Assembly (NCBI RefSeq): GCF_012767755.2
Contig: NZ_AP023189.1
Location: 4,714,001 to 4,778,000 of the forward strand
Direction: 5' to 3'
DNA from: Pseudomonas tohonis
GTDB lineage: Bacteria; Pseudomonadota; Gammaproteobacteria; Pseudomonadales; Pseudomonadaceae
DNA length: 64,000 bases
Below the pieces are notes generated by a model, which had not been told where the DNA came from, made no database searches, and saw nothing but the letters and a program-made list of their open reading frames with translations. A program made the position numbers and the translations under genes. Below, piece by piece: positions 1 to 64,000 of the stretch (position 1 is the stretch's first letter; each line of letters begins with the position of its first letter).

Positions 1-69
1 TATAGGCCCTGTGCCGGCGGGATAGTGCCTTTATGCGATAGAAAGCGACTATCGAACGCTATCGAGTGA

Positions 70-1074
70 TCAGCTGCGACGAAACTCGGCGAACGCCTCG
101 ATCACCCGCTCGATGCCGGCGGCGTCGACGTCCAGGTGGGTGACCATGCGCAGGCGCGGCGCCGCACTGAGGACGATGCCCCGCTGGGCCATGAACGCCT
201 TGAGCGCCGGCGCCTGCGAGCCCAGATCAACATAGACCATGTTGCTCTGCACCGGCTCCACGCCGTAGCCCAGTTCGGCCAGCCCGGCGCCCAGGCGCGC
301 GGCGTTGGCATGGTCGTCCGCCAGGCGCTGAACCTGGTGATCCAGGGCGTAGAGGCCGGCGGCGGCCAGCAACCCGGCCTGGCGCATGCCGCCGCCGACC
401 ATCTTGCGCAGGCGCCGCGCCTTGGCGATCAGGACGGCGCTGCCACAGAGCACCGAGCCGATCGGGGCGCCCAGGCCCTTGGACAGGCACACAGAAACCG
501 AATCGAAGTGACGGGTGATCTCGCGGGCATCCACGCCCTGCTTCACCGCCGCGTTGTACAGGCGGGCGCCGTCCAGGTGCAGCGCCAGGCCGCGACGGCG
601 GGTCATCTCGCGCGCCGCCGCCAGGTATTCCAGGGGCAGGACCTTGCCCTGCATGGTGTTCTCCAGCGCCAGCAGGCGGGTGCGGGCGAAGTGGAAATCG
701 TCCTGCTTGATCGCCGCCTCGACCTTCGCCAGGTCGAGGGAGCCATCCGCTTCGCCATCGATGGGCTGCGGCTGGATCGACCCGAGCACCGCCGCACCAC
801 CGCCCTCGTACTTATAGGTGTGGGCCTGCTGGCCGACGATGTATTCGTCGCCGCGTTCGCAATGGGCCATCAGCCCCAGCAGGTTGCTCATCGTGCCGGT
901 GGGTACGAACAGCGCGGCCTCGAAGCCCAGGCGCCCGGCGAGCGTGGTTTCCAGCAGGTTGACGGTCGGGTCTTCGCCATAGACGTCATCACCCAGCGGG
1001 GCCGCCTGCATGGCATCGCGCATACCGGGGGTGGGTTGGGTGACGGTATCGCTGCGCAGGTCTATGACGGCCAT
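70..1074 (-). CDS. ltaE: Low-specificity L-threonine aldolase
   Basis: PLP enzyme of 334 residues that splits L-threonine or L-allo-threonine to glycine and acetaldehyde in the cytoplasm. The N-terminus ([11 protein letters not shown]) and the PLP lysine motif [10 protein letters not shown] (Lys199), with the aspartate in LHLDGARL (Asp168), are those of the fold-type I threonine aldolases, and the length is normal. An upstream ATG would add 22 residues of low-complexity sequence; I chose the internal ATG because AAGGAG sits just before it and [10 protein letters not shown] is where family members begin. It lies 136 bp downstream of aruE in the same direction, so it could receive read-through, but a GC-rich repeat lies between them and it is not part of the arginine pathway. 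Confidence 0.9.
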
Positions 1075-1139
1075 CTCGGGCTCCTTGGCTGGGTAAGGGA
1101 ACGACCCTAAAGGAGCACGGCGAGGCGAGCAAGTAGGCA

Positions 1140-1200
1140 AATGTCGAAGCTCGGAAAGAGCCGGCGAAGCGGTAGCCCGGGCGTCAGCCCGGGAGGGAAG
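1140..1200. repeat. Short intergenic repeat (AGCCCGGG type)
   Basis: The gap between aruE and ltaE holds two AGCCCGGG-containing copies about 7 bp apart, in a form very similar to the GTAGCCCGGG element near 42235. It can fold into a weak GC hairpin. It is probably a dispersed Pseudomonas extragenic repeat rather than a true terminator, because no T-run follows it. Confidence 0.4.
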
Positions 1201-1210
1201 CAGGCGCCCG

Positions 1211-2212
1211 TCAGTCGACTTCGGCGGGAACGATGAGGATGCCGGCGCGCAGGCCGTTCTTCACCTTCGGATTGGGGAAGATGATGCGCGCGCCCTCCTC
1301 CTCGATCACCCAGCGGGTGCCGGCGATGTCGTCGGCCAGCAGGTAGCCGATGGGCAGCTCGCTGAAGTTCTCGATGTCCGTCGGCAGGTGCAGCTGGAAG
1401 GCATCGCTGTGCTTGATCACCTCGCGGGACACGGCGAACAGCTGCAATGGGCCGAGGTCCTCGCCCTCGCCTTCCGGTTCCGCGCCCTCCACCAGCAGGC
1501 GCAGACGCGCCTCCAGCAGGTCGAGGTTGACCTGGCCGTTCTGGCCGAACGGGCGCGCCTTGCCCAGCTCCAGGGTGAACGCCTCGGCGTCCAGGCTGGC
1601 ATAGGTGTAGGAGCTGAAGGTGATGCCGGTCTTGTTCTGCAGCAGCACCGCCTCGATGCCGGCGGCACCCAGGCGCGCCAGCTCGCGACGGGAGTGCTCG
1701 CGCCCTTCCTTGTACGGGTAGAGGGCGAACTGCTCGATCTTCGAGCCCCGGATGGCGGTGTGCAGGTCGTAATGCAGGCGGGTACGGCCCGGCTTGATGA
1801 AGAACGCCGCGGCCAGGCGCTCCAGCTCGTTGGCGCGCATGGCCTCGAAACCGCTGGTCTGCTCGTGGCGGCCATTGAACAGGCGGTTGATGTCCTGCTC
1901 GACATAGCGTTCGCCGCGACGCATGGCCTCGGGGTTGCCGAGCAGGAAGAGAATGCGCGAGCGGGGCTTGAGCTCGCCCCGGGCGACACCCTGCAGCAGG
2001 CGGTCGAGCAGCTCGATCGGCGCCGTCTCGTTGCCATGGATGCCGGCGGAGAGCAGCAGGTCCATGCCATTGTCGGCATGGACGGGCGGGGTGACTTCCA
2101 GGGCCCCCTCGCCCAGCCAGTGCAGGCGGGCGCCCTCGGCGGTCAGTTGAATCTTCTCGGTCGGCTCGCGGCCGGCCAAGGTCAGTTCAAGCAGTTTGCC
2201 AAGCGCCAACAT
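1211..2212 (-). CDS. aruE: Succinylglutamate desuccinylase
   Basis: Last enzyme of the arginine succinyltransferase (AST) pathway: a zinc hydrolase that releases succinate from N-succinylglutamate, yielding glutamate. The 333-residue protein has the M14-like aspartoacylase/AstE zinc ligands His59 and Glu62 (in GIHGNET) and His151 (in YDLHTA). The open frame continues 58 residues upstream, but that part is the shadow of the overlapping small gene upstream in another frame, so the ATG giving [10 protein letters not shown] is used. It lies 10 bp from that small gene and is the final aru gene. Equivalent to astE of enteric bacteria. Confidence 0.93.
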
Positions 2213-2222
2213 CCGCGCGTCC

Positions 2223-2519
2223 TCAATGATCGTGGTTGCAGTCCGGGCCATGCACATGGCCGTCCTCGTCGTCATCACCGGCATCGGCCGGCTCCATCTC
2301 CAGCTGCAGGCTGACCAGGTTGGTCGCCAGCGGGCGCAGCAGCAGGTTGGCGTACTCGGTATCGCCTTCCTCGACATCCACGCCAATCAGCAGCTGGCCG
2401 TTGCCGGCGGTCTGGATCCAGACCTCCTTGCCCTGCCACATCACCGCGAAGCGCGTGCAGGAGGTTTCGAGCTGGGTACCGTCGGTGTCTTCGAGGATGA
2501 GTTGCAGGGCGTCGGACAT
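2223..2519 (-). CDS. Conserved small protein of the aru operon, His/Asp-rich tail
   Basis: A 98-residue acidic protein with no recognised catalytic motif. Residues 1-78 look like a small beta-rich domain (alternating hydrophobics, e.g. [20 protein letters not shown]). The last 20 residues are Asp/Glu-rich and end in a His/Cys segment, [11 protein letters not shown], which could bind a divalent metal; since the next gene encodes the zinc enzyme AruE, delivery or sensing of zinc is possible, but this is inference only. From memory, P. aeruginosa has an unnamed gene at the same place between aruB and aruE. Function unknown. Confidence 0.8.
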
Positions 2520-2520
2520 T

Positions 2521-2603
2521 TACTAAAGCTCCAAGTCGTAAGCGACAAGCGGCAAGTGTAGGCGGCGGCTTCTACTTGAAGCTTGTCGCTTGGCGCTTGC
2601 CGC
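2521..2603. repeat. Intergenic inverted-repeat element (AAGCGGCAAG / CTTGCCGCTT)
   Basis: The 84-bp gap between aruB and the small aru gene is built of complementary short words: GCGACAAGCGGCAAG on the left, and CTTGTCGCTT plus GCTTGCCGC on the right. The transcript would fold into an imperfect hairpin inside the operon mRNA. A related element lies between aruF and aruG (6433-6509). These belong to a common class of Pseudomonas intraoperonic repeats and may tune relative expression or mRNA stability. Confidence 0.6.
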
Positions 2604-6432
<3,829 letters not shown>

Positions 6433-6509
6433 AGAGACTCCGTTAGAGCTGCAAGCTTCAAGCGGCAAGCTGCAAGTCGGGCGGCAGGGCCCCCGCTTGG
6501 CGCTTCGGT
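6433..6509. repeat. Intergenic inverted-repeat element between aruF and aruG
   Basis: The spacer contains AGCTGCAAGCTTCAAG and CGGCAAGCTGCAAG, then CGCTTGGCGCTT; these words are complementary to one another and related to the element at 2521-2603. The mRNA could form alternative hairpins here. It sits exactly between the two subunits of the succinyltransferase. Confidence 0.6.
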
Positions 6510-7526
6510 TTAAATCGCTACCAGGCGCACGCTGGCGCCTTCACCCACACCGAGGGCTTCGGCGATCTCCAGGCTGAGTTCCACCGGCTTGCCGGGTACC
6601 CAGTCGAGGTCGGCCACCAGGGCACGGAAGTCCTGCAGCAGGCCGTTGCTCACCAGGTACTGGCGGCCACCCTTCTGCTGCTCGCCGATGCGCACCGGCA
6701 CGACGCGGCTCTGGGCGATGGAGCGGATGCCGGAGGTGCGTGCGTGCAGGGTCGGGCCGCCATCGAAGATGTCGATGTAGTTGTCGGTCTCGAAGCCTTC
6801 GCGCATCAGGATGTCGAAGGTGATCTGCGCGCGCGGGTGCACCTGGCCCATGGATTCCTGGGCCTCGTCCGGCAGCAGCGGCACGTAGATGGGGTAGTTG
6901 GGCATCAGCTCGGCGAGGAAGGTGCGGCTCTTGAGGCCCGACAGGCGCTCCGCCTCGATGTAGTTCAGGTCGAAGAAGTTGCGACCCACGGCATTCCAGA
7001 ACGGCGACTCGCCCTCGTCGTCGCTGTAGCCGACGATCTCCACCACCACCGCATCGGCGAAGCGCTCCGGGTGGCTGGCCATGAACATCAGGCGCGCCCG
7101 GGAGTTGAGCTCGGCGCTGGCGGTGCCCACCAGCTCGCGCTGCACGTAGAAGCTGGTCAGCAGGCTGTTGCCGGTGAGGTCGTGGCACAGCGAGAGGACG
7201 TGGATCTTGTTGTGGATCTTCAGCTCGCGCGAGGCGTGGACGAAGGTCTCGTTGCGGAAGCTGTAGAAGGGCTCGGAGAAGCCCGCCGAGGCGACGATGG
7301 CCGAGCAGCCGACGAGGCGGCCGGTCTCGGTGTCTTCGAGGACGAAGAAATAGCTCTCCTCGCCGTTGAAGCTGACTTCGGCGGCGAACGAGGCTTCCGA
7401 GGCGGCGATCTTCTCGCCGAGGCGCTCGGCGTCGTCCGGCAGCGAAGTGACACCAACGGGGCTGTCCGCAGCCAGGCGCTGAACATCGGCAAGGTCGGCC
7501 ATTTGCGCGGGGCGCATCACCAGCAT
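6510..7526 (-). CDS. aruF: Arginine N-succinyltransferase, alpha subunit
   Basis: Partner of AruG in the first AST step (arginine + succinyl-CoA to N2-succinylarginine + CoA). The 338-residue AstA-family protein begins MLVMRPAQMADLADVQRLA and has the family's LTGNSLLTSFYV and TFLAELMPNYPIYVPLLP blocks. A GGAGTG ribosome site precedes the ATG. It follows aruC by 148 bp; that gap contains two GC hairpins, one with a T-run (see 7580-7602), so aruF and the genes after it may be expressed at a lower level than aruC. Confidence 0.93.
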   Translation of the reverse strand: MLVMRPAQMADLADVQRLAADSPVGVTSLPDDAERLGEKIAASEASFAAEVSFNGEESYFFVLEDTETGRLVGCSAIVASAGFSEPFYSFRNETFVHASRELKIHNKIHVLSLCHDLTGNSLLTSFYVQRELVGTASAELNSRARLMFMASHPERFADAVVVEIVGYSDDEGESPFWNAVGRNFFDLNYIEAERLSGLKSRTFLAELMPNYPIYVPLLPDEAQESMGQVHPRAQITFDILMREGFETDNYIDIFDGGPTLHARTSGIRSIAQSRVVPVRIGEQQKGGRQYLVSNGLLQDFRALVADLDWVPGKPVELSLEIAEALGVGEGASVRLVAI

Positions 7527-7579
7527 GGTGTCACTCCTTCAATAAAGGCTCCGGACAACCCATGCACGGTCGGCCGGAG

Positions 7580-7602
7580 AAAACGGCGGCCAACGGCCGC
7601 CG
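7580..7602 (-). terminator. Hairpin plus T-run between aruC and aruF (attenuator candidate)
   Basis: A perfect 8-bp stem CGGCGGCC / GGCCGCCG with a 3-base loop is followed on the minus strand by four T residues. This is the pattern of an intrinsic terminator but with a short T-run, so partial termination after aruC is likely. A second perfect hairpin (arms GCGGCACAG / CTGTGCCGC, 7641-7660) lies just after the aruC stop codon and may protect the aruC mRNA 3' end. Confidence 0.6.
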
Positions 7603-7674
7603 ATCACGCATGAAAAACGTTCATCCCTGGAATCGGAACCGCGGCACAGCCCTGTGCCGCGTATCGCCCTGGCC

Positions 7675-8995
<1,321 letters not shown>

Positions 8996-9199
8996 CGAAA
9001 ATCCGAGGCTTTCGGAAATGCGACAGAAAGCTTCGGGAAGGCGCAGTTTAAACGCGGATCGCCACGGGACGCACGAGGCGCAGCGCATCGGTCAGCGGAT
9101 GACCGGCGAGGCTTGGAGGGCGACGCGAATGGCGATCGGCAACTGCCGGAACCGGGCGGTCCCGGCTTACTCGCAAGGGCTGCTTGCGCAGACCCGTGG

Positions 9200-9223
9200 C
9201 GCGGAGCCCGAACGGGCTCCGCG
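9200..9223. terminator. GC hairpin downstream of the GNAT gene
   Basis: Arms GCGGAGCCC and GGGCTCCGC (extended by C/G on each side) around a 4-base loop form a stem of 10 bp just past the end of the acetyltransferase gene. There is no T-run, so it is at best a weak terminator or an mRNA 3'-end stabiliser. Confidence 0.45.
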
Positions 9224-9241
9224 ACGGGGACCCTCCGCCCG

Positions 9242-9700
9242 CTAAAGCGGCATCCGGTACTCGATCACGCCCGGCCGCTCGGCGATCCAGTCATACAACC
9301 GCTGGGCGGTCGTGTTGGTTTCCTGGGTGTGCCAGTACAGCCTGTCGCACTGTTTTTCCCGGGCCTGCCCCTGCACGTACTCGATGAGCGCCTTGCCGAT
9401 CTTCTGGCCCCGCACGCTGGGCGATACGTAGAGATCCTCCAGGTAGCAGAAGTCGTTCAAGGCCCAGGTCGAGCGGTGGAAGACGAAATGGACGAAGCCA
9501 TGGATGCGCTCACCGTCCGTGGCGACGGCGCAATGGACCGGCTCGTCGCCATCGAAGAACCGCGCCCAGGTCGCCCGGGTGGTCTCCGCGCTCAGGTCCA
9601 CGGCATAGAATTCCTGGTACTTGTTCCAGTACCCGGCCCATTTCTCGAAGTCCTCCGCCACCACGGGGCGTACCGATATGAGTTGCTGCACAGCTGTCAT
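9242..9700 (-). CDS. GNAT family N-acetyltransferase
   Basis: A 152-residue single-domain GNAT protein. The acetyl-CoA motif region is visible as CYLEDLYVSPSVRGQKIGKALI (the R/Q-x-x-G-x-G/A loop written RGQKIG), preceded by the paired strands of HGFVHFVFH. The substrate is not evident; close family members act on small amines or amino acids. The start MTAVQQLISV is chosen over an upstream ATG because GGAG lies 11 bp before it and the extra 26 residues are compositionally odd. It is divergent from the MocR regulator at 9842, which usually controls such a neighbour. Confidence 0.85.
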   Translation of the reverse strand: MTAVQQLISVRPVVAEDFEKWAGYWNKYQEFYAVDLSAETTRATWARFFDGDEPVHCAVATDGERIHGFVHFVFHRSTWALNDFCYLEDLYVSPSVRGQKIGKALIEYVQGQAREKQCDRLYWHTQETNTTAQRLYDWIAERPGVIEYRMPL

Positions 9701-9841
9701 GAAAATGCTCCTGTCTTGATCCGGCGGGCCTCTCCCCCGGAACCGCAGGTCAACCACCGGGGCCGGCGCCCTCCGCACCGGCCCTGCCAGGCTTGACCAG
9801 GACGGTTTTATAGCGCCCCATTGGCCGGATTATCCCCACCA

Positions 9842-11353
9842 ATGAATGCATCAAGAGCAGACCAATTGTTCAAGTACGCCCTGCTGGAATCGGTCAAGGC
9901 CCGGCTGGCCCATCCGGAACTCAGCCCCCTGCCCCTGCACGCGCGGATCCAGCGCACCCTCCGCCAACTGATACTGGACGGCGCCCTGGCGACGGGCACG
10001 CCGCTGCCCGCCTCACGCCAGCTGGCCAGCTCCCTCGGCGTTTCCCGCGACACCATCGAGGCCGCCTACGGCCAGCTGCATGCCGAAGGCTTCATCGAGC
10101 GCCGCGTCGGCAGTGGCAGCTTCGTCGCCGAGGCCACCCGGCTGTCACCCGGCAGGCCTGCCCGCCGTACACGCAAGGCGGTCGCAGGCGGAGCCGGCCT
10201 GAGCAAGCGTGGAGAGACCATGCTGCGCCAGGGCGGCGTGCGCGAGCACCCCACTCCTCGCCCCTTCGCCCCGGGCGTGCCGGAGACCCGCACCTTTCCT
10301 CTGCAGACCTGGGAGCGCCTGCAGCGCCAGGCGCTCAAGGAGTTCGGCGCGAAGGCCCTGCTGCATGGCGATCCGCAGGGGCTGGAGCCGCTTCGCCGCG
10401 CCATCGCCGACTACGTCAACCTGGAGCGCGGCGCCCGTACCACGGCGGACCAGGTGCTGGTGCTCACCAGCTCGCAGCAGGCGCTGGGGCTGTGCGCCAA
10501 CGTGTTGCTGGATGCGGGCGAGCGGATCTTCGTCGAAGACCCGGTGTACTACGGTGCGCGCAAGGCCTTCGAGGCGGCGGGCCTGGTTTGCCAGGCCATC
10601 CCCGTCGACGCGGACGGCCTGCAGGTCGACCCGCTCCTGGCCCACCCGCACCCCGCACGGGCGGTGTACCTGACGCCCTCCCACCAGTTTCCGTCCGGCG
10701 CGACCCTGTCCCTGGAACGACGCCTGGCACTGATCGAATGGGCCCAGCGGGAGCAGGCCTGGATCATCGAGGACGACTACGACAGCGAGTTCCACTACGC
10801 GGGCCGGCCCACCGCCTGCGTCCAGGGCCTGGACGCGCACGAGCGGACGCTCTACATCGGCACCTTCACCAAGTCGCTGTTCCCGGGGCTGCGCATCGGC
10901 TACCTGGTGCTGCCGCCGGCCCTGGTGGAACCCATGACCACCGCCCGCTCCCTGCAGGACGGCCATACCGCCTCCATCGCCCAGCTGACGCTGGCGCGCT
11001 TCATCAGCGGCGGGCACTTCGGCGCGTACGTCCGCGGCATGCGCACCCTCTATGCCGAACGCCTGGCCCTCCTCGCGGAGCTGCTGGAGAACAGGCTGGG
11101 CGCGGTGATCCAGCCTCGCGTTCCCGCCGGGGGATTGCAGATGCCCTGCCTGCTCACCGGGGACCTGTCGGAAGACACCGCCATCGCAGCCGCGCGTAAT
11201 GCGGGCATCGCGCTGCTGGGCCTGAGCGGGCTGTACGTCGAGCGCCCTCCGCAGCCAGGCTTCCTCATGGGCTTCGCCGCCTACACCCCGGATGAACTCG
11301 AACGTGCAGTCGACGCGCTGGAACGCTGCCTGCTCCCCCGCCGCCGCACCTGA
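9842..11353 (+). CDS. MocR-type regulator (GntR wHTH fused to aminotransferase domain)
   Basis: PLP-dependent transcription regulator, 503 residues. Residues ~15-90 are a GntR winged helix (LHARIQRTLRQLILDG, PLPASRQLASSLGVSRDTI, GSGSFVAE); after a linker, residues ~130-500 are a class I aminotransferase-like domain with the IEDDYDSEFHY aspartate and the PLP lysine in GTFTKSLFPGLRIGY. Such proteins bind PLP and often an amino acid rather than catalysing. A TTG at 9821 would give a start seven residues earlier, and neither start has a clear ribosome site; a leaderless transcript is possible. It is divergent from the GNAT gene across 141 bp, suggesting that gene is its target. Confidence 0.9.
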   Translation: MNASRADQLFKYALLESVKARLAHPELSPLPLHARIQRTLRQLILDGALATGTPLPASRQLASSLGVSRDTIEAAYGQLHAEGFIERRVGSGSFVAEATRLSPGRPARRTRKAVAGGAGLSKRGETMLRQGGVREHPTPRPFAPGVPETRTFPLQTWERLQRQALKEFGAKALLHGDPQGLEPLRRAIADYVNLERGARTTADQVLVLTSSQQALGLCANVLLDAGERIFVEDPVYYGARKAFEAAGLVCQAIPVDADGLQVDPLLAHPHPARAVYLTPSHQFPSGATLSLERRLALIEWAQREQAWIIEDDYDSEFHYAGRPTACVQGLDAHERTLYIGTFTKSLFPGLRIGYLVLPPALVEPMTTARSLQDGHTASIAQLTLARFISGGHFGAYVRGMRTLYAERLALLAELLENRLGAVIQPRVPAGGLQMPCLLTGDLSEDTAIAAARNAGIALLGLSGLYVERPPQPGFLMGFAAYTPDELERAVDALERCLLPRRRT

Positions 11354-11365
11354 GTTCTCGTAGGT

Positions 11366-11471
11366 TGGCGCCAAGCGCAGCGCGGCCCAACAGGCCGATG
11401 CATCAGGGTGATGCGAAGAAAGGAGAAAGGAAGAACACCAGGCAGGCACGACGCCCGCCCGGTGCTCGCGA
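11366..11471. repeat. Dispersed extragenic repeat (GTTGGCGCCAAGCGCAGCG type)
   Basis: The space between mocR and argR carries GTAGGTTGGCGC followed by AAGCGCAGCG and GGCCCAAC, a word pattern repeated near 42180 after the flavoprotein gene. It resembles a common Pseudomonas extragenic repeat. The genes on both sides converge here, so it may also end transcription. Confidence 0.45.
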
Positions 11472-12452
11472 TCAACCGCGCTCGGCGAGTGCCGGCTGGT
11501 TGTCGAAGGGGCCGCCGCTGCGCCGCTGGTTGCGGTCTTCGCGGGGCGTGACGCCGAAGAAGTTGCGGTAGGCGCTGGAGAAGTGCGGCCCGGAGGAGAA
11601 GCCGCAGGACAGGCCGATCTGGATGATCGACTTGCTGGTCTGCATCAGCATCTGCCGGGCCTTGTTCAGGCGCAGCTCCAGGTAGTACTGGCTGGGCACC
11701 CGGTTGAGGTACTGCTTGAAGATGCGTTCCAGCTGGCGACGCGACACGCACACATGCTGGGCGATCTCGTCGGTGGTCAGCGGCTCCTCGATGTTGGCCT
11801 CCATCAGCAGCACCGCCTGGGTGAGCTTCGGGTGGCTGGAGCCGAGGCGGTTCTGCAGCGGGATGCGCTGGCGCTCGCCGCCCTCGCGGATGCGCTCCAC
11901 CACCAGCTCCTCGGAGACCGCACCCGCCAGCTCGGCGCCGTGATCGCGAGCCAGCACCGCCAGCAGCAGGTCGAGGACCGAAAGGCCGCCACAGGCGCTG
12001 AGGCGGTCACGGTCCCAGTCGAACAGGTGGCTGGTGGCGATGACCTTGGGGAAGCGCTCGGTGAAATCGTCCTGCCAGCGCCAGTGCACCGCCGCGCGGT
12101 AACCGTCGAGCAGGCCGAGCTGGGCCAGCGGATAGACCCCCGCCGACAGGCCGCCGATCACGCAGCCGGCACGCACCAGCTGCTTGATCGCCGCCGACAG
12201 TGCGGCGGACATCGGCGCGGGCGGCTCGTCAGCCAGCAGGAACAGGCGGGTGAGCCCTTCGAGCCGGCCGGTCCAGGCCTCGCCGGGCAGGCGCCAGGCA
12301 CCCTCGGAGGGCACCTCGGCCTGGAGGAAATGCAGCTCGTAGACCACTTCGGGGTGCAGCCTCTGGGCGACACGAAGTGCTTCCTCGGCCAGCGCCAGGG
12401 TCATGGCCTTGGTGCCGGGCCAGAGGAGAAAACCGATTCGATGGGCAGTCAT
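11472..12452 (-). CDS. argR: Arginine-responsive AraC-family regulator ArgR
   Basis: Transcription factor that in Pseudomonas activates arginine catabolism and uptake (aru, aot) and represses arginine synthesis in response to L-arginine. The 326-residue protein has an N-terminal DJ-1/GATase1-like sensory domain (MTAHRIGFLLWPGTKAMTL to ~200) and a C-terminal AraC/XylS double HTH (~215-310: ISRR-like CVSRRQLERIFKQYLN, then GLSCGFSSGPHFSSAYRNFFG). The start at MTAHRIGF matches the family as I recall it; an ATG nine residues upstream is also possible and has GGAG about 13 bp before it. It is the last gene of the aot operon, 30 bp after aotP, so it is probably autoregulated through the operator upstream of aotJ. 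Confidence 0.92.
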   Translation of the reverse strand: MTAHRIGFLLWPGTKAMTLALAEEALRVAQRLHPEVVYELHFLQAEVPSEGAWRLPGEAWTGRLEGLTRLFLLADEPPAPMSAALSAAIKQLVRAGCVIGGLSAGVYPLAQLGLLDGYRAAVHWRWQDDFTERFPKVIATSHLFDWDRDRLSACGGLSVLDLLLAVLARDHGAELAGAVSEELVVERIREGGERQRIPLQNRLGSSHPKLTQAVLLMEANIEEPLTTDEIAQHVCVSRRQLERIFKQYLNRVPSQYYLELRLNKARQMLMQTSKSIIQIGLSCGFSSGPHFSSAYRNFFGVTPREDRNQRRSGGPFDNQPALAERG

Positions 12453-12482
12453 GGCAGGCAGCTTAGCCGCAGTTGGCATTAA

Positions 12483-13247
12483 TTACTTCAGGCTCCCCGA
12501 GAGGAACTGCTTGAGGCGCTCGGATTGCGGATTGGCCAACACTTCGCGCGGGCAACCGGTCTCCTCGACCACACCCTTGTGCAGGAAGATCAGCTGGTTG
12601 GAGACCTCGCGGGCGAAGCCCATCTCGTGGGTCACCACCACCATGGTGCGGCCTTCGGTGGCCAGGTCCTTCATCACCTTGAGCACCTCGCCCACCAGCT
12701 CGGGGTCGAGCGCGGACGTGGGCTCGTCGAACAGCATCACCTCGGGCTCCACCGCCAGCGCACGGGCGATCGCCACACGCTGCTGCTCGCCGCCGGACAT
12801 GTGCGCCGGGTAGGCGTCCTTGCGATGGGCGACGCCCACCTTGGCCAGGTAGTGTTCGGCCTTCTCGATGGCTTCCTTCTTCGGCACGCCGAGCACGTGC
12901 ACGGGCGCCTCGATGACGTTCTCCAGGGCGCTCATGTGCGACCACAGGTTGAAGTGCTGGAACACCATCGCCAGGCGCGAGCGCATGCGCTGCAGCTGCT
13001 TGGGCTCGGCCGCCTTGAGGCCGCCATCGCGATTGGCCACCAGCTTCAGCTCCTCGCCGTTGAGCAGGATCTTGCCGCCATGGGGCTGCTCGAGCATGTT
13101 GATGCAGCGCAGGAAGGTGCTCTTGCCCGAGCCGCTCGAGCCGATGATGCTGATCACATCGCCCGCCTTGGCCGCCAGGGACACGCCCTTGAGGACTTCA
13201 TGGCTGCCATAGCGCTTGTGCAGGTCTTGGACTTCCAGTTTGTACAT
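12483..13247 (-). CDS. aotP: Arginine/ornithine ABC transporter, ATPase
   Basis: ATPase of a polar amino acid importer, 254 residues. Motifs in order: Walker [11 protein letters not shown]-loop FQHFNLW, signature [15 protein letters not shown], Walker [14 protein letters not shown]-loop [10 protein letters not shown]. It would energise the AotQ/AotM permease pair. It lies between aotO and argR in the same direction. Confidence 0.95.
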
Positions 13248-13271
13248 GGTCTCGGTCTCGATGCGAATGGA

Positions 13272-14384
13272 TCAGTCGCTCAACAAGCGTCCCTGACGAA
13301 TGGGTACATGGCCGGCCACCTTGGCCAGCCACAGTCCGGGCTGCGCGAAACGCAGGCGTTCGCGCACGTACAGCACGCCGCGGGTGGAGGCACGCACCAC
13401 GCTGTGGCGGTCGCTCAAGGGGTCGATCACCTCGAACAGCGGATCACCCGCCTCGACCAGCGCCCCCACCGGCTGCAGGAAACTCACCACCCCGGCATGG
13501 GGGGCACAGGCGTATTCGGCGCCCTCGAAGGGCGTCACCTCGCAACCGGGCGCAGGGGCCGGCGGCCAGTCGCCGCTGATCAGTCCCTGCCCGGCGAGGA
13601 AAGCGAGGATGGCCTCGCAACTGGCCTCGGCGCGCTCACGCCCGGTGTCGGCCATGCCGCCCAGCTCCACGGTCGCCGCCACGCCGGCCAGCGGAACGGC
13701 GCAATCGGGGAAGCGACGCTGCAGGCGCAGCCAGGCCATGGAGCAGGCCTCGTCGAACGAACTGCCGCCGGAATCCTCGGCCACCAGCATGGCGCCGGCA
13801 CCCAGGCGCGCGGCCAGCGGGCGGAAGGCTTCCGCCTGCTGGGGAATCATGTAGAGGTGCACCACCGCATCGAAGTCGCAATGCAGGTCGAGCACCAGGT
13901 CGGCGTCGCAGGCGTGGCGCAGCAGCAGGCGCTGCAGGCCCTGGAGCTCGGAGGCGGCCGGCGCCAGGCCATCCAGGGCGACCTGCATGGCGTTGCGGAT
14001 CGACCGCACGTTGGCCGCCACGTCACTGCCCAGGCGGCCCTCCAGCATCGGCGCCACCAGCTCGGCCAGGTCGGCGAAGCCACGGTTGAAGTTCTTGCCG
14101 CTGGCGAGCTCGAAACGCCCCAGGTGGTTGGCCTGGAGCATCTGCCCGAGGCCGATGGGGTTGGCCACGGGCACCAGCTCGATCACACCGGCCAGGCGCC
14201 CTTCGGCCTCCAGCTCGGCCAGGCGCCTCTTCAGCTCCACCGCCACGCGCATGCCCGGCAGCTCGTCGGCGTGCAGCGAGGCCTGGATATAGGCCTTGCG
14301 CTCGCCCGAGCCGAAACGGAAGACCGTCAGCTCGCGGCGGGTGCCGGGAATGCCCCAGGGCAGGAGGTGGTCGATGCGCTGCAT
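13272..14384 (-). CDS. aotO: AotO, succinylglutamate desuccinylase/aspartoacylase-like protein
   Basis: A 370-residue member of the AstE/aspartoacylase zinc hydrolase family encoded inside the transporter operon, 3 bp after aotM. Putative zinc ligands are in QASLHADELPGMR (His and Glu) and in LVLDLHCDFD (His). Residues ~290-365 look like a lipoyl/biotin-like hammerhead domain (VSFLQPVGALVEAGDPLFEV), common in this subfamily. In P. aeruginosa the orthologue was named with the transporter but, as I recall, is not needed for uptake. It may deacylate an imported acylated amino acid; the substrate is unknown. Confidence 0.88.
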   Translation of the reverse strand: MQRIDHLLPWGIPGTRRELTVFRFGSGERKAYIQASLHADELPGMRVAVELKRRLAELEAEGRLAGVIELVPVANPIGLGQMLQANHLGRFELASGKNFNRGFADLAELVAPMLEGRLGSDVAANVRSIRNAMQVALDGLAPAASELQGLQRLLLRHACDADLVLDLHCDFDAVVHLYMIPQQAEAFRPLAARLGAGAMLVAEDSGGSSFDEACSMAWLRLQRRFPDCAVPLAGVAATVELGGMADTGRERAEASCEAILAFLAGQGLISGDWPPAPAPGCEVTPFEGAEYACAPHAGVVSFLQPVGALVEAGDPLFEVIDPLSDRHSVVRASTRGVLYVRERLRFAQPGLWLAKVAGHVPIRQGRLLSD

Positions 14385-14387
14385 GGG

Positions 14388-15086
14388 TCAGGCCTTGCGC
14401 GGGGCCAGGTAGGCCAGCCAGCGGCGCTCGGCCAGCTTGAACAGGCGCACCAGGATGAAGGTCAGGCACAGGTAGAACAGGCCGGCGGTGATGAACGCCT
14501 CGAACGGCAGGTAGTACTGCGAGTTCACGGTGCGCGCCGCGCCGGTGATGTCGATCAGGGTGACGATGGAGGCGAGGCTGGTGGTGTGCAGCATCATGAT
14601 CACCTCGTTGCTGTACTGCGGCAGCGCACGGCGCAGGGCCGAGGGCAGCAGGATGCGGCGGTACAGCTTGGCCCGCGACATGCCGATGGCCTTCGCCGCC
14701 TCGATCTCGCCGTGGGGCGTGGCGCGGATGCTGCCGGCGAGGATCTCGGCCGTATAGGCGCTGGTGTTGATGGCGAAGGCCAGGCAGGCGCAGAAGGTCG
14801 CGTTGGACAGGTAGGGCCACAGGGCGCTCTCGCGCACCCAGGCGAACTGCGCCAGGCCGTAGTAGATGAGGAACAGCTGCACCAGCATCGGGGTGCCGCG
14901 GATGACGTAGGTGTAGAGCCAGGCCGGGAAGTTGATCGCCGGCTGCTTGGAGACCCGCATCAGCGCCAGGGGCACGGCCGCCAGCAGGCCCAGGGCGAGG
15001 GAGATCGCCAGGAGCTTGAGGGTGACCAGCACACCACCGAAGTAGAGCGGCAGGTTTTCCAGGATGACGTTGTAGTCGAAGATCAC
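14388..15086 (-). CDS. aotM: Arginine/ornithine ABC transporter, permease AotM
   Basis: Inner-membrane permease of the HisM type, 232 residues, with about five membrane segments. The cytoplasmic coupling motif is EIEAAKAIGMSRAKLYRRIL followed by the conserved LPSALRRALPQY. It pairs with AotQ to form the channel. Confidence 0.94.
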   Translation of the reverse strand: MIFDYNVILENLPLYFGGVLVTLKLLAISLALGLLAAVPLALMRVSKQPAINFPAWLYTYVIRGTPMLVQLFLIYYGLAQFAWVRESALWPYLSNATFCACLAFAINTSAYTAEILAGSIRATPHGEIEAAKAIGMSRAKLYRRILLPSALRRALPQYSNEVIMMLHTTSLASIVTLIDITGAARTVNSQYYLPFEAFITAGLFYLCLTFILVRLFKLAERRWLAYLAPRKA

Positions 15087-15102
15087 GCGTGCGCCCTCTT
15101 GA

Positions 15103-15792
15103 TCACAGCTCGGCGGCCTTGATGCCGGCGGAATAGCGTTTTTCCAGGAAGCGCAGGGCCAGCAGGGAAACGCTGGTCAGCACCAGGTAGAGCGCGGCCA
15201 CGGCCAGGTAGAAGGTGAAGGGCTCGCGGGTCGCGTCCGCGGCGCTCTTGGCCTTGAACATCATGTCCTGCAGGCCGACCACCGAGACCAGCGCGGTGGC
15301 CTTGGTCAGTACCAGCCAGTTGTTGGTGAAGCCGGGGATGGCCAGGCGGATCATCTGCGGCACCAGCACGCGGAAGAACACCTGGCGGCCATTCATGCCG
15401 TAGGCGAAGCCGGCCTCGCCCTGGCCCTTGGGGATGGCCATGAAGGCGCCACGGAAGGTCTCGGACAGGTAGGCACCGAAGATGAAGCCCAGGGTGAAGA
15501 CCCCGGACCAGAACGGGTCGAGGTCGATGTAGTCCTCGTAGCCGACCATGGGCGCGACCATGTTCACCACCTGCTGGCCGCCGTAGAAGATCAGCAGGAT
15601 CAGCACCAGGTCGGGAATGCCGCGGATCACCGTGGCATAGGTCTCGCCCAGCAGCGCCAGCCAGCGCACCGGCGACAGGCGGAACGCCGCGCCGACCAGG
15701 CCCAGGACGATGGCCATGGACATGGACGACAGGGCCAGCAGAAGGGTGAGCCAGGCACCATCGAGAATGGTCGAGCCGTAGCCGTTGAGCAT
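15103..15792 (-). CDS. aotQ: Arginine/ornithine ABC transporter, permease AotQ
   Basis: Inner-membrane permease of the HisQ type, 229 residues, with about five membrane segments; the EAA-like coupling loop is GEAGFAYGMNGRQVFFRVLV followed by PQMIRLAIPGF. The start MLNGYGSTILDGAWL is taken rather than an upstream ATG that would add 17 charged residues ahead of the first membrane helix; GAGG precedes it. A 222-bp gap with a long perfect inverted repeat separates it from aotJ, whereas aotQ, M, O and P are close together. Confidence 0.94.
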   Translation of the reverse strand: MLNGYGSTILDGAWLTLLLALSSMSMAIVLGLVGAAFRLSPVRWLALLGETYATVIRGIPDLVLILLIFYGGQQVVNMVAPMVGYEDYIDLDPFWSGVFTLGFIFGAYLSETFRGAFMAIPKGQGEAGFAYGMNGRQVFFRVLVPQMIRLAIPGFTNNWLVLTKATALVSVVGLQDMMFKAKSAADATREPFTFYLAVAALYLVLTSVSLLALRFLEKRYSAGIKAAEL

Positions 15793-15848
15793 GTTCAGGT
15801 CCTCATGCAGCGCCCCGGATGGAACCGGACAGCACCGCTGCAACGAAA

Positions 15849-15946
15849 AAGTGGCACAACCTGCAGGTTAGCCGCGAACCGTGGAGCCTGGCGTCGCGGC
15901 GCTGCGGTCGCTCGCTGGCGACCTCAACGTCCTGGTTGTGCCACTT
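15849..15946. repeat. 13-bp perfect inverted repeat between aotJ and aotQ
   Basis: Arms AAGTGGCACAACC (15849-15861) and GGTTGTGCCACTT (15934-15946) are exact reverse complements, and the 72 bp between them contain a further small hairpin (GTCGC...GCGAC, about 15907-15922). In the operon mRNA this would be a large stem-loop after the binding-protein gene. Such structures commonly protect the abundant upstream message of a periplasmic binding protein and lower downstream expression. It could also be a small mobile repeat. Confidence 0.65.
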
Positions 15947-16014
15947 CCGGGGAATGGCAACCCGTATCAAGGCACCGAGAAACCGGGCAGGGCCTCAGTG
16001 ACTCGGAGTCTCGA

Positions 16015-16797
16015 TCAGTTGCCGTACACGTCGAACTGGAAGTACTTGTCCTGCACTTCCTTGTACTTGCCGTTGGCGCGGATGGCGGCGATGGCGGCGG
16101 TGATCTTGTCGGCCAGGGCCTTGTCGCCCTTGCGAACGGCGATGCCGGCGCCCTCCCCGAAGTACTTCGGATCGGTGTAGTCCGGGCCCACCAGGGCGAA
16201 GCCCTTGCCAGCCTCGGTCTTGAGGAAACCGTCGTCGATGTTCACGGCATCGGCCAGGGTCGCGTCGAGGCGGCCGGAGGTCATGTCGAGGAACACTTCG
16301 TTCTGCGAGCTGTAGCGCACCACTTCGATGCCGGCCGGTGCATAAACCTCGGTGGCGAAGCGGTCGTAGGTGCTGGCGCGCTGCACGCCGACCTTCTTGC
16401 CTTTCAGGTCGACCAGCGGGTCGTTGATCACGGTGCCGGCCTTCATCGCCAGCTTGATCGGGGTCTGGTAGTACTTGCCGGTGAAGTCCACGGACTTCTT
16501 GCGCTCATCGGTGATGGTCATCGACGACAGGATGGCGTCGAACTTGCGCACCTTGAGGGCCGGGATCAGGCCGTCGAACTCCTGCTCGATCCACTTGCAC
16601 TCGACCTTCATCTCGGCGCACAGGGCGTTGCCGATGTCGTAGTCGAAGCCGGTGATCTTGCCGTCCGGGGTCTTGTAGGCGAAGGGCGGGTAGGCCGCCT
16701 CGATACCGATGCGCAGGGGTTTGGCTTCATCGGCCACAGCAGCCAGCGGCGACAACAGGGAAAGCGCCATGGCGCCGAGAAGTGCGATCTTCTTCAT
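16015..16797 (-). CDS. aotJ: Periplasmic arginine/ornithine-binding protein
   Basis: Solute-binding protein of 260 residues (SBP family 3) for the Aot importer. A Sec signal peptide occupies residues 1-22 ([22 protein letters not shown]). The mature start has [15 protein letters not shown], and the family signature [14 protein letters not shown] follows. It is the first gene of the aot operon, with an ArgR operator 160-201 bp upstream. Confidence 0.95.
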
Positions 16798-16956
16798 CTT
16801 TTGACTCCTACGAATGGGTATGGCTTCTGCTGGCAGAGTGAGGGTATGCCCAGGCCTTGCGATGAATTGTAGAAAGAGGCGCCGGGTTTACCTTGATCGA
16901 TCTCAGGGAAAATGGCCTTGGCCGGGTGAGCGGCATTCTAGCGACAGCCCTAAAGT

Positions 16957-16998
16957 CGATATTTCTTCAATGCGACAACAAATTACAAAAGGCCAGGA
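16957..16998 (-). promoter_or_regulatory. ArgR operator of the aot operon
   Basis: On the minus strand 16977 down to 16957 is an exact TGTCGC-N8-AA-N5 half-site. The adjoining upstream 21 bp (16998-16978) is degenerate but keeps AA at positions 15-16, the same arrangement as the aru operator at 8954-8995. A third TGTCGC lies at 16946-16941, 31 bp downstream of the first. The rest of the 650-bp gap between acs and aotJ (16798-17447) has AT-rich stretches near 17030-17150 and no convincing gene. Confidence 0.72.
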
Positions 16999-17385
16999 CG
17001 GCCCGGGGAGGGAGGTTGACAGCCCCTCGCGAATATGCAAGGAGCGAAAAGACAGTAAACCGATTGAAAAAGCAATTACCGCGCCATAAATCCGCCAACC
17101 CTTGTAGTACAAGGCTTACATCTTCTTTCTTATTTTCTGAACAGCCATTTCCGCGCACCGTTTCGAGGCGAAGTGTTTCCACTCGCCCCGTTTCGGCGCG
17201 GCGCGTAACAACCCCGGCGTTACCCTGACCGGTCGGTCCCGCCCCTTTCCGCATAAAGTCGCTTCGCCGATATAAATCAGTCGCTTGGCGCTTCCGGAGC
17301 CTGGATTTCCCGGTGCGCGGCACGCGCCGGACGAGCAGAAAGCACAGACCGCCCCATCACCCTGCGAAGCCTCCCCGGCAGGAAT

Positions 17386-17424
17386 GAAAACGCCCCGCCG
17401 CGGCTTGTGGCCGGGGCGGGGCGT
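17386..17424 (-). terminator. Intrinsic terminator of acs
   Basis: A 10-bp perfect stem ACGCCCCGCC / GGCGGGGCGT, with further pairing in the loop, lies 24 bp after the acs stop codon and is followed on the minus strand by TTTT. Confidence 0.75.
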
Positions 17425-17447
17425 GGGTGCTGCGCGCGGGCGCCGGG

Positions 17448-19403
<1,956 letters not shown>

Positions 19404-19443
19404 GTCTCATACCTCGACGGGTAGTTGTTTTTGTATGCCGCCT

Positions 19444-19510
19444 TTTGTATCCCCCGCCTCCCTGTGGGGCCATTCGACCATGGTCTTACCGCATACGGAC
19501 TATGGTCTAA
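19444..19510 (-). promoter_or_regulatory. acs promoter/activator region with two related motifs
   Basis: Reading toward acs, a -10-like TACAAA (19449-19444) is preceded by a GGGAGGCGG block (19462-19454), AATGGCC (19474-19468) and AGACCATGGT (19486-19477), which includes a perfect 10-bp palindrome GACCATGGTC at 19476-19485. A second copy, GACTATGGTC, lies at 19498-19507. The same ordered blocks occur at 20765-20807. LuxR-type regulators (ErdR/AgmR) are known to control acsA in Pseudomonas; assigning these motifs to them is inference. Confidence 0.55.
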
Positions 19511-19620
19511 GGCCGTCGCAGAGCCCTCGCGGCCAGGCCCTGCCCAGGCGGGCGCACGGATCGACGGCACGCCCCACACGGCGTTGCCGGGCAGCGGCCG
19601 GACGCATGAAAATGAACATA

Positions 19621-19638
19621 AAAACGAACGGACGTTTT
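19621..19638. promoter_or_regulatory. Palindrome AAAACG-N6-CGTTTT upstream of the SMR pair
   Basis: A perfect inverted repeat with 6-bp arms and a 6-bp spacer in an AT-rich part of the acs/mdtJ intergenic region. Its size fits a dimeric repressor operator. No regulator gene is adjacent. Confidence 0.4.
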
Positions 19639-19735
19639 CCTGCACCCGCCAGCACGCCTGCCAAACACCGCGAATACAGGCCGAAACATTTAGCCAAAAC
19701 CTATCGATTGGCATTATTCGATTCCAAATGGTAAT

Positions 19736-19761
19736 TTTGTGTTCATTATGTCGAACACAAA
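19736..19761. promoter_or_regulatory. Palindrome TTTGTGTTC-N8-GAACACAAA upstream of the SMR pair
   Basis: A perfect 9-bp inverted repeat with an 8-bp spacer, in an AT-rich island about 190 bp before mdtJ. It is symmetric enough to be an operator for a dimeric regulator. Apart from this, the palindrome at 19621-19638 and the acs promoter region, the 549-bp gap 19404-19952 shows no gene. Confidence 0.45.
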
Positions 19762-19952
19762 GCCTTACTCCCTGCACTTCTCCCGCCTGGTGTCCCGCGA
19801 AGGACACTGGACCGGCGACCTCTAGCGCCCTCCCCCTCGACCACCACTGGCCGCGCCGGGATGCCACGAAATGACCCCGCGCTCCCCAACCCCCGAGACT
19901 CCCTGGCGTCCGTCCCCATGACGACGCCCCTGCATGCCCATGGGAGGGCACC

Positions 19953-20309
19953 ATGCGTTCCTGGTTCTACCTGCTCACGGCGATCTTCTTCGAAGTCGTC
20001 GGCACCACCTCGATGAAATTCGCCACCCAACACGCACCCCTGCTCGGCTACCTCGCGATGTACGTGCTGATCGGCCTGTCCTACTTCTTCCTCGCCCTGG
20101 CGGTGAAGCGCGTCCCGGTTGGCGTCGCCTATGCGCTGTGGGAAGGCATCGGCATCCTCCTGATCACCGCCGTCAGCGTCGCCTGGCTGGGCGAGAGCCT
20201 CGGCCTGGCCAAGGCGCTCGGCCTGGCCGTGATGATCGTCGGCATCCTGCTGATCAAGTTCGGCACCCGCACCGAGCCCGTGGCCCGCGGCCAGGAGGTG
20301 GCGGCATGA
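19953..20309 (+). CDS. mdtJ: SMR family transporter subunit (MdtJ-like)
   Basis: Small multidrug resistance protein of 118 residues with four membrane helices. The first helix carries the conserved glutamate in [14 protein letters not shown], and helix 3 has the family block [18 protein letters not shown] lies just before the ATG. Its stop overlaps the start of the second SMR gene (ATGA), so the two proteins are almost certainly made together and form a heterodimer. The paired arrangement and length resemble MdtJ/MdtI spermidine exporters, but the substrate is not shown by the sequence. Confidence 0.85.
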
Positions 20310-20635
20310 ACGGCGTGACATGGATCCATTTCGCCTGGCTGGGCGTGGCCATCGCCCTGGAAGTCCTGGCCAACGTCCTGCTCAAGTACTCCGACGGCTT
20401 CCGTCGCCGCGTGCTCGGCGCCGTCTCCATCCTCTGCATCCTGGCGGCCTTCACCGCACTGGCCCAGGCGGTGCGCGGCATCGACCTGTCACTGGCGTAC
20501 GCCATCTGGGGCGGCTTCGGCATCCTCGCCACGGTCGCCATGGGCTGGGCACTGTTCGGCCAGCGCCTGGCCTGGAAGGGCTGGCTCGGCCTGCTCATGC
20601 TGGTGCTGGGGATGGGCCTGCTCAAACTGGCGTGA
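20306..20635 (+). CDS. mdtI: SMR family transporter subunit (MdtI-like)
   Basis: Second half of the SMR pair, 109 residues with four helices; the conserved glutamate is in [20 protein letters not shown] and the helix 3 block is [13 protein letters not shown]. The ATG overlaps the mdtJ stop by 4 bp. The same frame stays open from 19934, but that upstream part is a shadow of mdtJ. The downstream hairpin at 20676-20695 has its T-run on the opposite strand, so it does not look like a terminator for this gene. Confidence 0.85.
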
Positions 20636-20667
20636 CCAGTCCCTCTGCGAAGAGGCAGATCGCAGGC

Positions 20668-20758
20668 AAAAAAATGGGCGACCCTCGGGTCGCCCGTTCA
20701 ATCATTCCGGGAGAGGAATGTAGAAACGCTTGTGTCCGCATCACGCAAGATTCAGACG
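20668..20758 (-). ncRNA. Candidate small regulatory RNA, ~91 nt
   Basis: No protein is encoded here, but the minus strand has the layout of an independent small RNA. An acs-like promoter region lies upstream (20765-20807). The transcript can form three stem-loops: arms CUUGCGU / ACACAAG (20749-20743 with 20735-20729, one mismatch), a perfect 6-bp stem CAUUCC / GGAAUG (20720-20703) exposing the loop UCUCCC, and a terminator hairpin GGGCGACC / GGUCGCCC followed by A and seven U residues (20695-20668). A C-rich loop complementary to Shine-Dalgarno sequence is typical of trans-acting riboregulators. The start point is inferred from the -10-like TAAAAA. I do not recognise a named family. Confidence 0.65.
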
Positions 20759-20764
20759 GCGCCC

Positions 20765-20807
20765 TTTTTACCCGCCCGCCTCCCCCCGGGCCATTGCACC
20801 AAGGTCT
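20765..20807 (-). promoter_or_regulatory. Promoter region of the candidate small RNA, resembling that of acs
   Basis: On the plus strand it shares with the acs upstream region the blocks TTTT, CCGCCTCCC (20776-20784), GGCCATT (20789-20795) and ACCAAGGTCT (20798-20807; ACCATGGTCT at acs). Spacings are 11, 13 and 9 bp here and 11, 14 and 9 bp at acs. This points to a shared activator. Confidence 0.6.
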
Positions 20808-20811
20808 AACA

Positions 20812-20924
20812 GGCCGTTGAAACCTGGACGGCAGCGGAGACGAACCGACCGGGAGCGCAGATCACGCGGGCATCTTGCGGGCGCTTCCAACGCCGCAGCG
20901 ACAACGCAATGGGTTTCAACGGCC
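20812..20924. repeat. 113-bp element bounded by 13-bp perfect inverted repeats
   Basis: Arms GGCCGTTGAAACC (20812-20824) and GGTTTCAACGGCC (20912-20924) are exact reverse complements, ending 2 bp from the phhR stop codon. The 87 bp between them code for nothing obvious. It may act as the 3' hairpin of phhR mRNA or be a MITE-like relic. Confidence 0.55.
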
Positions 20925-20926
20925 CG

Positions 20927-22486
20927 CTAGGCCTCCTCGCGCCCCAGCCCGTGCTGGCGCAGCTTGTTGGCGATGGTGGTGTGCGACACGCCCAGGCGCT
21001 TGCCCAGCTGGCGGCTGCTCGGATGGTCGGCGAACAGGCGTTCGAGCACCGCCTTCTCGAAGCGCCCGAGGATGGCCTCCAGCCCGCCATCCAGGGAGAA
21101 GTCCCCCAGCGGCTGCGGCGCGCCGTAGTCCGGCAGGCGGATGTGCTCGGCCTTCACCGTGCCCCCCTCGCACAGGGAAACGGCCTGGAACAGCACGTTC
21201 TCCAACTGCCGCACGTTGCCCGGCCAGTGGTAATGGCCAAGGCGCTCCAGCGCCTGGGGCGCCAGGCGGGGCAAGGCGCAGCCGATCTGCCGGCTGGCCG
21301 AGTCGAGGAAGTGCTCCACCAGCGGCCCCAGCCCGTCCAGGCACTCGCGCAGCGGCGGGATGTGCAGCGACAGCACGTTGAGGCGGTGATAGAGGTCCTG
21401 GCGGAACTCGCCCCGGGCGCAGAGCTCCGAGAGGTCCACCTGGGTCGCGCAGATCACCCGCACGTCCAGGTACACCTCCTCGTCACTGCCCACGCGGCGG
21501 AAGCAGCCGTCCTGGAGGAAACGCAGCAACTTGGCCTGCAGGCGCGGGCTCATCTCGCCGACGCCATCGAGGAACAGCGTGCCGCCGGCGGTCAGCTCCA
21601 GCAGGCCGAGCTTGCCTTCCGGGCGCGCGCCCTCGAAGGCGCCGGGGCCGTAGCCGAACAGCTCGGTCTCGGCCATGGACTCGGGCAGGCCGGCGCAGTT
21701 CAGCGCCATGAAGGGCGATTGCCCGCGCGGGCTCGCCAGGTGACAGGCGCGGGCCAGCAGCTCCTTGCCGGTACCGGTCTCGCCCTCGATCAGCAGCGGC
21801 GCGTCCAGGGGCGCCATGCGCCGGGCCTCGCGCACCACGGCGGCCATCACCCGCGAACTCTGGAAGATGCTGTCGAAGCCGCGCAGCTCCTGCTTGCGCA
21901 CGTGGTAGATGCGCTCGCCCACGCGGTCCGCGCGGTGCAGGGTGAGCACCGCGCCGGCCAACGCCTCGCTCTCGTCGTGCTCGGATTGCAGCGGCGCGAT
22001 ATCGGCGAGGAACACATCGCCCTTGACCTTCACCCGCAGGCCGTTGATGCGCGCCTTGTTGGCCCGCACCAGCTCCGGCAGGTCGAAATCCTCGGTGTAG
22101 CGCGACAGCGGGATGCCCGGCACCTCGTCGACGCGCACGCCCAGCAGCTGCGCGGCGGCACGGTTGGCGGCGACGATGGAGCCGCCCATGTCGATGGACA
22201 GCACCGGGAACTCCAGCGCCCCGAGCAGCGCGTTCAGCTCCAAGTGGCGACGCTCGCTGGGCATCAGCCCCACGCGCTTGACGCCGAAGACCCCGGGAAT
22301 GCCCTCGAGCTTCGGCCGCAGCGATTGCAGTTGAAGGTTGATCAGGTTCGGGCAGAGCAGGTAGATCGCGTTGCCCTGGTCGCCGCCGACTTCGCCGCGG
22401 TTGACGTTGATGCCGTAGTCGACGAGCAGGTTGAGGATGTCGCGCAGGATGCCTACGCGGTTCTGGCAATGGACTTTGATACGCAT
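20927..22486 (-). CDS. phhR: PhhR/TyrR-type regulator of aromatic amino acid metabolism
   Basis: A 519-residue transcription factor that responds to phenylalanine/tyrosine and activates phhABC. Domains: N-terminal ACT-like (1-75; MRIKVHCQNRVGILRDIL), PAS (~80-190), AAA+ (~205-430; Walker A EGETGTGKELLARACH, Walker B GTLFLDGVGEM), C-terminal HTH (~480-519; LGKRLGVSHTTIANKLRQHG). The loop that reads GAFTGA in sigma54 activators is GAFEGA here, as in TyrR-like proteins that can work with sigma70. Divergent from phhA across 257 bp containing a clear PhhR box. Confidence 0.94.
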   Translation of the reverse strand: MRIKVHCQNRVGILRDILNLLVDYGINVNRGEVGGDQGNAIYLLCPNLINLQLQSLRPKLEGIPGVFGVKRVGLMPSERRHLELNALLGALEFPVLSIDMGGSIVAANRAAAQLLGVRVDEVPGIPLSRYTEDFDLPELVRANKARINGLRVKVKGDVFLADIAPLQSEHDESEALAGAVLTLHRADRVGERIYHVRKQELRGFDSIFQSSRVMAAVVREARRMAPLDAPLLIEGETGTGKELLARACHLASPRGQSPFMALNCAGLPESMAETELFGYGPGAFEGARPEGKLGLLELTAGGTLFLDGVGEMSPRLQAKLLRFLQDGCFRRVGSDEEVYLDVRVICATQVDLSELCARGEFRQDLYHRLNVLSLHIPPLRECLDGLGPLVEHFLDSASRQIGCALPRLAPQALERLGHYHWPGNVRQLENVLFQAVSLCEGGTVKAEHIRLPDYGAPQPLGDFSLDGGLEAILGRFEKAVLERLFADHPSSRQLGKRLGVSHTTIANKLRQHGLGREEA

Positions 22487-22615
22487 GCGGCACCCCGGAA
22501 CGGGTTCTTGTCTGGGGCGCGGGGCTGAAAATCAGCGTCCTGCCCGATTTTTCCGTCAAGAATATGTGACGACTTACCCCACCAGCAAGGCGACTCCGCC
22601 TGATCCCGACCCATA

Positions 22616-22633
22616 CGTAAACATTTCTTTACG
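22616..22633. promoter_or_regulatory. PhhR box in the phhR-phhA intergenic region
   Basis: The sequence CGTAAA-N6-TTTACG is a perfect 18-bp palindrome and differs from the TyrR/PhhR consensus TGTAAA-N6-TTTACA only at the outermost base pair. It lies 111 bp upstream of phhA and 130 bp upstream of phhR, so it could serve both directions. Confidence 0.75.
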
Positions 22634-22743
22634 CAAATTACGCCCTCACCCCGGCAGCTACAGCCGCCACCGGGCTGCGCGCTGCAGGGTTCCGGGTTAT
22701 CCATGGCTCAACACAACAACGAAGCCCCGCCCCAGGAGGCCGA

Positions 22744-23535
22744 ATGAAAACCACGCAATACGTGGCCCGCGAGCCGGACGAAAACGACTTCATCCACTAC
22801 CCGGACAGCGAGCACCAGGTGTGGAACACCCTGATCACCCGCCAGCTCAAGGTGATCGAAGGGCGCGCCTGCCAGGAGTACCTGGACGGCATCGAGCGCC
22901 TCGCCCTCCCCCACGACCGCATCCCCCAGCTGGGCGAGATCAACCGGGTGCTGCAGGCCGCCACCGGCTGGCGCGTCGCCCGTGTCCCGGCACTGATCCC
23001 CTTCCAGACCTTCTTCGAGCTGCTGGCCAGCCAGCAATTCCCGGTGGCCACCTTCATCCGCACGCCGGAAGAGCTGGACTACCTGCAGGAGCCGGACATC
23101 TTCCACGAGATCTTCGGCCACTGCCCGCTGCTGACCAACCCCTGGTTCGCCGAATTCACCCACACCTACGGCAAGCTCGGCCTCAAGGCCACCAAGGAGG
23201 AGCGCGTCTATCTCGCCCGCCTCTACTGGATGACCATCGAGTTCGGCCTGGTGGAAACCGCACAGGGCCGGCGCATCTACGGCGGCGGCATCCTCTCCTC
23301 GCCGAAGGAGACCGTCTACAGTCTTTCCGGCGAGCCCGAGCACCAGGCCTTCGACCCGCTGGAATGCATGCGCACCCCGTATCGCATCGATATCCTGCAG
23401 CCGCTCTACTTCGTGCTGCCGGAGCTCAAGCGCCTGTTCGAGCTGGCCCACGAGGACATCATGGCGCTGGTGCACCAGGCCATGGCCCTCGGCCTGCACG
23501 CGCCGAAGTTCCCGCCCAAGCCCAAGGCGGCCTGA
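22744..23535 (+). CDS. phhA: Phenylalanine 4-monooxygenase
   Basis: Pterin- and iron-dependent hydroxylase that makes tyrosine from phenylalanine. The 263-residue bacterial form lacks the regulatory domain of the animal enzymes. Iron ligands are His121 and His126 in DIFHEIFGHCPLL and Glu166 in MTIEFGLV. GGAGG precedes the ATG. First gene of the phhABC operon. Confidence 0.97.
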   Translation: MKTTQYVAREPDENDFIHYPDSEHQVWNTLITRQLKVIEGRACQEYLDGIERLALPHDRIPQLGEINRVLQAATGWRVARVPALIPFQTFFELLASQQFPVATFIRTPEELDYLQEPDIFHEIFGHCPLLTNPWFAEFTHTYGKLGLKATKEERVYLARLYWMTIEFGLVETAQGRRIYGGGILSSPKETVYSLSGEPEHQAFDPLECMRTPYRIDILQPLYFVLPELKRLFELAHEDIMALVHQAMALGLHAPKFPPKPKAA

Positions 23536-23601
23536 ACCCCTTTCCCGCCGGCTGGCGCCACGAGCCGCGCCAACCGGCCAGCCCTCTACCTGGAGAACCC
23601 C

Positions 23602-23958
23602 ATGACCGCACTGTCCCAAGCCCATTGCGAAGCCTGCCGCGCCGACGCGCCCAAGGTCTCCGAGGCCGAACTGGCCGAACTGCTCAAGCAGATCCCCGAC
23701 TGGAACATCGAAGTCCGCGACGGAATCATGCAGCTGGAGAAGGTCTACCGCTTCAAGAACTTCCGCTACGCCCTGGCCTTCACCAACGCGGTGGGCGCCA
23801 TCGCCGAGGAAGAAGGCCACCACCCGGGCCTGCTCACCGAATGGAGCAAGGTCACCGTCACCTGGTGGAGCCACGAGGCCAAGGGCCTACACCGTAACGA
23901 CTTCATCATGTCCGCCCGCACCGACGAGGTGGCCGAACGCGCCGAGGGCCGCAAATGA
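23602..23958 (+). CDS. phhB: Pterin-4a-carbinolamine dehydratase
   Basis: Regenerates the tetrahydropterin cofactor used by PhhA and is reported to affect PhhA levels in Pseudomonas. The 118-residue protein has the family signature EEEGHHPGL and the paired [13 protein letters not shown] block. GGAG precedes the ATG at good distance. It overlaps phhC by 4 bp. Confidence 0.96.
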
Positions 23959-25148
23959 GCCATTTCGCCCCGGTCGGGCGCGTGCCCGGCGACCCCATTC
24001 TCGGCCTGATCGAGGCCCATCGCGCAGACCCGAATCCGGCCAAGATCGACCTCGGCGTGGGCGTCTACAAGGACAGCCAGGGCCTGACCCCCATCCCCCG
24101 TGCGGTGAAGCTCGCCGAGCAGCGCCTGGTGGACGTGCAGCGCACCAAGACCTACATCGGCGGCCACGGTGACGCCGCCTTCGGCCGCCTGCTGGCGGAG
24201 CTGGTGCTGGGCGCGGGCTCGCCGCTGCTGACCGGCCAGCGTGCCGGCGTGACCCAGACTCCGGGCGGCACCGGTGCCCTGCGCCTGGCGGCCGAGTTCA
24301 TCGCCCGCTGCCTGCCGGGCCGGGGCGTCTGGGTCAGCGACCCGACCTGGCCGATCCACGAGACCCTGTTCGCCGCCAGCGGCCTGGCCGTCCACCACTA
24401 TCCCTACGTCGGCGCCGACAACCGCCTCGACCTCGACGGCATGCTCGCCGCCCTGGAACAGGTGCCGGAAGGTGACGTGGTGCTGCTGCACGCCTGCTGC
24501 CACAACCCCACCGGTTTCGACCTGGGCCACCACGACTGGCAGCGGGTGCTGGAGATCGTCCGCGCGCGCCGCCTGCTGCCACTGCTGGACTTCGCCTACC
24601 AGGGCTTCGGCGACGGCCTGGAACAGGACGCCTGGGCCGTGCGCCTGTTCGCCGAATCGCTGCCGGAAGTGCTGATCACCAGTTCCTGCTCGAAGAACTT
24701 CGGCCTCTACTGCGAGCGCACCGGCGCCCTGGTCGTCTGCGCCGCCGGAGCCGACCAGCTCGTCGACGTGCGCAGCCAACTGGCCTTCATCGCCCGCAAC
24801 CTCTGGTCCACCCCGCCGGACCATGGCGCGGCGGTGGTCGCCACCATCCTCGGCGATGCCGAACTGAAGGCCGTGTGGCTGGAAGAACTGGACGCCATGC
24901 GCCGCCGCGTCGCCGAACTGCGCGCCGGCCTGGTGGAGGCCCTCGCGCCCCACGGCCTGGCCGAGCGCTTCGCCCACATCGCCCGCCAGCGCGGCATGTT
25001 CTCCTACACCGGCCTCAGCAGCGATCAGGTGGCCCGGCTGCGCAGCGAGTCCAGCGTGTACATGGTCAGCAGCGGCCGCGCCAACATTGCCGGCCTCGAC
25101 GCCTCGCGCCTGGGCGACCTGGCCCAGGCGATCGCACGGGTGTGCTGA
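23955..25148 (+). CDS. phhC: Aromatic amino acid aminotransferase
   Basis: Class I PLP aminotransferase, 397 residues, that removes the amino group of tyrosine/phenylalanine to give the 4-hydroxyphenyl- or phenylpyruvate. Motifs: [23 protein letters not shown], and the PLP lysine Lys247 in [15 protein letters not shown]. The ATG overlaps the phhB stop (ATGA), so PhhB and PhhC are translationally coupled. Confidence 0.95.
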
Positions 25149-25212
25149 AAGGCCCTTCCCTCCCCGCCCCTCGTCCCTGACGGCGGCGGCGGAGTGGCCT
25201 GGCGTCGGTCGC

Positions 25213-26145
25213 TCAACGCTGCAACAGCGCGATGGCCAGGCTGAGCCCGAAGAACGACAGCACGGTGGCCATCACCAGGGTCGCCGCACAGCGCGCCTCC
25301 AGGCCGAAGCGCATGCCCACCAGCGGGTAGATGCTCATCATCGGTGCGCAGGCGAAGAGAATGCCCGTCACCCTCAGCAGCGGATCCACCGGCGGCAGCA
25401 GCCAGAACAACGCCGCCACCGCCAGCGGGTGCAGGGCCAGCTTGCCCAGGCTGATGGCCACCATGTCCGGCAGCAGGCCGCCCAGGCGCACGCCATGCAG
25501 GGTGCCGCCGATGACGAAGAGCGCGGCCGGCGCCGAGGCCATCGCCAGCATGTCCACCACCTTCGCCGGCACGGCTGGCAGGCGCAGCCCCAGCAGCGAC
25601 AGGCCGACACCCACCAGCATCGCCAGGATCAGCGGGTTGCGCGCCAGGCGCCCGAGGGTGCCGCGCAAGGTGTTCCACAGCCCGCCCCCGCGCTGCTGCG
25701 CCGACTCGGCCAGGGCCAGCGCCAGGGGGATCATCAGCAGGTTCTCCACCACCATGTTCAGGGCCAGGCCGAGCACCGCCGTGGGCCCCGCCACCATCAC
25801 CACCACCGGGTAGCCGACGAAGCCGCTGTTGGAGGCCGACATGCCCAGCCCGGCGATGGCGGCATCCGCCAGGCCGCGCCCGCGCACGAAACGGAAATAC
25901 GCCAGCCCCAGGCCGAACACACCCAGCGAGCCCAGGCCATAGGCCAGCAGGTACCAGGGGTTGAACACCTCGCCGATGGGCCGCTCGGCCAGCGCCTTGA
26001 TCACCAGCGCCGGCAGCGCGAAGTTGAGCACGAAGACACCGATGCCGCGCACCTGCTCGCGGCTGACCAGCCCGCCCCGCGAGGCGATGTAGCCCAGGCC
26101 GATGATCAGGAACACGGGCGCGGTGAGGGTGATGACGTCGAGCAA
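25213..26145 (-). CDS. AEC family transporter (auxin efflux carrier type)
   Basis: Inner-membrane protein of 310 residues with about ten helices; NPLILAMLVGVGLSLLGLRL and GGTLHGVRL are typical AEC (malonate/auxin efflux carrier) segments. There is no ATG at the expected place. A TTG at 26145 gives the usual N-terminus LDVITLTAPVFLIIGLGYIA and has GAGG 6 bp before it, so a TTG start is assigned. The substrate is unknown. It is convergent with phhC across 64 bp. Confidence 0.82.
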   Translation of the reverse strand: MLDVITLTAPVFLIIGLGYIASRGGLVSREQVRGIGVFVLNFALPALVIKALAERPIGEVFNPWYLLAYGLGSLGVFGLGLAYFRFVRGRGLADAAIAGLGMSASNSGFVGYPVVVMVAGPTAVLGLALNMVVENLLMIPLALALAESAQQRGGGLWNTLRGTLGRLARNPLILAMLVGVGLSLLGLRLPAVPAKVVDMLAMASAPAALFVIGGTLHGVRLGGLLPDMVAISLGKLALHPLAVAALFWLLPPVDPLLRVTGILFACAPMMSIYPLVGMRFGLEARCAATLVMATVLSFFGLSLAIALLQR

Positions 26146-26300
26146 CGGGGGCCTCGCGGGATGGCATTGATGTGGGCGCCAGTATCCGCCAGCGGGCCTC
26201 GGCAAGGCGCGGGGCGAACGGCGGCTGGAACGCGAAATCCGCCGATAATCGCCCGGCTTCGACATCGGCGGCCGGCAGGCCGCGGCGGCAGCGCAGCCGG

Positions 26301-26714
26301 CTAGTAGTCGACCTTGCCGCGACCGGCCTTGATCGCCCCGCGCTTGGACTTGCCATCCAGGCGCCGGGTCTTCGAGCCCAGGGTCGGCCGCGTCGGGCGG
26401 CGCTTCTTCTCCACCTTGCCGGCGCTGCGGATCAGCTCCGCCAGGCGCTCCAGGGCATCGGCTCGGTTCTGCTCCTGGGTCCGGTACTGCTGGGCCTTGA
26501 TGATGATCACGCCCTCGCCGGTGATGCGGCTGTCGCGCAGCGCCAGCAGGCGCTCCTTGTAGAACGGCGGCAGCGACGAGGCATGGATGTCGAAGCGCAG
26601 GTGCATCGCGCTGGACACCTTGTTGACGTTCTGCCCGCCGGCGCCCTGGGCGCGGATGGCGGTCAGCTCGATTTCATCGTCGGGCAGATGGACGCTGTTG
26701 GAGATCAGCAACAT
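26301..26714 (-). CDS. arfB: Ribosome-rescue peptidyl-tRNA hydrolase ArfB
   Basis: Codon-independent release factor of 137 residues that frees stalled ribosomes. The catalytic GGQ is in [18 protein letters not shown] near residues 24-41, and the C-terminal basic tail ([21 protein letters not shown]...) is the part that enters the empty mRNA channel. The ATG giving [17 protein letters not shown] is used; the 28-residue upstream extension is not family-like. Confidence 0.92.
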
Positions 26715-26885
26715 GGCACGGGCCGGATAGCGGAAAGAGCGACAGGATAGCGCCGCAGGCCACTTAAATCTCGCAGCCTGCACCCTCGCCTCGCTCATAC
26801 AAACTTACCAATCGCCCTCCCCCGCCACTTCCCGCGCTCCCGCCGAGCCCCTAATTTAGGCGCCTTGTCTCCAGGGGGCGCAGCA

Positions 26886-27929
26886 ATGGATTCGATCACC
26901 CAGGCGGTATTGGGCGCGACGGTGCAAACGGCGGTGCTGGGCCGCTGGCAGGGGCGCAAGGCGTTGCTCTATGGCGCGGCGCTGGCGACCTTGCCGGACC
27001 TCGACGTGCTGATCCGCTACCAGGATGCGGTGGACGTGATGACCCGCCATCGCGGCTTCAGCCATTCGCTGCCGGTGCTCACCCTGCTGGCGCTGGTGCT
27101 GACCCTGCTCCTGCGGCGCTGGCGACCCAACCCCGGCTATTCGGGGCGACGGCTGTTCCTCGCCCTCTGGCTGGTGCTGATCACCCACCCGCTGCTCGAC
27201 GCCTTCACCAGCTACGGCACGCAGCTGCTCTGGCCCTTCACCCCGCCGCCGACGGCCTGGTCCAGCATCTTCATCATCGACCCGCTCTACACCTTGCCAC
27301 TGCTGCTGGCCGTGCTCGCCGGGCTGGCTGGGAGCCCACGGGGCAAGGCACCGCGCGGTCCCTTGCTGGCGCTGGCCCTGTCCAGTCTCTACCTGGCCTT
27401 CACGGTCGCCGGCAAGTGGATGGCCGAGCAGCGGGTCGAGGCCGAGCTCGCCCGCCAGGGCGTCCGGGCGGAGGCGCTGTTCGCCTCGCCCGCGCCCTTC
27501 AACAGCCTGCTGTGGCGGGTCACGGTGGTGGACGGCGAGCGCTACCACGAGGCCCTGGTGAGCTGGTTCGACACGGCACCGCCCGCCCTGGTGACCCTGC
27601 CACGTGGCACCGCCCTCGCCGAACACCTCAAGGCATCGCCGCAATACGCACGGCTGGCGTGGTTCACCGATGGCGTACTGCGCTTCGACCAACTGGGCGA
27701 CGCCCTGGTGGTGACCGACCTGCGCCTGGGCTTCACCGGCTACCACCCGTTCCGCTTCATCCTCGCCACGCACAGGGGCGACACCTGGGTGCTGCCGGCC
27801 GTGACCGAGCGCCTGCCCGCCGGGCGAGGCGACCTGCAGCAGTTGGGGCTGATCTGGCGACGCATCTGGAACCAGTCCGCCAGCGTGCCGCTGGCGGACT
27901 GGGGCGCCGGGCTGCAACGCGTGCCCTGA
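26886..27929 (+). CDS. Membrane-bound metal-dependent hydrolase (YdjM/DUF457 family)
   Basis: A 347-residue protein with four or five membrane helices in its first 180 residues. Conserved histidine/aspartate clusters are visible: LPDLDVLIRY, RHRGFSHSLPVL and ITHPLLDAFTSYGTQLLWPF, which define this family of presumed metal-dependent membrane hydrolases. Residues ~185-347 form a soluble part. The start MDSITQAVLG is used because GGGGGC lies just upstream and the family begins MDSxTQ. Physiological substrate unknown. Confidence 0.87.
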   Translation: MDSITQAVLGATVQTAVLGRWQGRKALLYGAALATLPDLDVLIRYQDAVDVMTRHRGFSHSLPVLTLLALVLTLLLRRWRPNPGYSGRRLFLALWLVLITHPLLDAFTSYGTQLLWPFTPPPTAWSSIFIIDPLYTLPLLLAVLAGLAGSPRGKAPRGPLLALALSSLYLAFTVAGKWMAEQRVEAELARQGVRAEALFASPAPFNSLLWRVTVVDGERYHEALVSWFDTAPPALVTLPRGTALAEHLKASPQYARLAWFTDGVLRFDQLGDALVVTDLRLGFTGYHPFRFILATHRGDTWVLPAVTERLPAGRGDLQQLGLIWRRIWNQSASVPLADWGAGLQRVP

Positions 27930-27989
27930 TGCCTTCTCGCGCCGCTGGGCTACGCTTTAGCAGCCAGTCTGCGCCTAGGGAGGAACGGC

Positions 27990-29597
27990 ATGAACATTCG
28001 CCAGAAAATGGTCGCTTCGGGGGCCATCAGCGTCATCGCCGCCGCCCTGCTCGGCGGCATCGGCTTCTGGGGCCAGACCCGCCTCGCCGACGCGCTGGCC
28101 GAGAACGAACTGAGCGTCAGCGCCCTGCGCAACCACCTGGAGGGCGACATGATGCACGACGCCCTGCGGGCCGACGTGCTGGCCGCCTTCGTCGCCGAAC
28201 CCGGTGACACGGCCGCCGCCAACCAGGTGCGCCAGGACCTCAAGGAGCACAGCGAGTGGTTCCGCAAGGCCATGAGCGAAAACGCCAGCCTGCCCCTGAG
28301 CGCCACCATCAAGCGCGCCATCGGCGAATCGCAGCCGGCCCTGGAGGCCTACATCACCGCGGCCGAGAAGATCATCGACCACGCGCTCCGCGACCCGGCC
28401 GCGGCGCGCGCCGAGCTGCCGGCCTTCAACGCCACCTTCGGCGAGCTGGAGGAGCGCAACGAAGCCCTCAGCAGCATGATCGAAGGGCACGCCGCAGAGG
28501 CGCGCAACGCCAGCGAGGCCGCCGTGAACCAGGCGGCCATGTGGCTGGTCGGCGGCATCCTCGTCGTCTGCCTGGCGCTGTGCCTGGCCACCGGCCAACT
28601 GATGCGCACCGTGCTGCGCCCGCTGGAGAAGACCGTCGCCGTCGCCCGCGCGATCGCCCAGGGTAACCTGCGCAACACCATCAGCGTCGACAGCAGCGAC
28701 GAGGCCGGCCAGTTGCAACAGGCGCTGGCGGACATGCAGAACAACCTGCGCCAGATGATCGCCGACATCCGCCAGGAGAGTGAGGAGCTGCGGGGCACCG
28801 CGCACACCCTCAGCGACACCTCGCGCGGCATCGTCGACGGTGCCAGCGAGCAGGCCGACAGCGCCACCAGCATGGCCGCGGCGATGGAGGAAATGATCGC
28901 CAACATCGCCGAGATCGCCGAGCACGCACGCAACGCCCAGGGCATCTCCGCGCACTCCGAAGGCCTGGCCAGCAACGGCGGGCAGGTGATCCTCGGCGTC
29001 GTCGACGGCATGAACCGCATCGCCGACGCGGTGAACAGCTCGTCCAACACCATCACCGCGCTGGGCCGCTCCTCGGAGGAGATCCACTCCATCATCCAGG
29101 TGATCAAGAGCATCGCCGAGCAGACCAACCTGCTGGCGCTCAACGCCGCCATCGAAGCCGCGCGGGCCGGCGAGGCGGGTCGCGGCTTCGCCGTGGTGGC
29201 CGACGAAGTGCGCAACCTCGCGGCACGCACGGCGCAGTCCACCCAGGAGATCACCGGCATGATCGAACGCATCCGCGAAAGCACCGAACAGGCGGTCAGC
29301 AGCATGCAGACCGGGGTGACGCGGGTGAACGACGGCGTCTCCCTGGCGACCCAGGCCGGCACCTCCATCAGCGAGATCCGCAACGGCGCCCACCGCGCCG
29401 CCGAGGTGGTCGAGGAGATTTCCCAGACCATCGACGAGCAATCCCGGGCCAGCAGCGAAGTGGCCCAGCGGGTGGAAACCATCGCCCGCATGTCGCGGCA
29501 GAACACCGAGGCGATGCACGAGTTGGCCGACGCCGCACAACGCCTCGACAACGTGGCCGAGGCGATGCAGTCCTCGGTGGCGCGCTTCCAGGTGTGA
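27990..29597 (+). CDS. Methyl-accepting chemotaxis protein
   Basis: Chemoreceptor of 535 residues. An N-terminal helix (~9-29) and a second at ~187-208 bracket a ~155-residue periplasmic ligand domain predicted to be all-alpha. A HAMP domain follows (~210-262, [19 protein letters not shown]), then the signalling coiled coil with the invariant tip [37 protein letters not shown] (quoted in part here as [20 protein letters not shown]). The C-terminus ends ARFQV, so there is no CheR/CheB-binding pentapeptide. The ligand is unknown. Confidence 0.94.
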
Positions 29598-30002
29598 GCG
29601 CGCCTCCGTAGGAGCGAACTTACTGGCTCGGTCTGCGTTGCCAGGAGATTCCGAGGGCAGCTGATTGCCGAGCTCTACTGATACCGAAGGGGCATTTGGC
29701 CGCTGCTCCAAGCTCCCCGCCAGCATCTTCATCGATGTGCGCATCACGCTCGGGGCGCAGCGGCATCCGTAGGGTGCCGTGGAGCGAAGCCAAACCCACG
29801 CGGTGGAAGTGCCAGGGAGCCGTGAATACCCGGAAAGCACCGCGTTTGAGGCTCCGCATCACGCTCACAACAGCAAATGCAGACAGAGCCAATCCATTCG
29901 CCCCCTCCCCCGATCGCGCGCCCGCAGGGTGGGTGAAACCCGCGATCCCCGATGCCACCTGCCCTCGGGTTGCACACGACCTGCGACGCATGCCCCAAAC
30001 GG
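29598..30002. other. Intergenic stretch without a recognisable gene
   Basis: About 400 bp between the chemoreceptor and the terminator of the repeat protein. It starts with CGTAGGAGCGAA, a fragment of a dispersed Pseudomonas repeat, and has a CGTAGGGTGCCGTGGAGCG-type repeat near 29768. GC content is locally lower (29640-29720 and 29850-29900). Frames that stay open here do not look like proteins. It may hold decayed repeats. Confidence 0.4.
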
Positions 30003-30039
30003 AAAACGACCAGGCCGCCCGGAGGCGGCCTGGTCGTTT
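30003..30039 (-). terminator. Strong intrinsic terminator of the repeat-protein gene
   Basis: A perfect 16-bp stem (arms AAACGACCAGGCCGCC and its complement) with a 4-base loop, followed on the minus strand by TTTTCC and on the plus strand by TTTC. It probably ends the minus-strand gene at 30064 and may also stop read-through from the chemoreceptor side. Confidence 0.8.
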
Positions 30040-30063
30040 CATGGTGCGGCGCAGCGCCGGGGC

Positions 30064-31170
30064 TCAACCGGCGGCCTGCACCGCCTCCAGCAGCGTCGGC
30101 AGCGGCAGCGCCTGGGCGGCCGCGACGGTCAGGGCCACGCGACTGCCGGCGGCGGCGACCCACTGGCCGAGGCTTTCATCGGGCATCTGCAGGGCGTTGA
30201 ACTGGGCGTCCAGCCGCTTCAGGTCACCCGCCGCCTCGATGGCCGCGTGCAGCGCCTGCGGGTCCATGGCCTGGGCGGTGTTGACGCTGACGGCAGTGTT
30301 GATCCCGGCCGCCTCCACCGCCTGCTGCAGGTTGCCGAACGGCAGTTCGGCGCCGTTGAACTCGACGCTGAAGCGCTTGGTGTTGGCGGTCGCGTTGATG
30401 CTCAGCAGCAACGCACCCGCGCCCATCGCCTGGGCGGTGTTGACCTTGATGTGGGTATTCGTGCCGGCGGCCTCGATGGCGGCGAGCAGGCCCTTGTCGT
30501 CGAGCTGGCCGCCGTGGAACGACAGCCCGAGGTGGGTGCCATCGCCTGCGGCCTGCATGACCGCCTGCAGGGTTTGTTCCTTGACGGCGTGGGCGGAGTT
30601 GATGCCGATGGCGGTGCTGCCGGCGGCCCGCTCCACGGCCTGGAGGATGTTCGCCTCCAGCAGTTGCGCGCCGTTGAATTCCAGGCCCAGCCCACCCTCC
30701 CTGGAGGCGGCATCGATGATGCCGAGCAGGCGTTCAATGGGCACCGCGTGGCCCGCGTTGATGTCGATGCCGACCTGGCGCCCGGCGGCGTCGACCAGTT
30801 GGCGCAACGCCTCGTCGTCGGCCTGCGCGCCGTTGAAGCTGACCTTCACCTGCTTGCCGTGGCCGGCGGCGTTGATGACCGCGAGCAGGGCGTTGGTGTT
30901 GACGTTCTGGGCCTTGCCGATCTCGATGGCGGTGCGCTCGCCAGCGAAGCTGGTGGCCTGTTGCAGGTTGCGCGGGGTCAGCCGGGCGCCATCGAAGCCC
31001 AGCACCAGCTGCTTGTCGCTGCCGGCGGCACTGACCACCGAGAGCAGGTCACCGATGTCCAGGCCGTGGGCGGCGTTGAAGGCGATGGTGGTGTTGTCGC
31101 CCGCTGCCTGGATGACCTGGCGCAGGACGTTGATACCGACGGATGCGTCGAATTGCAGAGCAAGCTTCAT
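30064..31170 (-). CDS. Repeat protein made of 14 tandem 26/27-residue units
   Basis: A 368-residue protein without signal peptide or membrane segment, built from end to end of 14 units that alternate strictly 26 and 27 residues (the last has 24), i.e. seven 53-residue pairs. The 26-residue type reads roughly xhxhxFNGAQhxxxxLxxhh then xAAG; the 27-residue type TxIxINxAHAhxxxxLxxhI then xAAGxxK. Each unit predicts one strand and one helix, so an alpha/beta solenoid like a leucine-rich repeat protein is expected, but the consensus is not a standard LRR. AAGGAG sits 8 bp before the ATG; a longer open frame adds 43 residues that do not fit the repeat. I do not recognise the family. A binding scaffold is the natural guess, unproven. 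Confidence 0.85.
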   Translation of the reverse strand: MKLALQFDASVGINVLRQVIQAAGDNTTIAFNAAHGLDIGDLLSVVSAAGSDKQLVLGFDGARLTPRNLQQATSFAGERTAIEIGKAQNVNTNALLAVINAAGHGKQVKVSFNGAQADDEALRQLVDAAGRQVGIDINAGHAVPIERLLGIIDAASREGGLGLEFNGAQLLEANILQAVERAAGSTAIGINSAHAVKEQTLQAVMQAAGDGTHLGLSFHGGQLDDKGLLAAIEAAGTNTHIKVNTAQAMGAGALLLSINATANTKRFSVEFNGAELPFGNLQQAVEAAGINTAVSVNTAQAMDPQALHAAIEAAGDLKRLDAQFNALQMPDESLGQWVAAAGSRVALTVAAAQALPLPTLLEAVQAAG

Positions 31171-31312
31171 CTGGGGACTCCTTCTGGCTTCCTCCTCGGG
31201 GCGACGGACCACCATAACGCCCGTCCCCGACGGGGCAAGGCCAGGGGATGCCCAGGATGCGAGGGGGGATTCGGAGATCGCCGACATCCGCGGGGGCAAT
31301 CGCCGTAGGCCG

Positions 31313-32320
31313 TCACTCCCAGACGTCGTTCACCCCCATCCGCTCGTTGCTTTCACGCCCCAGTTCACGCCCATCGCGTGCCTGCACCAGCGACTGCCCG
31401 AAGGTCACCTGTTCGCCATTCACGCGGTTGTGGGCCGGGGCGTCGCGGGTCGGGCTGAGCAACAGGCGCTGCTCGTCGAGGTGACGCACGCGGGTGCCGG
31501 CGGGGTAGTCCCAGTCGCCCAGCGCGTACGGCGCGGCCAATCGCCCGTCCCAGCGCAGCAGGTGGCGGTCGCCATCGAGCATCAGGTTCAGCTCCAGCAG
31601 GCTCATGCCCTCCAGCGACAGCGGCCCGGCGCTGTCGGAAACCCGCAGGGTCCAGCCGTAGCCGTTGCCGTAGACCAGGCTGCCCAGCGGCCACTCCAGC
31701 CCGAACAGCCGGCTGCCGGGCACCAGCGGGCAACGGTCGAAGCGCCAGCGCGACGGCTGCAAACGCTCCTCGATCTCGCGGCGGTACTCCACCCAGTCGT
31801 TGCCCGCGCAGGGCCAGCCCTCGACGACGCTGTCCTGCACCAGGCGCATGCGCGAGAACGAGTGGTGCAGCGGCAGCTCCATGGCGTCCACCTCCAGGCC
31901 CAGCACGCGCTGCGGCCTGGGCAGCCAGGCCTCGATCAGGCTGTCCAGCCCGTGGGGCTGCGGCTGGTCCTGCCAGTCCAGGGGCTCGAAGGTATCCAGG
32001 CGCACCTGGCTGCCGGCGGGGAACAGCAGCTCGCCCAGTTGCAGGTCCTGCACGAGGCGCGGGTTGAGGGCGTCGTGCCTGGCCTGCATCTCGGCTTCCA
32101 TCTGCCGCTCCTGCCAGAGAATCAGCACGCCCAGCGCGGCGAAACACAGCAGCAGCACGCCCAGCACGCCATAGCGCCAGGGCCGTGCCAGGACGTGACC
32201 ACGCGAGCGCGGCAACGCCAGCGCCAGCGACAGGCCCAGCAGGCCGGGCACGGACAGCACGGCCAGCAGCACGGCGATGCCGAAGATAAGGATGAACGTG
32301 GGATCGGGGCCGAAGATCAT
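31313..32320 (-). CDS. Unknown two-helix membrane protein
   Basis: A 335-residue protein with two N-terminal membrane helices (~8-34, FILIFGIAVLLAVLSVPGLLGL; and ~50-68, YGVLGVLLLCFAALGVLIL), then a short coiled segment (WQERQMEAEMQARHDAL) and a ~240-residue soluble region with many aromatic residues, likely periplasmic and beta-rich. No catalytic motif is evident and I do not recognise it. GGAGG lies 11 bp before the chosen ATG; starts 6 or 12 residues further upstream are possible. It is followed 142 bp later by the repeat-protein gene on the same strand; co-transcription is possible but not shown. Confidence 0.7.
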   Translation of the reverse strand: MIFGPDPTFILIFGIAVLLAVLSVPGLLGLSLALALPRSRGHVLARPWRYGVLGVLLLCFAALGVLILWQERQMEAEMQARHDALNPRLVQDLQLGELLFPAGSQVRLDTFEPLDWQDQPQPHGLDSLIEAWLPRPQRVLGLEVDAMELPLHHSFSRMRLVQDSVVEGWPCAGNDWVEYRREIEERLQPSRWRFDRCPLVPGSRLFGLEWPLGSLVYGNGYGWTLRVSDSAGPLSLEGMSLLELNLMLDGDRHLLRWDGRLAAPYALGDWDYPAGTRVRHLDEQRLLLSPTRDAPAHNRVNGEQVTFGQSLVQARDGRELGRESNERMGVNDVWE

Positions 32321-32405
32321 TGCGGATGCACCCTCCATGGACAGGCGGCGCGACATGCTCGCAGATCGCCCGGCAGCGCGCCACGCCCGGTGCGCGCCGC
32401 CCATG

Positions 32406-32430
32406 AAAAGGCCCGGCGCGAAGGCCGGGC
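32406..32430 (-). terminator. Intrinsic terminator of the permease gene
   Basis: Stem GCCCGGC / GCCGGGC with a 6-base loop, 21 bp after the permease stop codon, followed by CTTTT on the minus strand. Confidence 0.65.
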
Positions 32431-32450
32431 CCGGGTGAGGCGTGGAAAGG

Positions 32451-33860
32451 TCAGCCGGCGGCGTAGGCCTGTTTGGCCCGCGCGGCGCTGGCCAGCTTCA
32501 GGCGGTAGCAGCCCGCCATCACCAGCAGCCAAACCGGAATGGCGTAGACCGACACCTGGATACCGGGAATCAGCAGCATCACACCGAGGATGAAGACCAC
32601 AAAGGCCAGGCACAGCCAGTTGCCGTAGGGCGACCAGAGGGCGCGGAAGGCGGTGCGGGTGCCCTGACGGTCCATGTGCTGGCGGAACTTGAGGTGCGAG
32701 TAGCTGATCATCGCCCAGTTGATCACCAGCGCCGCCACCACCAGCGACATCAACAGCTCCAGCGCGTTGTGCGGCACCACGTAGTTCACCACCACGGCGA
32801 GGAAGGTCACCAGCGCCGAGACCACCAGCGCACGCACCGGCACGCCGCGCTTGTCGACCCGCGCCAGGGACTTGGGCGCATCGCCCTGCTCCGCCAGGCC
32901 GACCAGCATGCGGCCGTTGCAGTAGGTGCCGCTGTTGTAGACCGAGAGCGCCGCGGTGAGCACCACGAAGTTCAGCAGGTGGGCGGCGGCGTCACTGCCG
33001 ATCAGCGCGAAAATCTTCACGAACGGGCTGCCGCTGTAGGGATCGCCGGCACTGTTGATGCTGGCCAGTAGCGCGTCCCAGGGGCTCAGCGAGAGCAGCA
33101 CCACCAGGGCACCGACGTAGAAGATGAGGATGCGCCAGATCACCTGGTTGATCGCCTTGGGGATCACCTGGCCGGGCTTCTCGGCCTCGGCAGCGGTGAA
33201 GCCGAGCATCTCCAGCCCACCGAAGGAGAACATGATGAAGGCCATCGCCATCACCAGCCCGCCGACGCCGTTGGGGAAGAAGCCGCCATGGGCCCAGAGG
33301 TTGGACACGGTCGCCTGCTCGCCGCCGGAGCCGCTGAACAGCAGCCAGCAGCCGAGCACGATCATGCCGACGATGGCCACCACCTTGATCATGGCGAACC
33401 AGAACTCGGCCTCGCCGAACAGCTTCACGTTGGCCAGGTTGATGGCGTTGACCAGCACGAAGAAGGCCGCTGCCGTCGCCCAGGTGGGCACCTCGGGCCA
33501 CCAGAAGTGGATGTACTTGCCCACGGCGGTGAGTTCGGACATGCCGACCAGGATGTACAGCACCCAGCAGTTCCAGCCCGAGAGGAAGCCGGCGAAGCCG
33601 CCCCAGTACGTGTGGGCGAAATGGCTAAAGGAGCCGGCGACCGGCTCGGCGACGATCATCTCGCCGAGCTGGCGCATGATCAGGAAGGCGATGAAGCCGC
33701 AGATGGCATAGCCGAGGATCATCGACGGGCCGGCGGACTTGAGCACCCCGGCCGAACCGAGGAAGAGCCCGGTGCCGATGGCGCCCCCGAGGGCGATCAG
33801 CTGGATGTGGCGATTCTTCAGGCCGCGCTGGAGCGTGCCCTGGGATTGCGTGTCGTGCAT
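32451..33860 (-). CDS. aroP: Amino acid permease, aromatic (AroP-like)
   Basis: Twelve-helix APC-superfamily permease of 469 residues, amino acid transporter family 2.A.3.1. The N-terminal LQRGLKNRHIQLIALGGAIGTGLFLGSA and the GEMIVAEPVAGSF segment are diagnostic of the AroP/GabP/LysP group. From memory, P. aeruginosa carries aroP2 in the corresponding position near phhRABC, which supports aromatic amino acids as substrate; GABA or another amino acid cannot be excluded. The start is MHDTQSQGTL with AGGTGA upstream. Confidence 0.87.
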   Translation of the reverse strand: MHDTQSQGTLQRGLKNRHIQLIALGGAIGTGLFLGSAGVLKSAGPSMILGYAICGFIAFLIMRQLGEMIVAEPVAGSFSHFAHTYWGGFAGFLSGWNCWVLYILVGMSELTAVGKYIHFWWPEVPTWATAAAFFVLVNAINLANVKLFGEAEFWFAMIKVVAIVGMIVLGCWLLFSGSGGEQATVSNLWAHGGFFPNGVGGLVMAMAFIMFSFGGLEMLGFTAAEAEKPGQVIPKAINQVIWRILIFYVGALVVLLSLSPWDALLASINSAGDPYSGSPFVKIFALIGSDAAAHLLNFVVLTAALSVYNSGTYCNGRMLVGLAEQGDAPKSLARVDKRGVPVRALVVSALVTFLAVVVNYVVPHNALELLMSLVVAALVINWAMISYSHLKFRQHMDRQGTRTAFRALWSPYGNWLCLAFVVFILGVMLLIPGIQVSVYAIPVWLLVMAGCYRLKLASAARAKQAYAAG

Positions 33861-33944
33861 GGCGTCACCTTTTGTTGTTTTCGTGACGGAAATCGGACCC
33901 GCAGCGCTTGTGGCGCGACGGAATGGCAAGGCGGGTGGACCTTT

Positions 33945-34100
33945 TCAGCGGGCGTCGGGCGGCACCTCCCCGGGGGAACGGAGGGGACGGGCACGACGCG
34001 TCGCGTTGACAGGGATGCACGCCGGGGCCGGCAGGTCACAGGCGGTGGCGGATACGGGGAGGCCGGGCGCACGGGCGCCGGGTTGCAAGGCTGGGGTCAT
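33945..34100 (-). CDS. Possible 51-residue small protein or leader upstream of the permease
   Basis: A short frame starting MTPALQPGARAPGLP with a strong ribosome site GGAGG five bases before the ATG, ending 84 bp before the aroP start. It is rich in Pro, Ala and Arg, with two cysteines, and has no recognisable domain. The good ribosome site is the only positive evidence; the high-GC sequence makes chance open frames common. If translated it could be a leader affecting aroP. The rest of 33861-34346 shows no gene. Confidence 0.3.
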   Translation of the reverse strand: MTPALQPGARAPGLPVSATACDLPAPACIPVNATRRARPLRSPGEVPPDAR

Positions 34101-34346
34101 CGAGGACCTCCGGGTGTTGTTGTCATGGGCGTGCTCGATGGCCGGCACGCGTGGCGGGGCCATCACACCCGCCCGGGCGCCGCGAGACAAGGCACAGTTG
34201 CGTGCCGAAACTGTGTGGGCCGAGCCGGGCGGCGGAAGCTTTTCCTTACGCCAGCGGCCCCCCCGCGGCCGGCGCGGACCCGGCGGGCGTTGGCGTCATG
34301 AATTGTTGACAGCGCGGTGCGCCGGCTTGACGCGGCGGCACCGGGC

Positions 34347-36128
34347 TCAGTGCTGCAAATGGCCGTAGAGCTTGGCGTAGAGCCCGCCGTCGGCGATCAG
34401 GCGCTGGTGGTCGCCATCCTCGGCGATGTGCCCGCCGTCAAACACCAGCACCCGGTCCGCCTGCTTAACCGCTGACAGGCGGTGGGCGATGATCAGCGTG
34501 GTGCGCCCCTCGAGGAAGCGCGCCAGGGCCTGGTGCAGGGCGTACTCGGTGGCGGCGTCGAGGGCCGAGGTGGCTTCGTCGAGGATCACCACGCGCGGGT
34601 CCGCCAGCACCATGCGCGCGATCGCCAGGCGCTGGCGCTGGCCACCGGAGAGGCGCACGCCGGAACGGCCGACCACGCTGTCCAGCCCCTGCGGCAGCGC
34701 GCGGATGGTGTCGGCCAGCTGGGCGATCTCCAGCGCTCGCCAGCAGGCCTCGTCGCTGCGCTCGCGGCCCAGGGTGAGGTTGGCGCGCACACTGTCGTTG
34801 AACAGCGCCGGGTGCTGCAGCACCACCGCGACGTTCTCGCGCACGCGCTCCAGGCCGATCTCCTCCAGGCTGGCGCCGCCGAAGCGGATGGTCCCGGCCT
34901 GGGCGGTGTAGAGGCCCAGCAGCAGTTGCACCAGGGTGCTCTTGCCGCCACCGCTGGCGCCGACGATGGCGACCTTCTCGCCGGGGGCGATGGACAGGTC
35001 GAGGCCATCGAGCACCGGCTCGTCGTGGCCATAGCCGAAGCGCAGCCCTTCCACCTGCACGCCCACCGTGTCGCGCCCGGCGAAGGGGTCGACACGGCCG
35101 GCGTACTGCGGCTCGTCGGCACGCGCCAGCAGCTCGTTGATGCGCGCCAGGGCACCACCGGCGGCGTAGTAGGAATACTGCAGGCCGAGCAGTTGCTCCA
35201 CCGGGCCGATCATGAACCAGAGGTAGCTGAACACCGCCAGCATCTGGCCGATGGACAGGTCCGAGAACAGCACGGTGAGCATGGCCGCGGCGCGGAACAC
35301 GTCGATGCCGAACTGGAACAGCAGGCCGCTGGTGCGCCCGGCGGCATCGCTCTTCCACTGCGAGGCGACGGCGTAGTCACGCACCTCCTTCGCGCGCAGG
35401 CCGAGGCGACCGAGGAAGAAGCCCTGGCGGTTGCCGGCGCGCACTTCCTGGATGGCTTCCAAGGTCTCGGTCAGCGCCTGGGTGAAGCGCGAGGTGCTGT
35501 CGTTCTCCAGCTTCTTCAGGTGCTTCACACGCTTGCCCAGCTGCACCGTGGACCAGATGACCAGCGGGTTGAACAGCAGGATCAGCAGCGCCAGCTTCCA
35601 GTGCATCCACACCAGGATGCCGGCGGTGCCGGCGAGGGTGAGCATGGCCACCAGGAAGCGGCTCAGGGTCTCGCCGATGAATTTGTCGAGGGTGTCCAGG
35701 TCGGTGACCAGGTGGGTGGAGACGGTGCCGCCGCCCAGGCTCTCGTACTCGCCCAGGGAGATGCGCTTGAGGCGTTCGATCAGGCGGATGCGCAGGCGGT
35801 AGACGATGTCCTTCGACAGCCGCGCGAACAGCCGCGCCTGCAGCACGTTGAACACCAGCGCCAGGCTGCGCAGCAACAGGGTGGTAACCAGCATAAGGCC
35901 GATGTAGCCGGCGGCCACCTGCCAGCCGTCGGGCAGGAAGTGGTCCATGAACTTCAGTGCGGCGTCGCCCTGCCTGAGCAGCACCTCGTCCACCAAGAGC
36001 GGCAGCAACAAAGGGATCGGCACGCTGCAGAGGGTGGCCAGCACCGCCACCAGGTTGGCCAGCCACAGGGCCTTGCGATGGCGCAGGGCGAGGCGGCGGA
36101 TCTCCGCCCAGCTCAGGCGGTCAGGCAT
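34347..36128 (-). CDS. ABC transporter, fused membrane and ATPase domains
   Basis: Half-transporter of 593 residues with a six-helix exporter-type membrane domain (~15-315) and an ATPase domain (~345-585): Walker A GASGGGKST, signature RLSGGQRQRLAIARM, Walker B VVILDEATSALD, H-loop IIAHRLSAV. It is expected to work as a homodimeric exporter of the MsbA/LmrA type. The substrate is not evident. Its start overlaps the end of the DsbA-like gene by 8 bp, so the two are coupled. Confidence 0.92.
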   Translation of the reverse strand: MPDRLSWAEIRRLALRHRKALWLANLVAVLATLCSVPIPLLLPLLVDEVLLRQGDAALKFMDHFLPDGWQVAAGYIGLMLVTTLLLRSLALVFNVLQARLFARLSKDIVYRLRIRLIERLKRISLGEYESLGGGTVSTHLVTDLDTLDKFIGETLSRFLVAMLTLAGTAGILVWMHWKLALLILLFNPLVIWSTVQLGKRVKHLKKLENDSTSRFTQALTETLEAIQEVRAGNRQGFFLGRLGLRAKEVRDYAVASQWKSDAAGRTSGLLFQFGIDVFRAAAMLTVLFSDLSIGQMLAVFSYLWFMIGPVEQLLGLQYSYYAAGGALARINELLARADEPQYAGRVDPFAGRDTVGVQVEGLRFGYGHDEPVLDGLDLSIAPGEKVAIVGASGGGKSTLVQLLLGLYTAQAGTIRFGGASLEEIGLERVRENVAVVLQHPALFNDSVRANLTLGRERSDEACWRALEIAQLADTIRALPQGLDSVVGRSGVRLSGGQRQRLAIARMVLADPRVVILDEATSALDAATEYALHQALARFLEGRTTLIIAHRLSAVKQADRVLVFDGGHIAEDGDHQRLIADGGLYAKLYGHLQH

Positions 36129-36759
36129 GGGTCGCGCGCTCCAGCCAGCGGGCCAGCAGCGGCGCGAGCTCCTCCAGGCCCTGGTAGCCGTTGGTCAGCA
36201 GCGCCAGCTGGCCGTCGCGCTCGGCGAGCAGCGTGGGGAAGCCGGCGATGCCCAAATCCTGCACCCAGGTGAAGTCCTCGGCGGTGGCCTGGTGCGCGGC
36301 GGCGCCATCGAAGGCCTCGGCGAACTCGATGCGCGGGATGCCGGCCGTCTCGGCCAGCGCCACCAGCACCGCCGCCTGGGTCACGTCGCGGCCCTCGGCG
36401 TAGAAGGCGTGCTGGATCAGCTTGACCAGCGGCCAGGTCGCCTCCTCGTGCAGGCTGCGAGCCGCCACCAGCGCACGGCACACCGGCTCGGTGTCGTAGA
36501 CGAAGCCGTCCGGCAGCGCCCCGTCGAAACGGAAGGGCTGGCCGGTGGCGTCATGCACGGCGTGCCAGTGCTCGAGGATGTAGCGCCGGGTGTTGGGATC
36601 GAGCGAGGCGCCCTGCCCGGTCCGCAGGCCACCGGCCACCAGGTGCATCGGTACGCCAGCCGCGCGGGCCTGCTCGGCGAGGGCGTCGGCGACCGGGGCG
36701 AAGCCCCAGCACCAGGAGCACATCGGGTCCATCACGTAGAGCAGGCGGGTCCTGGCCAT
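36121..36759 (-). CDS. DsbA family (FrnE-like) thioredoxin-fold protein
   Basis: A 212-residue thioredoxin-fold protein with an inserted helical domain. The redox motif is CSWC in VMDPMCSWCWGFAPV (residues ~14-17) and the cis-proline loop is LGIAGFPTLLA. There is no signal peptide, so it is cytoplasmic, like other FrnE-type proteins that handle disulfides or 2-hydroxychromene-type substrates. Located between trhO and the ABC exporter in one minus-strand run; it overlaps the latter by 8 bp. Confidence 0.85.
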   Translation of the reverse strand: MARTRLLYVMDPMCSWCWGFAPVADALAEQARAAGVPMHLVAGGLRTGQGASLDPNTRRYILEHWHAVHDATGQPFRFDGALPDGFVYDTEPVCRALVAARSLHEEATWPLVKLIQHAFYAEGRDVTQAAVLVALAETAGIPRIEFAEAFDGAAAHQATAEDFTWVQDLGIAGFPTLLAERDGQLALLTNGYQGLEELAPLLARWLERATHA

Positions 36760-36767
36760 CGTTTCTC

Positions 36768-37703
36768 TCAACTCTCCATGGGCTGGCGCGGGTTGCGACC
36801 GATCGGGTGCGGCAGGTTGCGCTGCCTGGCCAGTTCGATCTGCTTCTGCCGCTCACGGGCGCCGGCGCGGGTCTTCTCGCTCAGGCTGTCCCAGCAATGC
36901 GGGCAGCTGATGCCGGGTGCGTAGTGGGGCGACTGGCGATCCTCGACCGAGATCGGGTTGCGGCAGGCGTGGCACTGGTCGAAGTCGCCTTCGGAAAGAT
37001 CGTGGCGCACGGTGACGCGGTTGTCGAAGACGAAGCAGTCGCCGCGCCAGCGGGTCTCGGCCTCGGGCACCTCTTCCAGGTACTTGAGGATGCCGCCCTT
37101 GAGGTGGAAGACCTCCTCGAAGCCTTCACCCAGCATGTAGGCCGAGGCCTTCTCGCAACGGATGCCGCCGGTGCAGAACATCGCGACCTTCTTGTGCACA
37201 GCCGGGTCGTAGTGCTGGCGGATGTAGTCGGGGAACTCGCGGAAGGACTTGGTCTTCGGATCGACCGCGCCCTCGAAGGTGCCGATGGCCACTTCATAGT
37301 CGTTGCGGGTGTCGATCAGCAGCACCTCGGGGTCGCTGATCAGGGCATTCCAGTCCTGCGGCTCGACATAGGTGCCGACGCGCTGGTTGGGATCGACGCC
37401 GGGCACGCCCAGGGTGACGATCTCCTTCTTCAGCTTGACCTTGGTGCGATAGAACGGCTGCTCGTCGCAGTAGGACTCCTTGTGGTCGAGATCGGCGAAG
37501 CGCGGGTCGACCTTGAGCCAGGCCAGCAGCGCATCGATGCCCTCGCGCGTGCCGGAGACGGTGCCGTTGATGCCCTCCTCCGCCAGCAGCAGCGTGCCCT
37601 TGATGTCGTTCTCGACCAGGGTCTTGAGCAGGGGTTCGCGCAGGGCGACGTAATCTTTCAGGGAGACGAACTTGTAGAGCGCCGCGACGACGATCCGGGA
37701 CAT
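36768..37703 (-). CDS. trhO: tRNA uridine(34) hydroxylase TrhO (rhodanese family)
   Basis: A 311-residue YceA/TrhO protein that hydroxylates U34 of certain tRNAs on the way to 5-oxyacetyl- or methoxyuridine. Domains: N-terminal acylphosphatase-like (~1-95; [16 protein letters not shown]), rhodanese (~115-220; the active-site loop with catalytic Cys is [10 protein letters not shown]), and a C-terminal Cys-rich metal-binding tail (CHACRNPI ... [11 protein letters not shown]). The start [12 protein letters not shown] follows GGAGG at good spacing; the 75-residue upstream extension is rejected. Confidence 0.93.
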
Positions 37704-37863
37704 GGGGACTTCCTCCAGTGGTCGCCCACGCAAAGGGCGGACCGGGTGACAGAAACGACAGCGCCGGCTGGGCCGGCGCTGGGTGCGGATTCTAGCAAAA
37801 AGCGCAACCGGACGGCTGCGTGAAAAGGTCTCAGGCGACTTGCGGCGCTGGCGCCAAGGCCCC

Positions 37864-37927
37864 TGTGGGAGCGAATTCATTGGCGATGACCGCGACGCCG
37901 GCCTTCGCGGTTGAAACCGCTCCCACA
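37864..37927. repeat. Pseudomonas REP-like element
   Basis: Perfect 10-bp outer arms TGTGGGAGCG and CGCTCCCACA enclose an inner inverted repeat ACCGCGA ... TCGCGGT. The GTGGGAGCGAATTCAT word recurs, in opposite or partial form, in the tandem array at 43784-44305. This is a typical dispersed extragenic hairpin. Confidence 0.75.
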
Positions 37928-37951
37928 AAGAGCATCAGGGCACCTGCGGCC

Positions 37952-38257
37952 TCAATGATCGTGCTTGCTGCCACCCTTGCAGGTGGGCGAATCCGGTGCG
38001 GCGCCCTGCGCGGCCCACTCCTCGGGGGTGTAGGTGTGCAGGGCCAGGGCATGGAACTGCCCCATCAGCTCACCCAGCGAGCCATAGGCCTTCTGGTGCC
38101 GCTTGACCGCGTTGAGCCCGGCGAACACCGGGCTGACGATCACCGCCTTGTAGTGGGTCTCCAGGCCGCGGCTGTGCATGTGGCTCTCGTCCAGCACCTC
38201 CAGGTGCTGGGGCTCGAGGGCCGCGAACGCGGCGAGGATTCGATCACGCATGCTCAT
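37952..38257 (-). CDS. bolA: BolA family protein
   Basis: A 101-residue BolA protein, a partner of monothiol glutaredoxins in Fe-S cluster handling and a morphology/biofilm regulator in other bacteria. Visible family features: IxxAFxALEPQHLEVLDESHMH with the conserved histidine, HYKAVIVSPVFAGLNAVKRHQ (the VKRHQ-VY helix) and HALALHTYTPEEW with the conserved cluster-ligand histidine. GGAG is 6 bp before the ATG. The extra C-terminal tail (CKGGSKHDH) has one Cys and two His. Confidence 0.93.
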   Translation of the reverse strand: MSMRDRILAAFAALEPQHLEVLDESHMHSRGLETHYKAVIVSPVFAGLNAVKRHQKAYGSLGELMGQFHALALHTYTPEEWAAQGAAPDSPTCKGGSKHDH

Positions 38258-38269
38258 GCAGGGCTCCGC

Positions 38270-38776
38270 TTACTTCTTCTGGTCCTTGGGGGCCAGTTCG
38301 CTGGTCATGTCGGCCAGCAGCTTGTTCACTTCCGGCACGGCCGCTTCCAGGCGCGACTGGGTCAGCTGGGCGGACTGCGCGGTGAGGGTCGGCATCTTTT
38401 CCAGGACCTTCTTGCCCAGGGGCGATTCGTAGAAGGCGATCAGGTCCTTCAGTTCCGGCTCGGTGAAGTTGGTGGTGTAGATCTTCACCAGCTCGGGCTT
38501 GAGCTTGTCCCAGCCCACGGCCTTGTCCAGGGCGGTGTTGGCCTTGGCCTGGTAGCTCTCCAGCGCGGCTTTCTTGTCCGCCGGCGCGCCGCTCTGCTCG
38601 AAGCGCTGGGCGAACATCTGCTGCACCTGGCCGTAGACCGGCACGGTGAGCTTGTCGGCGTGGGCGAGCTTGAGGAAGCGCTCAGCGTTGGCGGCATGAC
38701 TGGCGGCATCGGCCAGCGCCTGGCCACTGGCGCAGGCGATCAGGACGGCGGTGCAAAGTACGCGAAGCTTGGTCAT
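38270..38776 (-). CDS. Periplasmic DUF2059 protein
   Basis: A 168-residue exported protein: signal peptide at 1-22 (MTKLRVLCTAVLIACASGQALA) and an all-helical mature part. The YTTNFTEPELKDLIAFYESPLGKKVLEKMP segment (seen as FTEPELKDLIAFYESPLGKK) is the hallmark of DUF2059. Function unknown; it lies 12 bp upstream of bolA in the same direction, so the two are probably co-transcribed. Confidence 0.87.
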   Translation of the reverse strand: MTKLRVLCTAVLIACASGQALADAASHAANAERFLKLAHADKLTVPVYGQVQQMFAQRFEQSGAPADKKAALESYQAKANTALDKAVGWDKLKPELVKIYTTNFTEPELKDLIAFYESPLGKKVLEKMPTLTAQSAQLTQSRLEAAVPEVNKLLADMTSELAPKDQKK

Positions 38777-39080
38777 CGGTATTCCTTTGTCTGAGCGGTT
38801 ACGGGGGTCACCCGAGGGCGGGTCATTCTGCGCCCGAGCCCATGGAGAGCTCAAGCGACGAGGACGTGTGCCGGATCACGGCCGAACTGTGGATCGGTGC
38901 ACTCCACCGGTCTATTGTCAAAATGCCATCACTTGCTCATGCTAGCGGCCTCTAGGCATCCTTGCGCGTCAATAAAACGCTGTCAGCCCACCGACACATC
39001 GCCCCTTTGGGCCACCTGTCGCGCGCAATGTTCCCTCGCCCCCCGAAATTGGAAGCTGCATCCCTACATGGACGTGTCCG
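38777..39080. other. Divergent intergenic region between DUF2059 and DUF2804 genes
   Basis: A 304-bp region with no gene and no strong palindrome; it must contain both divergent promoters. A locally AT-rich part (38915-38985) includes two CTAG words, which are rare in such genomes, but nothing more definite is seen. Confidence 0.3.
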
Positions 39081-40094
39081 ATGACTAGCCACATCTCTGC
39101 CCTGGTGCCGCACGGGTCGGCCACGCTGTGCGACCCCCAGGGCCGGCTGGACCCGTCCGCCATCGGCTGGTCGAACCGCCCGCGCCTGGACTGCGCGATG
39201 CCCGGCAACGTCGGCCGGCGCAAACGCTGGAACCACTGGTGCATCACCACCCCGCAGTGGGTGCTGTCGCTGACCCTCGCCGACCTCGACTACATCGGCT
39301 ATTGCGCGGCCTATTTCCTCGACATGGAAACCGGCCTCGCGGTGAACCACTCCCAGCTGCGCCTGTTCGGCCGGGGCTGCCGCCTGCCCGACACACCCCT
39401 GGAAAGCTATGAGTTCCAGCACCCGCGCCTGCACCTGAAAGTGGACGAGCACCCGGGACGGGCGCGCATCACCGTCGCCGTGCCCGATATCGGCGGCCAG
39501 CCCCTGCAGGCCGCGCTCGACGTGCTGCGCCCGCTGCACCTGGATTCGGTGAACCTCGTCGTCCCCTTCCCCGGCCGCGGCTTCCACGCCAGCAGCCGCC
39601 AGCTCGGCCTGCCCGCCAGCGGCAGCGTGCAGCTGGGCAACCGCCACTTCGACTGCCAGGCCGGGCAGAGCTTCGCCGCCCTCGACTTCGGCCGTGGCGT
39701 CTGGCCCCTGCACAGCCAGTGGACCCGCGCCGCCTTCGCCACCAGCGGCGGCATCGCCGGCAACTTCGGAGCCGGCTGGACCGACGCCAGCGGCCTGACC
39801 GAGAACGCCCTGTGGTTCGGCGGCGAGCTGTCCAAGCTGGACCGCCCGGTGCGCATCGAACAGGCCCAGAGCAACCCTCTCGCGCCCTGGCAGCTGGGCA
39901 CCGAATGCAACCGCGTGCAGCTCACCTTCACCCCGCGCCAGCTGCACCAGGCCAACCCCCGCCTCGGGCCGCTCTATGCCGAGACCCGCCAGTGGTTCGG
40001 CCGCTTCGACGGCGTGCTGCGCGGCCCCACCGGCGAACGCGTGCCGGTGGACAACGCCATGGGCTGGCTCGGCACCACCCGCGCACGCTGGTAA
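39081..40094 (+). CDS. DUF2804 domain protein
   Basis: A 337-residue protein of the DUF2804 family, which adopts a lipocalin-like/AttH-type beta fold. Seen in the sequence: many Trp/Tyr residues and repeated beta strands, WCITTPQWVLSLTLADLDYIGYCAAYF near the N-terminus, and a NFGAGWTDASGLTENALW segment. No signal peptide or membrane segment. Biochemical role unknown. From memory it sits beside fumC2 in P. aeruginosa too, separated here by 72 bp in the same direction. Confidence 0.85.
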   Translation: MTSHISALVPHGSATLCDPQGRLDPSAIGWSNRPRLDCAMPGNVGRRKRWNHWCITTPQWVLSLTLADLDYIGYCAAYFLDMETGLAVNHSQLRLFGRGCRLPDTPLESYEFQHPRLHLKVDEHPGRARITVAVPDIGGQPLQAALDVLRPLHLDSVNLVVPFPGRGFHASSRQLGLPASGSVQLGNRHFDCQAGQSFAALDFGRGVWPLHSQWTRAAFATSGGIAGNFGAGWTDASGLTENALWFGGELSKLDRPVRIEQAQSNPLAPWQLGTECNRVQLTFTPRQLHQANPRLGPLYAETRQWFGRFDGVLRGPTGERVPVDNAMGWLGTTRARW

Positions 40095-40166
40095 TAGCGC
40101 CCCGGCGGAACCCCATGCTCCATCCGCGGCCTAAACTGCGGAAAATCCTTTCTGGAGCATGTGCAA

Positions 40167-41553
<1,387 letters not shown>

Positions 41554-41561
<8 letters not shown>

Positions 41562-42171
41562 AGCCACCAAGCACGGCGCCACGCCCCTGGAAGGCGACGG
41601 CAAGCGCATCCTCATGATCTTCGGCTCGCCCAAGGACAACAGCCTGTGCAACGCCCTCGGCGAAGCCTATGCCCAGGGCGCGCGCAGCGAAGGCCACGTG
41701 GTGCGCCTGCTCAAGCTGGGCGAGATGGCGTTCGACCCAGTGCTGCACCAGGGCTACGACCAGAGCCAGGCCCTGGAGCCGGACCTGCTGGAGGCCCAGC
41801 GGCAGATCCACTGGGCCGAGCACCTGGTGTTCGTCTACCCGGTCTGGTGGGGCGGCGTGCCGGCCCTGCTCAAGGGCTTCTTCGACCGCGTGTTCCTCCC
41901 CGGCTTCGCCTTCCGCTACCGCGGCGTGCGCTCCTGGGAAAAATTGCTGGAAGGCCGCACCGCCGACCTGCTGGTGACCCTGGACACGCCGCCCTGGTAC
42001 TTCCGCTGGATCTACGGCGCCCCCGGGCACCGGCAGATGACCCGCACCATCCTCGGCTTCTGCGGCATCAAGACCCGCCGCCTGGCCGAATTCGCCCCGG
42101 TGCGCTCCTCCTCCGAGGAACAGCGCCAGGCCTGGCTGCGCAAGGCGGAAACCCTGGGGACCCGCAACTAG
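41554..42171 (+). CDS. NAD(P)H:quinone oxidoreductase-like flavoprotein
   Basis: Flavodoxin-2 fold protein of 205 residues. FMN/FAD-binding features are [21 protein letters not shown] (phosphate loop), [21 protein letters not shown] and the [10 protein letters not shown] region. It probably reduces quinones by two electrons using NAD(P)H. Its start lies inside the end of fumC, so it is translationally coupled to a TCA-cycle enzyme. Confidence 0.88.
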
Positions 42172-42175
42172 CGCG

Positions 42176-42310
42176 GCGCAGGTTGGCGCCGAGCGCAGCG
42201 AGGCCCAAGGAGGGTGATTCGGGATGCAAACGTAGCCCGGGCTACAGCCCGGTAAAGCGGCGGCGCGCAGCGCCGCCGGGCGACCGAAGTCGCCCCTACA
42301 GTCGCCCCTA
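42176..42310. repeat. Cluster of dispersed extragenic repeats
   Basis: Three repeat words follow each other: GGTTGGCGCCGAGCGCAGCG (also near 11375), GTAGCCCGGGCTACAGCCCG (also near 1172) and CGACCGAAGTCGCCCCTAC (also twice in 43784-44204). A GC hairpin GCGGCGGCGC / GCGCCGCC lies between. It separates the convergent flavoprotein and EamA genes and may double as a terminator. Confidence 0.6.
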
Positions 42311-42327
42311 TGTGCCCCTGTAAGCCG

Positions 42328-43281
42328 TTACAGCGCGCGGGCCTGACGCGCCTTCCAGCCGCGCACCAGCGAGGGCGCGAGGGCGGTCAGCGCGGAGCCC
42401 AGCACCACCAGCAGCGCGCCGCCGTAGGCGATGCCATTGAGCTGCTCGGGCACCACGTGGTCGGGCCAGAGGCTGGCGGCCAGGGCCACCGAGGCGAAGG
42501 TCACCAGCGGGGTGATGGCCAGGGTCGCGCTGACCCGCGAAGCCTCCCAGTGGGCCAGCGCCTCGGCGAAGGCGCCATAGGCCACCAGGGTGTTCAGGCA
42601 GCAGGCCAGCAGCAGCCAGCCCTGCAGCGGCGACAGTTGCAGCGCCTCCAGCGGCGCCACCCAGGGCGTCAGCAACGCGGCGCAGCCGAGGTAGATCACC
42701 ATCATCACCTGCATGGAATTCCACACCGTCAGCAGCTGCTTCTGCGCCAGCCCGTAGAAGGTCCAGACGAAGGCCGCCGCCAGCACGATGAGCACCCCGG
42801 TGGTGTAGGTGCCGAGGGACGTGAGCAGCTCATCCAGGCGCTGGTTGAAGAACAGCCCGAAGCCCAGCACCAGCACCGCCAGCCCGAGCGCCTGGCCGAG
42901 GCTGAAGCTCTCCTTGAAGATGAACAGGCTGCCGATCAGGAACAGGATCGGCGCCACCTGGATCACCAGTTGCGTGGTGCCGGGGCTGAGCATCTTCAGG
43001 CCGATCAGGTAGAGCACGTAGTTGCCCAGCAGCCCGGCGATGGCCAACGCAACCAACCCACCCCCCTTGCGCCCCAGCGGCTTGAAGCGCGGCAGCCGGC
43101 GGGTCGCGGCGAGCCAGACGAACAGCAGCGAGCCGGAAACCAGCAGGCGAAACCAGGTGACGGTCACCGGGTCCATCACCTTCAGCACTTCCTTGAGCTT
43201 GATCGGCAGGATGCCCCAGAGCACGGCGGTGACCAGGGCGAGGAACAGGCCGTAGAGCCAACGGCCGGAAGAAATGTGCAT
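42328..43281 (-). CDS. EamA/DMT family transporter
   Basis: Inner-membrane transporter of 317 residues with ten predicted helices in two five-helix EamA halves (LYGLFLALVTAVLWGILPIK, LVIQVAPILFLIGSLFIFKE, ITPLVTFASVALAASLWPD). Homologous to RarD/YdcZ-like exporters of metabolites. The start MHISSGRWLYGL follows GAGG; an upstream extension of 44 residues is rejected. Substrate unknown. Confidence 0.88.
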   Translation of the reverse strand: MHISSGRWLYGLFLALVTAVLWGILPIKLKEVLKVMDPVTVTWFRLLVSGSLLFVWLAATRRLPRFKPLGRKGGGLVALAIAGLLGNYVLYLIGLKMLSPGTTQLVIQVAPILFLIGSLFIFKESFSLGQALGLAVLVLGFGLFFNQRLDELLTSLGTYTTGVLIVLAAAFVWTFYGLAQKQLLTVWNSMQVMMVIYLGCAALLTPWVAPLEALQLSPLQGWLLLACCLNTLVAYGAFAEALAHWEASRVSATLAITPLVTFASVALAASLWPDHVVPEQLNGIAYGGALLVVLGSALTALAPSLVRGWKARQARAL

Positions 43282-43563
43282 GAAGACCTCGAAGCGGAAG
43301 TAACCCGGCCGGCAAGGCGGCGGGCCGCTCATTCTAGAACCTGCCCAGCGACGCACACAGCGACAATTGCCGGCGCGAGCGGCGCTCAACTGTACCGGTC
43401 GGAGCGGCGCCACGCGTCAGCTTTCCAGCGCCATTTTTATGGAAATTCCGCGAACGGTTGCGATCAGGTGTCGATTCGTACCGTCCATCGCCTGATCGAG
43501 CAGGCACCGGGACGCGGATTAGACTCAAACATCATCCGACCCATTCACCCCGGAGTAATCAGC

Positions 43564-43770
43564 ATGTTCGGGCAACGCACCGTGGACGCCGCAGCCGGCA
43601 CCCATTACCGCAGCGACCGCGTCAGCGCGGTGAATGGGCAGTACTTCTTCGCCACCCGCGAAGGCACCCTGGAAGGCCCCTACTTCACCCGCGCCGACGC
43701 CGAGCGCGAGATCGCCTTCTACATCCGCCGCATGATGCAGGCCGACGACATCATCGCCAGCCGCCTCTGA
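43564..43770 (+). CDS. Small DUF6316-like protein
   Basis: A 68-residue soluble protein with the pattern YFFATREGTLEGPYFTRADA followed by EREIAFYIRRM. It has GGAG 9 bp before the ATG and good coding bias. Family members in Pseudomonas are small and uncharacterised; the GPYFTRADAEREI stretch is like the GPF-x-S-x-x-A motif in DUF6316. It stands alone, divergent from the EamA gene across 282 bp. Confidence 0.72.
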   Translation: MFGQRTVDAAAGTHYRSDRVSAVNGQYFFATREGTLEGPYFTRADAEREIAFYIRRMMQADDIIASRL

Positions 43771-43783
43771 GCACCGCGAGCAC

Positions 43784-44305
43784 GACCGCTGCGCAGGGTG
43801 GAGGTCGTCCTTCACCTCCACCAGGCGAGGCTTCCCATGACACCGCATCGATGGGTTTCGCGCAGCTCTACCCATCCTACGACCCCAGCTCATCGCGAAT
43901 GAATTCGCTCCCACGGGCCAGCCCTGCGTGCCGCTTGGCGACTGAAGTCGCCCCTACAGGAAATGCCGCTCCAGCGCTGGGACAATGACCGCTGCGTAGG
44001 GTGGAGGTCGCTTTTCACATCCACCACACGAGGTTGAGCGCGGCGCCGCATCGATGGGTTTCGCGCAGCTCCCCTCCCTCCCACGAAAAGCACGCCTTCG
44101 CCCCGGCTCATCGCGATTGAATTCGCTCCCACGGGGCAGCGCTGCGCGCTGCTTGGCGACTGAAGTCGCCCCTACCCAAAAACGCCGCGCCAGCGCGAGG
44201 GCATGACCGCTGCGTAGGGTGGAGGTCGCTTTTTACCTCCACCAGGCGAGGCTGCCCGCGGCGCCACATCGATGGGTTTCGCGCAGCGCCCCCATTCCAC
44301 GAGGA
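43784..44305. repeat. Tandem array of about 2.5 copies of a 203-218-bp unit
   Basis: Units begin with GACCGCTGCG at 43784, 43987 and 44205. Each contains the same ordered words: GTAGGGTGGAGGTCG (CAGGGTGGAGGTCG in the first), a complementary ACCTCCACC, CATCGATGGGTTTCGCGCAG, then AATTCGCTCCCACGGG and GGCGACTGAAGTCGCCCCTAC; the third copy stops after the first half. No convincing gene is present in this 629-bp gap. The unit is itself a composite of dispersed Pseudomonas extragenic hairpins. Confidence 0.8.
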
Positions 44306-44340
44306 GCACGCCCCCGCCCAGGGTGCGCAGCGCGCAAAAG

Positions 44341-44373
44341 AAAACCCGCAGCGGCCAGGCCGTTGCGGGTTTT
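44341..44373 (-). terminator. Intrinsic terminator of the thiolase gene
   Basis: Arms AAAACCCGCA and TGCGGGTTTT (perfect, 10 bp) with inner GGCC/GGCC pairing, followed on the minus strand by TTTTCTTTT. It lies 27 bp after the thiolase stop codon. Confidence 0.82.
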
Positions 44374-44399
44374 CCATTCCAGCGTCGTGCGGTTGCGGA

Positions 44400-45584
44400 T
44401 CAGCGCACCGCTTCGAACAGCCCGGTGGCGCCCATGCCGCCGCCCACGCACATGGTGACGATGCCATAGCGCTTGCCCTGGCGCTGCAGCTCGCGCACCA
44501 GGTGGCCGACCTGGCGCGAACCGGTCATGCCGAAGGGGTGGCCGATGGAGATCGAGCCGCCGTTGACGTTGTACTTCTCGTTGTCGATACCCAGGTGGTC
44601 GCGGGCATACAGGCACTGCGAGGCGAAGGCTTCGTTCAGTTCCCACAGGTCGATGTCGTCCACCGACAGGCCGCGTGCCTTGAGCAGCTTGGGCACCGAG
44701 TACACCGGGCCGATGCCCATCTCGTCCGGCTCGCAGCCGGCCACGGTGAAGCCACGGAAGAAGGCGCGGGGCTTGAGGCCCAGCTCGATGGCCTTGTCCA
44801 GGCTCATCAGCAGGGTCATGGAGGCGCCGTCGGACAGCTGCGAGGAGTTGCCGGCGGTGACCGAACCGTCCTCGGAGAACACCGGCTTCAGCGAAGCCAG
44901 GCCTTCCAGGGTGGTGTCGGCGCGGTTGCAGTCGTCGCGGTCGACCACGCCCTCGAGGATCTTCTTCTCGCCGGTGGCCTTGTCCTCGACCCCGTACTTC
45001 ACGTTCATCGGCACGATCTCGTCGTCGAACAGGCCGGCGGCCTGGGCGCGGGCGGTGCGCTGCTGGCTCTGCAGGGCGTACAGGTCCTGCGCCTCGCGGC
45101 TGACGTTGTAGCGGCGCGCGACGATCTCGGCGGTCTGCCCCATCGGGTAGTAGATGCCGGGGTGTTCCAGCTTCAGGCGCGGGTTGACGAAGTTGTCCTG
45201 GTTGATGCTTTTCAGCGTCAGGGTGATGGACTCGACGCCGCCGGCGACCATCACGTCGCTGCAACCGGAGGCGATCTGGTTGGCGGCGATGGCGATGGCC
45301 TGGAGGCCCGAGGAGCAGTAGCGGTTCAGGGTCATGCCGGCGACGCCGATGCCCAGGCCGGACAGCACGGCCACGTTGCGGCCGATGTTGTGGCCCTGGG
45401 CGCCTTCGTTGGAGCCGGCGCCGACGACGCAGTCGTCCACCAGCGCCGGGTCCAGGTCGTTGCGCGCAAGGAGGGCGTTCACGCAGTGGGCGGCCATGTC
45501 GTCCGGCCGGGTCATGTTGAACTTGCCACGGAAGGACTTGGCCAGGCCGGTCCGAACGCTGTCGACTATCACCACTTCACGCAT
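44400..45584 (-). CDS. Acetyl-CoA C-acyltransferase (thiolase)
   Basis: Degradative-type thiolase of 394 residues that cleaves 3-ketoacyl-CoA with CoA (or runs in reverse). The nucleophile is Cys90 in LNRYCSSGLQA, with His349 in GGSISIGHPFGMTGSR and Cys379 in VTMCVGGGMG completing the active site. No matching 3-hydroxyacyl-CoA dehydrogenase/FadB gene is adjacent, so which acyl-CoA it serves is open. It has its own terminator and is transcribed in the same direction as the polyphosphate enzyme upstream, 125 bp away. Confidence 0.93.
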   Translation of the reverse strand: MREVVIVDSVRTGLAKSFRGKFNMTRPDDMAAHCVNALLARNDLDPALVDDCVVGAGSNEGAQGHNIGRNVAVLSGLGIGVAGMTLNRYCSSGLQAIAIAANQIASGCSDVMVAGGVESITLTLKSINQDNFVNPRLKLEHPGIYYPMGQTAEIVARRYNVSREAQDLYALQSQQRTARAQAAGLFDDEIVPMNVKYGVEDKATGEKKILEGVVDRDDCNRADTTLEGLASLKPVFSEDGSVTAGNSSQLSDGASMTLLMSLDKAIELGLKPRAFFRGFTVAGCEPDEMGIGPVYSVPKLLKARGLSVDDIDLWELNEAFASQCLYARDHLGIDNEKYNVNGGSISIGHPFGMTGSRQVGHLVRELQRQGKRYGIVTMCVGGGMGATGLFEAVR

Positions 45585-45709
45585 GACGCACCTCTTTCTT
45601 GTCGGTTTGAGGACGGGTGTCCATTGACGATGAGGGCGAGGATAAATCCACCCAATGTCCGTGGGCGACGATCATTCATCCTGCGTATGCGCGGCCATCG
45701 CCCACCGGT

Positions 45710-47197
45710 TCAGCCCTTCCTGAACGCCTGCTCCAGCGCCTCGTTGATGGTGCGCAGCACCTTCACCCGGGCGTAACGCTTGTCGTTGGCCTCCACCAGG
45801 GTCCAGGGCGCCAGCTCGGTGCTGGTGCGGTCGACCATGTCGCCCACCGCGTCCACGTAGAGGTCCCACTTGTCGCGGTTGCGCCAGTCCTCCTCGGTGA
45901 TCTTGTAGCGCTTGAAGGAGGTTTCCTCGCGCTCCTTGAAGCGCGCCATCTGCTCGTCCTTGTCGATCGACAGCCAGAACTTCACCAGGACTATGCCGTG
46001 GTCGTGCAGCTGTTCCTCGAAGTCGTTGATCTCGCTGTAGGCACGCAACCAGTCGGCCTCGGAGCAGAAGCCCTCGACCCGCTCCACCAGCACGCGGCCG
46101 TACCAGGAGCGGTCGAAGATGGTGAACTGCCGGCGCGGCGGCACGTGCCGCCAGAAGCGCCACAGGTAGGGCTGGGCGCGCTCCTCCTCGGTGGGCGCGG
46201 CGATGGGCACGGTGCGGTACTGGCGCGGGTCGAGGGCGCCGGTGACGCGGCGGATGGCCCCGCCCTTGCCGGCGGCGTCGTTGCCCTCGAACACCGCCAT
46301 CAGCGCGTGCTCGCGAAAGCGCTTGTCGCGCATCAGCCCGGCCAGGCGCGCCTGCTCGGTGGCCAGCTGTTCCTTGTAGTCGTCCTTGCCGAGCTTCAGG
46401 CTCAGGTCGAGGCTGTCGAGCAGGCTGCGGTGGTCCAGGCTGGAGACCAGCGGCGCCGCGTGGGGCTGCGGCACCGGGCGATCCTTGCGCTTGAGCGCGG
46501 CCTGCAGGCCTTCGAGGATGATGCGGCCGACGCTGAGGCTGCGGTAGTTCTCATCGATGCCCTCGACCACGTACCAGGGCGCGTAGTCGCGGCTGGTGCG
46601 GCGCAGCATGCGCTCGCCGAAGCGCACGAAGCGGTCGTAGGTCTCGCTCTGCTTCCAGTCCAGCGGGTTGAGCTTCCAGCTGCGCTGCGGGTCCTTCTCC
46701 AGGTCCTTGAGGCGCTGCTTGAGCTGCTTCTTGGACAGGTGGAACCAGAACTTGAAGATCAGCGCGCCCTCGTCGCAGAGCATGCGCTCGAAACGCTCGG
46801 CGGACTCGATGGCCTGGTCGAAACGCCCGTCCTTGATGTCGCCCTCGACCCGCGCGTGGAGCATCTGGCTGTACCAGTTGCCGAAGAAGATGCCGGTCTG
46901 CCCCTTGGCCGGCAGCTTGCGCCAGAAGCGCCACTGGGGCGGGCGCGACAGCTCCTCGTCGGTGGGCATGAGGAAGCTCTCGACATGGATCAGGCGCGGG
47001 TCCATCCACTCGTTGAGCAGCTTCACCGTCTCGCCCTTGCCGGCCCCCTCGATGCCGTTGATCAGGATGATCACCGGGAAACGCGCCTGCTGCTTCAGCT
47101 CGAACTGCGCCTCCAGCAGCGCCTCGCGCAATTCCAGCACGGCCTTGTCGTAGGTTTCCTTGTCGATGGAATGACCGATTTCCGCAGATTCGAACAT
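45710..47197 (-). CDS. pap: Polyphosphate:AMP phosphotransferase (two PPK2 domains)
   Basis: A 495-residue class II PPK2 enzyme that phosphorylates AMP to ADP with polyphosphate. It consists of two fused PPK2 domains: the N-terminal one (~15-230) has a P-loop GIEGAGKGETVKLLNEW, the C-terminal one (~270-490) EGNDAAGKGGAIRRV and the lid-region FDRSWYGRVLVERVEGF. In characterised Pseudomonas/Acinetobacter enzymes the C-terminal half holds the main active site. The start MFESAEIGHSIDKE follows GGGAGA; the frame's 85-residue extension overlaps the divergent mnmC region and is rejected. Confidence 0.94.
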   Translation of the reverse strand: MFESAEIGHSIDKETYDKAVLELREALLEAQFELKQQARFPVIILINGIEGAGKGETVKLLNEWMDPRLIHVESFLMPTDEELSRPPQWRFWRKLPAKGQTGIFFGNWYSQMLHARVEGDIKDGRFDQAIESAERFERMLCDEGALIFKFWFHLSKKQLKQRLKDLEKDPQRSWKLNPLDWKQSETYDRFVRFGERMLRRTSRDYAPWYVVEGIDENYRSLSVGRIILEGLQAALKRKDRPVPQPHAAPLVSSLDHRSLLDSLDLSLKLGKDDYKEQLATEQARLAGLMRDKRFREHALMAVFEGNDAAGKGGAIRRVTGALDPRQYRTVPIAAPTEEERAQPYLWRFWRHVPPRRQFTIFDRSWYGRVLVERVEGFCSEADWLRAYSEINDFEEQLHDHGIVLVKFWLSIDKDEQMARFKEREETSFKRYKITEEDWRNRDKWDLYVDAVGDMVDRTSTELAPWTLVEANDKRYARVKVLRTINEALEQAFRKG

Positions 47198-47430
47198 GCG
47201 ACTCTCCCTGGTTGGTGGAGAAAAAATAGCGGAAGACGCAGCGCTGCGGGGTGAAAGATTCGACAGAGTCGCGAGGCACTCCCACGCCGGCACCCACAAC
47301 GGCCCCTGAGGATCGGGCACTGCTCGCGAAGCCTCCAGCTCCTCGCCCGCCGCCCCGAGCGTCCCCCTGTCGCACGCGCCGCGGCACCGCGATCGGCTAC
47401 TATTCGCGCTTCGTTCCGCCGGGGTCCTCC

Positions 47431-49392
47431 ATGTCCGATTTCCATCACGCACTGCTCGACTGGGATGAGCAGGGCCAGCCGCTGTCGCGCGAGTTCGACG
47501 ACGTCTATTTCTCCCCCACCTCGGGCATCGACGAGACCCGCCACGTGTTCCTCGACGGCAACGACCTGCCGCGCCGCTTCGCCGAGCTCGGTGCCGGCGG
47601 GCGCCTGGTGGTGGGCGAGACGGGCTTCGGCACCGGGCTCAATTTCCTCTGCACCTGGCAACTCTTCGAGGCGCACGCGCCGGCCGATGCGCGGCTGCAC
47701 TTCGTCAGCGTCGAGAAATTCCCCCTGGCCCGCGACGACCTGGCCCGCGCCCTGGCGCTGTGGCCGCAGCTGGCACCGTTCGCCGACGCACTGCTGGACC
47801 AGTACCGCGCCATCAACCCCGGCTTCCAGCGCCTGCTGTTCGCCAACGGCCGGGTGACGCTGACGCTGCTGGTGGGCGATGCGCTGGCGTGCCTGCCCGA
47901 ACTGGACGCGCGCATCGACGCCTGGTTCCTCGACGGCTTCGCCCCGGCGAAGAACCCGCAGATGTGGTCCCCCGAACTCTTCGCCCAACTGGCACGGCTC
48001 AGCGCGCCGGGCGCCACCCTGGCCACCTTCACCAGCGCCGGGTTCGTGCGTCGCGCGCTCAAGGAGGCGGGCTTCCAGATCCGCCGCGCCCCAGGCTTCG
48101 GCAACAAGTGGCACATGAGCCGGGGGCACTTCCTGGGCGAGCCCGCGCCCGCCGCCAAGCCCTGGTTCGCGCGGCCCGCCGCGCATGCCGGCGAGCGCCA
48201 GGCCCTGGTGATAGGCGCCGGCCTCGCCGGCTGCGCCAGTGCCGCCAGCCTCGCCGCACGGGGCTGGCAGGTGACCGTGCTGGAGCGCCATGCCGGCGTC
48301 GCCGAAGAGGCCTCGGGCAATCCCCAGGGGGTGCTGTACCTCAAGCTCTCCGCCCACGGCACCGCACTGTCGCGGCTGATCGTCAGCGGCTTCGGCCACA
48401 CCCGCCGCCTGCTCCAGCACCTGCAGCCGGACCAGGACTGGCAAGGCTGCGGCGTCCTGCAACTGGCCTTCGAAGCCAAGGAAGCCGAGCGCCAGCTGCG
48501 CCTCGCCGAAGCCTTCCCCGCCAGCCTGCTGCGCCACCTCGACCGCGAGCAGGCCGAAGCCGTCGCCGGCATTCCCCTGCCCGCCGGCGGGCTGTTCTAC
48601 CCCGAGGCCGGCTGGGTGCACCCACCGGCCCTGTGCCGCTGGCTGGCCGCCCGGCCCGGCATCCGCCTGCTGCCCCACAGTGAGGCCCTGCAATTGCGCC
48701 GCGAAAACGGCCGATGGCAGGCCCTGGATGGCGAGCGGGTGATCGCCGAGGCGCCGGTCGCGGTGCTCGCCGGCGCCGCCGAGATCCTGCGCTTTCCCCA
48801 GGCCGCCGGGATGCAGCTCAAGCGCATCCGTGGGCAGATCACCCGCCTGCCGGCGACCGAGGGCAGCCGCGCCCTGGCGACCGTGGTCTGCGCCGAAGGC
48901 TACGTGGCGCCGGTGCGCAACGACGAGCACACCCTGGGCGCCAGTTTCGACTTCCACAGCCAGGACCTGGCCCCCACCATCGCCGAACATGCCGGCAACC
49001 TCGACCTGCTGCGGGAGATTTCCCCCGACCTGGCCGAGCGCCTGCAGGCCGACCGGCTCGACCCCGCCGTGCTCGAAGGCCGCGCCGCCTTCCGCTGCAC
49101 CACACCCGACTACCTGCCGCTAGTGGGCCCGCTGTGCGATGCCGATGCCTTCGCCGAGGCCTATGCGGTGCTCGGCCGCGACGCGCGCCAGGTGCCGGAC
49201 GTGCCCGCGCCCTGGCTCGATGGCCTCTACGTCAACAGCGGCCATGGCTCGCGCGGGCTGATCACCGCGCCGCTGGCCGGCGAGCTGCTGGCCGCCTGGC
49301 TGGAGGGCGAGCCGCTGCCCGTGCCCCGCGACGTCGCCGAAGCCTGCCACCCCAACCGCTTCCCCCTGCGCCGCCTGGTGCGCGGGCGCTAG
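47431..49392 (+). CDS. mnmC: Bifunctional tRNA modification enzyme MnmC
   Basis: Completes the mnm5s2U modification at the wobble position of tRNA. The 653-residue protein has an N-terminal SAM-dependent methyltransferase domain (~1-240; GETGFGTGLNFL, DAWFLDGFAPAKNPQMW) and a C-terminal FAD-dependent oxidase domain (~258-640; VIGAGLAGCASAASLAARGW, GGLFYPEAGWVHPPALC). Both activities appear intact and the length is normal. The ATG giving MSDFHHALLDWDEQGQPLS is used; the frame is open 60 residues further upstream. Confidence 0.95.
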   Translation: MSDFHHALLDWDEQGQPLSREFDDVYFSPTSGIDETRHVFLDGNDLPRRFAELGAGGRLVVGETGFGTGLNFLCTWQLFEAHAPADARLHFVSVEKFPLARDDLARALALWPQLAPFADALLDQYRAINPGFQRLLFANGRVTLTLLVGDALACLPELDARIDAWFLDGFAPAKNPQMWSPELFAQLARLSAPGATLATFTSAGFVRRALKEAGFQIRRAPGFGNKWHMSRGHFLGEPAPAAKPWFARPAAHAGERQALVIGAGLAGCASAASLAARGWQVTVLERHAGVAEEASGNPQGVLYLKLSAHGTALSRLIVSGFGHTRRLLQHLQPDQDWQGCGVLQLAFEAKEAERQLRLAEAFPASLLRHLDREQAEAVAGIPLPAGGLFYPEAGWVHPPALCRWLAARPGIRLLPHSEALQLRRENGRWQALDGERVIAEAPVAVLAGAAEILRFPQAAGMQLKRIRGQITRLPATEGSRALATVVCAEGYVAPVRNDEHTLGASFDFHSQDLAPTIAEHAGNLDLLREISPDLAERLQADRLDPAVLEGRAAFRCTTPDYLPLVGPLCDADAFAEAYAVLGRDARQVPDVPAPWLDGLYVNSGHGSRGLITAPLAGELLAAWLEGEPLPVPRDVAEACHPNRFPLRRLVRGR

Positions 49393-49452
49393 CCGCCTGC
49401 CGATCCGCCAGGCGGCAACGCGCCGCAGCTGACAACCCGGCGAGCCGCTCCT

Positions 49453-49484
49453 ATACTCCCCCCGGTATAAAACCCAGGGGAGTA
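49453..49484. promoter_or_regulatory. Operator candidate upstream of the CstR-like operon
   Basis: Two overlapping symmetric arrangements are seen: ATAC-TCCCCCCG-GTAT (49453-49468), the size and C/G-tract form of CsoR-family operators, and an 8-bp perfect inverted repeat TACTCCCC (49454-49461) / GGGGAGTA (49477-49484). The TACTCC/GGAGTA half-sites recur with a tighter spacer at 49806-49820. The right arm also serves as ribosome site for the 15-residue leader. Confidence 0.6.
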
Positions 49485-49490
49485 CCCACC

Positions 49491-49538
49491 ATGCCCATCA
49501 CCCTCCATCCGCGCCCGGCACGAGCGGTGGCGCCATGA
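49491..49538 (+). CDS. 15-residue leader peptide upstream of the CstR-like gene
   Basis: A very short frame (MPITLHPRPARAVAP, then stop) with its own GGGGAG ribosome site six bases upstream. Its TGA overlaps the ATG of the repressor gene in an ATGA junction, so translation of the leader would deliver ribosomes to the repressor start, which otherwise has no obvious ribosome site. Arg/Pro content is high. Whether it is only a coupling device or senses something is unknown. Confidence 0.5.
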   Translation: MPITLHPRPARAVAP

Positions 49539-49801
49539 GCGGCCCCACGCCGGAACGCCAGGACGCCATGCTCAAGCGCCTGGCCCGGGTCGAGGGGCAG
49601 GTGCGCGGCATCCAGGCGATGATCCGTCGCGGCGAGCCCTGCGAGGCCATCGCGCAGCAGTTCTCGGCCGCCCGCAAGGCACTCGACAAGGCCTACCAGG
49701 AGATGCTCGCCTGCCTGGTCGAGGAAACCGTGCTCGACCCGGAGCGCGATGCTGCGGAGACCCTGGCGCGCGTGCGCGCGATCTTCACCAAGTACACCTG
49801 A
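49535..49801 (+). CDS. cstR: CsoR/CstR-family repressor, probably persulfide-sensing
   Basis: A four-helix DUF156 repressor of 88 residues. Cys36 (GEPCEAI) and Cys60 (EMLACLVEE) correspond to the two cysteines of this family, but the position four residues before Cys60 is Glu56 rather than the copper-ligating histidine of CsoR. A two-Cys, no-His pattern is the CstR type, which senses persulfides. The genes that follow (rhodanese, sulfur-type permease, persulfide dioxygenase) fit that role. A nickel/formaldehyde sensor (RcnR/FrmR) is less likely because the N-terminal His ligand is absent. The symbol is by analogy. Confidence 0.82.
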   Translation: MSGPTPERQDAMLKRLARVEGQVRGIQAMIRRGEPCEAIAQQFSAARKALDKAYQEMLACLVEETVLDPERDAAETLARVRAIFTKYT

Positions 49802-49805
49802 CCCA

Positions 49806-49820
49806 TACTCCTGGGGAGTA
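49806..49820. promoter_or_regulatory. Internal palindrome before the rhodanese gene
   Basis: TACTCC-TGG-GGAGTA is a perfect inverted repeat with 6-bp arms, immediately after the repressor stop codon and ending 6 bp before the rhodanese ATG. It shares half-sites with the upstream operator. Its right arm is also the Shine-Dalgarno of the rhodanese gene, so a bound repressor or an mRNA hairpin would block both transcription and translation at this point. Confidence 0.55.
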
Positions 49821-49826
49821 CCCGAC

Positions 49827-50366
49827 ATGACCGACGCCATCCGCCTGATCGACGCTCCGCGCTTCGCCGAACTGCACCAGCGGGGAGGCGCCCGCTTCCT
49901 CGTCGACGTGCGCAGCCCGGCGGAATACCGCGCCGGGCACATCGCCGGTGCCCGCAACGAACCGCTGGGCAACCTGGACCCCGCCCGCCTGGCCGAGCGC
50001 CTGCGCGGCGAAGGCCTCGGCAGCGGCGACGAGCTCTACCTGATCTGCCAGAAGGGCCAGCGTGCGCGCCAGGCGGCCGAGCGCCTGAGCGCCCTGCTGC
50101 CGGGCGTGCAGGTGATCGAGGGCGGCACCGATGCCTGCCTGGCCTGCGGCATGCCCCGCGAAGGCAGCGGCGGCGGCCTGGAGTTGCAGCGCCAGGTGCA
50201 GATCAGCGCCGGCAGCCTGGTGCTGCTGGGTGTCGTCCTCGGCACCTGGCTGCATCCCGGCTGGTACCTGCTGAGCGGCTTCGTCGGCGCCGGCCTCACC
50301 TTCGCCGGGCTGAGCGGGACCTGCGGCCTGGCCCTGGTGCTCGCCCGCATGCCCTGGAACCGCTGA
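49827..50366 (+). CDS. Rhodanese with C-terminal membrane domain (YgaP-like)
   Basis: A 179-residue membrane-anchored sulfurtransferase. Residues ~5-108 are a rhodanese domain (DVRSPAEYRAGHIAGARN) with the active-site loop CQKGQR; residues ~115-120 add a CLAC motif (DACLACGMP); residues ~130-175 are two membrane helices of the DUF2892 type. It would move sulfane sulfur between persulfide carriers at the inner membrane. It ends in a TGATG overlap with the permease gene. Confidence 0.88.
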   Translation: MTDAIRLIDAPRFAELHQRGGARFLVDVRSPAEYRAGHIAGARNEPLGNLDPARLAERLRGEGLGSGDELYLICQKGQRARQAAERLSALLPGVQVIEGGTDACLACGMPREGSGGGLELQRQVQISAGSLVLLGVVLGTWLHPGWYLLSGFVGAGLTFAGLSGTCGLALVLARMPWNR

Positions 50367-51103
50367 TGCTTCTCGAAGCCCTCGCCATCGGCACCTTGCT
50401 CGGCCTGCTGCTCGGGTTGACCGGCGCAGGCGGCTCGCTGGTGGCCCTGCCCTTGCTGCTCAGCCTGCACCTGCCGCTGCGCGACGCGGTCGGCGTGAGC
50501 CTCGGCGCGGTGGCCCTCACCGCCCTGGTCGGCACCGTGCTGCGCCTGCGCCAGGGCCTGGTGGCCTGGCCCCCGGTGCTGCTGCTCGCCGCCACCGGCC
50601 TGCCCGGCAACGCACTGGGCCAGGGGCTCGGGCACTGGGTGCCGGAGGGCCTGCTGATCACCGGCTTCTGCCTGCTGGTGCTGTGGTCCGCCTGGCGCCT
50701 GTGGCACGGTGCCCAGCGGCCGCGCGCCGGCACGGGCCCCTTGCGTTACCTGCCGTTGCTGGCCATCGGTCTGGGCGTGGGCGTGTTGTCGGGGTTGATG
50801 GGCGTCGGCGGCGGCTTCCTGGTGGTTCCGGCGCTACTCTGGTTCACGCCGCTCTCGGTACTGGCCGCCACCGCTACGTCCATGGCGGTGGTCGTGGTGG
50901 TGTCCGGCGGTGGCTTCCTGCTCTACCTGGGGCAGGCCCAGCCCCCGGCGCTGCTGCTCGGTGCCCTGGCAGTCGGCGGCGCGCTCGGCATGCTGGTCGG
51001 CAACCGCCTGGCGTACCGCCTGGGCGGACCGGCACTGCAACGCCTGTTCGCGGTGCTGCTGGTGATCACCAGCCTGTCGGTGGCCCTGCAGAAACTGTTC
51101 TGA
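50366..51103 (+). CDS. TauE/SafE family permease
   Basis: Inner-membrane protein of 245 residues with seven or eight helices in two homologous halves, each starting with a glycine-rich GLTGAGGSLVALPLLL or GLMGVGGGFLVVPALLW motif typical of the TauE/SafE (DUF81) family. In sulfide/persulfide operons such permeases are thought to export sulfite or related oxyanions. Start overlaps the rhodanese stop by one base. Confidence 0.88.
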   Translation: MLLEALAIGTLLGLLLGLTGAGGSLVALPLLLSLHLPLRDAVGVSLGAVALTALVGTVLRLRQGLVAWPPVLLLAATGLPGNALGQGLGHWVPEGLLITGFCLLVLWSAWRLWHGAQRPRAGTGPLRYLPLLAIGLGVGVLSGLMGVGGGFLVVPALLWFTPLSVLAATATSMAVVVVVSGGGFLLYLGQAQPPALLLGALAVGGALGMLVGNRLAYRLGGPALQRLFAVLLVITSLSVALQKLF

Positions 51104-51115
51104 GGAGATTGCACC

Positions 51116-51814
51116 ATGCTGCTGCGCCAACTCTTCGATGCCGAAAGCTCCACCTACACCTACCTGCTCGCCGACGCCGGCGAGGCGGTGCTGATCGACC
51201 CGGTGAAGGAACAGCTCGACGCCTACCTGCACCTGCTCGACGAACTCGGGCTGCGCCTGCTGCTGGCGCTCGATACCCACACCCATGCCGACCACATCAC
51301 CGCCCTGGGCGACCTGCGCGAGGCCACCGGCTGCCAGAGCGGATTCGGCGCCGAAAGCGGCAGCACCTGCGCCAGCTTCACCTTCGCCGACGGCACGCGC
51401 CTGCGCTTCGGCGCACGCGAGCTGATCGCCTGGTACACCCCCGGGCACACCGCGGACTCCTACTGCTTCCTGCTGCCCGCCAGCCCCGCCGACGGCACTC
51501 CGGCGCGGGTGTTCACCGGCGATACGCTGCTGATCCGCGGCACCGGGCGTACCGACTTCCAGAACGGCGACGCACGCGCCCAGTGGGCCAGCCTGCAGCG
51601 CCTGCTGGCGCTGGCCGGCGACACCGAGGTGTGCCCCGGCCACGACTACCGCGGCTGGACGCGTTCGAGCATCGCCGAGGAACGTGCCCACAACCCGCGC
51701 CTGCAGGTGGCGGACGCCGAGGCCTATGCGGCGCTGATGGCCAGCCTGCGCCTGCCCAACCCGCGCATGATGGACATCGCCGTGCCCGCCAACCGCGCCT
51801 GCGGCCGCCCCTGA
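51116..51814 (+). CDS. Persulfide dioxygenase (ETHE1-like metallo-beta-lactamase fold)
   Basis: A 232-residue mononuclear-iron enzyme that oxidises glutathione persulfide to sulfite and glutathione. Metal-ligand motif THTHADHITA, then YTPGHTADSYCF, and FTGDTLLIRGTGRTDFQNGD and CPGHDYRGW, all characteristic of ETHE1-type persulfide dioxygenases rather than glyoxalase II; the C-terminal LPNPRMMDIAVPANRACG block is also typical. GGAG precedes the ATG by 8 bp. Last gene of the CstR-like operon. No sulfide:quinone reductase lies in the window. Confidence 0.9.
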   Translation: MLLRQLFDAESSTYTYLLADAGEAVLIDPVKEQLDAYLHLLDELGLRLLLALDTHTHADHITALGDLREATGCQSGFGAESGSTCASFTFADGTRLRFGARELIAWYTPGHTADSYCFLLPASPADGTPARVFTGDTLLIRGTGRTDFQNGDARAQWASLQRLLALAGDTEVCPGHDYRGWTRSSIAEERAHNPRLQVADAEAYAALMASLRLPNPRMMDIAVPANRACGRP

Positions 51815-51949
51815 AGCGCGCCCCACGGCCGGAAAGCGCCCCTTCCCCTAATAACTATTTGATCTAAACCAACGGCAAAGTTACCGGTCGGACTCTTACT
51901 GCCCGCATAAAGCGGGTGGTATCCCCAACGGCAGAACCGGTAAGGAACT

Positions 51950-53719
51950 ATGTGCGGCATTTCTGGAGAGTTACGTTTCGACAAGCGACCCGCCGACCTG
52001 GCAGCGGTCGAACGCATAACCCATCACCTCGCCCCTCGCGGCCCCGACGCCTGGGGTTTCCACAGCCAGGGCCCCGTCGCCCTGGGCCACCGCAGGCTGA
52101 AGATCATGGACCTGTCCGACGGCTCGGCGCAGCCGATGGTCGAACCCGACCTGGGCCTGGCGATGAGCTTCAACGGCGCCATCTACAACTTCCCCGAGCT
52201 GCGTGAAGAGCTGCAGGCCCTCGGTTATCGCTTCCGCTCCGGCGGCGACACCGAGGTGCTGGCCAAGGCCTGGCACGCCTGGGGCAAGGACATGCTGCCC
52301 AAGCTCAACGGCATGTTCGCCCTGGGCATCTGGGAGCCGGGCAGCCAGCGCCTGTTCCTGGCCCGCGACCGCCTCGGCATCAAGCCGCTGTACCTGTCGC
52401 GTACCGCCAGCCGCCTGCGCTTCGCCTCCAGCCTGCCGGCGCTGCTCAAGGGCGGCGACATCGACGGCACCCTGGACGCCGAGGCGCTCAACCACTACCT
52501 CAGCTTCCACGCCGTGGTGCCGGCCCCGCGCACCCTGGTCAAGGGCATCGAGAAGCTGCCGCCGGCCAGCTGGATGATGATCGACGCCGAGGGCAATACC
52601 GACCAGGGCACCTGGTGGACCCTCGACTACGGCCACGGCGCCGAGGAAGCCGGGCTGCAGCTGGCCGACTGGCGCGACCTGCTGCTGGGCAGCCTGCGTG
52701 ACGCCGTATCCGTGCGCCAGCGCGCGGCCCGCGAGGTGGGCGTGCTGCTCTCCGGCGGTGTCGACTCCAGCCTGCTGGTGGGCCTGCTGGCCGAAGCCGG
52801 CGTCGAGGACCTGCTGACCTTCTCCATCGGTTTCCAGGATGCCGGCGGCGAACGCGGCGACGAATTCGAATACTCCGACCTCATCGCCCGCCGCTATGGC
52901 ACCCGCCATCACCAGCTGCGGGTCGGCGAGCACGAGATCATCGAGCAGCTGCCGGCGGCCTTCCGCGCCATGAGCGAGCCGATGGTCAGCCACGACTGCA
53001 TCGCCTTCTACCTGCTCTCCCGCGAGGTCTCGAAACACTGCAAGGTGGTGCAGAGCGGCCAGGGCGCCGACGAGCTGTTCGGCGGCTACCACTGGTACCC
53101 GCCGCTGGCCGACACCACCGACCCCTTCGCCACCTACCGCGCGGCGTTCTTCGACCGCAGCCACGCCGACTACCGCGACACCGTGCAGCCGGGCTGGCTC
53201 ACCGGGGACGTGGCCGGCGACTTCGTCCGCGAACACTTCGCCCGCCCCGGCGCCGAGGACCCGGTCGACAAGGCCCTGCGCCTGGACAGCACCATCATGC
53301 TGGTGGACGACCCGGTCAAACGCGTCGACAACATGACCATGGCCTGGGGCCTGGAAGCGCGGGTGCCCTTCCTCGACTACCGCGTGGTCGAGCTTTCCGC
53401 GCGCATCCCCTCGCGCTTCAAGCTGGGCGATGGCGGCAAGCAGGTGCTCAAGGAAGTCGCCCGCCAGGTCATCCCCCACGAGGTGATCGACCGGCCCAAG
53501 GGCTACTTCCCCGTGCCCGGCCTCAAGCACCTGCAGGGCAAGACCCGCGACTGGGTGCGCGAACTGCTGCTGGACCCGAGCCAGGATCGCGGCCTGTTCA
53601 ACACCGCCACCCTCGAACGCCTGCTGGCCAACCCCGGCGAAGACCTGACCCCGCTGCGCGGCTCCAAGCTGTGGCAGATGGCGGCGCTCAACCTCTGGCT
53701 CAACGAGCAGGGACTCTAA
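51950..53719 (+). CDS. asnO: N-acetylglutaminylglutamine amidotransferase
   Basis: Asparagine-synthase-like enzyme of 589 residues that makes the amide of the osmolyte N-acetylglutaminylglutamine (NAGGN). The N-terminal glutaminase has the nucleophile Cys2 (MCGISGEL) and the C-terminal synthetase domain the ATP loop LLSGGVDSSLLVGLLAEAG. The three-gene set with the two following genes is the conserved NAGGN 'trio', which separates it from AsnB of asparagine synthesis. Expected to be induced by osmotic stress. Confidence 0.93.
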   Translation: MCGISGELRFDKRPADLAAVERITHHLAPRGPDAWGFHSQGPVALGHRRLKIMDLSDGSAQPMVEPDLGLAMSFNGAIYNFPELREELQALGYRFRSGGDTEVLAKAWHAWGKDMLPKLNGMFALGIWEPGSQRLFLARDRLGIKPLYLSRTASRLRFASSLPALLKGGDIDGTLDAEALNHYLSFHAVVPAPRTLVKGIEKLPPASWMMIDAEGNTDQGTWWTLDYGHGAEEAGLQLADWRDLLLGSLRDAVSVRQRAAREVGVLLSGGVDSSLLVGLLAEAGVEDLLTFSIGFQDAGGERGDEFEYSDLIARRYGTRHHQLRVGEHEIIEQLPAAFRAMSEPMVSHDCIAFYLLSREVSKHCKVVQSGQGADELFGGYHWYPPLADTTDPFATYRAAFFDRSHADYRDTVQPGWLTGDVAGDFVREHFARPGAEDPVDKALRLDSTIMLVDDPVKRVDNMTMAWGLEARVPFLDYRVVELSARIPSRFKLGDGGKQVLKEVARQVIPHEVIDRPKGYFPVPGLKHLQGKTRDWVRELLLDPSQDRGLFNTATLERLLANPGEDLTPLRGSKLWQMAALNLWLNEQGL

Positions 53720-53732
53720 GGAGAGATTCGCG

Positions 53733-55490
53733 ATGAAATTCTTTACCAGCCAGCAGTACGTGCAGAGCCAGCGTCTGCTGCGCGGCCAGGCGCCCTCCTA
53801 CGAGCGCCTGCAGGCACGCCTGGCGGAAGAGCACAAGGACGAACAGGCCGAGCAGGTCCAGGTGCTGCATTGCGGCTGGGGCCGCCTGCTGCTGGGCCAC
53901 ACCTACCCGGACCCGGCGAGCCTGGCCCGCGAGCTGCTGGCCGAAAGCCCCGGCGAACGCGACATCGCCCTCTACGTGGCCGCGCCCCAGCAGGTGCTGG
54001 CCCAGGCCCCTCAGCAATTGTTCCTCGACCCCTCCGACACCCTGCGCTTATGGTTCACCGACTACCGCCCGGCGCGTCGGGCCTTCAGGGGCTTTCGCAT
54101 CCGTCGCGCCCACAGCGAGGAGGACTGGCAGGCCATCAGCCAGCTGTACCGCAGCCGCGGCATGCTGCCGGTGGACCAGGATGCGATCACCCCGCGCCAC
54201 CAGGGCGGCCCGGTGTACTGGCTGGCCGAGGACTCGGCCAGCAACCAGGTGGTCGGCAGCGTGATGGGCCTAAACCACCGCAAGGCCTTCCACGACCCGG
54301 AAGGCGGCTCCAGCCTCTGGTGCCTGGCGGTGGACCCGCAATGCAACCGCCCCGGCGTCGGCGAGGCACTGGTGCGCCACCTGATCGAGCACTTCATGAG
54401 CCGTGGCCTCGCCTACCTCGACCTCTCGGTGCTGCACGACAACCGCCAGGCCAAGGCGCTGTACTCCAAGCTCGGCTTCCGCGACCTGCCGACCTTCGCC
54501 ATCAAGCGCAAGAACGGCATCAACCAGCCCCTGTTCCTCGGCCCCGGCCCAGAAGAGGACCTCAACCCCTACGCGCGCATCATCGTCGACGAGGCCCACC
54601 GCCGCGGCATCGAGGTGCGCGTCGACGACGCCCGCGCGGGGCTCTTCAGCCTCAGCCAGGGCGGGCGCAGCGTGCGCTGCCGCGAATCGCTGTCGGACAT
54701 GACCAGCGCCGTCAGCATGACCCTGTGCCAGGACAAGACCCTCACCCACAGCACCCTGGCCCGCGCCGGCCTCAGCCTGCCGGCACAGCGCCTGGCCGGC
54801 ACGCCGGAGGAGAACGCCGCCTTCCTCGCCGAACATGGCGCCCTGGTGGTCAAGCCGGTGGACGGCGAGCAGGGCAATGGCGTGGCGGTGAACCTGCGCA
54901 GCGCCGCCGAGGTGGAAGCGGCCATCGACAACGCCCGGCGCTTCGACAGCCGCGTGCTGCTGGAGAGCTTCCACCAGGGCCACGACCTGCGCATCGTGGT
55001 GATCGGCTACGAAGTGGTCGCGGCGGCGATCCGCCGCCCGGCGGAGATCGTCGGCGACGGCCAGCGCAGCATCCGCTCGCTGATCGAGGCGCAGAGCCGC
55101 AGGCGCCAGGCCGCCACCGGTGGCGAAAGCCGCATCCCCCTCGACGACGAGACCGAACGCACCCTCAGGGACGCCGGCTACGGCTACGACGACGTGCTGC
55201 CCGAGGGCACCCACCTCGCCGTGCGCCGCACCGCCAACCTGCACACCGGCGGCACCCTGGAGGACGTCACCGGCATCCTCCACCCGAGCCTGGGCGAGGC
55301 GGCCGTGCGCGCCGCCCGCGCGCTGGGCATCCCGGTGGTGGGGCTGGACCTGCTGGTGCCCGCCGCCGACCAGCCCGACTACGTGTTCATCGAAGCCAAC
55401 GAGCGGGTCGGCCTGGCCAACCACCAGCCGCAGCCCACCGCCGAGCGCTTCATCGACCTGCTGTTCCCCCTCAGCCAGCCGCTGTCCTGA
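53733..55490 (+). CDS. ngg: N-acetylglutaminylglutamine synthetase (GNAT + ATP-grasp fusion)
   Basis: A 585-residue two-domain enzyme that makes the acetylated glutamine dipeptide of NAGGN. Residues ~100-270 are a GNAT acetyltransferase (LWCLAVDPQCNRPGVGEALVRHL carries the acetyl-CoA loop), residues ~290-575 an ATP-grasp ligase (VVKPVDGEQGNGVAVNL, then FIEANERVGLANHQPQ at the metal site) resembling cyanophycin/RimK-type enzymes. It lies 13 bp after asnO. Confidence 0.93.
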   Translation: MKFFTSQQYVQSQRLLRGQAPSYERLQARLAEEHKDEQAEQVQVLHCGWGRLLLGHTYPDPASLARELLAESPGERDIALYVAAPQQVLAQAPQQLFLDPSDTLRLWFTDYRPARRAFRGFRIRRAHSEEDWQAISQLYRSRGMLPVDQDAITPRHQGGPVYWLAEDSASNQVVGSVMGLNHRKAFHDPEGGSSLWCLAVDPQCNRPGVGEALVRHLIEHFMSRGLAYLDLSVLHDNRQAKALYSKLGFRDLPTFAIKRKNGINQPLFLGPGPEEDLNPYARIIVDEAHRRGIEVRVDDARAGLFSLSQGGRSVRCRESLSDMTSAVSMTLCQDKTLTHSTLARAGLSLPAQRLAGTPEENAAFLAEHGALVVKPVDGEQGNGVAVNLRSAAEVEAAIDNARRFDSRVLLESFHQGHDLRIVVIGYEVVAAAIRRPAEIVGDGQRSIRSLIEAQSRRRQAATGGESRIPLDDETERTLRDAGYGYDDVLPEGTHLAVRRTANLHTGGTLEDVTGILHPSLGEAAVRAARALGIPVVGLDLLVPAADQPDYVFIEANERVGLANHQPQPTAERFIDLLFPLSQPLS

Positions 55491-55531
55491 GCCCCGGGCC
55501 CACGGGCCCGGTTTCTCGCCAAGGAGACGCC

Positions 55532-56728
55532 ATGACTGCCAGAAAACTTCCCGAACCGGACATGAACTACCTGCGCCAGGTGCTCCTGGAGATGCTCGCC
55601 ATCCCCAGCCCCACCGGCTTCACCGACACCATCGTGCGCTACGTCGCCGAGCGCCTGGAGGAGATGGGCATCCCCTTCGAGCTGACCCGTCGCGGCACCA
55701 TCCGCGCCACCCTGCTGGGCCGGCAGAAGAGCCCCGACCGCGCGGTGGCGGCGCACCTGGACACCATTGGCGGCATCGTCCGCCAGATCAAGGACAACGG
55801 CCGCCTGGCCCTGGCCCCGGTGGGCTGCTGGTCCAGCCGCTTCGCCGAAGGCAGCCGCGTCAGCGTGTTCACCGACACCGGGGTGATCCGCGGCAGCGTG
55901 CTGCCGCTGCTCGCCTCCGGCCACGCCTTCAATACCGAAGTGGACAGCATGCCGATCAGCTGGGACCACATCGAACTGCGCCTGGACGCCTACAGCTCGA
56001 CCCGCGCCGACTGCGAGTCCCTCGGCGTGTGCATCGGCGACTTCGTCGCCTTCGACCCGCTGCCCGAGTTCACCGAGAGCGGCCACATCAGCGCCCGCCA
56101 CCTCGACGACAAGGCCGGCGTCGCCGCGCTGCTCACCGCGCTCAAGGGCATCACCGAGGCCAAGCTGGTGCCGCCCATCGACTGCCACCCGCTGTTCACC
56201 ATCACCGAGGAGATCGGCTCCGGTTCCGCCGGGGCGCTGCCGTGGGACGTCAGCGAATTCGTCGGCATCGACATCGCCCCGGTCGCCCCCGGCCAGCAGT
56301 CCAGCGAGCACGCCGTCAGCGTCGCCCTGCAGGACTCCGCCGGCCCCTACGACTACCACCTCTCGCGGCACCTGCTGAAGCTCGCCGAGAAGAACGTCAT
56401 ACCCGTCCGTCGCGACCTGTTCCGCTACTACCACAGCGATGCCCAGTCGGCGATCGCCGCCGGGCACGACACCCGCGCCGCCCTCCTCGCCTTCGGCTGC
56501 GACGCCACCCACGGCTACGAGCGCACCCACATCGACAGCCTGGAAGCCATGACCCGCCTGCTGGGCGCCTACATGATGAGCCCGCCGGTGTTCGCCAGCG
56601 ACGCCGACGCCGCGCAGAACTCCCTGGAGCCGTTCAGCCATCAGCTGGAACACACCGCGCAGATGGAAAACGACACCCGCGTACCGACTGTCGGAAGTCT
56701 CGTCGGCAAGGGCGAAAGCGACGCTTGA
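55532..56728 (+). CDS. M42-family hydrolase of the NAGGN system
   Basis: A 398-residue zinc aminopeptidase/hydrolase of the M42 type; metal and catalytic residues are in AAHLDTIGGI, HLDDKAGVAALLTAL, FTITEEIGSGSAG and GIDIAPVAPGQ. As the third gene of the conserved trio it probably breaks down or edits the N-acetylated dipeptide amide when osmolarity falls; this is inferred from association. The frame is open far upstream inside ngg, but the ATG preceded by AAGGAG is the start. Confidence 0.9.
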   Translation: MTARKLPEPDMNYLRQVLLEMLAIPSPTGFTDTIVRYVAERLEEMGIPFELTRRGTIRATLLGRQKSPDRAVAAHLDTIGGIVRQIKDNGRLALAPVGCWSSRFAEGSRVSVFTDTGVIRGSVLPLLASGHAFNTEVDSMPISWDHIELRLDAYSSTRADCESLGVCIGDFVAFDPLPEFTESGHISARHLDDKAGVAALLTALKGITEAKLVPPIDCHPLFTITEEIGSGSAGALPWDVSEFVGIDIAPVAPGQQSSEHAVSVALQDSAGPYDYHLSRHLLKLAEKNVIPVRRDLFRYYHSDAQSAIAAGHDTRAALLAFGCDATHGYERTHIDSLEAMTRLLGAYMMSPPVFASDADAAQNSLEPFSHQLEHTAQMENDTRVPTVGSLVGKGESDA

Positions 56729-56790
56729 AGGCCACCTCACATAAAGGCAAAGTGCCAGGCCACGGGTGATAAAAACAATGGGGTGAAAGG

Positions 56791-59547
<2,757 letters not shown>

Positions 59548-59615
59548 GGCGACGCCCGCGCATGGCGTCGCGGCGGTCATCGCGCTAGGATCGCCGCCTG
59601 CCCCCGAGGTCCATC

Positions 59616-59858
59616 ATGCTGATTCCCCACCACCTGCTCGAAGCCGACACCCTGACCCGCCTGATCGAGGACTTCGTCACCCGCGACGGCACCGACAACG
59701 GCGACGAGACCCCGTTGGAAACCCGCGTCGCCCGCGTCCGCCATGCCCTGGAAAAGAAGCAGGCGGTGATCGTCTTCGACCCCGACAGTCAGCAATGCCA
59801 GCTGATGCTGCGCAGCGAAGTGCCGAAGGAATTGCTCGAGTCCGGCGAAGACGAGTAG
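59616..59858 (+). CDS. YheU family protein (UPF0270)
   Basis: An 80-residue acidic protein of the UPF0270 family: MLIPHHLLEADTLTRLIEDF at the start, VRHALEKKQAVIVFDPDSQQ in the middle. Function unknown. It ends at a strong hairpin shared with the convergent VOC gene. Confidence 0.9.
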   Translation: MLIPHHLLEADTLTRLIEDFVTRDGTDNGDETPLETRVARVRHALEKKQAVIVFDPDSQQCQLMLRSEVPKELLESGEDE

Positions 59859-59860
59859 CC

Positions 59861-59897
59861 CCACGGGGCGGAGCCGGTGCCCGGCCCCGCCCCGTGG
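59861..59897. terminator. Bidirectional hairpin between convergent genes
   Basis: Perfect 11-bp arms CCACGGGGCGG and CCGCCCCGTGG with a 15-base loop that can also pair internally. It lies immediately after the YheU stop codon and just before the end of the VOC gene. No T-run on either side, so it may act with Rho or as a 3' stabiliser. Confidence 0.6.
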
Positions 59898-59903
59898 CGC
59901 GCC

Positions 59904-60314
59904 TTACCGGTCCTTCTCGCAGTTGACCATCCACGGCACGCCGAAGCGGTCTTCGAACATGCCGAAGCGGGCGGCCCAGAAGGTCGCCTCCAGCGGCATC
60001 TGCACCTTGCCACCGGCCGAGAGCGCGGCGAACACGCGCTCGGCTTCCTCGATGGAATCGACGTTGAGCGACACCGAGCAACCGCGGATGCCGTCGTAGG
60101 GGTGTTCCGGCGTGGTGTCCGAGGCCATCAGCGACTGGTCGCCGAGGCAAAGGCAGGCGTGGATGGCGCGGTCATGGAACTGCGCGGGCACGTGCTCGGC
60201 CGCCGGGGATTCGCCGAAACTCATCACCTGCAGCTCGCCGCCCAGGGTCTGGTGGTAGAACTCGAAGGCCTCGCGGCAGTTGCCGGCGAAGATCAGGTAG
60301 GCGTTGATTCGCAT
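59904..60314 (-). CDS. VOC family protein (PhnB-like)
   Basis: A 136-residue glyoxalase/dioxygenase-fold protein: MRINAYLIFAGNCREAFEFY, LMASDTTPEHP and WAARFGMFEDRFGVPWMVNC are the conserved blocks of the PhnB/3-demethylubiquinone-like subgroup. No substrate can be assigned. It follows the YCII-type gene by 10 bp in the same direction; the two families are often found together, sometimes with an ECF sigma factor, which is absent here. Confidence 0.87.
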   Translation of the reverse strand: MRINAYLIFAGNCREAFEFYHQTLGGELQVMSFGESPAAEHVPAQFHDRAIHACLCLGDQSLMASDTTPEHPYDGIRGCSVSLNVDSIEEAERVFAALSAGGKVQMPLEATFWAARFGMFEDRFGVPWMVNCEKDR

Positions 60315-60324
60315 GGTCGTCTCC

Positions 60325-60756
60325 CTACTGCGGCTTGCCGGTGGCCATCTGGGCGCGCTGGCGTTCTTCCTGCTCACGCAGCTCGGGCGTGAATTCGGCG
60401 CCGAAGTCCTCGGCGGTGAAGATCTGGCGGATCTCGATGTCCGAGTCCCCGGTCATCGGGTTGGGGCAACGCTTGACCCACTCGATGGCCTTCTCCAGGG
60501 ATTCCACTTCCCAGATCCAGTAGCCGGCGACCAGCTCGCGGGTCTCGGCGAAGGGGCCGTCGGTCACCGTGCGGCTGCTGCCGGAGAAGGTCACCCGCGC
60601 GCCTCGGGAACTGGGGTGCAGCCCTTCGCCCGCCTGCATGATGCCGGCGTCGATCAGCTCCTGGTTGTACGCGCCCATCGCGGCGAGCAGCTCCTCGCTG
60701 GGCATTTCGCCGGCTTCGGATTCCTTCGTTGCCTTGACCATCACCATGAATCGCAT
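60325..60756 (-). CDS. YCII-related (DGPF domain) protein
   Basis: A 143-residue protein with the DGPF motif (TVTDGPFAETRELVAGYWIW) and MRFMVMVKATKESEAG start of the YCII-related family, a ferredoxin-like fold of unknown activity. The C-terminus is extended by a charged helix (REQEERQRAQM). The start is chosen over one 18 residues upstream; GGAG precedes it. Confidence 0.88.
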   Translation of the reverse strand: MRFMVMVKATKESEAGEMPSEELLAAMGAYNQELIDAGIMQAGEGLHPSSRGARVTFSGSSRTVTDGPFAETRELVAGYWIWEVESLEKAIEWVKRCPNPMTGDSDIEIRQIFTAEDFGAEFTPELREQEERQRAQMATGKPQ

Positions 60757-61056
60757 CGTGTCGCTCCTTCTGTCAGGTTTCATGCCCGCCAGGCTGGCGG
60801 TTCTGTCCATTAGTCGAACGGGCTTCGCGGGTTTCGACAGCCCTCGAAAAAAATTTCACGTACATCGAGTGCCGCGTGGATGCACGCGGGCGCGGAGGCG
60901 AATCACAGCTTAGTGGGTGTTGGGAATCACGCAGCTGACAGGAGGGTCGGAACGCCGGACGGCGCCCCGTGGATGCGCGATTGGAGCCTCCTGCCAGCGC
61001 CGCGAACGTCCACCGCCAGGAAACCAGCCGGATGAGCGGGGAAAACCCGCCACCCT
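60757..61056. other. Intergenic region upstream of the YCII gene
   Basis: About 300 bp between the phoQ stop and the YCII-type gene. It contains an AT-rich part near 60840-60865 with an A-run, and no gene, palindrome or repeat strong enough to call. Confidence 0.3.
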
Positions 61057-62430
61057 TCAGTGCAACGGCAGGCGGATGCGGAACTCGGCGCCGCCGAGGC
61101 TGGAGTCGTCCAGGGCCAGCTCGCCGTCGAAGCTCTCGACGATGTCGCGGACCACGGCGGTGCCGATGCCCTGGCCGGGGTGCTGGGCGTCGAGGCGCTC
61201 GCCGCGTTTGAGGATGCGCGCCCGCTGGTCCACCGGCACGCCGGGGCCGTCGTCCTCCACCCGCAGCTCGCAGAAGCCGGCGCCCTGCACGGCGCTGACG
61301 CGGATGCGCCCGAGGCACAGGCGGTAGGCGTTCTCCAGCAGGTTGCCGAGCAGCTCCAGCAGCGCGCCCTGCTCCACCGGCACCTCGAGGGCGGGGTCGA
61401 AGGCGCGTTCGACCTGCACCTTCTTGTCGCGGTAGACCTTGTCCAGCGCCTCGCAGAGCAGGTCGAGCAGCGGCGCCAGGCGCACGCGGTGGCGCACCAG
61501 GCCGCTCTTGCGCAGGGTGGCGCGCTGCAACTGGTAGTCGACCTGCTGGCTCATGCGCTCGATCTGGCTGCGCAGCACGTGCGCCTGCTCGGGGTTGGCC
61601 GACTTGTTGATGGTCTCGCTGACGCCCTGCAGCACCGAGAGCGGGGTCTTCAGGCTGTGGGCCAGGTCGTCGAGGGAATTGCGGTAGCGCTCGCGCTGCT
61701 GGCGTTCGCTTTCCAGCAGGCGGTTGAGCGAGCCGGTCAGGCGCAGCAGTTCGCGCGGGTGCTCCTCGCTGAGGGAGTCGCGGGCGCCGGCTTCCACCTG
61801 GTCCAGCTCCTCGCTGAGCCGGCGCAGGCTGCGAAAGCCCCAGGTGAGGCCGAACCACAGCAGGGTCAGGAGCAGCAGCAGCGCGGCGCCGAGCCAGAGG
61901 TAGAGCTGGTGGACGAAGCCGTCGTGCATCACCTGGTAGTCGCTCATCGGCTGCATGGTGACCACGCTGAAGGCGGCGGCCTGGCCGCGCAGCAGGTCGA
62001 TCTCCACGTCGTAGACGAAGAACTCGCGGCCGCGCGCATCGTGCACGCGGGTGAACTCGTGGCCACGGCCGTCGTAGCGCGGCTCGTAGTGCACGGTCTC
62101 GTCGGTGGAGGAGCGTGACTGCCAGACCAGCCGGCCTTCGCTGTCGTAGATGTAGCCGAGCTGGGTGGCGTCGAGGTTGTCGAATTCCTCGTCGGGCAGC
62201 TTGTCCGGCATGTCCAGGCGGCCATCGACGATGCGCGCGGCGGCGATCAGGGCACTGGCGTCGGCAGCCAGGCGCTTCTCGATGGCCTGGTCGAGGGCGT
62301 AGTCGAAGGCGCTGCGCAGCAGGGGCAGCAGCACCAGCATGAACAGCACCGCGAGCGCCGTGGCGCCCAGCATCAGGCGCAGGCGCAGGGAGAACCCGGC
62401 GCGGCGGCGGGGGCCGGCGGCGCGACTCAA
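61057..62430 (-). CDS. phoQ: Sensor histidine kinase PhoQ
   Basis: Magnesium/cationic-peptide-responsive kinase, 457 residues. Helix at ~18-38, an acidic periplasmic sensor (~40-170; MPDKLPDEEFDNLDATQLGY), helix ~175-198, HAMP-like region, HisKA with His258 in LDDLAHSLKTPLSVLQG, and an HATPase with VEDDGPGVP and GQGIGTAVV. Its ATG overlaps the phoP stop by 4 bp. Named from similarity to Pseudomonas PhoQ and from the oprH-phoP-phoQ order. Confidence 0.93.
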   Translation of the reverse strand: MSRAAGPRRRAGFSLRLRLMLGATALAVLFMLVLLPLLRSAFDYALDQAIEKRLAADASALIAAARIVDGRLDMPDKLPDEEFDNLDATQLGYIYDSEGRLVWQSRSSTDETVHYEPRYDGRGHEFTRVHDARGREFFVYDVEIDLLRGQAAAFSVVTMQPMSDYQVMHDGFVHQLYLWLGAALLLLLTLLWFGLTWGFRSLRRLSEELDQVEAGARDSLSEEHPRELLRLTGSLNRLLESERQQRERYRNSLDDLAHSLKTPLSVLQGVSETINKSANPEQAHVLRSQIERMSQQVDYQLQRATLRKSGLVRHRVRLAPLLDLLCEALDKVYRDKKVQVERAFDPALEVPVEQGALLELLGNLLENAYRLCLGRIRVSAVQGAGFCELRVEDDGPGVPVDQRARILKRGERLDAQHPGQGIGTAVVRDIVESFDGELALDDSSLGGAEFRIRLPLH

Positions 62431-63104
62431 CGGCAGCGCTCGGTGAACAGGTAGCCCTGGCCGCGCACCGTCTCGATGGGCTTGAAGCCGTGCTCGCCCT
62501 CCAGCTTGCGACGGATGCGCCCCACCAGCACCTCGATGACGTTGGGGTCGCGCTCCTCGTCGCCGGGGTAGAGCTGCTCCATCAGCCGCTCCTTGGCCAC
62601 CACCTGCTGGTGATGGCGCATGAGGTATTCGAGGATGCGGTATTCGTAGGCGGTCAGCGCCATGGGCGCGCCGTCGACCTGCGCCTGCTTGCGGTTGAGG
62701 TCGAGCAGCAAGGGGCCGGCCTCGATGGTGGACTGGACGAAGCCCGAGGAGCGCCGCAACAGGGCATTGAGGCGCGCCTCCAGCTCTTCGAACTGGAACG
62801 GCTTGACCACGTAGTCGTCGGCACCGGCGGCCAGGCCTTCGACCTTGTCCTGCCAGTTGCCGCGCGCGGTGAGGATGAGGATGGGAAAGACCTTGTCGCT
62901 GCTGCGCAGCTGGCGGATGAGGTCCAGGCCGCTCATGCCGGGCAGGCCCAGGTCGATCACCGCCAGGTCGTGGTGGAACTCCTTGGCGCGGTACAGCGCC
63001 TCTTCGGCATCGGCCACCGCGTCGACCACATGCCCCTGCTCGCCGAGGCGCGTATGGAGGTGATGGCGCAGCAGCGCCTCGTCTTCCACAACCAGCAATT
63101 TCAT
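62427..63104 (-). CDS. phoP: Response regulator PhoP
   Basis: OmpR-type regulator of 225 residues with receiver (Asp51 in LAVIDLGLPGMSG) and winged-helix domains (MALTAYEYRILEYLM ... NVIEVLVGRIRRKLE). Controls oprH-phoPQ and lipid A/polymyxin resistance genes under low magnesium. The start MKLLVVEDEALLRHHL is preceded by GAGG at 9 bp; ATGs two or 17 codons upstream are less well placed. Lies 54 bp after oprH. Confidence 0.96.
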   Translation of the reverse strand: MKLLVVEDEALLRHHLHTRLGEQGHVVDAVADAEEALYRAKEFHHDLAVIDLGLPGMSGLDLIRQLRSSDKVFPILILTARGNWQDKVEGLAAGADDYVVKPFQFEELEARLNALLRRSSGFVQSTIEAGPLLLDLNRKQAQVDGAPMALTAYEYRILEYLMRHHQQVVAKERLMEQLYPGDEERDPNVIEVLVGRIRRKLEGEHGFKPIETVRGQGYLFTERCR

Positions 63105-63158
63105 CTGCATTTCCTCAGGCAAGGGCCGGGCACTGGGCCCGGCCGTGCGTGGCACTGG

Positions 63159-63764
63159 TCAGAACTTGTAGCTGGCGCCCAGGTAGGCCTGCGAGCTGCT
63201 GTGCAGGTCCAGCGAGCCGAGCTTGTCGCCGCCGTGGGGCGCGACTTCGGTACTGGCGTTGGTGCGCAGGTAACGATAGCCGGCCTCGATGGAGGTGTTC
63301 TTGTTCAGCTGCTGGAGGATACCGGCCTGCAGGCCCGCTGCGTAGCCGATGTCGCTGTCGCGGCGCATGCCGGTGCCGTCCTGCTCCAGCTTGACCAGGC
63401 CCAGGGTGGCACCACCGAACAGCTTGGTGTTGTTGTCACCCAGGGGCAGGAAGACGTCGTAGCTGCCGAGCAGGTTCTGCTGGCGCAGCTTGTTGCCGCG
63501 GTCGGTGTCCGAGAAGTTCTCGTAGGTGGCGTAGTAGCGGCCGTTGTCATCCATCTGGCCGGCGCGCACGCCCCAGGTCCCGGTCTTGTGGATCACCTTG
63601 TCCAGGCTCGGGTCACCGAGGTTGGCGTTGAGCGCCGAGGAGTTCTGGATGTTGTTGTTGGTCTGGCCCCAGGTGAGGCCGATGAACGGGTCGGCGGCCT
63701 GGGCGGACGCAGCGGCGAAGGTCAGGCCGGCGGCGATGAAGAGGGGGTTCAGGATGGCTTTCAT
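63159..63764 (-). CDS. oprH: Outer membrane protein OprH
   Basis: An eight-stranded outer-membrane barrel of 201 residues that binds LPS and takes the place of stabilising divalent cations. Signal peptide 1-23 (ends AAASAQA), then alternating amphipathic strands, ending in the aromatic C-terminus SYKF expected for Bam-dependent insertion. First gene of the oprH-phoP-phoQ operon, with PhoP direct repeats 65-103 bp upstream. Confidence 0.93.
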   Translation of the reverse strand: MKAILNPLFIAAGLTFAAASAQAADPFIGLTWGQTNNNIQNSSALNANLGDPSLDKVIHKTGTWGVRAGQMDDNGRYYATYENFSDTDRGNKLRQQNLLGSYDVFLPLGDNNTKLFGGATLGLVKLEQDGTGMRRDSDIGYAAGLQAGILQQLNKNTSIEAGYRYLRTNASTEVAPHGGDKLGSLDLHSSSQAYLGASYKF

Positions 63765-63828
63765 GAGGCGTTCCTCCGATGGATTTCGATTCGTGCTTGA
63801 ACACGGGAGCCATCTTGCCGGCGGGGCA

Positions 63829-63867
63829 CTGAACAGCCCCTGAACCCTCTCTGAACCTCGGCTGAAC
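63829..63867 (-). promoter_or_regulatory. PhoP box array upstream of oprH
   Basis: On the minus strand GTTCAG occurs four times, at 63867-63862, 63856-63851, 63845-63840 and 63834-63829, with exactly 5 bp between copies, an 11-bp period. PhoP binds a pair of such hexamers; four in register make two adjacent (or three overlapping) sites. Confidence 0.85.
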
Positions 63868-63911
63868 GATCTGGAATGGACGCAAGGACGCGCGCGGGGT
63901 TCGGCACACAC

Positions 63912-63947
63912 CGTCATCCCCGCGAACGCAGGGACCCACTGGATGCG
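63912..63947. repeat. Short dispersed repeat (CGTCATCCCCGCGAACGC type)
   Basis: The sequence CCGTCATCCCCGCGAACG followed by GGGACCCACTGGAT resembles a widespread proteobacterial extragenic repeat of the form CGTCATTCCCGCG...GCGGGAATCC. It lies between the PhoP boxes and the terminator at the right edge. Confidence 0.5.
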
Positions 63948-63959
63948 CCGCCCCGGGGC

Positions 63960-63994
63960 AAAAAAAAACGGGAGCCCCCACAAGGGCTCCCGTT
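63960..63994 (-). terminator. Intrinsic terminator of a gene beyond the right edge
   Basis: Arms AACGGGAGCCC and GGGCTCCCGTT (perfect, 11 bp) with a 6-base loop, followed on the minus strand by nine consecutive T. It must end a minus-strand transcript that starts outside the window. Confidence 0.85.
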
Positions 63995-64000
63995 CTCGAT

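Follow-up and report, generated by a model that had tools for sequence, protein, structure and literature searches.

Structure and position of the unit between phhR and acs

Does the DNA between phhR and acs in Pseudomonas tohonis encode a small RNA, and if so, what would control it and how might it act? In the window, by which we mean the whole stretch of 64,000 nucleotides that was analysed, phhR, a compact structured unit and acs follow one another on the minus strand. We take phhR to be a TyrR-like regulator and acs to be acetyl-CoA synthetase. The features of the locus are as follows.

17448–19403, minus strand: acs, presumed acetyl-CoA synthetase; downstream of the RNA and on the same strand in many relatives.
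19470–19488, minus strand: ACTU box of the acs promoter, TAAGACCATGGTCGAATGG; the sole other exact match in the genome.
19953–20309 and 20306–20635, plus strand: two genes, presumably of the small multidrug-resistance (SMR) type, between the RNA and acs.
20668–20757, minus strand: small RNA gene with a predicted 90-nt transcript; based on fold, genus conservation, family covariance-model matches and a start taken from CrbR promoter geometry.
20668–20695, minus strand: intrinsic terminator (20676–20695) with U7 tail (20668–20674); from the fold and a terminator scan.
20703–20720, minus strand: hairpin 2, stem CAUUCC/GGAAUG, loop UCUCCC (20709–20714); the stem is well conserved, the loop poorly so outside the genus.
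20722–20732, minus strand: single-stranded linker CAAGCGUUUCU, a candidate seed.
20734–20757, minus strand: hairpin 1, loop UUGCGU (20743–20748); from the fold, with changes on both sides in 5 of 5 modelled pairs.
20765–20770, minus strand: -10-like hexamer TAAAAA, read from the sequence.
20791–20809, minus strand: ACTU-type box (CrbR/ErdR site), TTAGACCTTGGTGCAATGG; its exact pattern occurs at only two places in the genome, and a relaxed form in relatives.
20927–22486, minus strand: phhR, presumed TyrR-like regulator; upstream same-strand neighbour of the RNA.

A sequence-only reading had put forward a 91-nt minus-strand unit here. This stretch folds at -35.9 kcal/mol, against a mean of -23.07 for its shuffles (z -4.13; 0 of 200 shuffles as good), and the fold contains the elements described in that reading: a 5' stem-loop, a perfect 6-bp stem with UCUCCC in its loop and a terminator stem. 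The terminator scan agrees with the GC-rich stem and seven U proposed there, returning 8 bp (7 G-C) with a loop of 4, ATTTTTTT, on the minus strand at 20695–20676. This is the only such site in 20000–21500, and shuffles of the region average 0.9, so that the terminator by itself is unremarkable. A structured body of 50–200 nt with a terminator and a U-tail, which is the test applied for Hfq-dependent base-pairing small RNAs, is present. No protein fits the unit well, as had been stated: the ATG frame that runs through the RNA falls out of register between species via a one-base difference in the linker.

Distribution across genomes

A DNA search with a 156-base query matched over most of the query in all 18 genomes of the genus, the P. 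tohonis genome included, at 84–92% identity in the other 17; this genus-wide presence indicates that the unit is more than chance. A first body-only model (26 sequences) matched 98 of 298 family genomes at E <= 0.001, some weak false ones among them, and a second model (53 sequences) matched 103 of 398 (about a quarter) at E <= 1e-4, in 9 of 19 genera. Five of these 103 genomes (G285, G076, G209, G228 and G132) were rejected on inspection, the others having been inspected in part. The model matches at L248, L119, L120, L121, L123, L124, L136 and L137 were rejected as well, all being devoid of a box, and two of the 80 submitted loci (L165 and L206) gave no match. Family BLAST matches that covered part of the query only, mostly the terminator, were left out of the counts. 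Hairpin-pattern records include P. resinovorans, P. otitidis, P. alcaligenes, P. mendocina, P. chengduensis, P. anguilliseptica and P. peli, in a listing that also holds unrelated chance matches.

In the sister genus g9, weak matches at E <= 0.5 occur in 25 of 25 genomes (best 2.7e-4), with a box in 0 of the 30 weak matches inspected and no convincing copy seen in these 25 genomes. Outside the family, an order-level search gave ten matches, in eight genomes, and all ten look like terminators; one of these loci, L094, has a single chance box, on the opposite strand. A BLAST search of the P. tohonis genome found no second copy (next best E 0.02, over the terminator), and plasmids and phages gave no match at E 1e-5. 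One rejected match, in G285 (L105, 2017–2111), lies between phhR and acs, although it is box-less and looks degenerate; it is perhaps a decaying copy. Two copies of the RNA, L125 and L126, each with a box and on different contigs, were found in G117 (g18), whose contamination figure of 6% means that they may reflect a mixture.

Covariation of the stems

The covariation to be expected across Pseudomonas relatives if the proposed fold were real was found. In the 68 distinct rows, pairing is kept in 97.6% of cells, two-sided changes occur in 15 of 19 pairs and double changes in 103 cells; 0 of 500 shuffles reach any of these figures, in a comparison where the shuffles ignore relatedness and the rows include the rejected L105 (present in alignment A2, not in A3). 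Slid versions of the structure bring the paired cells down to 40–53%. Alignments A2 and A3 were fitted to the model structure, which is thereby favoured; in a smaller free alignment (26 sequences), 4 of 19 pairs have two-sided changes, and none of these is in hairpin 2.

A promoter of the acs type

The unit had been said to have an acs-like promoter region, and the comparison of the two promoters bears this out: TTAGACCTTGGTGCAATGG upstream of the RNA resembles TAAGACCATGGTCGAATGG upstream of acs, and the similarity runs from the box on to the -10. The 19-base pattern TNNGACCWTNGTNNAATRG, drawn from RNA promoters with the acs promoter already seen beforehand, is found without mismatch only twice in the genome of 6.83 Mb, at the acs and RNA promoters. 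Allowing one mismatch gives four matches, against one for the reversed control. The right half of the box at the RNA is imperfect in this genome (GTGCAAT vs GTCGAAT at acs). The -10-like hexamer, at the same alignment position in the 18 same-genus genomes, is TAAAAA in 17 and TACAAA in one; a sigma-70 consensus scan detected no promoter at the RNA unit. An ACTU inverted-repeat box directly upstream of a putative sigma-70 promoter, the sequence hallmark used for the CrbR/ErdR regulon, is found here.

According to the accessible text of Sepulveda and Lupas (PMC5715377), the ACTU inverted repeat is required for CrbR activation. In P. fluorescens, CrbR has its box at -52 to -36, and acs transcription starts 34 bp before the first codon. 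When this geometry is applied to the window, the predicted acs start falls 33 nt before the ATG and the published box-to-start spacing would place the RNA +1 at 20757. Of the transcript ends first proposed, the terminator end at 20668 is kept and the start at 20758 would shift by one base, giving a predicted 90 nt.

Of 90 distinct rows (98 rows of extracted loci, a subset of the second-model family matches), 86 have a relaxed form of the box within 60 nt upstream, 73 of them at 42–43 nt before the model start; its rate in flanking DNA is 0.0023 per stretch searched. The four box-less distinct rows are L217 (at a locus edge), L263 (a near miss), and L105 and L248, which were not accepted as members. 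The boxes of the first 30 loci are not independent, because the DNA queries that found them included the promoter. The g7, g17, g18 and g19 loci, found by the body-only model and missed by the DNA query, carry the box too; in most g7 loci its right half is degenerate.

Taken on sequence grounds, these comparisons establish a small RNA gene, how it is structured and conserved, and what type of promoter it has; we have little doubt that the RNA gene is real and carries a CrbR-type box.

Candidate pairing surfaces

Which part of the RNA would then meet its partners? The sequence-only reading had taken the UCUCCC loop as the main seed, through which the RNA would repress translation by pairing with Shine-Dalgarno sequences. 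Within the genus this loop is indeed kept in 17 of 18 genomes, and a C-rich hairpin-2 loop occurs in 54 of 88 distinct members of the family, by a stem-pattern count that overlooks L258 and a few other variants. It is, however, missing in about 34 of the 88, including g15, g17 and g19 rows that have both box and terminator: g15 has a different hairpin in place of hairpin 2, the g17 loop is UAGU, the g19 loop is CU, and UUUCGA and GUUUUC are further examples of loops in the family that are not C-rich. Weighted information over 53 rows amounts to ~0.76 bits per column for the hairpin-2 loop, against ~1.5 for the hairpin-1 loop (CUGCG) and ~1.45 for the linker AAGCGUU, which places it last in conservation among these three single-stranded elements; YUGCG is found within the first 40 nt in 82 of 88 distinct members. 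Given the variant loops across the family, UCUCCC is a feature of the genus and not of the family. The conservation foreseen for stems and loop alike was therefore found for the stems, and for the loop only among close relatives, and a role of UCUCCC as the main seed seems unlikely. The interpretation first offered is upheld in part: a free-standing small RNA gene with an acs-type promoter and its own terminator is supported, and its proposed seed is weakened.

In g17 (L111, L115, L116 and L118), the hairpin-1 loop is AGGAG or GGGAG, Shine-Dalgarno-like instead of anti-Shine-Dalgarno, and the box and terminator are kept.

Cis or trans action

The order phhR, RNA, acs on one strand is common in relatives, where acs often lies 120–300 nt downstream. 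Such an order would suit a leader or attenuator of acs, that is, a transcript from a distal CrbR promoter that stops at a conditional terminator before acs. In the window, however, 1265 bases and two opposite-strand SMR genes separate the RNA from acs, and acs has its own ACTU box. Among the 18 same-genus loci, 13 have SMR genes next, on the opposite strand. The g7 and g18 loci examined show no acs and no phhR within ~2 kb on either side, and at L176, L177 and L210 (P. mendocina, P. chengduensis and P. khazarica) no acs is present within 3–4.5 kb downstream, as fits a trans-acting gene. Since promoter and fold are kept through these varied arrangements, a trans-acting gene explains the unit better than an acs leader, which we consider very improbable.

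Sequestration of a protein, either RsmA (CsrA) or Hfq/Crc, in place of base pairing is a common role of small structured RNAs of two-component systems. In Pseudomonas, CrcZ/CrcY and RsmY/RsmZ are two-component-controlled small RNAs that sequester proteins through repeated motifs: RsmA sponges of the RsmY/RsmZ type carry several GGA motifs in loops, and Hfq/Crc sponges of the CrcZ type several A-rich AAnAAnAA motifs. These repeated protein-binding motifs are absent from the RNA described here, which has just two GGA motifs, both within predicted stems, and no AAnAAnAA run in its body as read directly, so that a sponge of either type is no better a prospect than the acs leader. Least probable of all is that the RNA is no more than a terminator or 3' untranslated region belonging to phhR. 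It follows phhR on the same strand and holds the sole terminator found there, but it has its own conserved promoter and covarying hairpins upstream of that terminator, and in the g7 and g18 loci examined it occurs without phhR within ~2 kb.

Proposed mode of action

A CrbR-activated Hfq-type base-pairing small RNA, co-controlled with acs, is the best explanation and in our judgement a probable one; its mode of action, Hfq-type base pairing, is on its own reasonably likely. The ~90-nt RNA would be transcribed from its own sigma-70 promoter, driven together with acs by the CrbS/CrbR (MxtR/ErdR) acetate two-component system, and would act in trans. Its folding, U-tail and terminator would fit an Hfq-bound base-pairing RNA, for which the likeliest pairing surfaces would be the hairpin-1 loop (Y-UGCG) and the AAGCGUUU linker, the C-rich hairpin-2 loop being a putative lineage-specific extra contact able to meet Shine-Dalgarno sequences. 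In this way, the RNA would tune the translation of mRNAs that need to change on the switch to acetate. We infer that CrbR controls the RNA in this organism and that the RNA binds Hfq, acts by base pairing and is a repressor.

In the accessible text of PMC9927353, most tested ErdR targets of P. aeruginosa rose in an erdR mutant, which suggests that ErdR might repress here. In P. putida KT2440, according to the accessible text of PMC8402216, ErdR gave no shift of the acsA-I promoter, which is without the motif. Together, these partly accessible reports make the direction and generality of control uncertain. CrbS was sought in the P. tohonis genome via SSF domains, with six matches, none of them clearly a sensor kinase.

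Limited target searches gave nothing convincing, whether with the linker complement, among neighbouring genes or at acetate kinase. The linker complement occurs 28 times in the genome, counting the site in the RNA gene itself, and the reversed pattern 8 times; four of the 28 share a repeated context, and two are in near-identical copies. Mechanically called start codons lie near 9 of the 28 sites, none shown to be a real and conserved target. By a crude duplex score without accessibility, the window start regions rank 14 (phhR), 38 (SMR2), 49 (acs), 94 (phhA) and 98 (SMR1) among 110, spurious frames included. The acetate kinase gene is present in 17 of 18 genomes, and 16 leaders were scored: the shuffle fraction for loop 1 was 0.03 in the P. 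tohonis genome, 0.04 in G008 and 0.07–0.23 in the other 14, and for loop 2 and the linker it was 0.12 or more. The places L271, L275, L280 and L282 of the P. tohonis genome share the context CCAAAAACGCTTGCCCC around the linker complement, apparently a repeated element.

We give about even chances to a wider reading, in which the Pseudomonadaceae acetate two-component system also acts after transcription, through a single ancestral RNA driven by CrbR. This RNA would have arisen, or been retained for long, between phhR and acs, with hairpin 1 and the linker largely fixed and the second hairpin swapped between genera. The variants of the second hairpin would be the C-rich loop, the other loops and the different hairpin of g15, with g17 carrying an AGGAG loop in hairpin 1. 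Under this post-transcriptional-arm reading, such swapping would let the RNA gain and lose target sets while its trigger stays unchanged.

Comparison with known RNAs and regulons

The unit had been called unannotated, and Rfam 15 concurs: neither the window nor six relatives gave anything at gathering score, weaker matches being well below it. The top weak match, over the full model, was to the alphaproteobacterial suhB/MmgR RNA (Rfam RF00519), which has a similar hairpin layout and whose hairpins have C-rich loops. Membership in this family was rejected, at 18.9 bits against a gathering score of 41. In the accessible part of the literature, with supplements and most subscription journals outside its scope, we found no report of an RNA that belongs to the CrbR/ErdR regulon or lies in the phhR–acs interval; transcript tables may include this one without naming it. 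The RNA appears to be an undescribed regulator.

With the CrbS/CrbR (MxtR/ErdR) ACTU regulon, as presented in the accessible text of PMC5715377, the unit shares the box sequence, its position relative to the predicted start and the neighbouring acs target. It differs in that the target is an RNA gene, and the accessible text of PMC5715377, PMC8402216 and PMC9927353 contains no such RNA. SdhX (RybD) of enterics is similar in being a small RNA at a central carbon locus, on the 3' side of a gene and linked to acetate (PMC6393394, accessible text). According to the same partial source, however, SdhX is released from the sdh-suc mRNA by cleavage and acts on ackA, whereas the RNA here has its own predicted promoter, and pairing with ackA has no consistent support in the leaders scored.

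For acetate use, CrbS/CrbR has a known role as a transcriptional switch, to which an RNA with an acs-like promoter box would add a second layer, one that could silence mRNAs while acs turns on. The RNA family is well bounded: its stems covary, a diagnostic box marks its promoter, and some genera show it while others do not. This makes its targets and evolution directly testable in environmental strains.

DNA between phhR and the box

Between phhR and the box of the RNA, a stretch of ~117 bases (20810–20926) with inverted ends, GGCCGTTGAAACC and GGTTTCAACGGCC, looks like a small inserted element; it has one partial match elsewhere in the genome (83%, 54 bases). L023 likewise has TTCAACGGCC adjoining its box. 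In 11 of 18 same-genus loci (L012, L013 and nine more), the phhR alignment stops 46 nt before the model start, so that, judging by the coordinates, the TAG stop codon would fall within the ACTU box TTAGACC.
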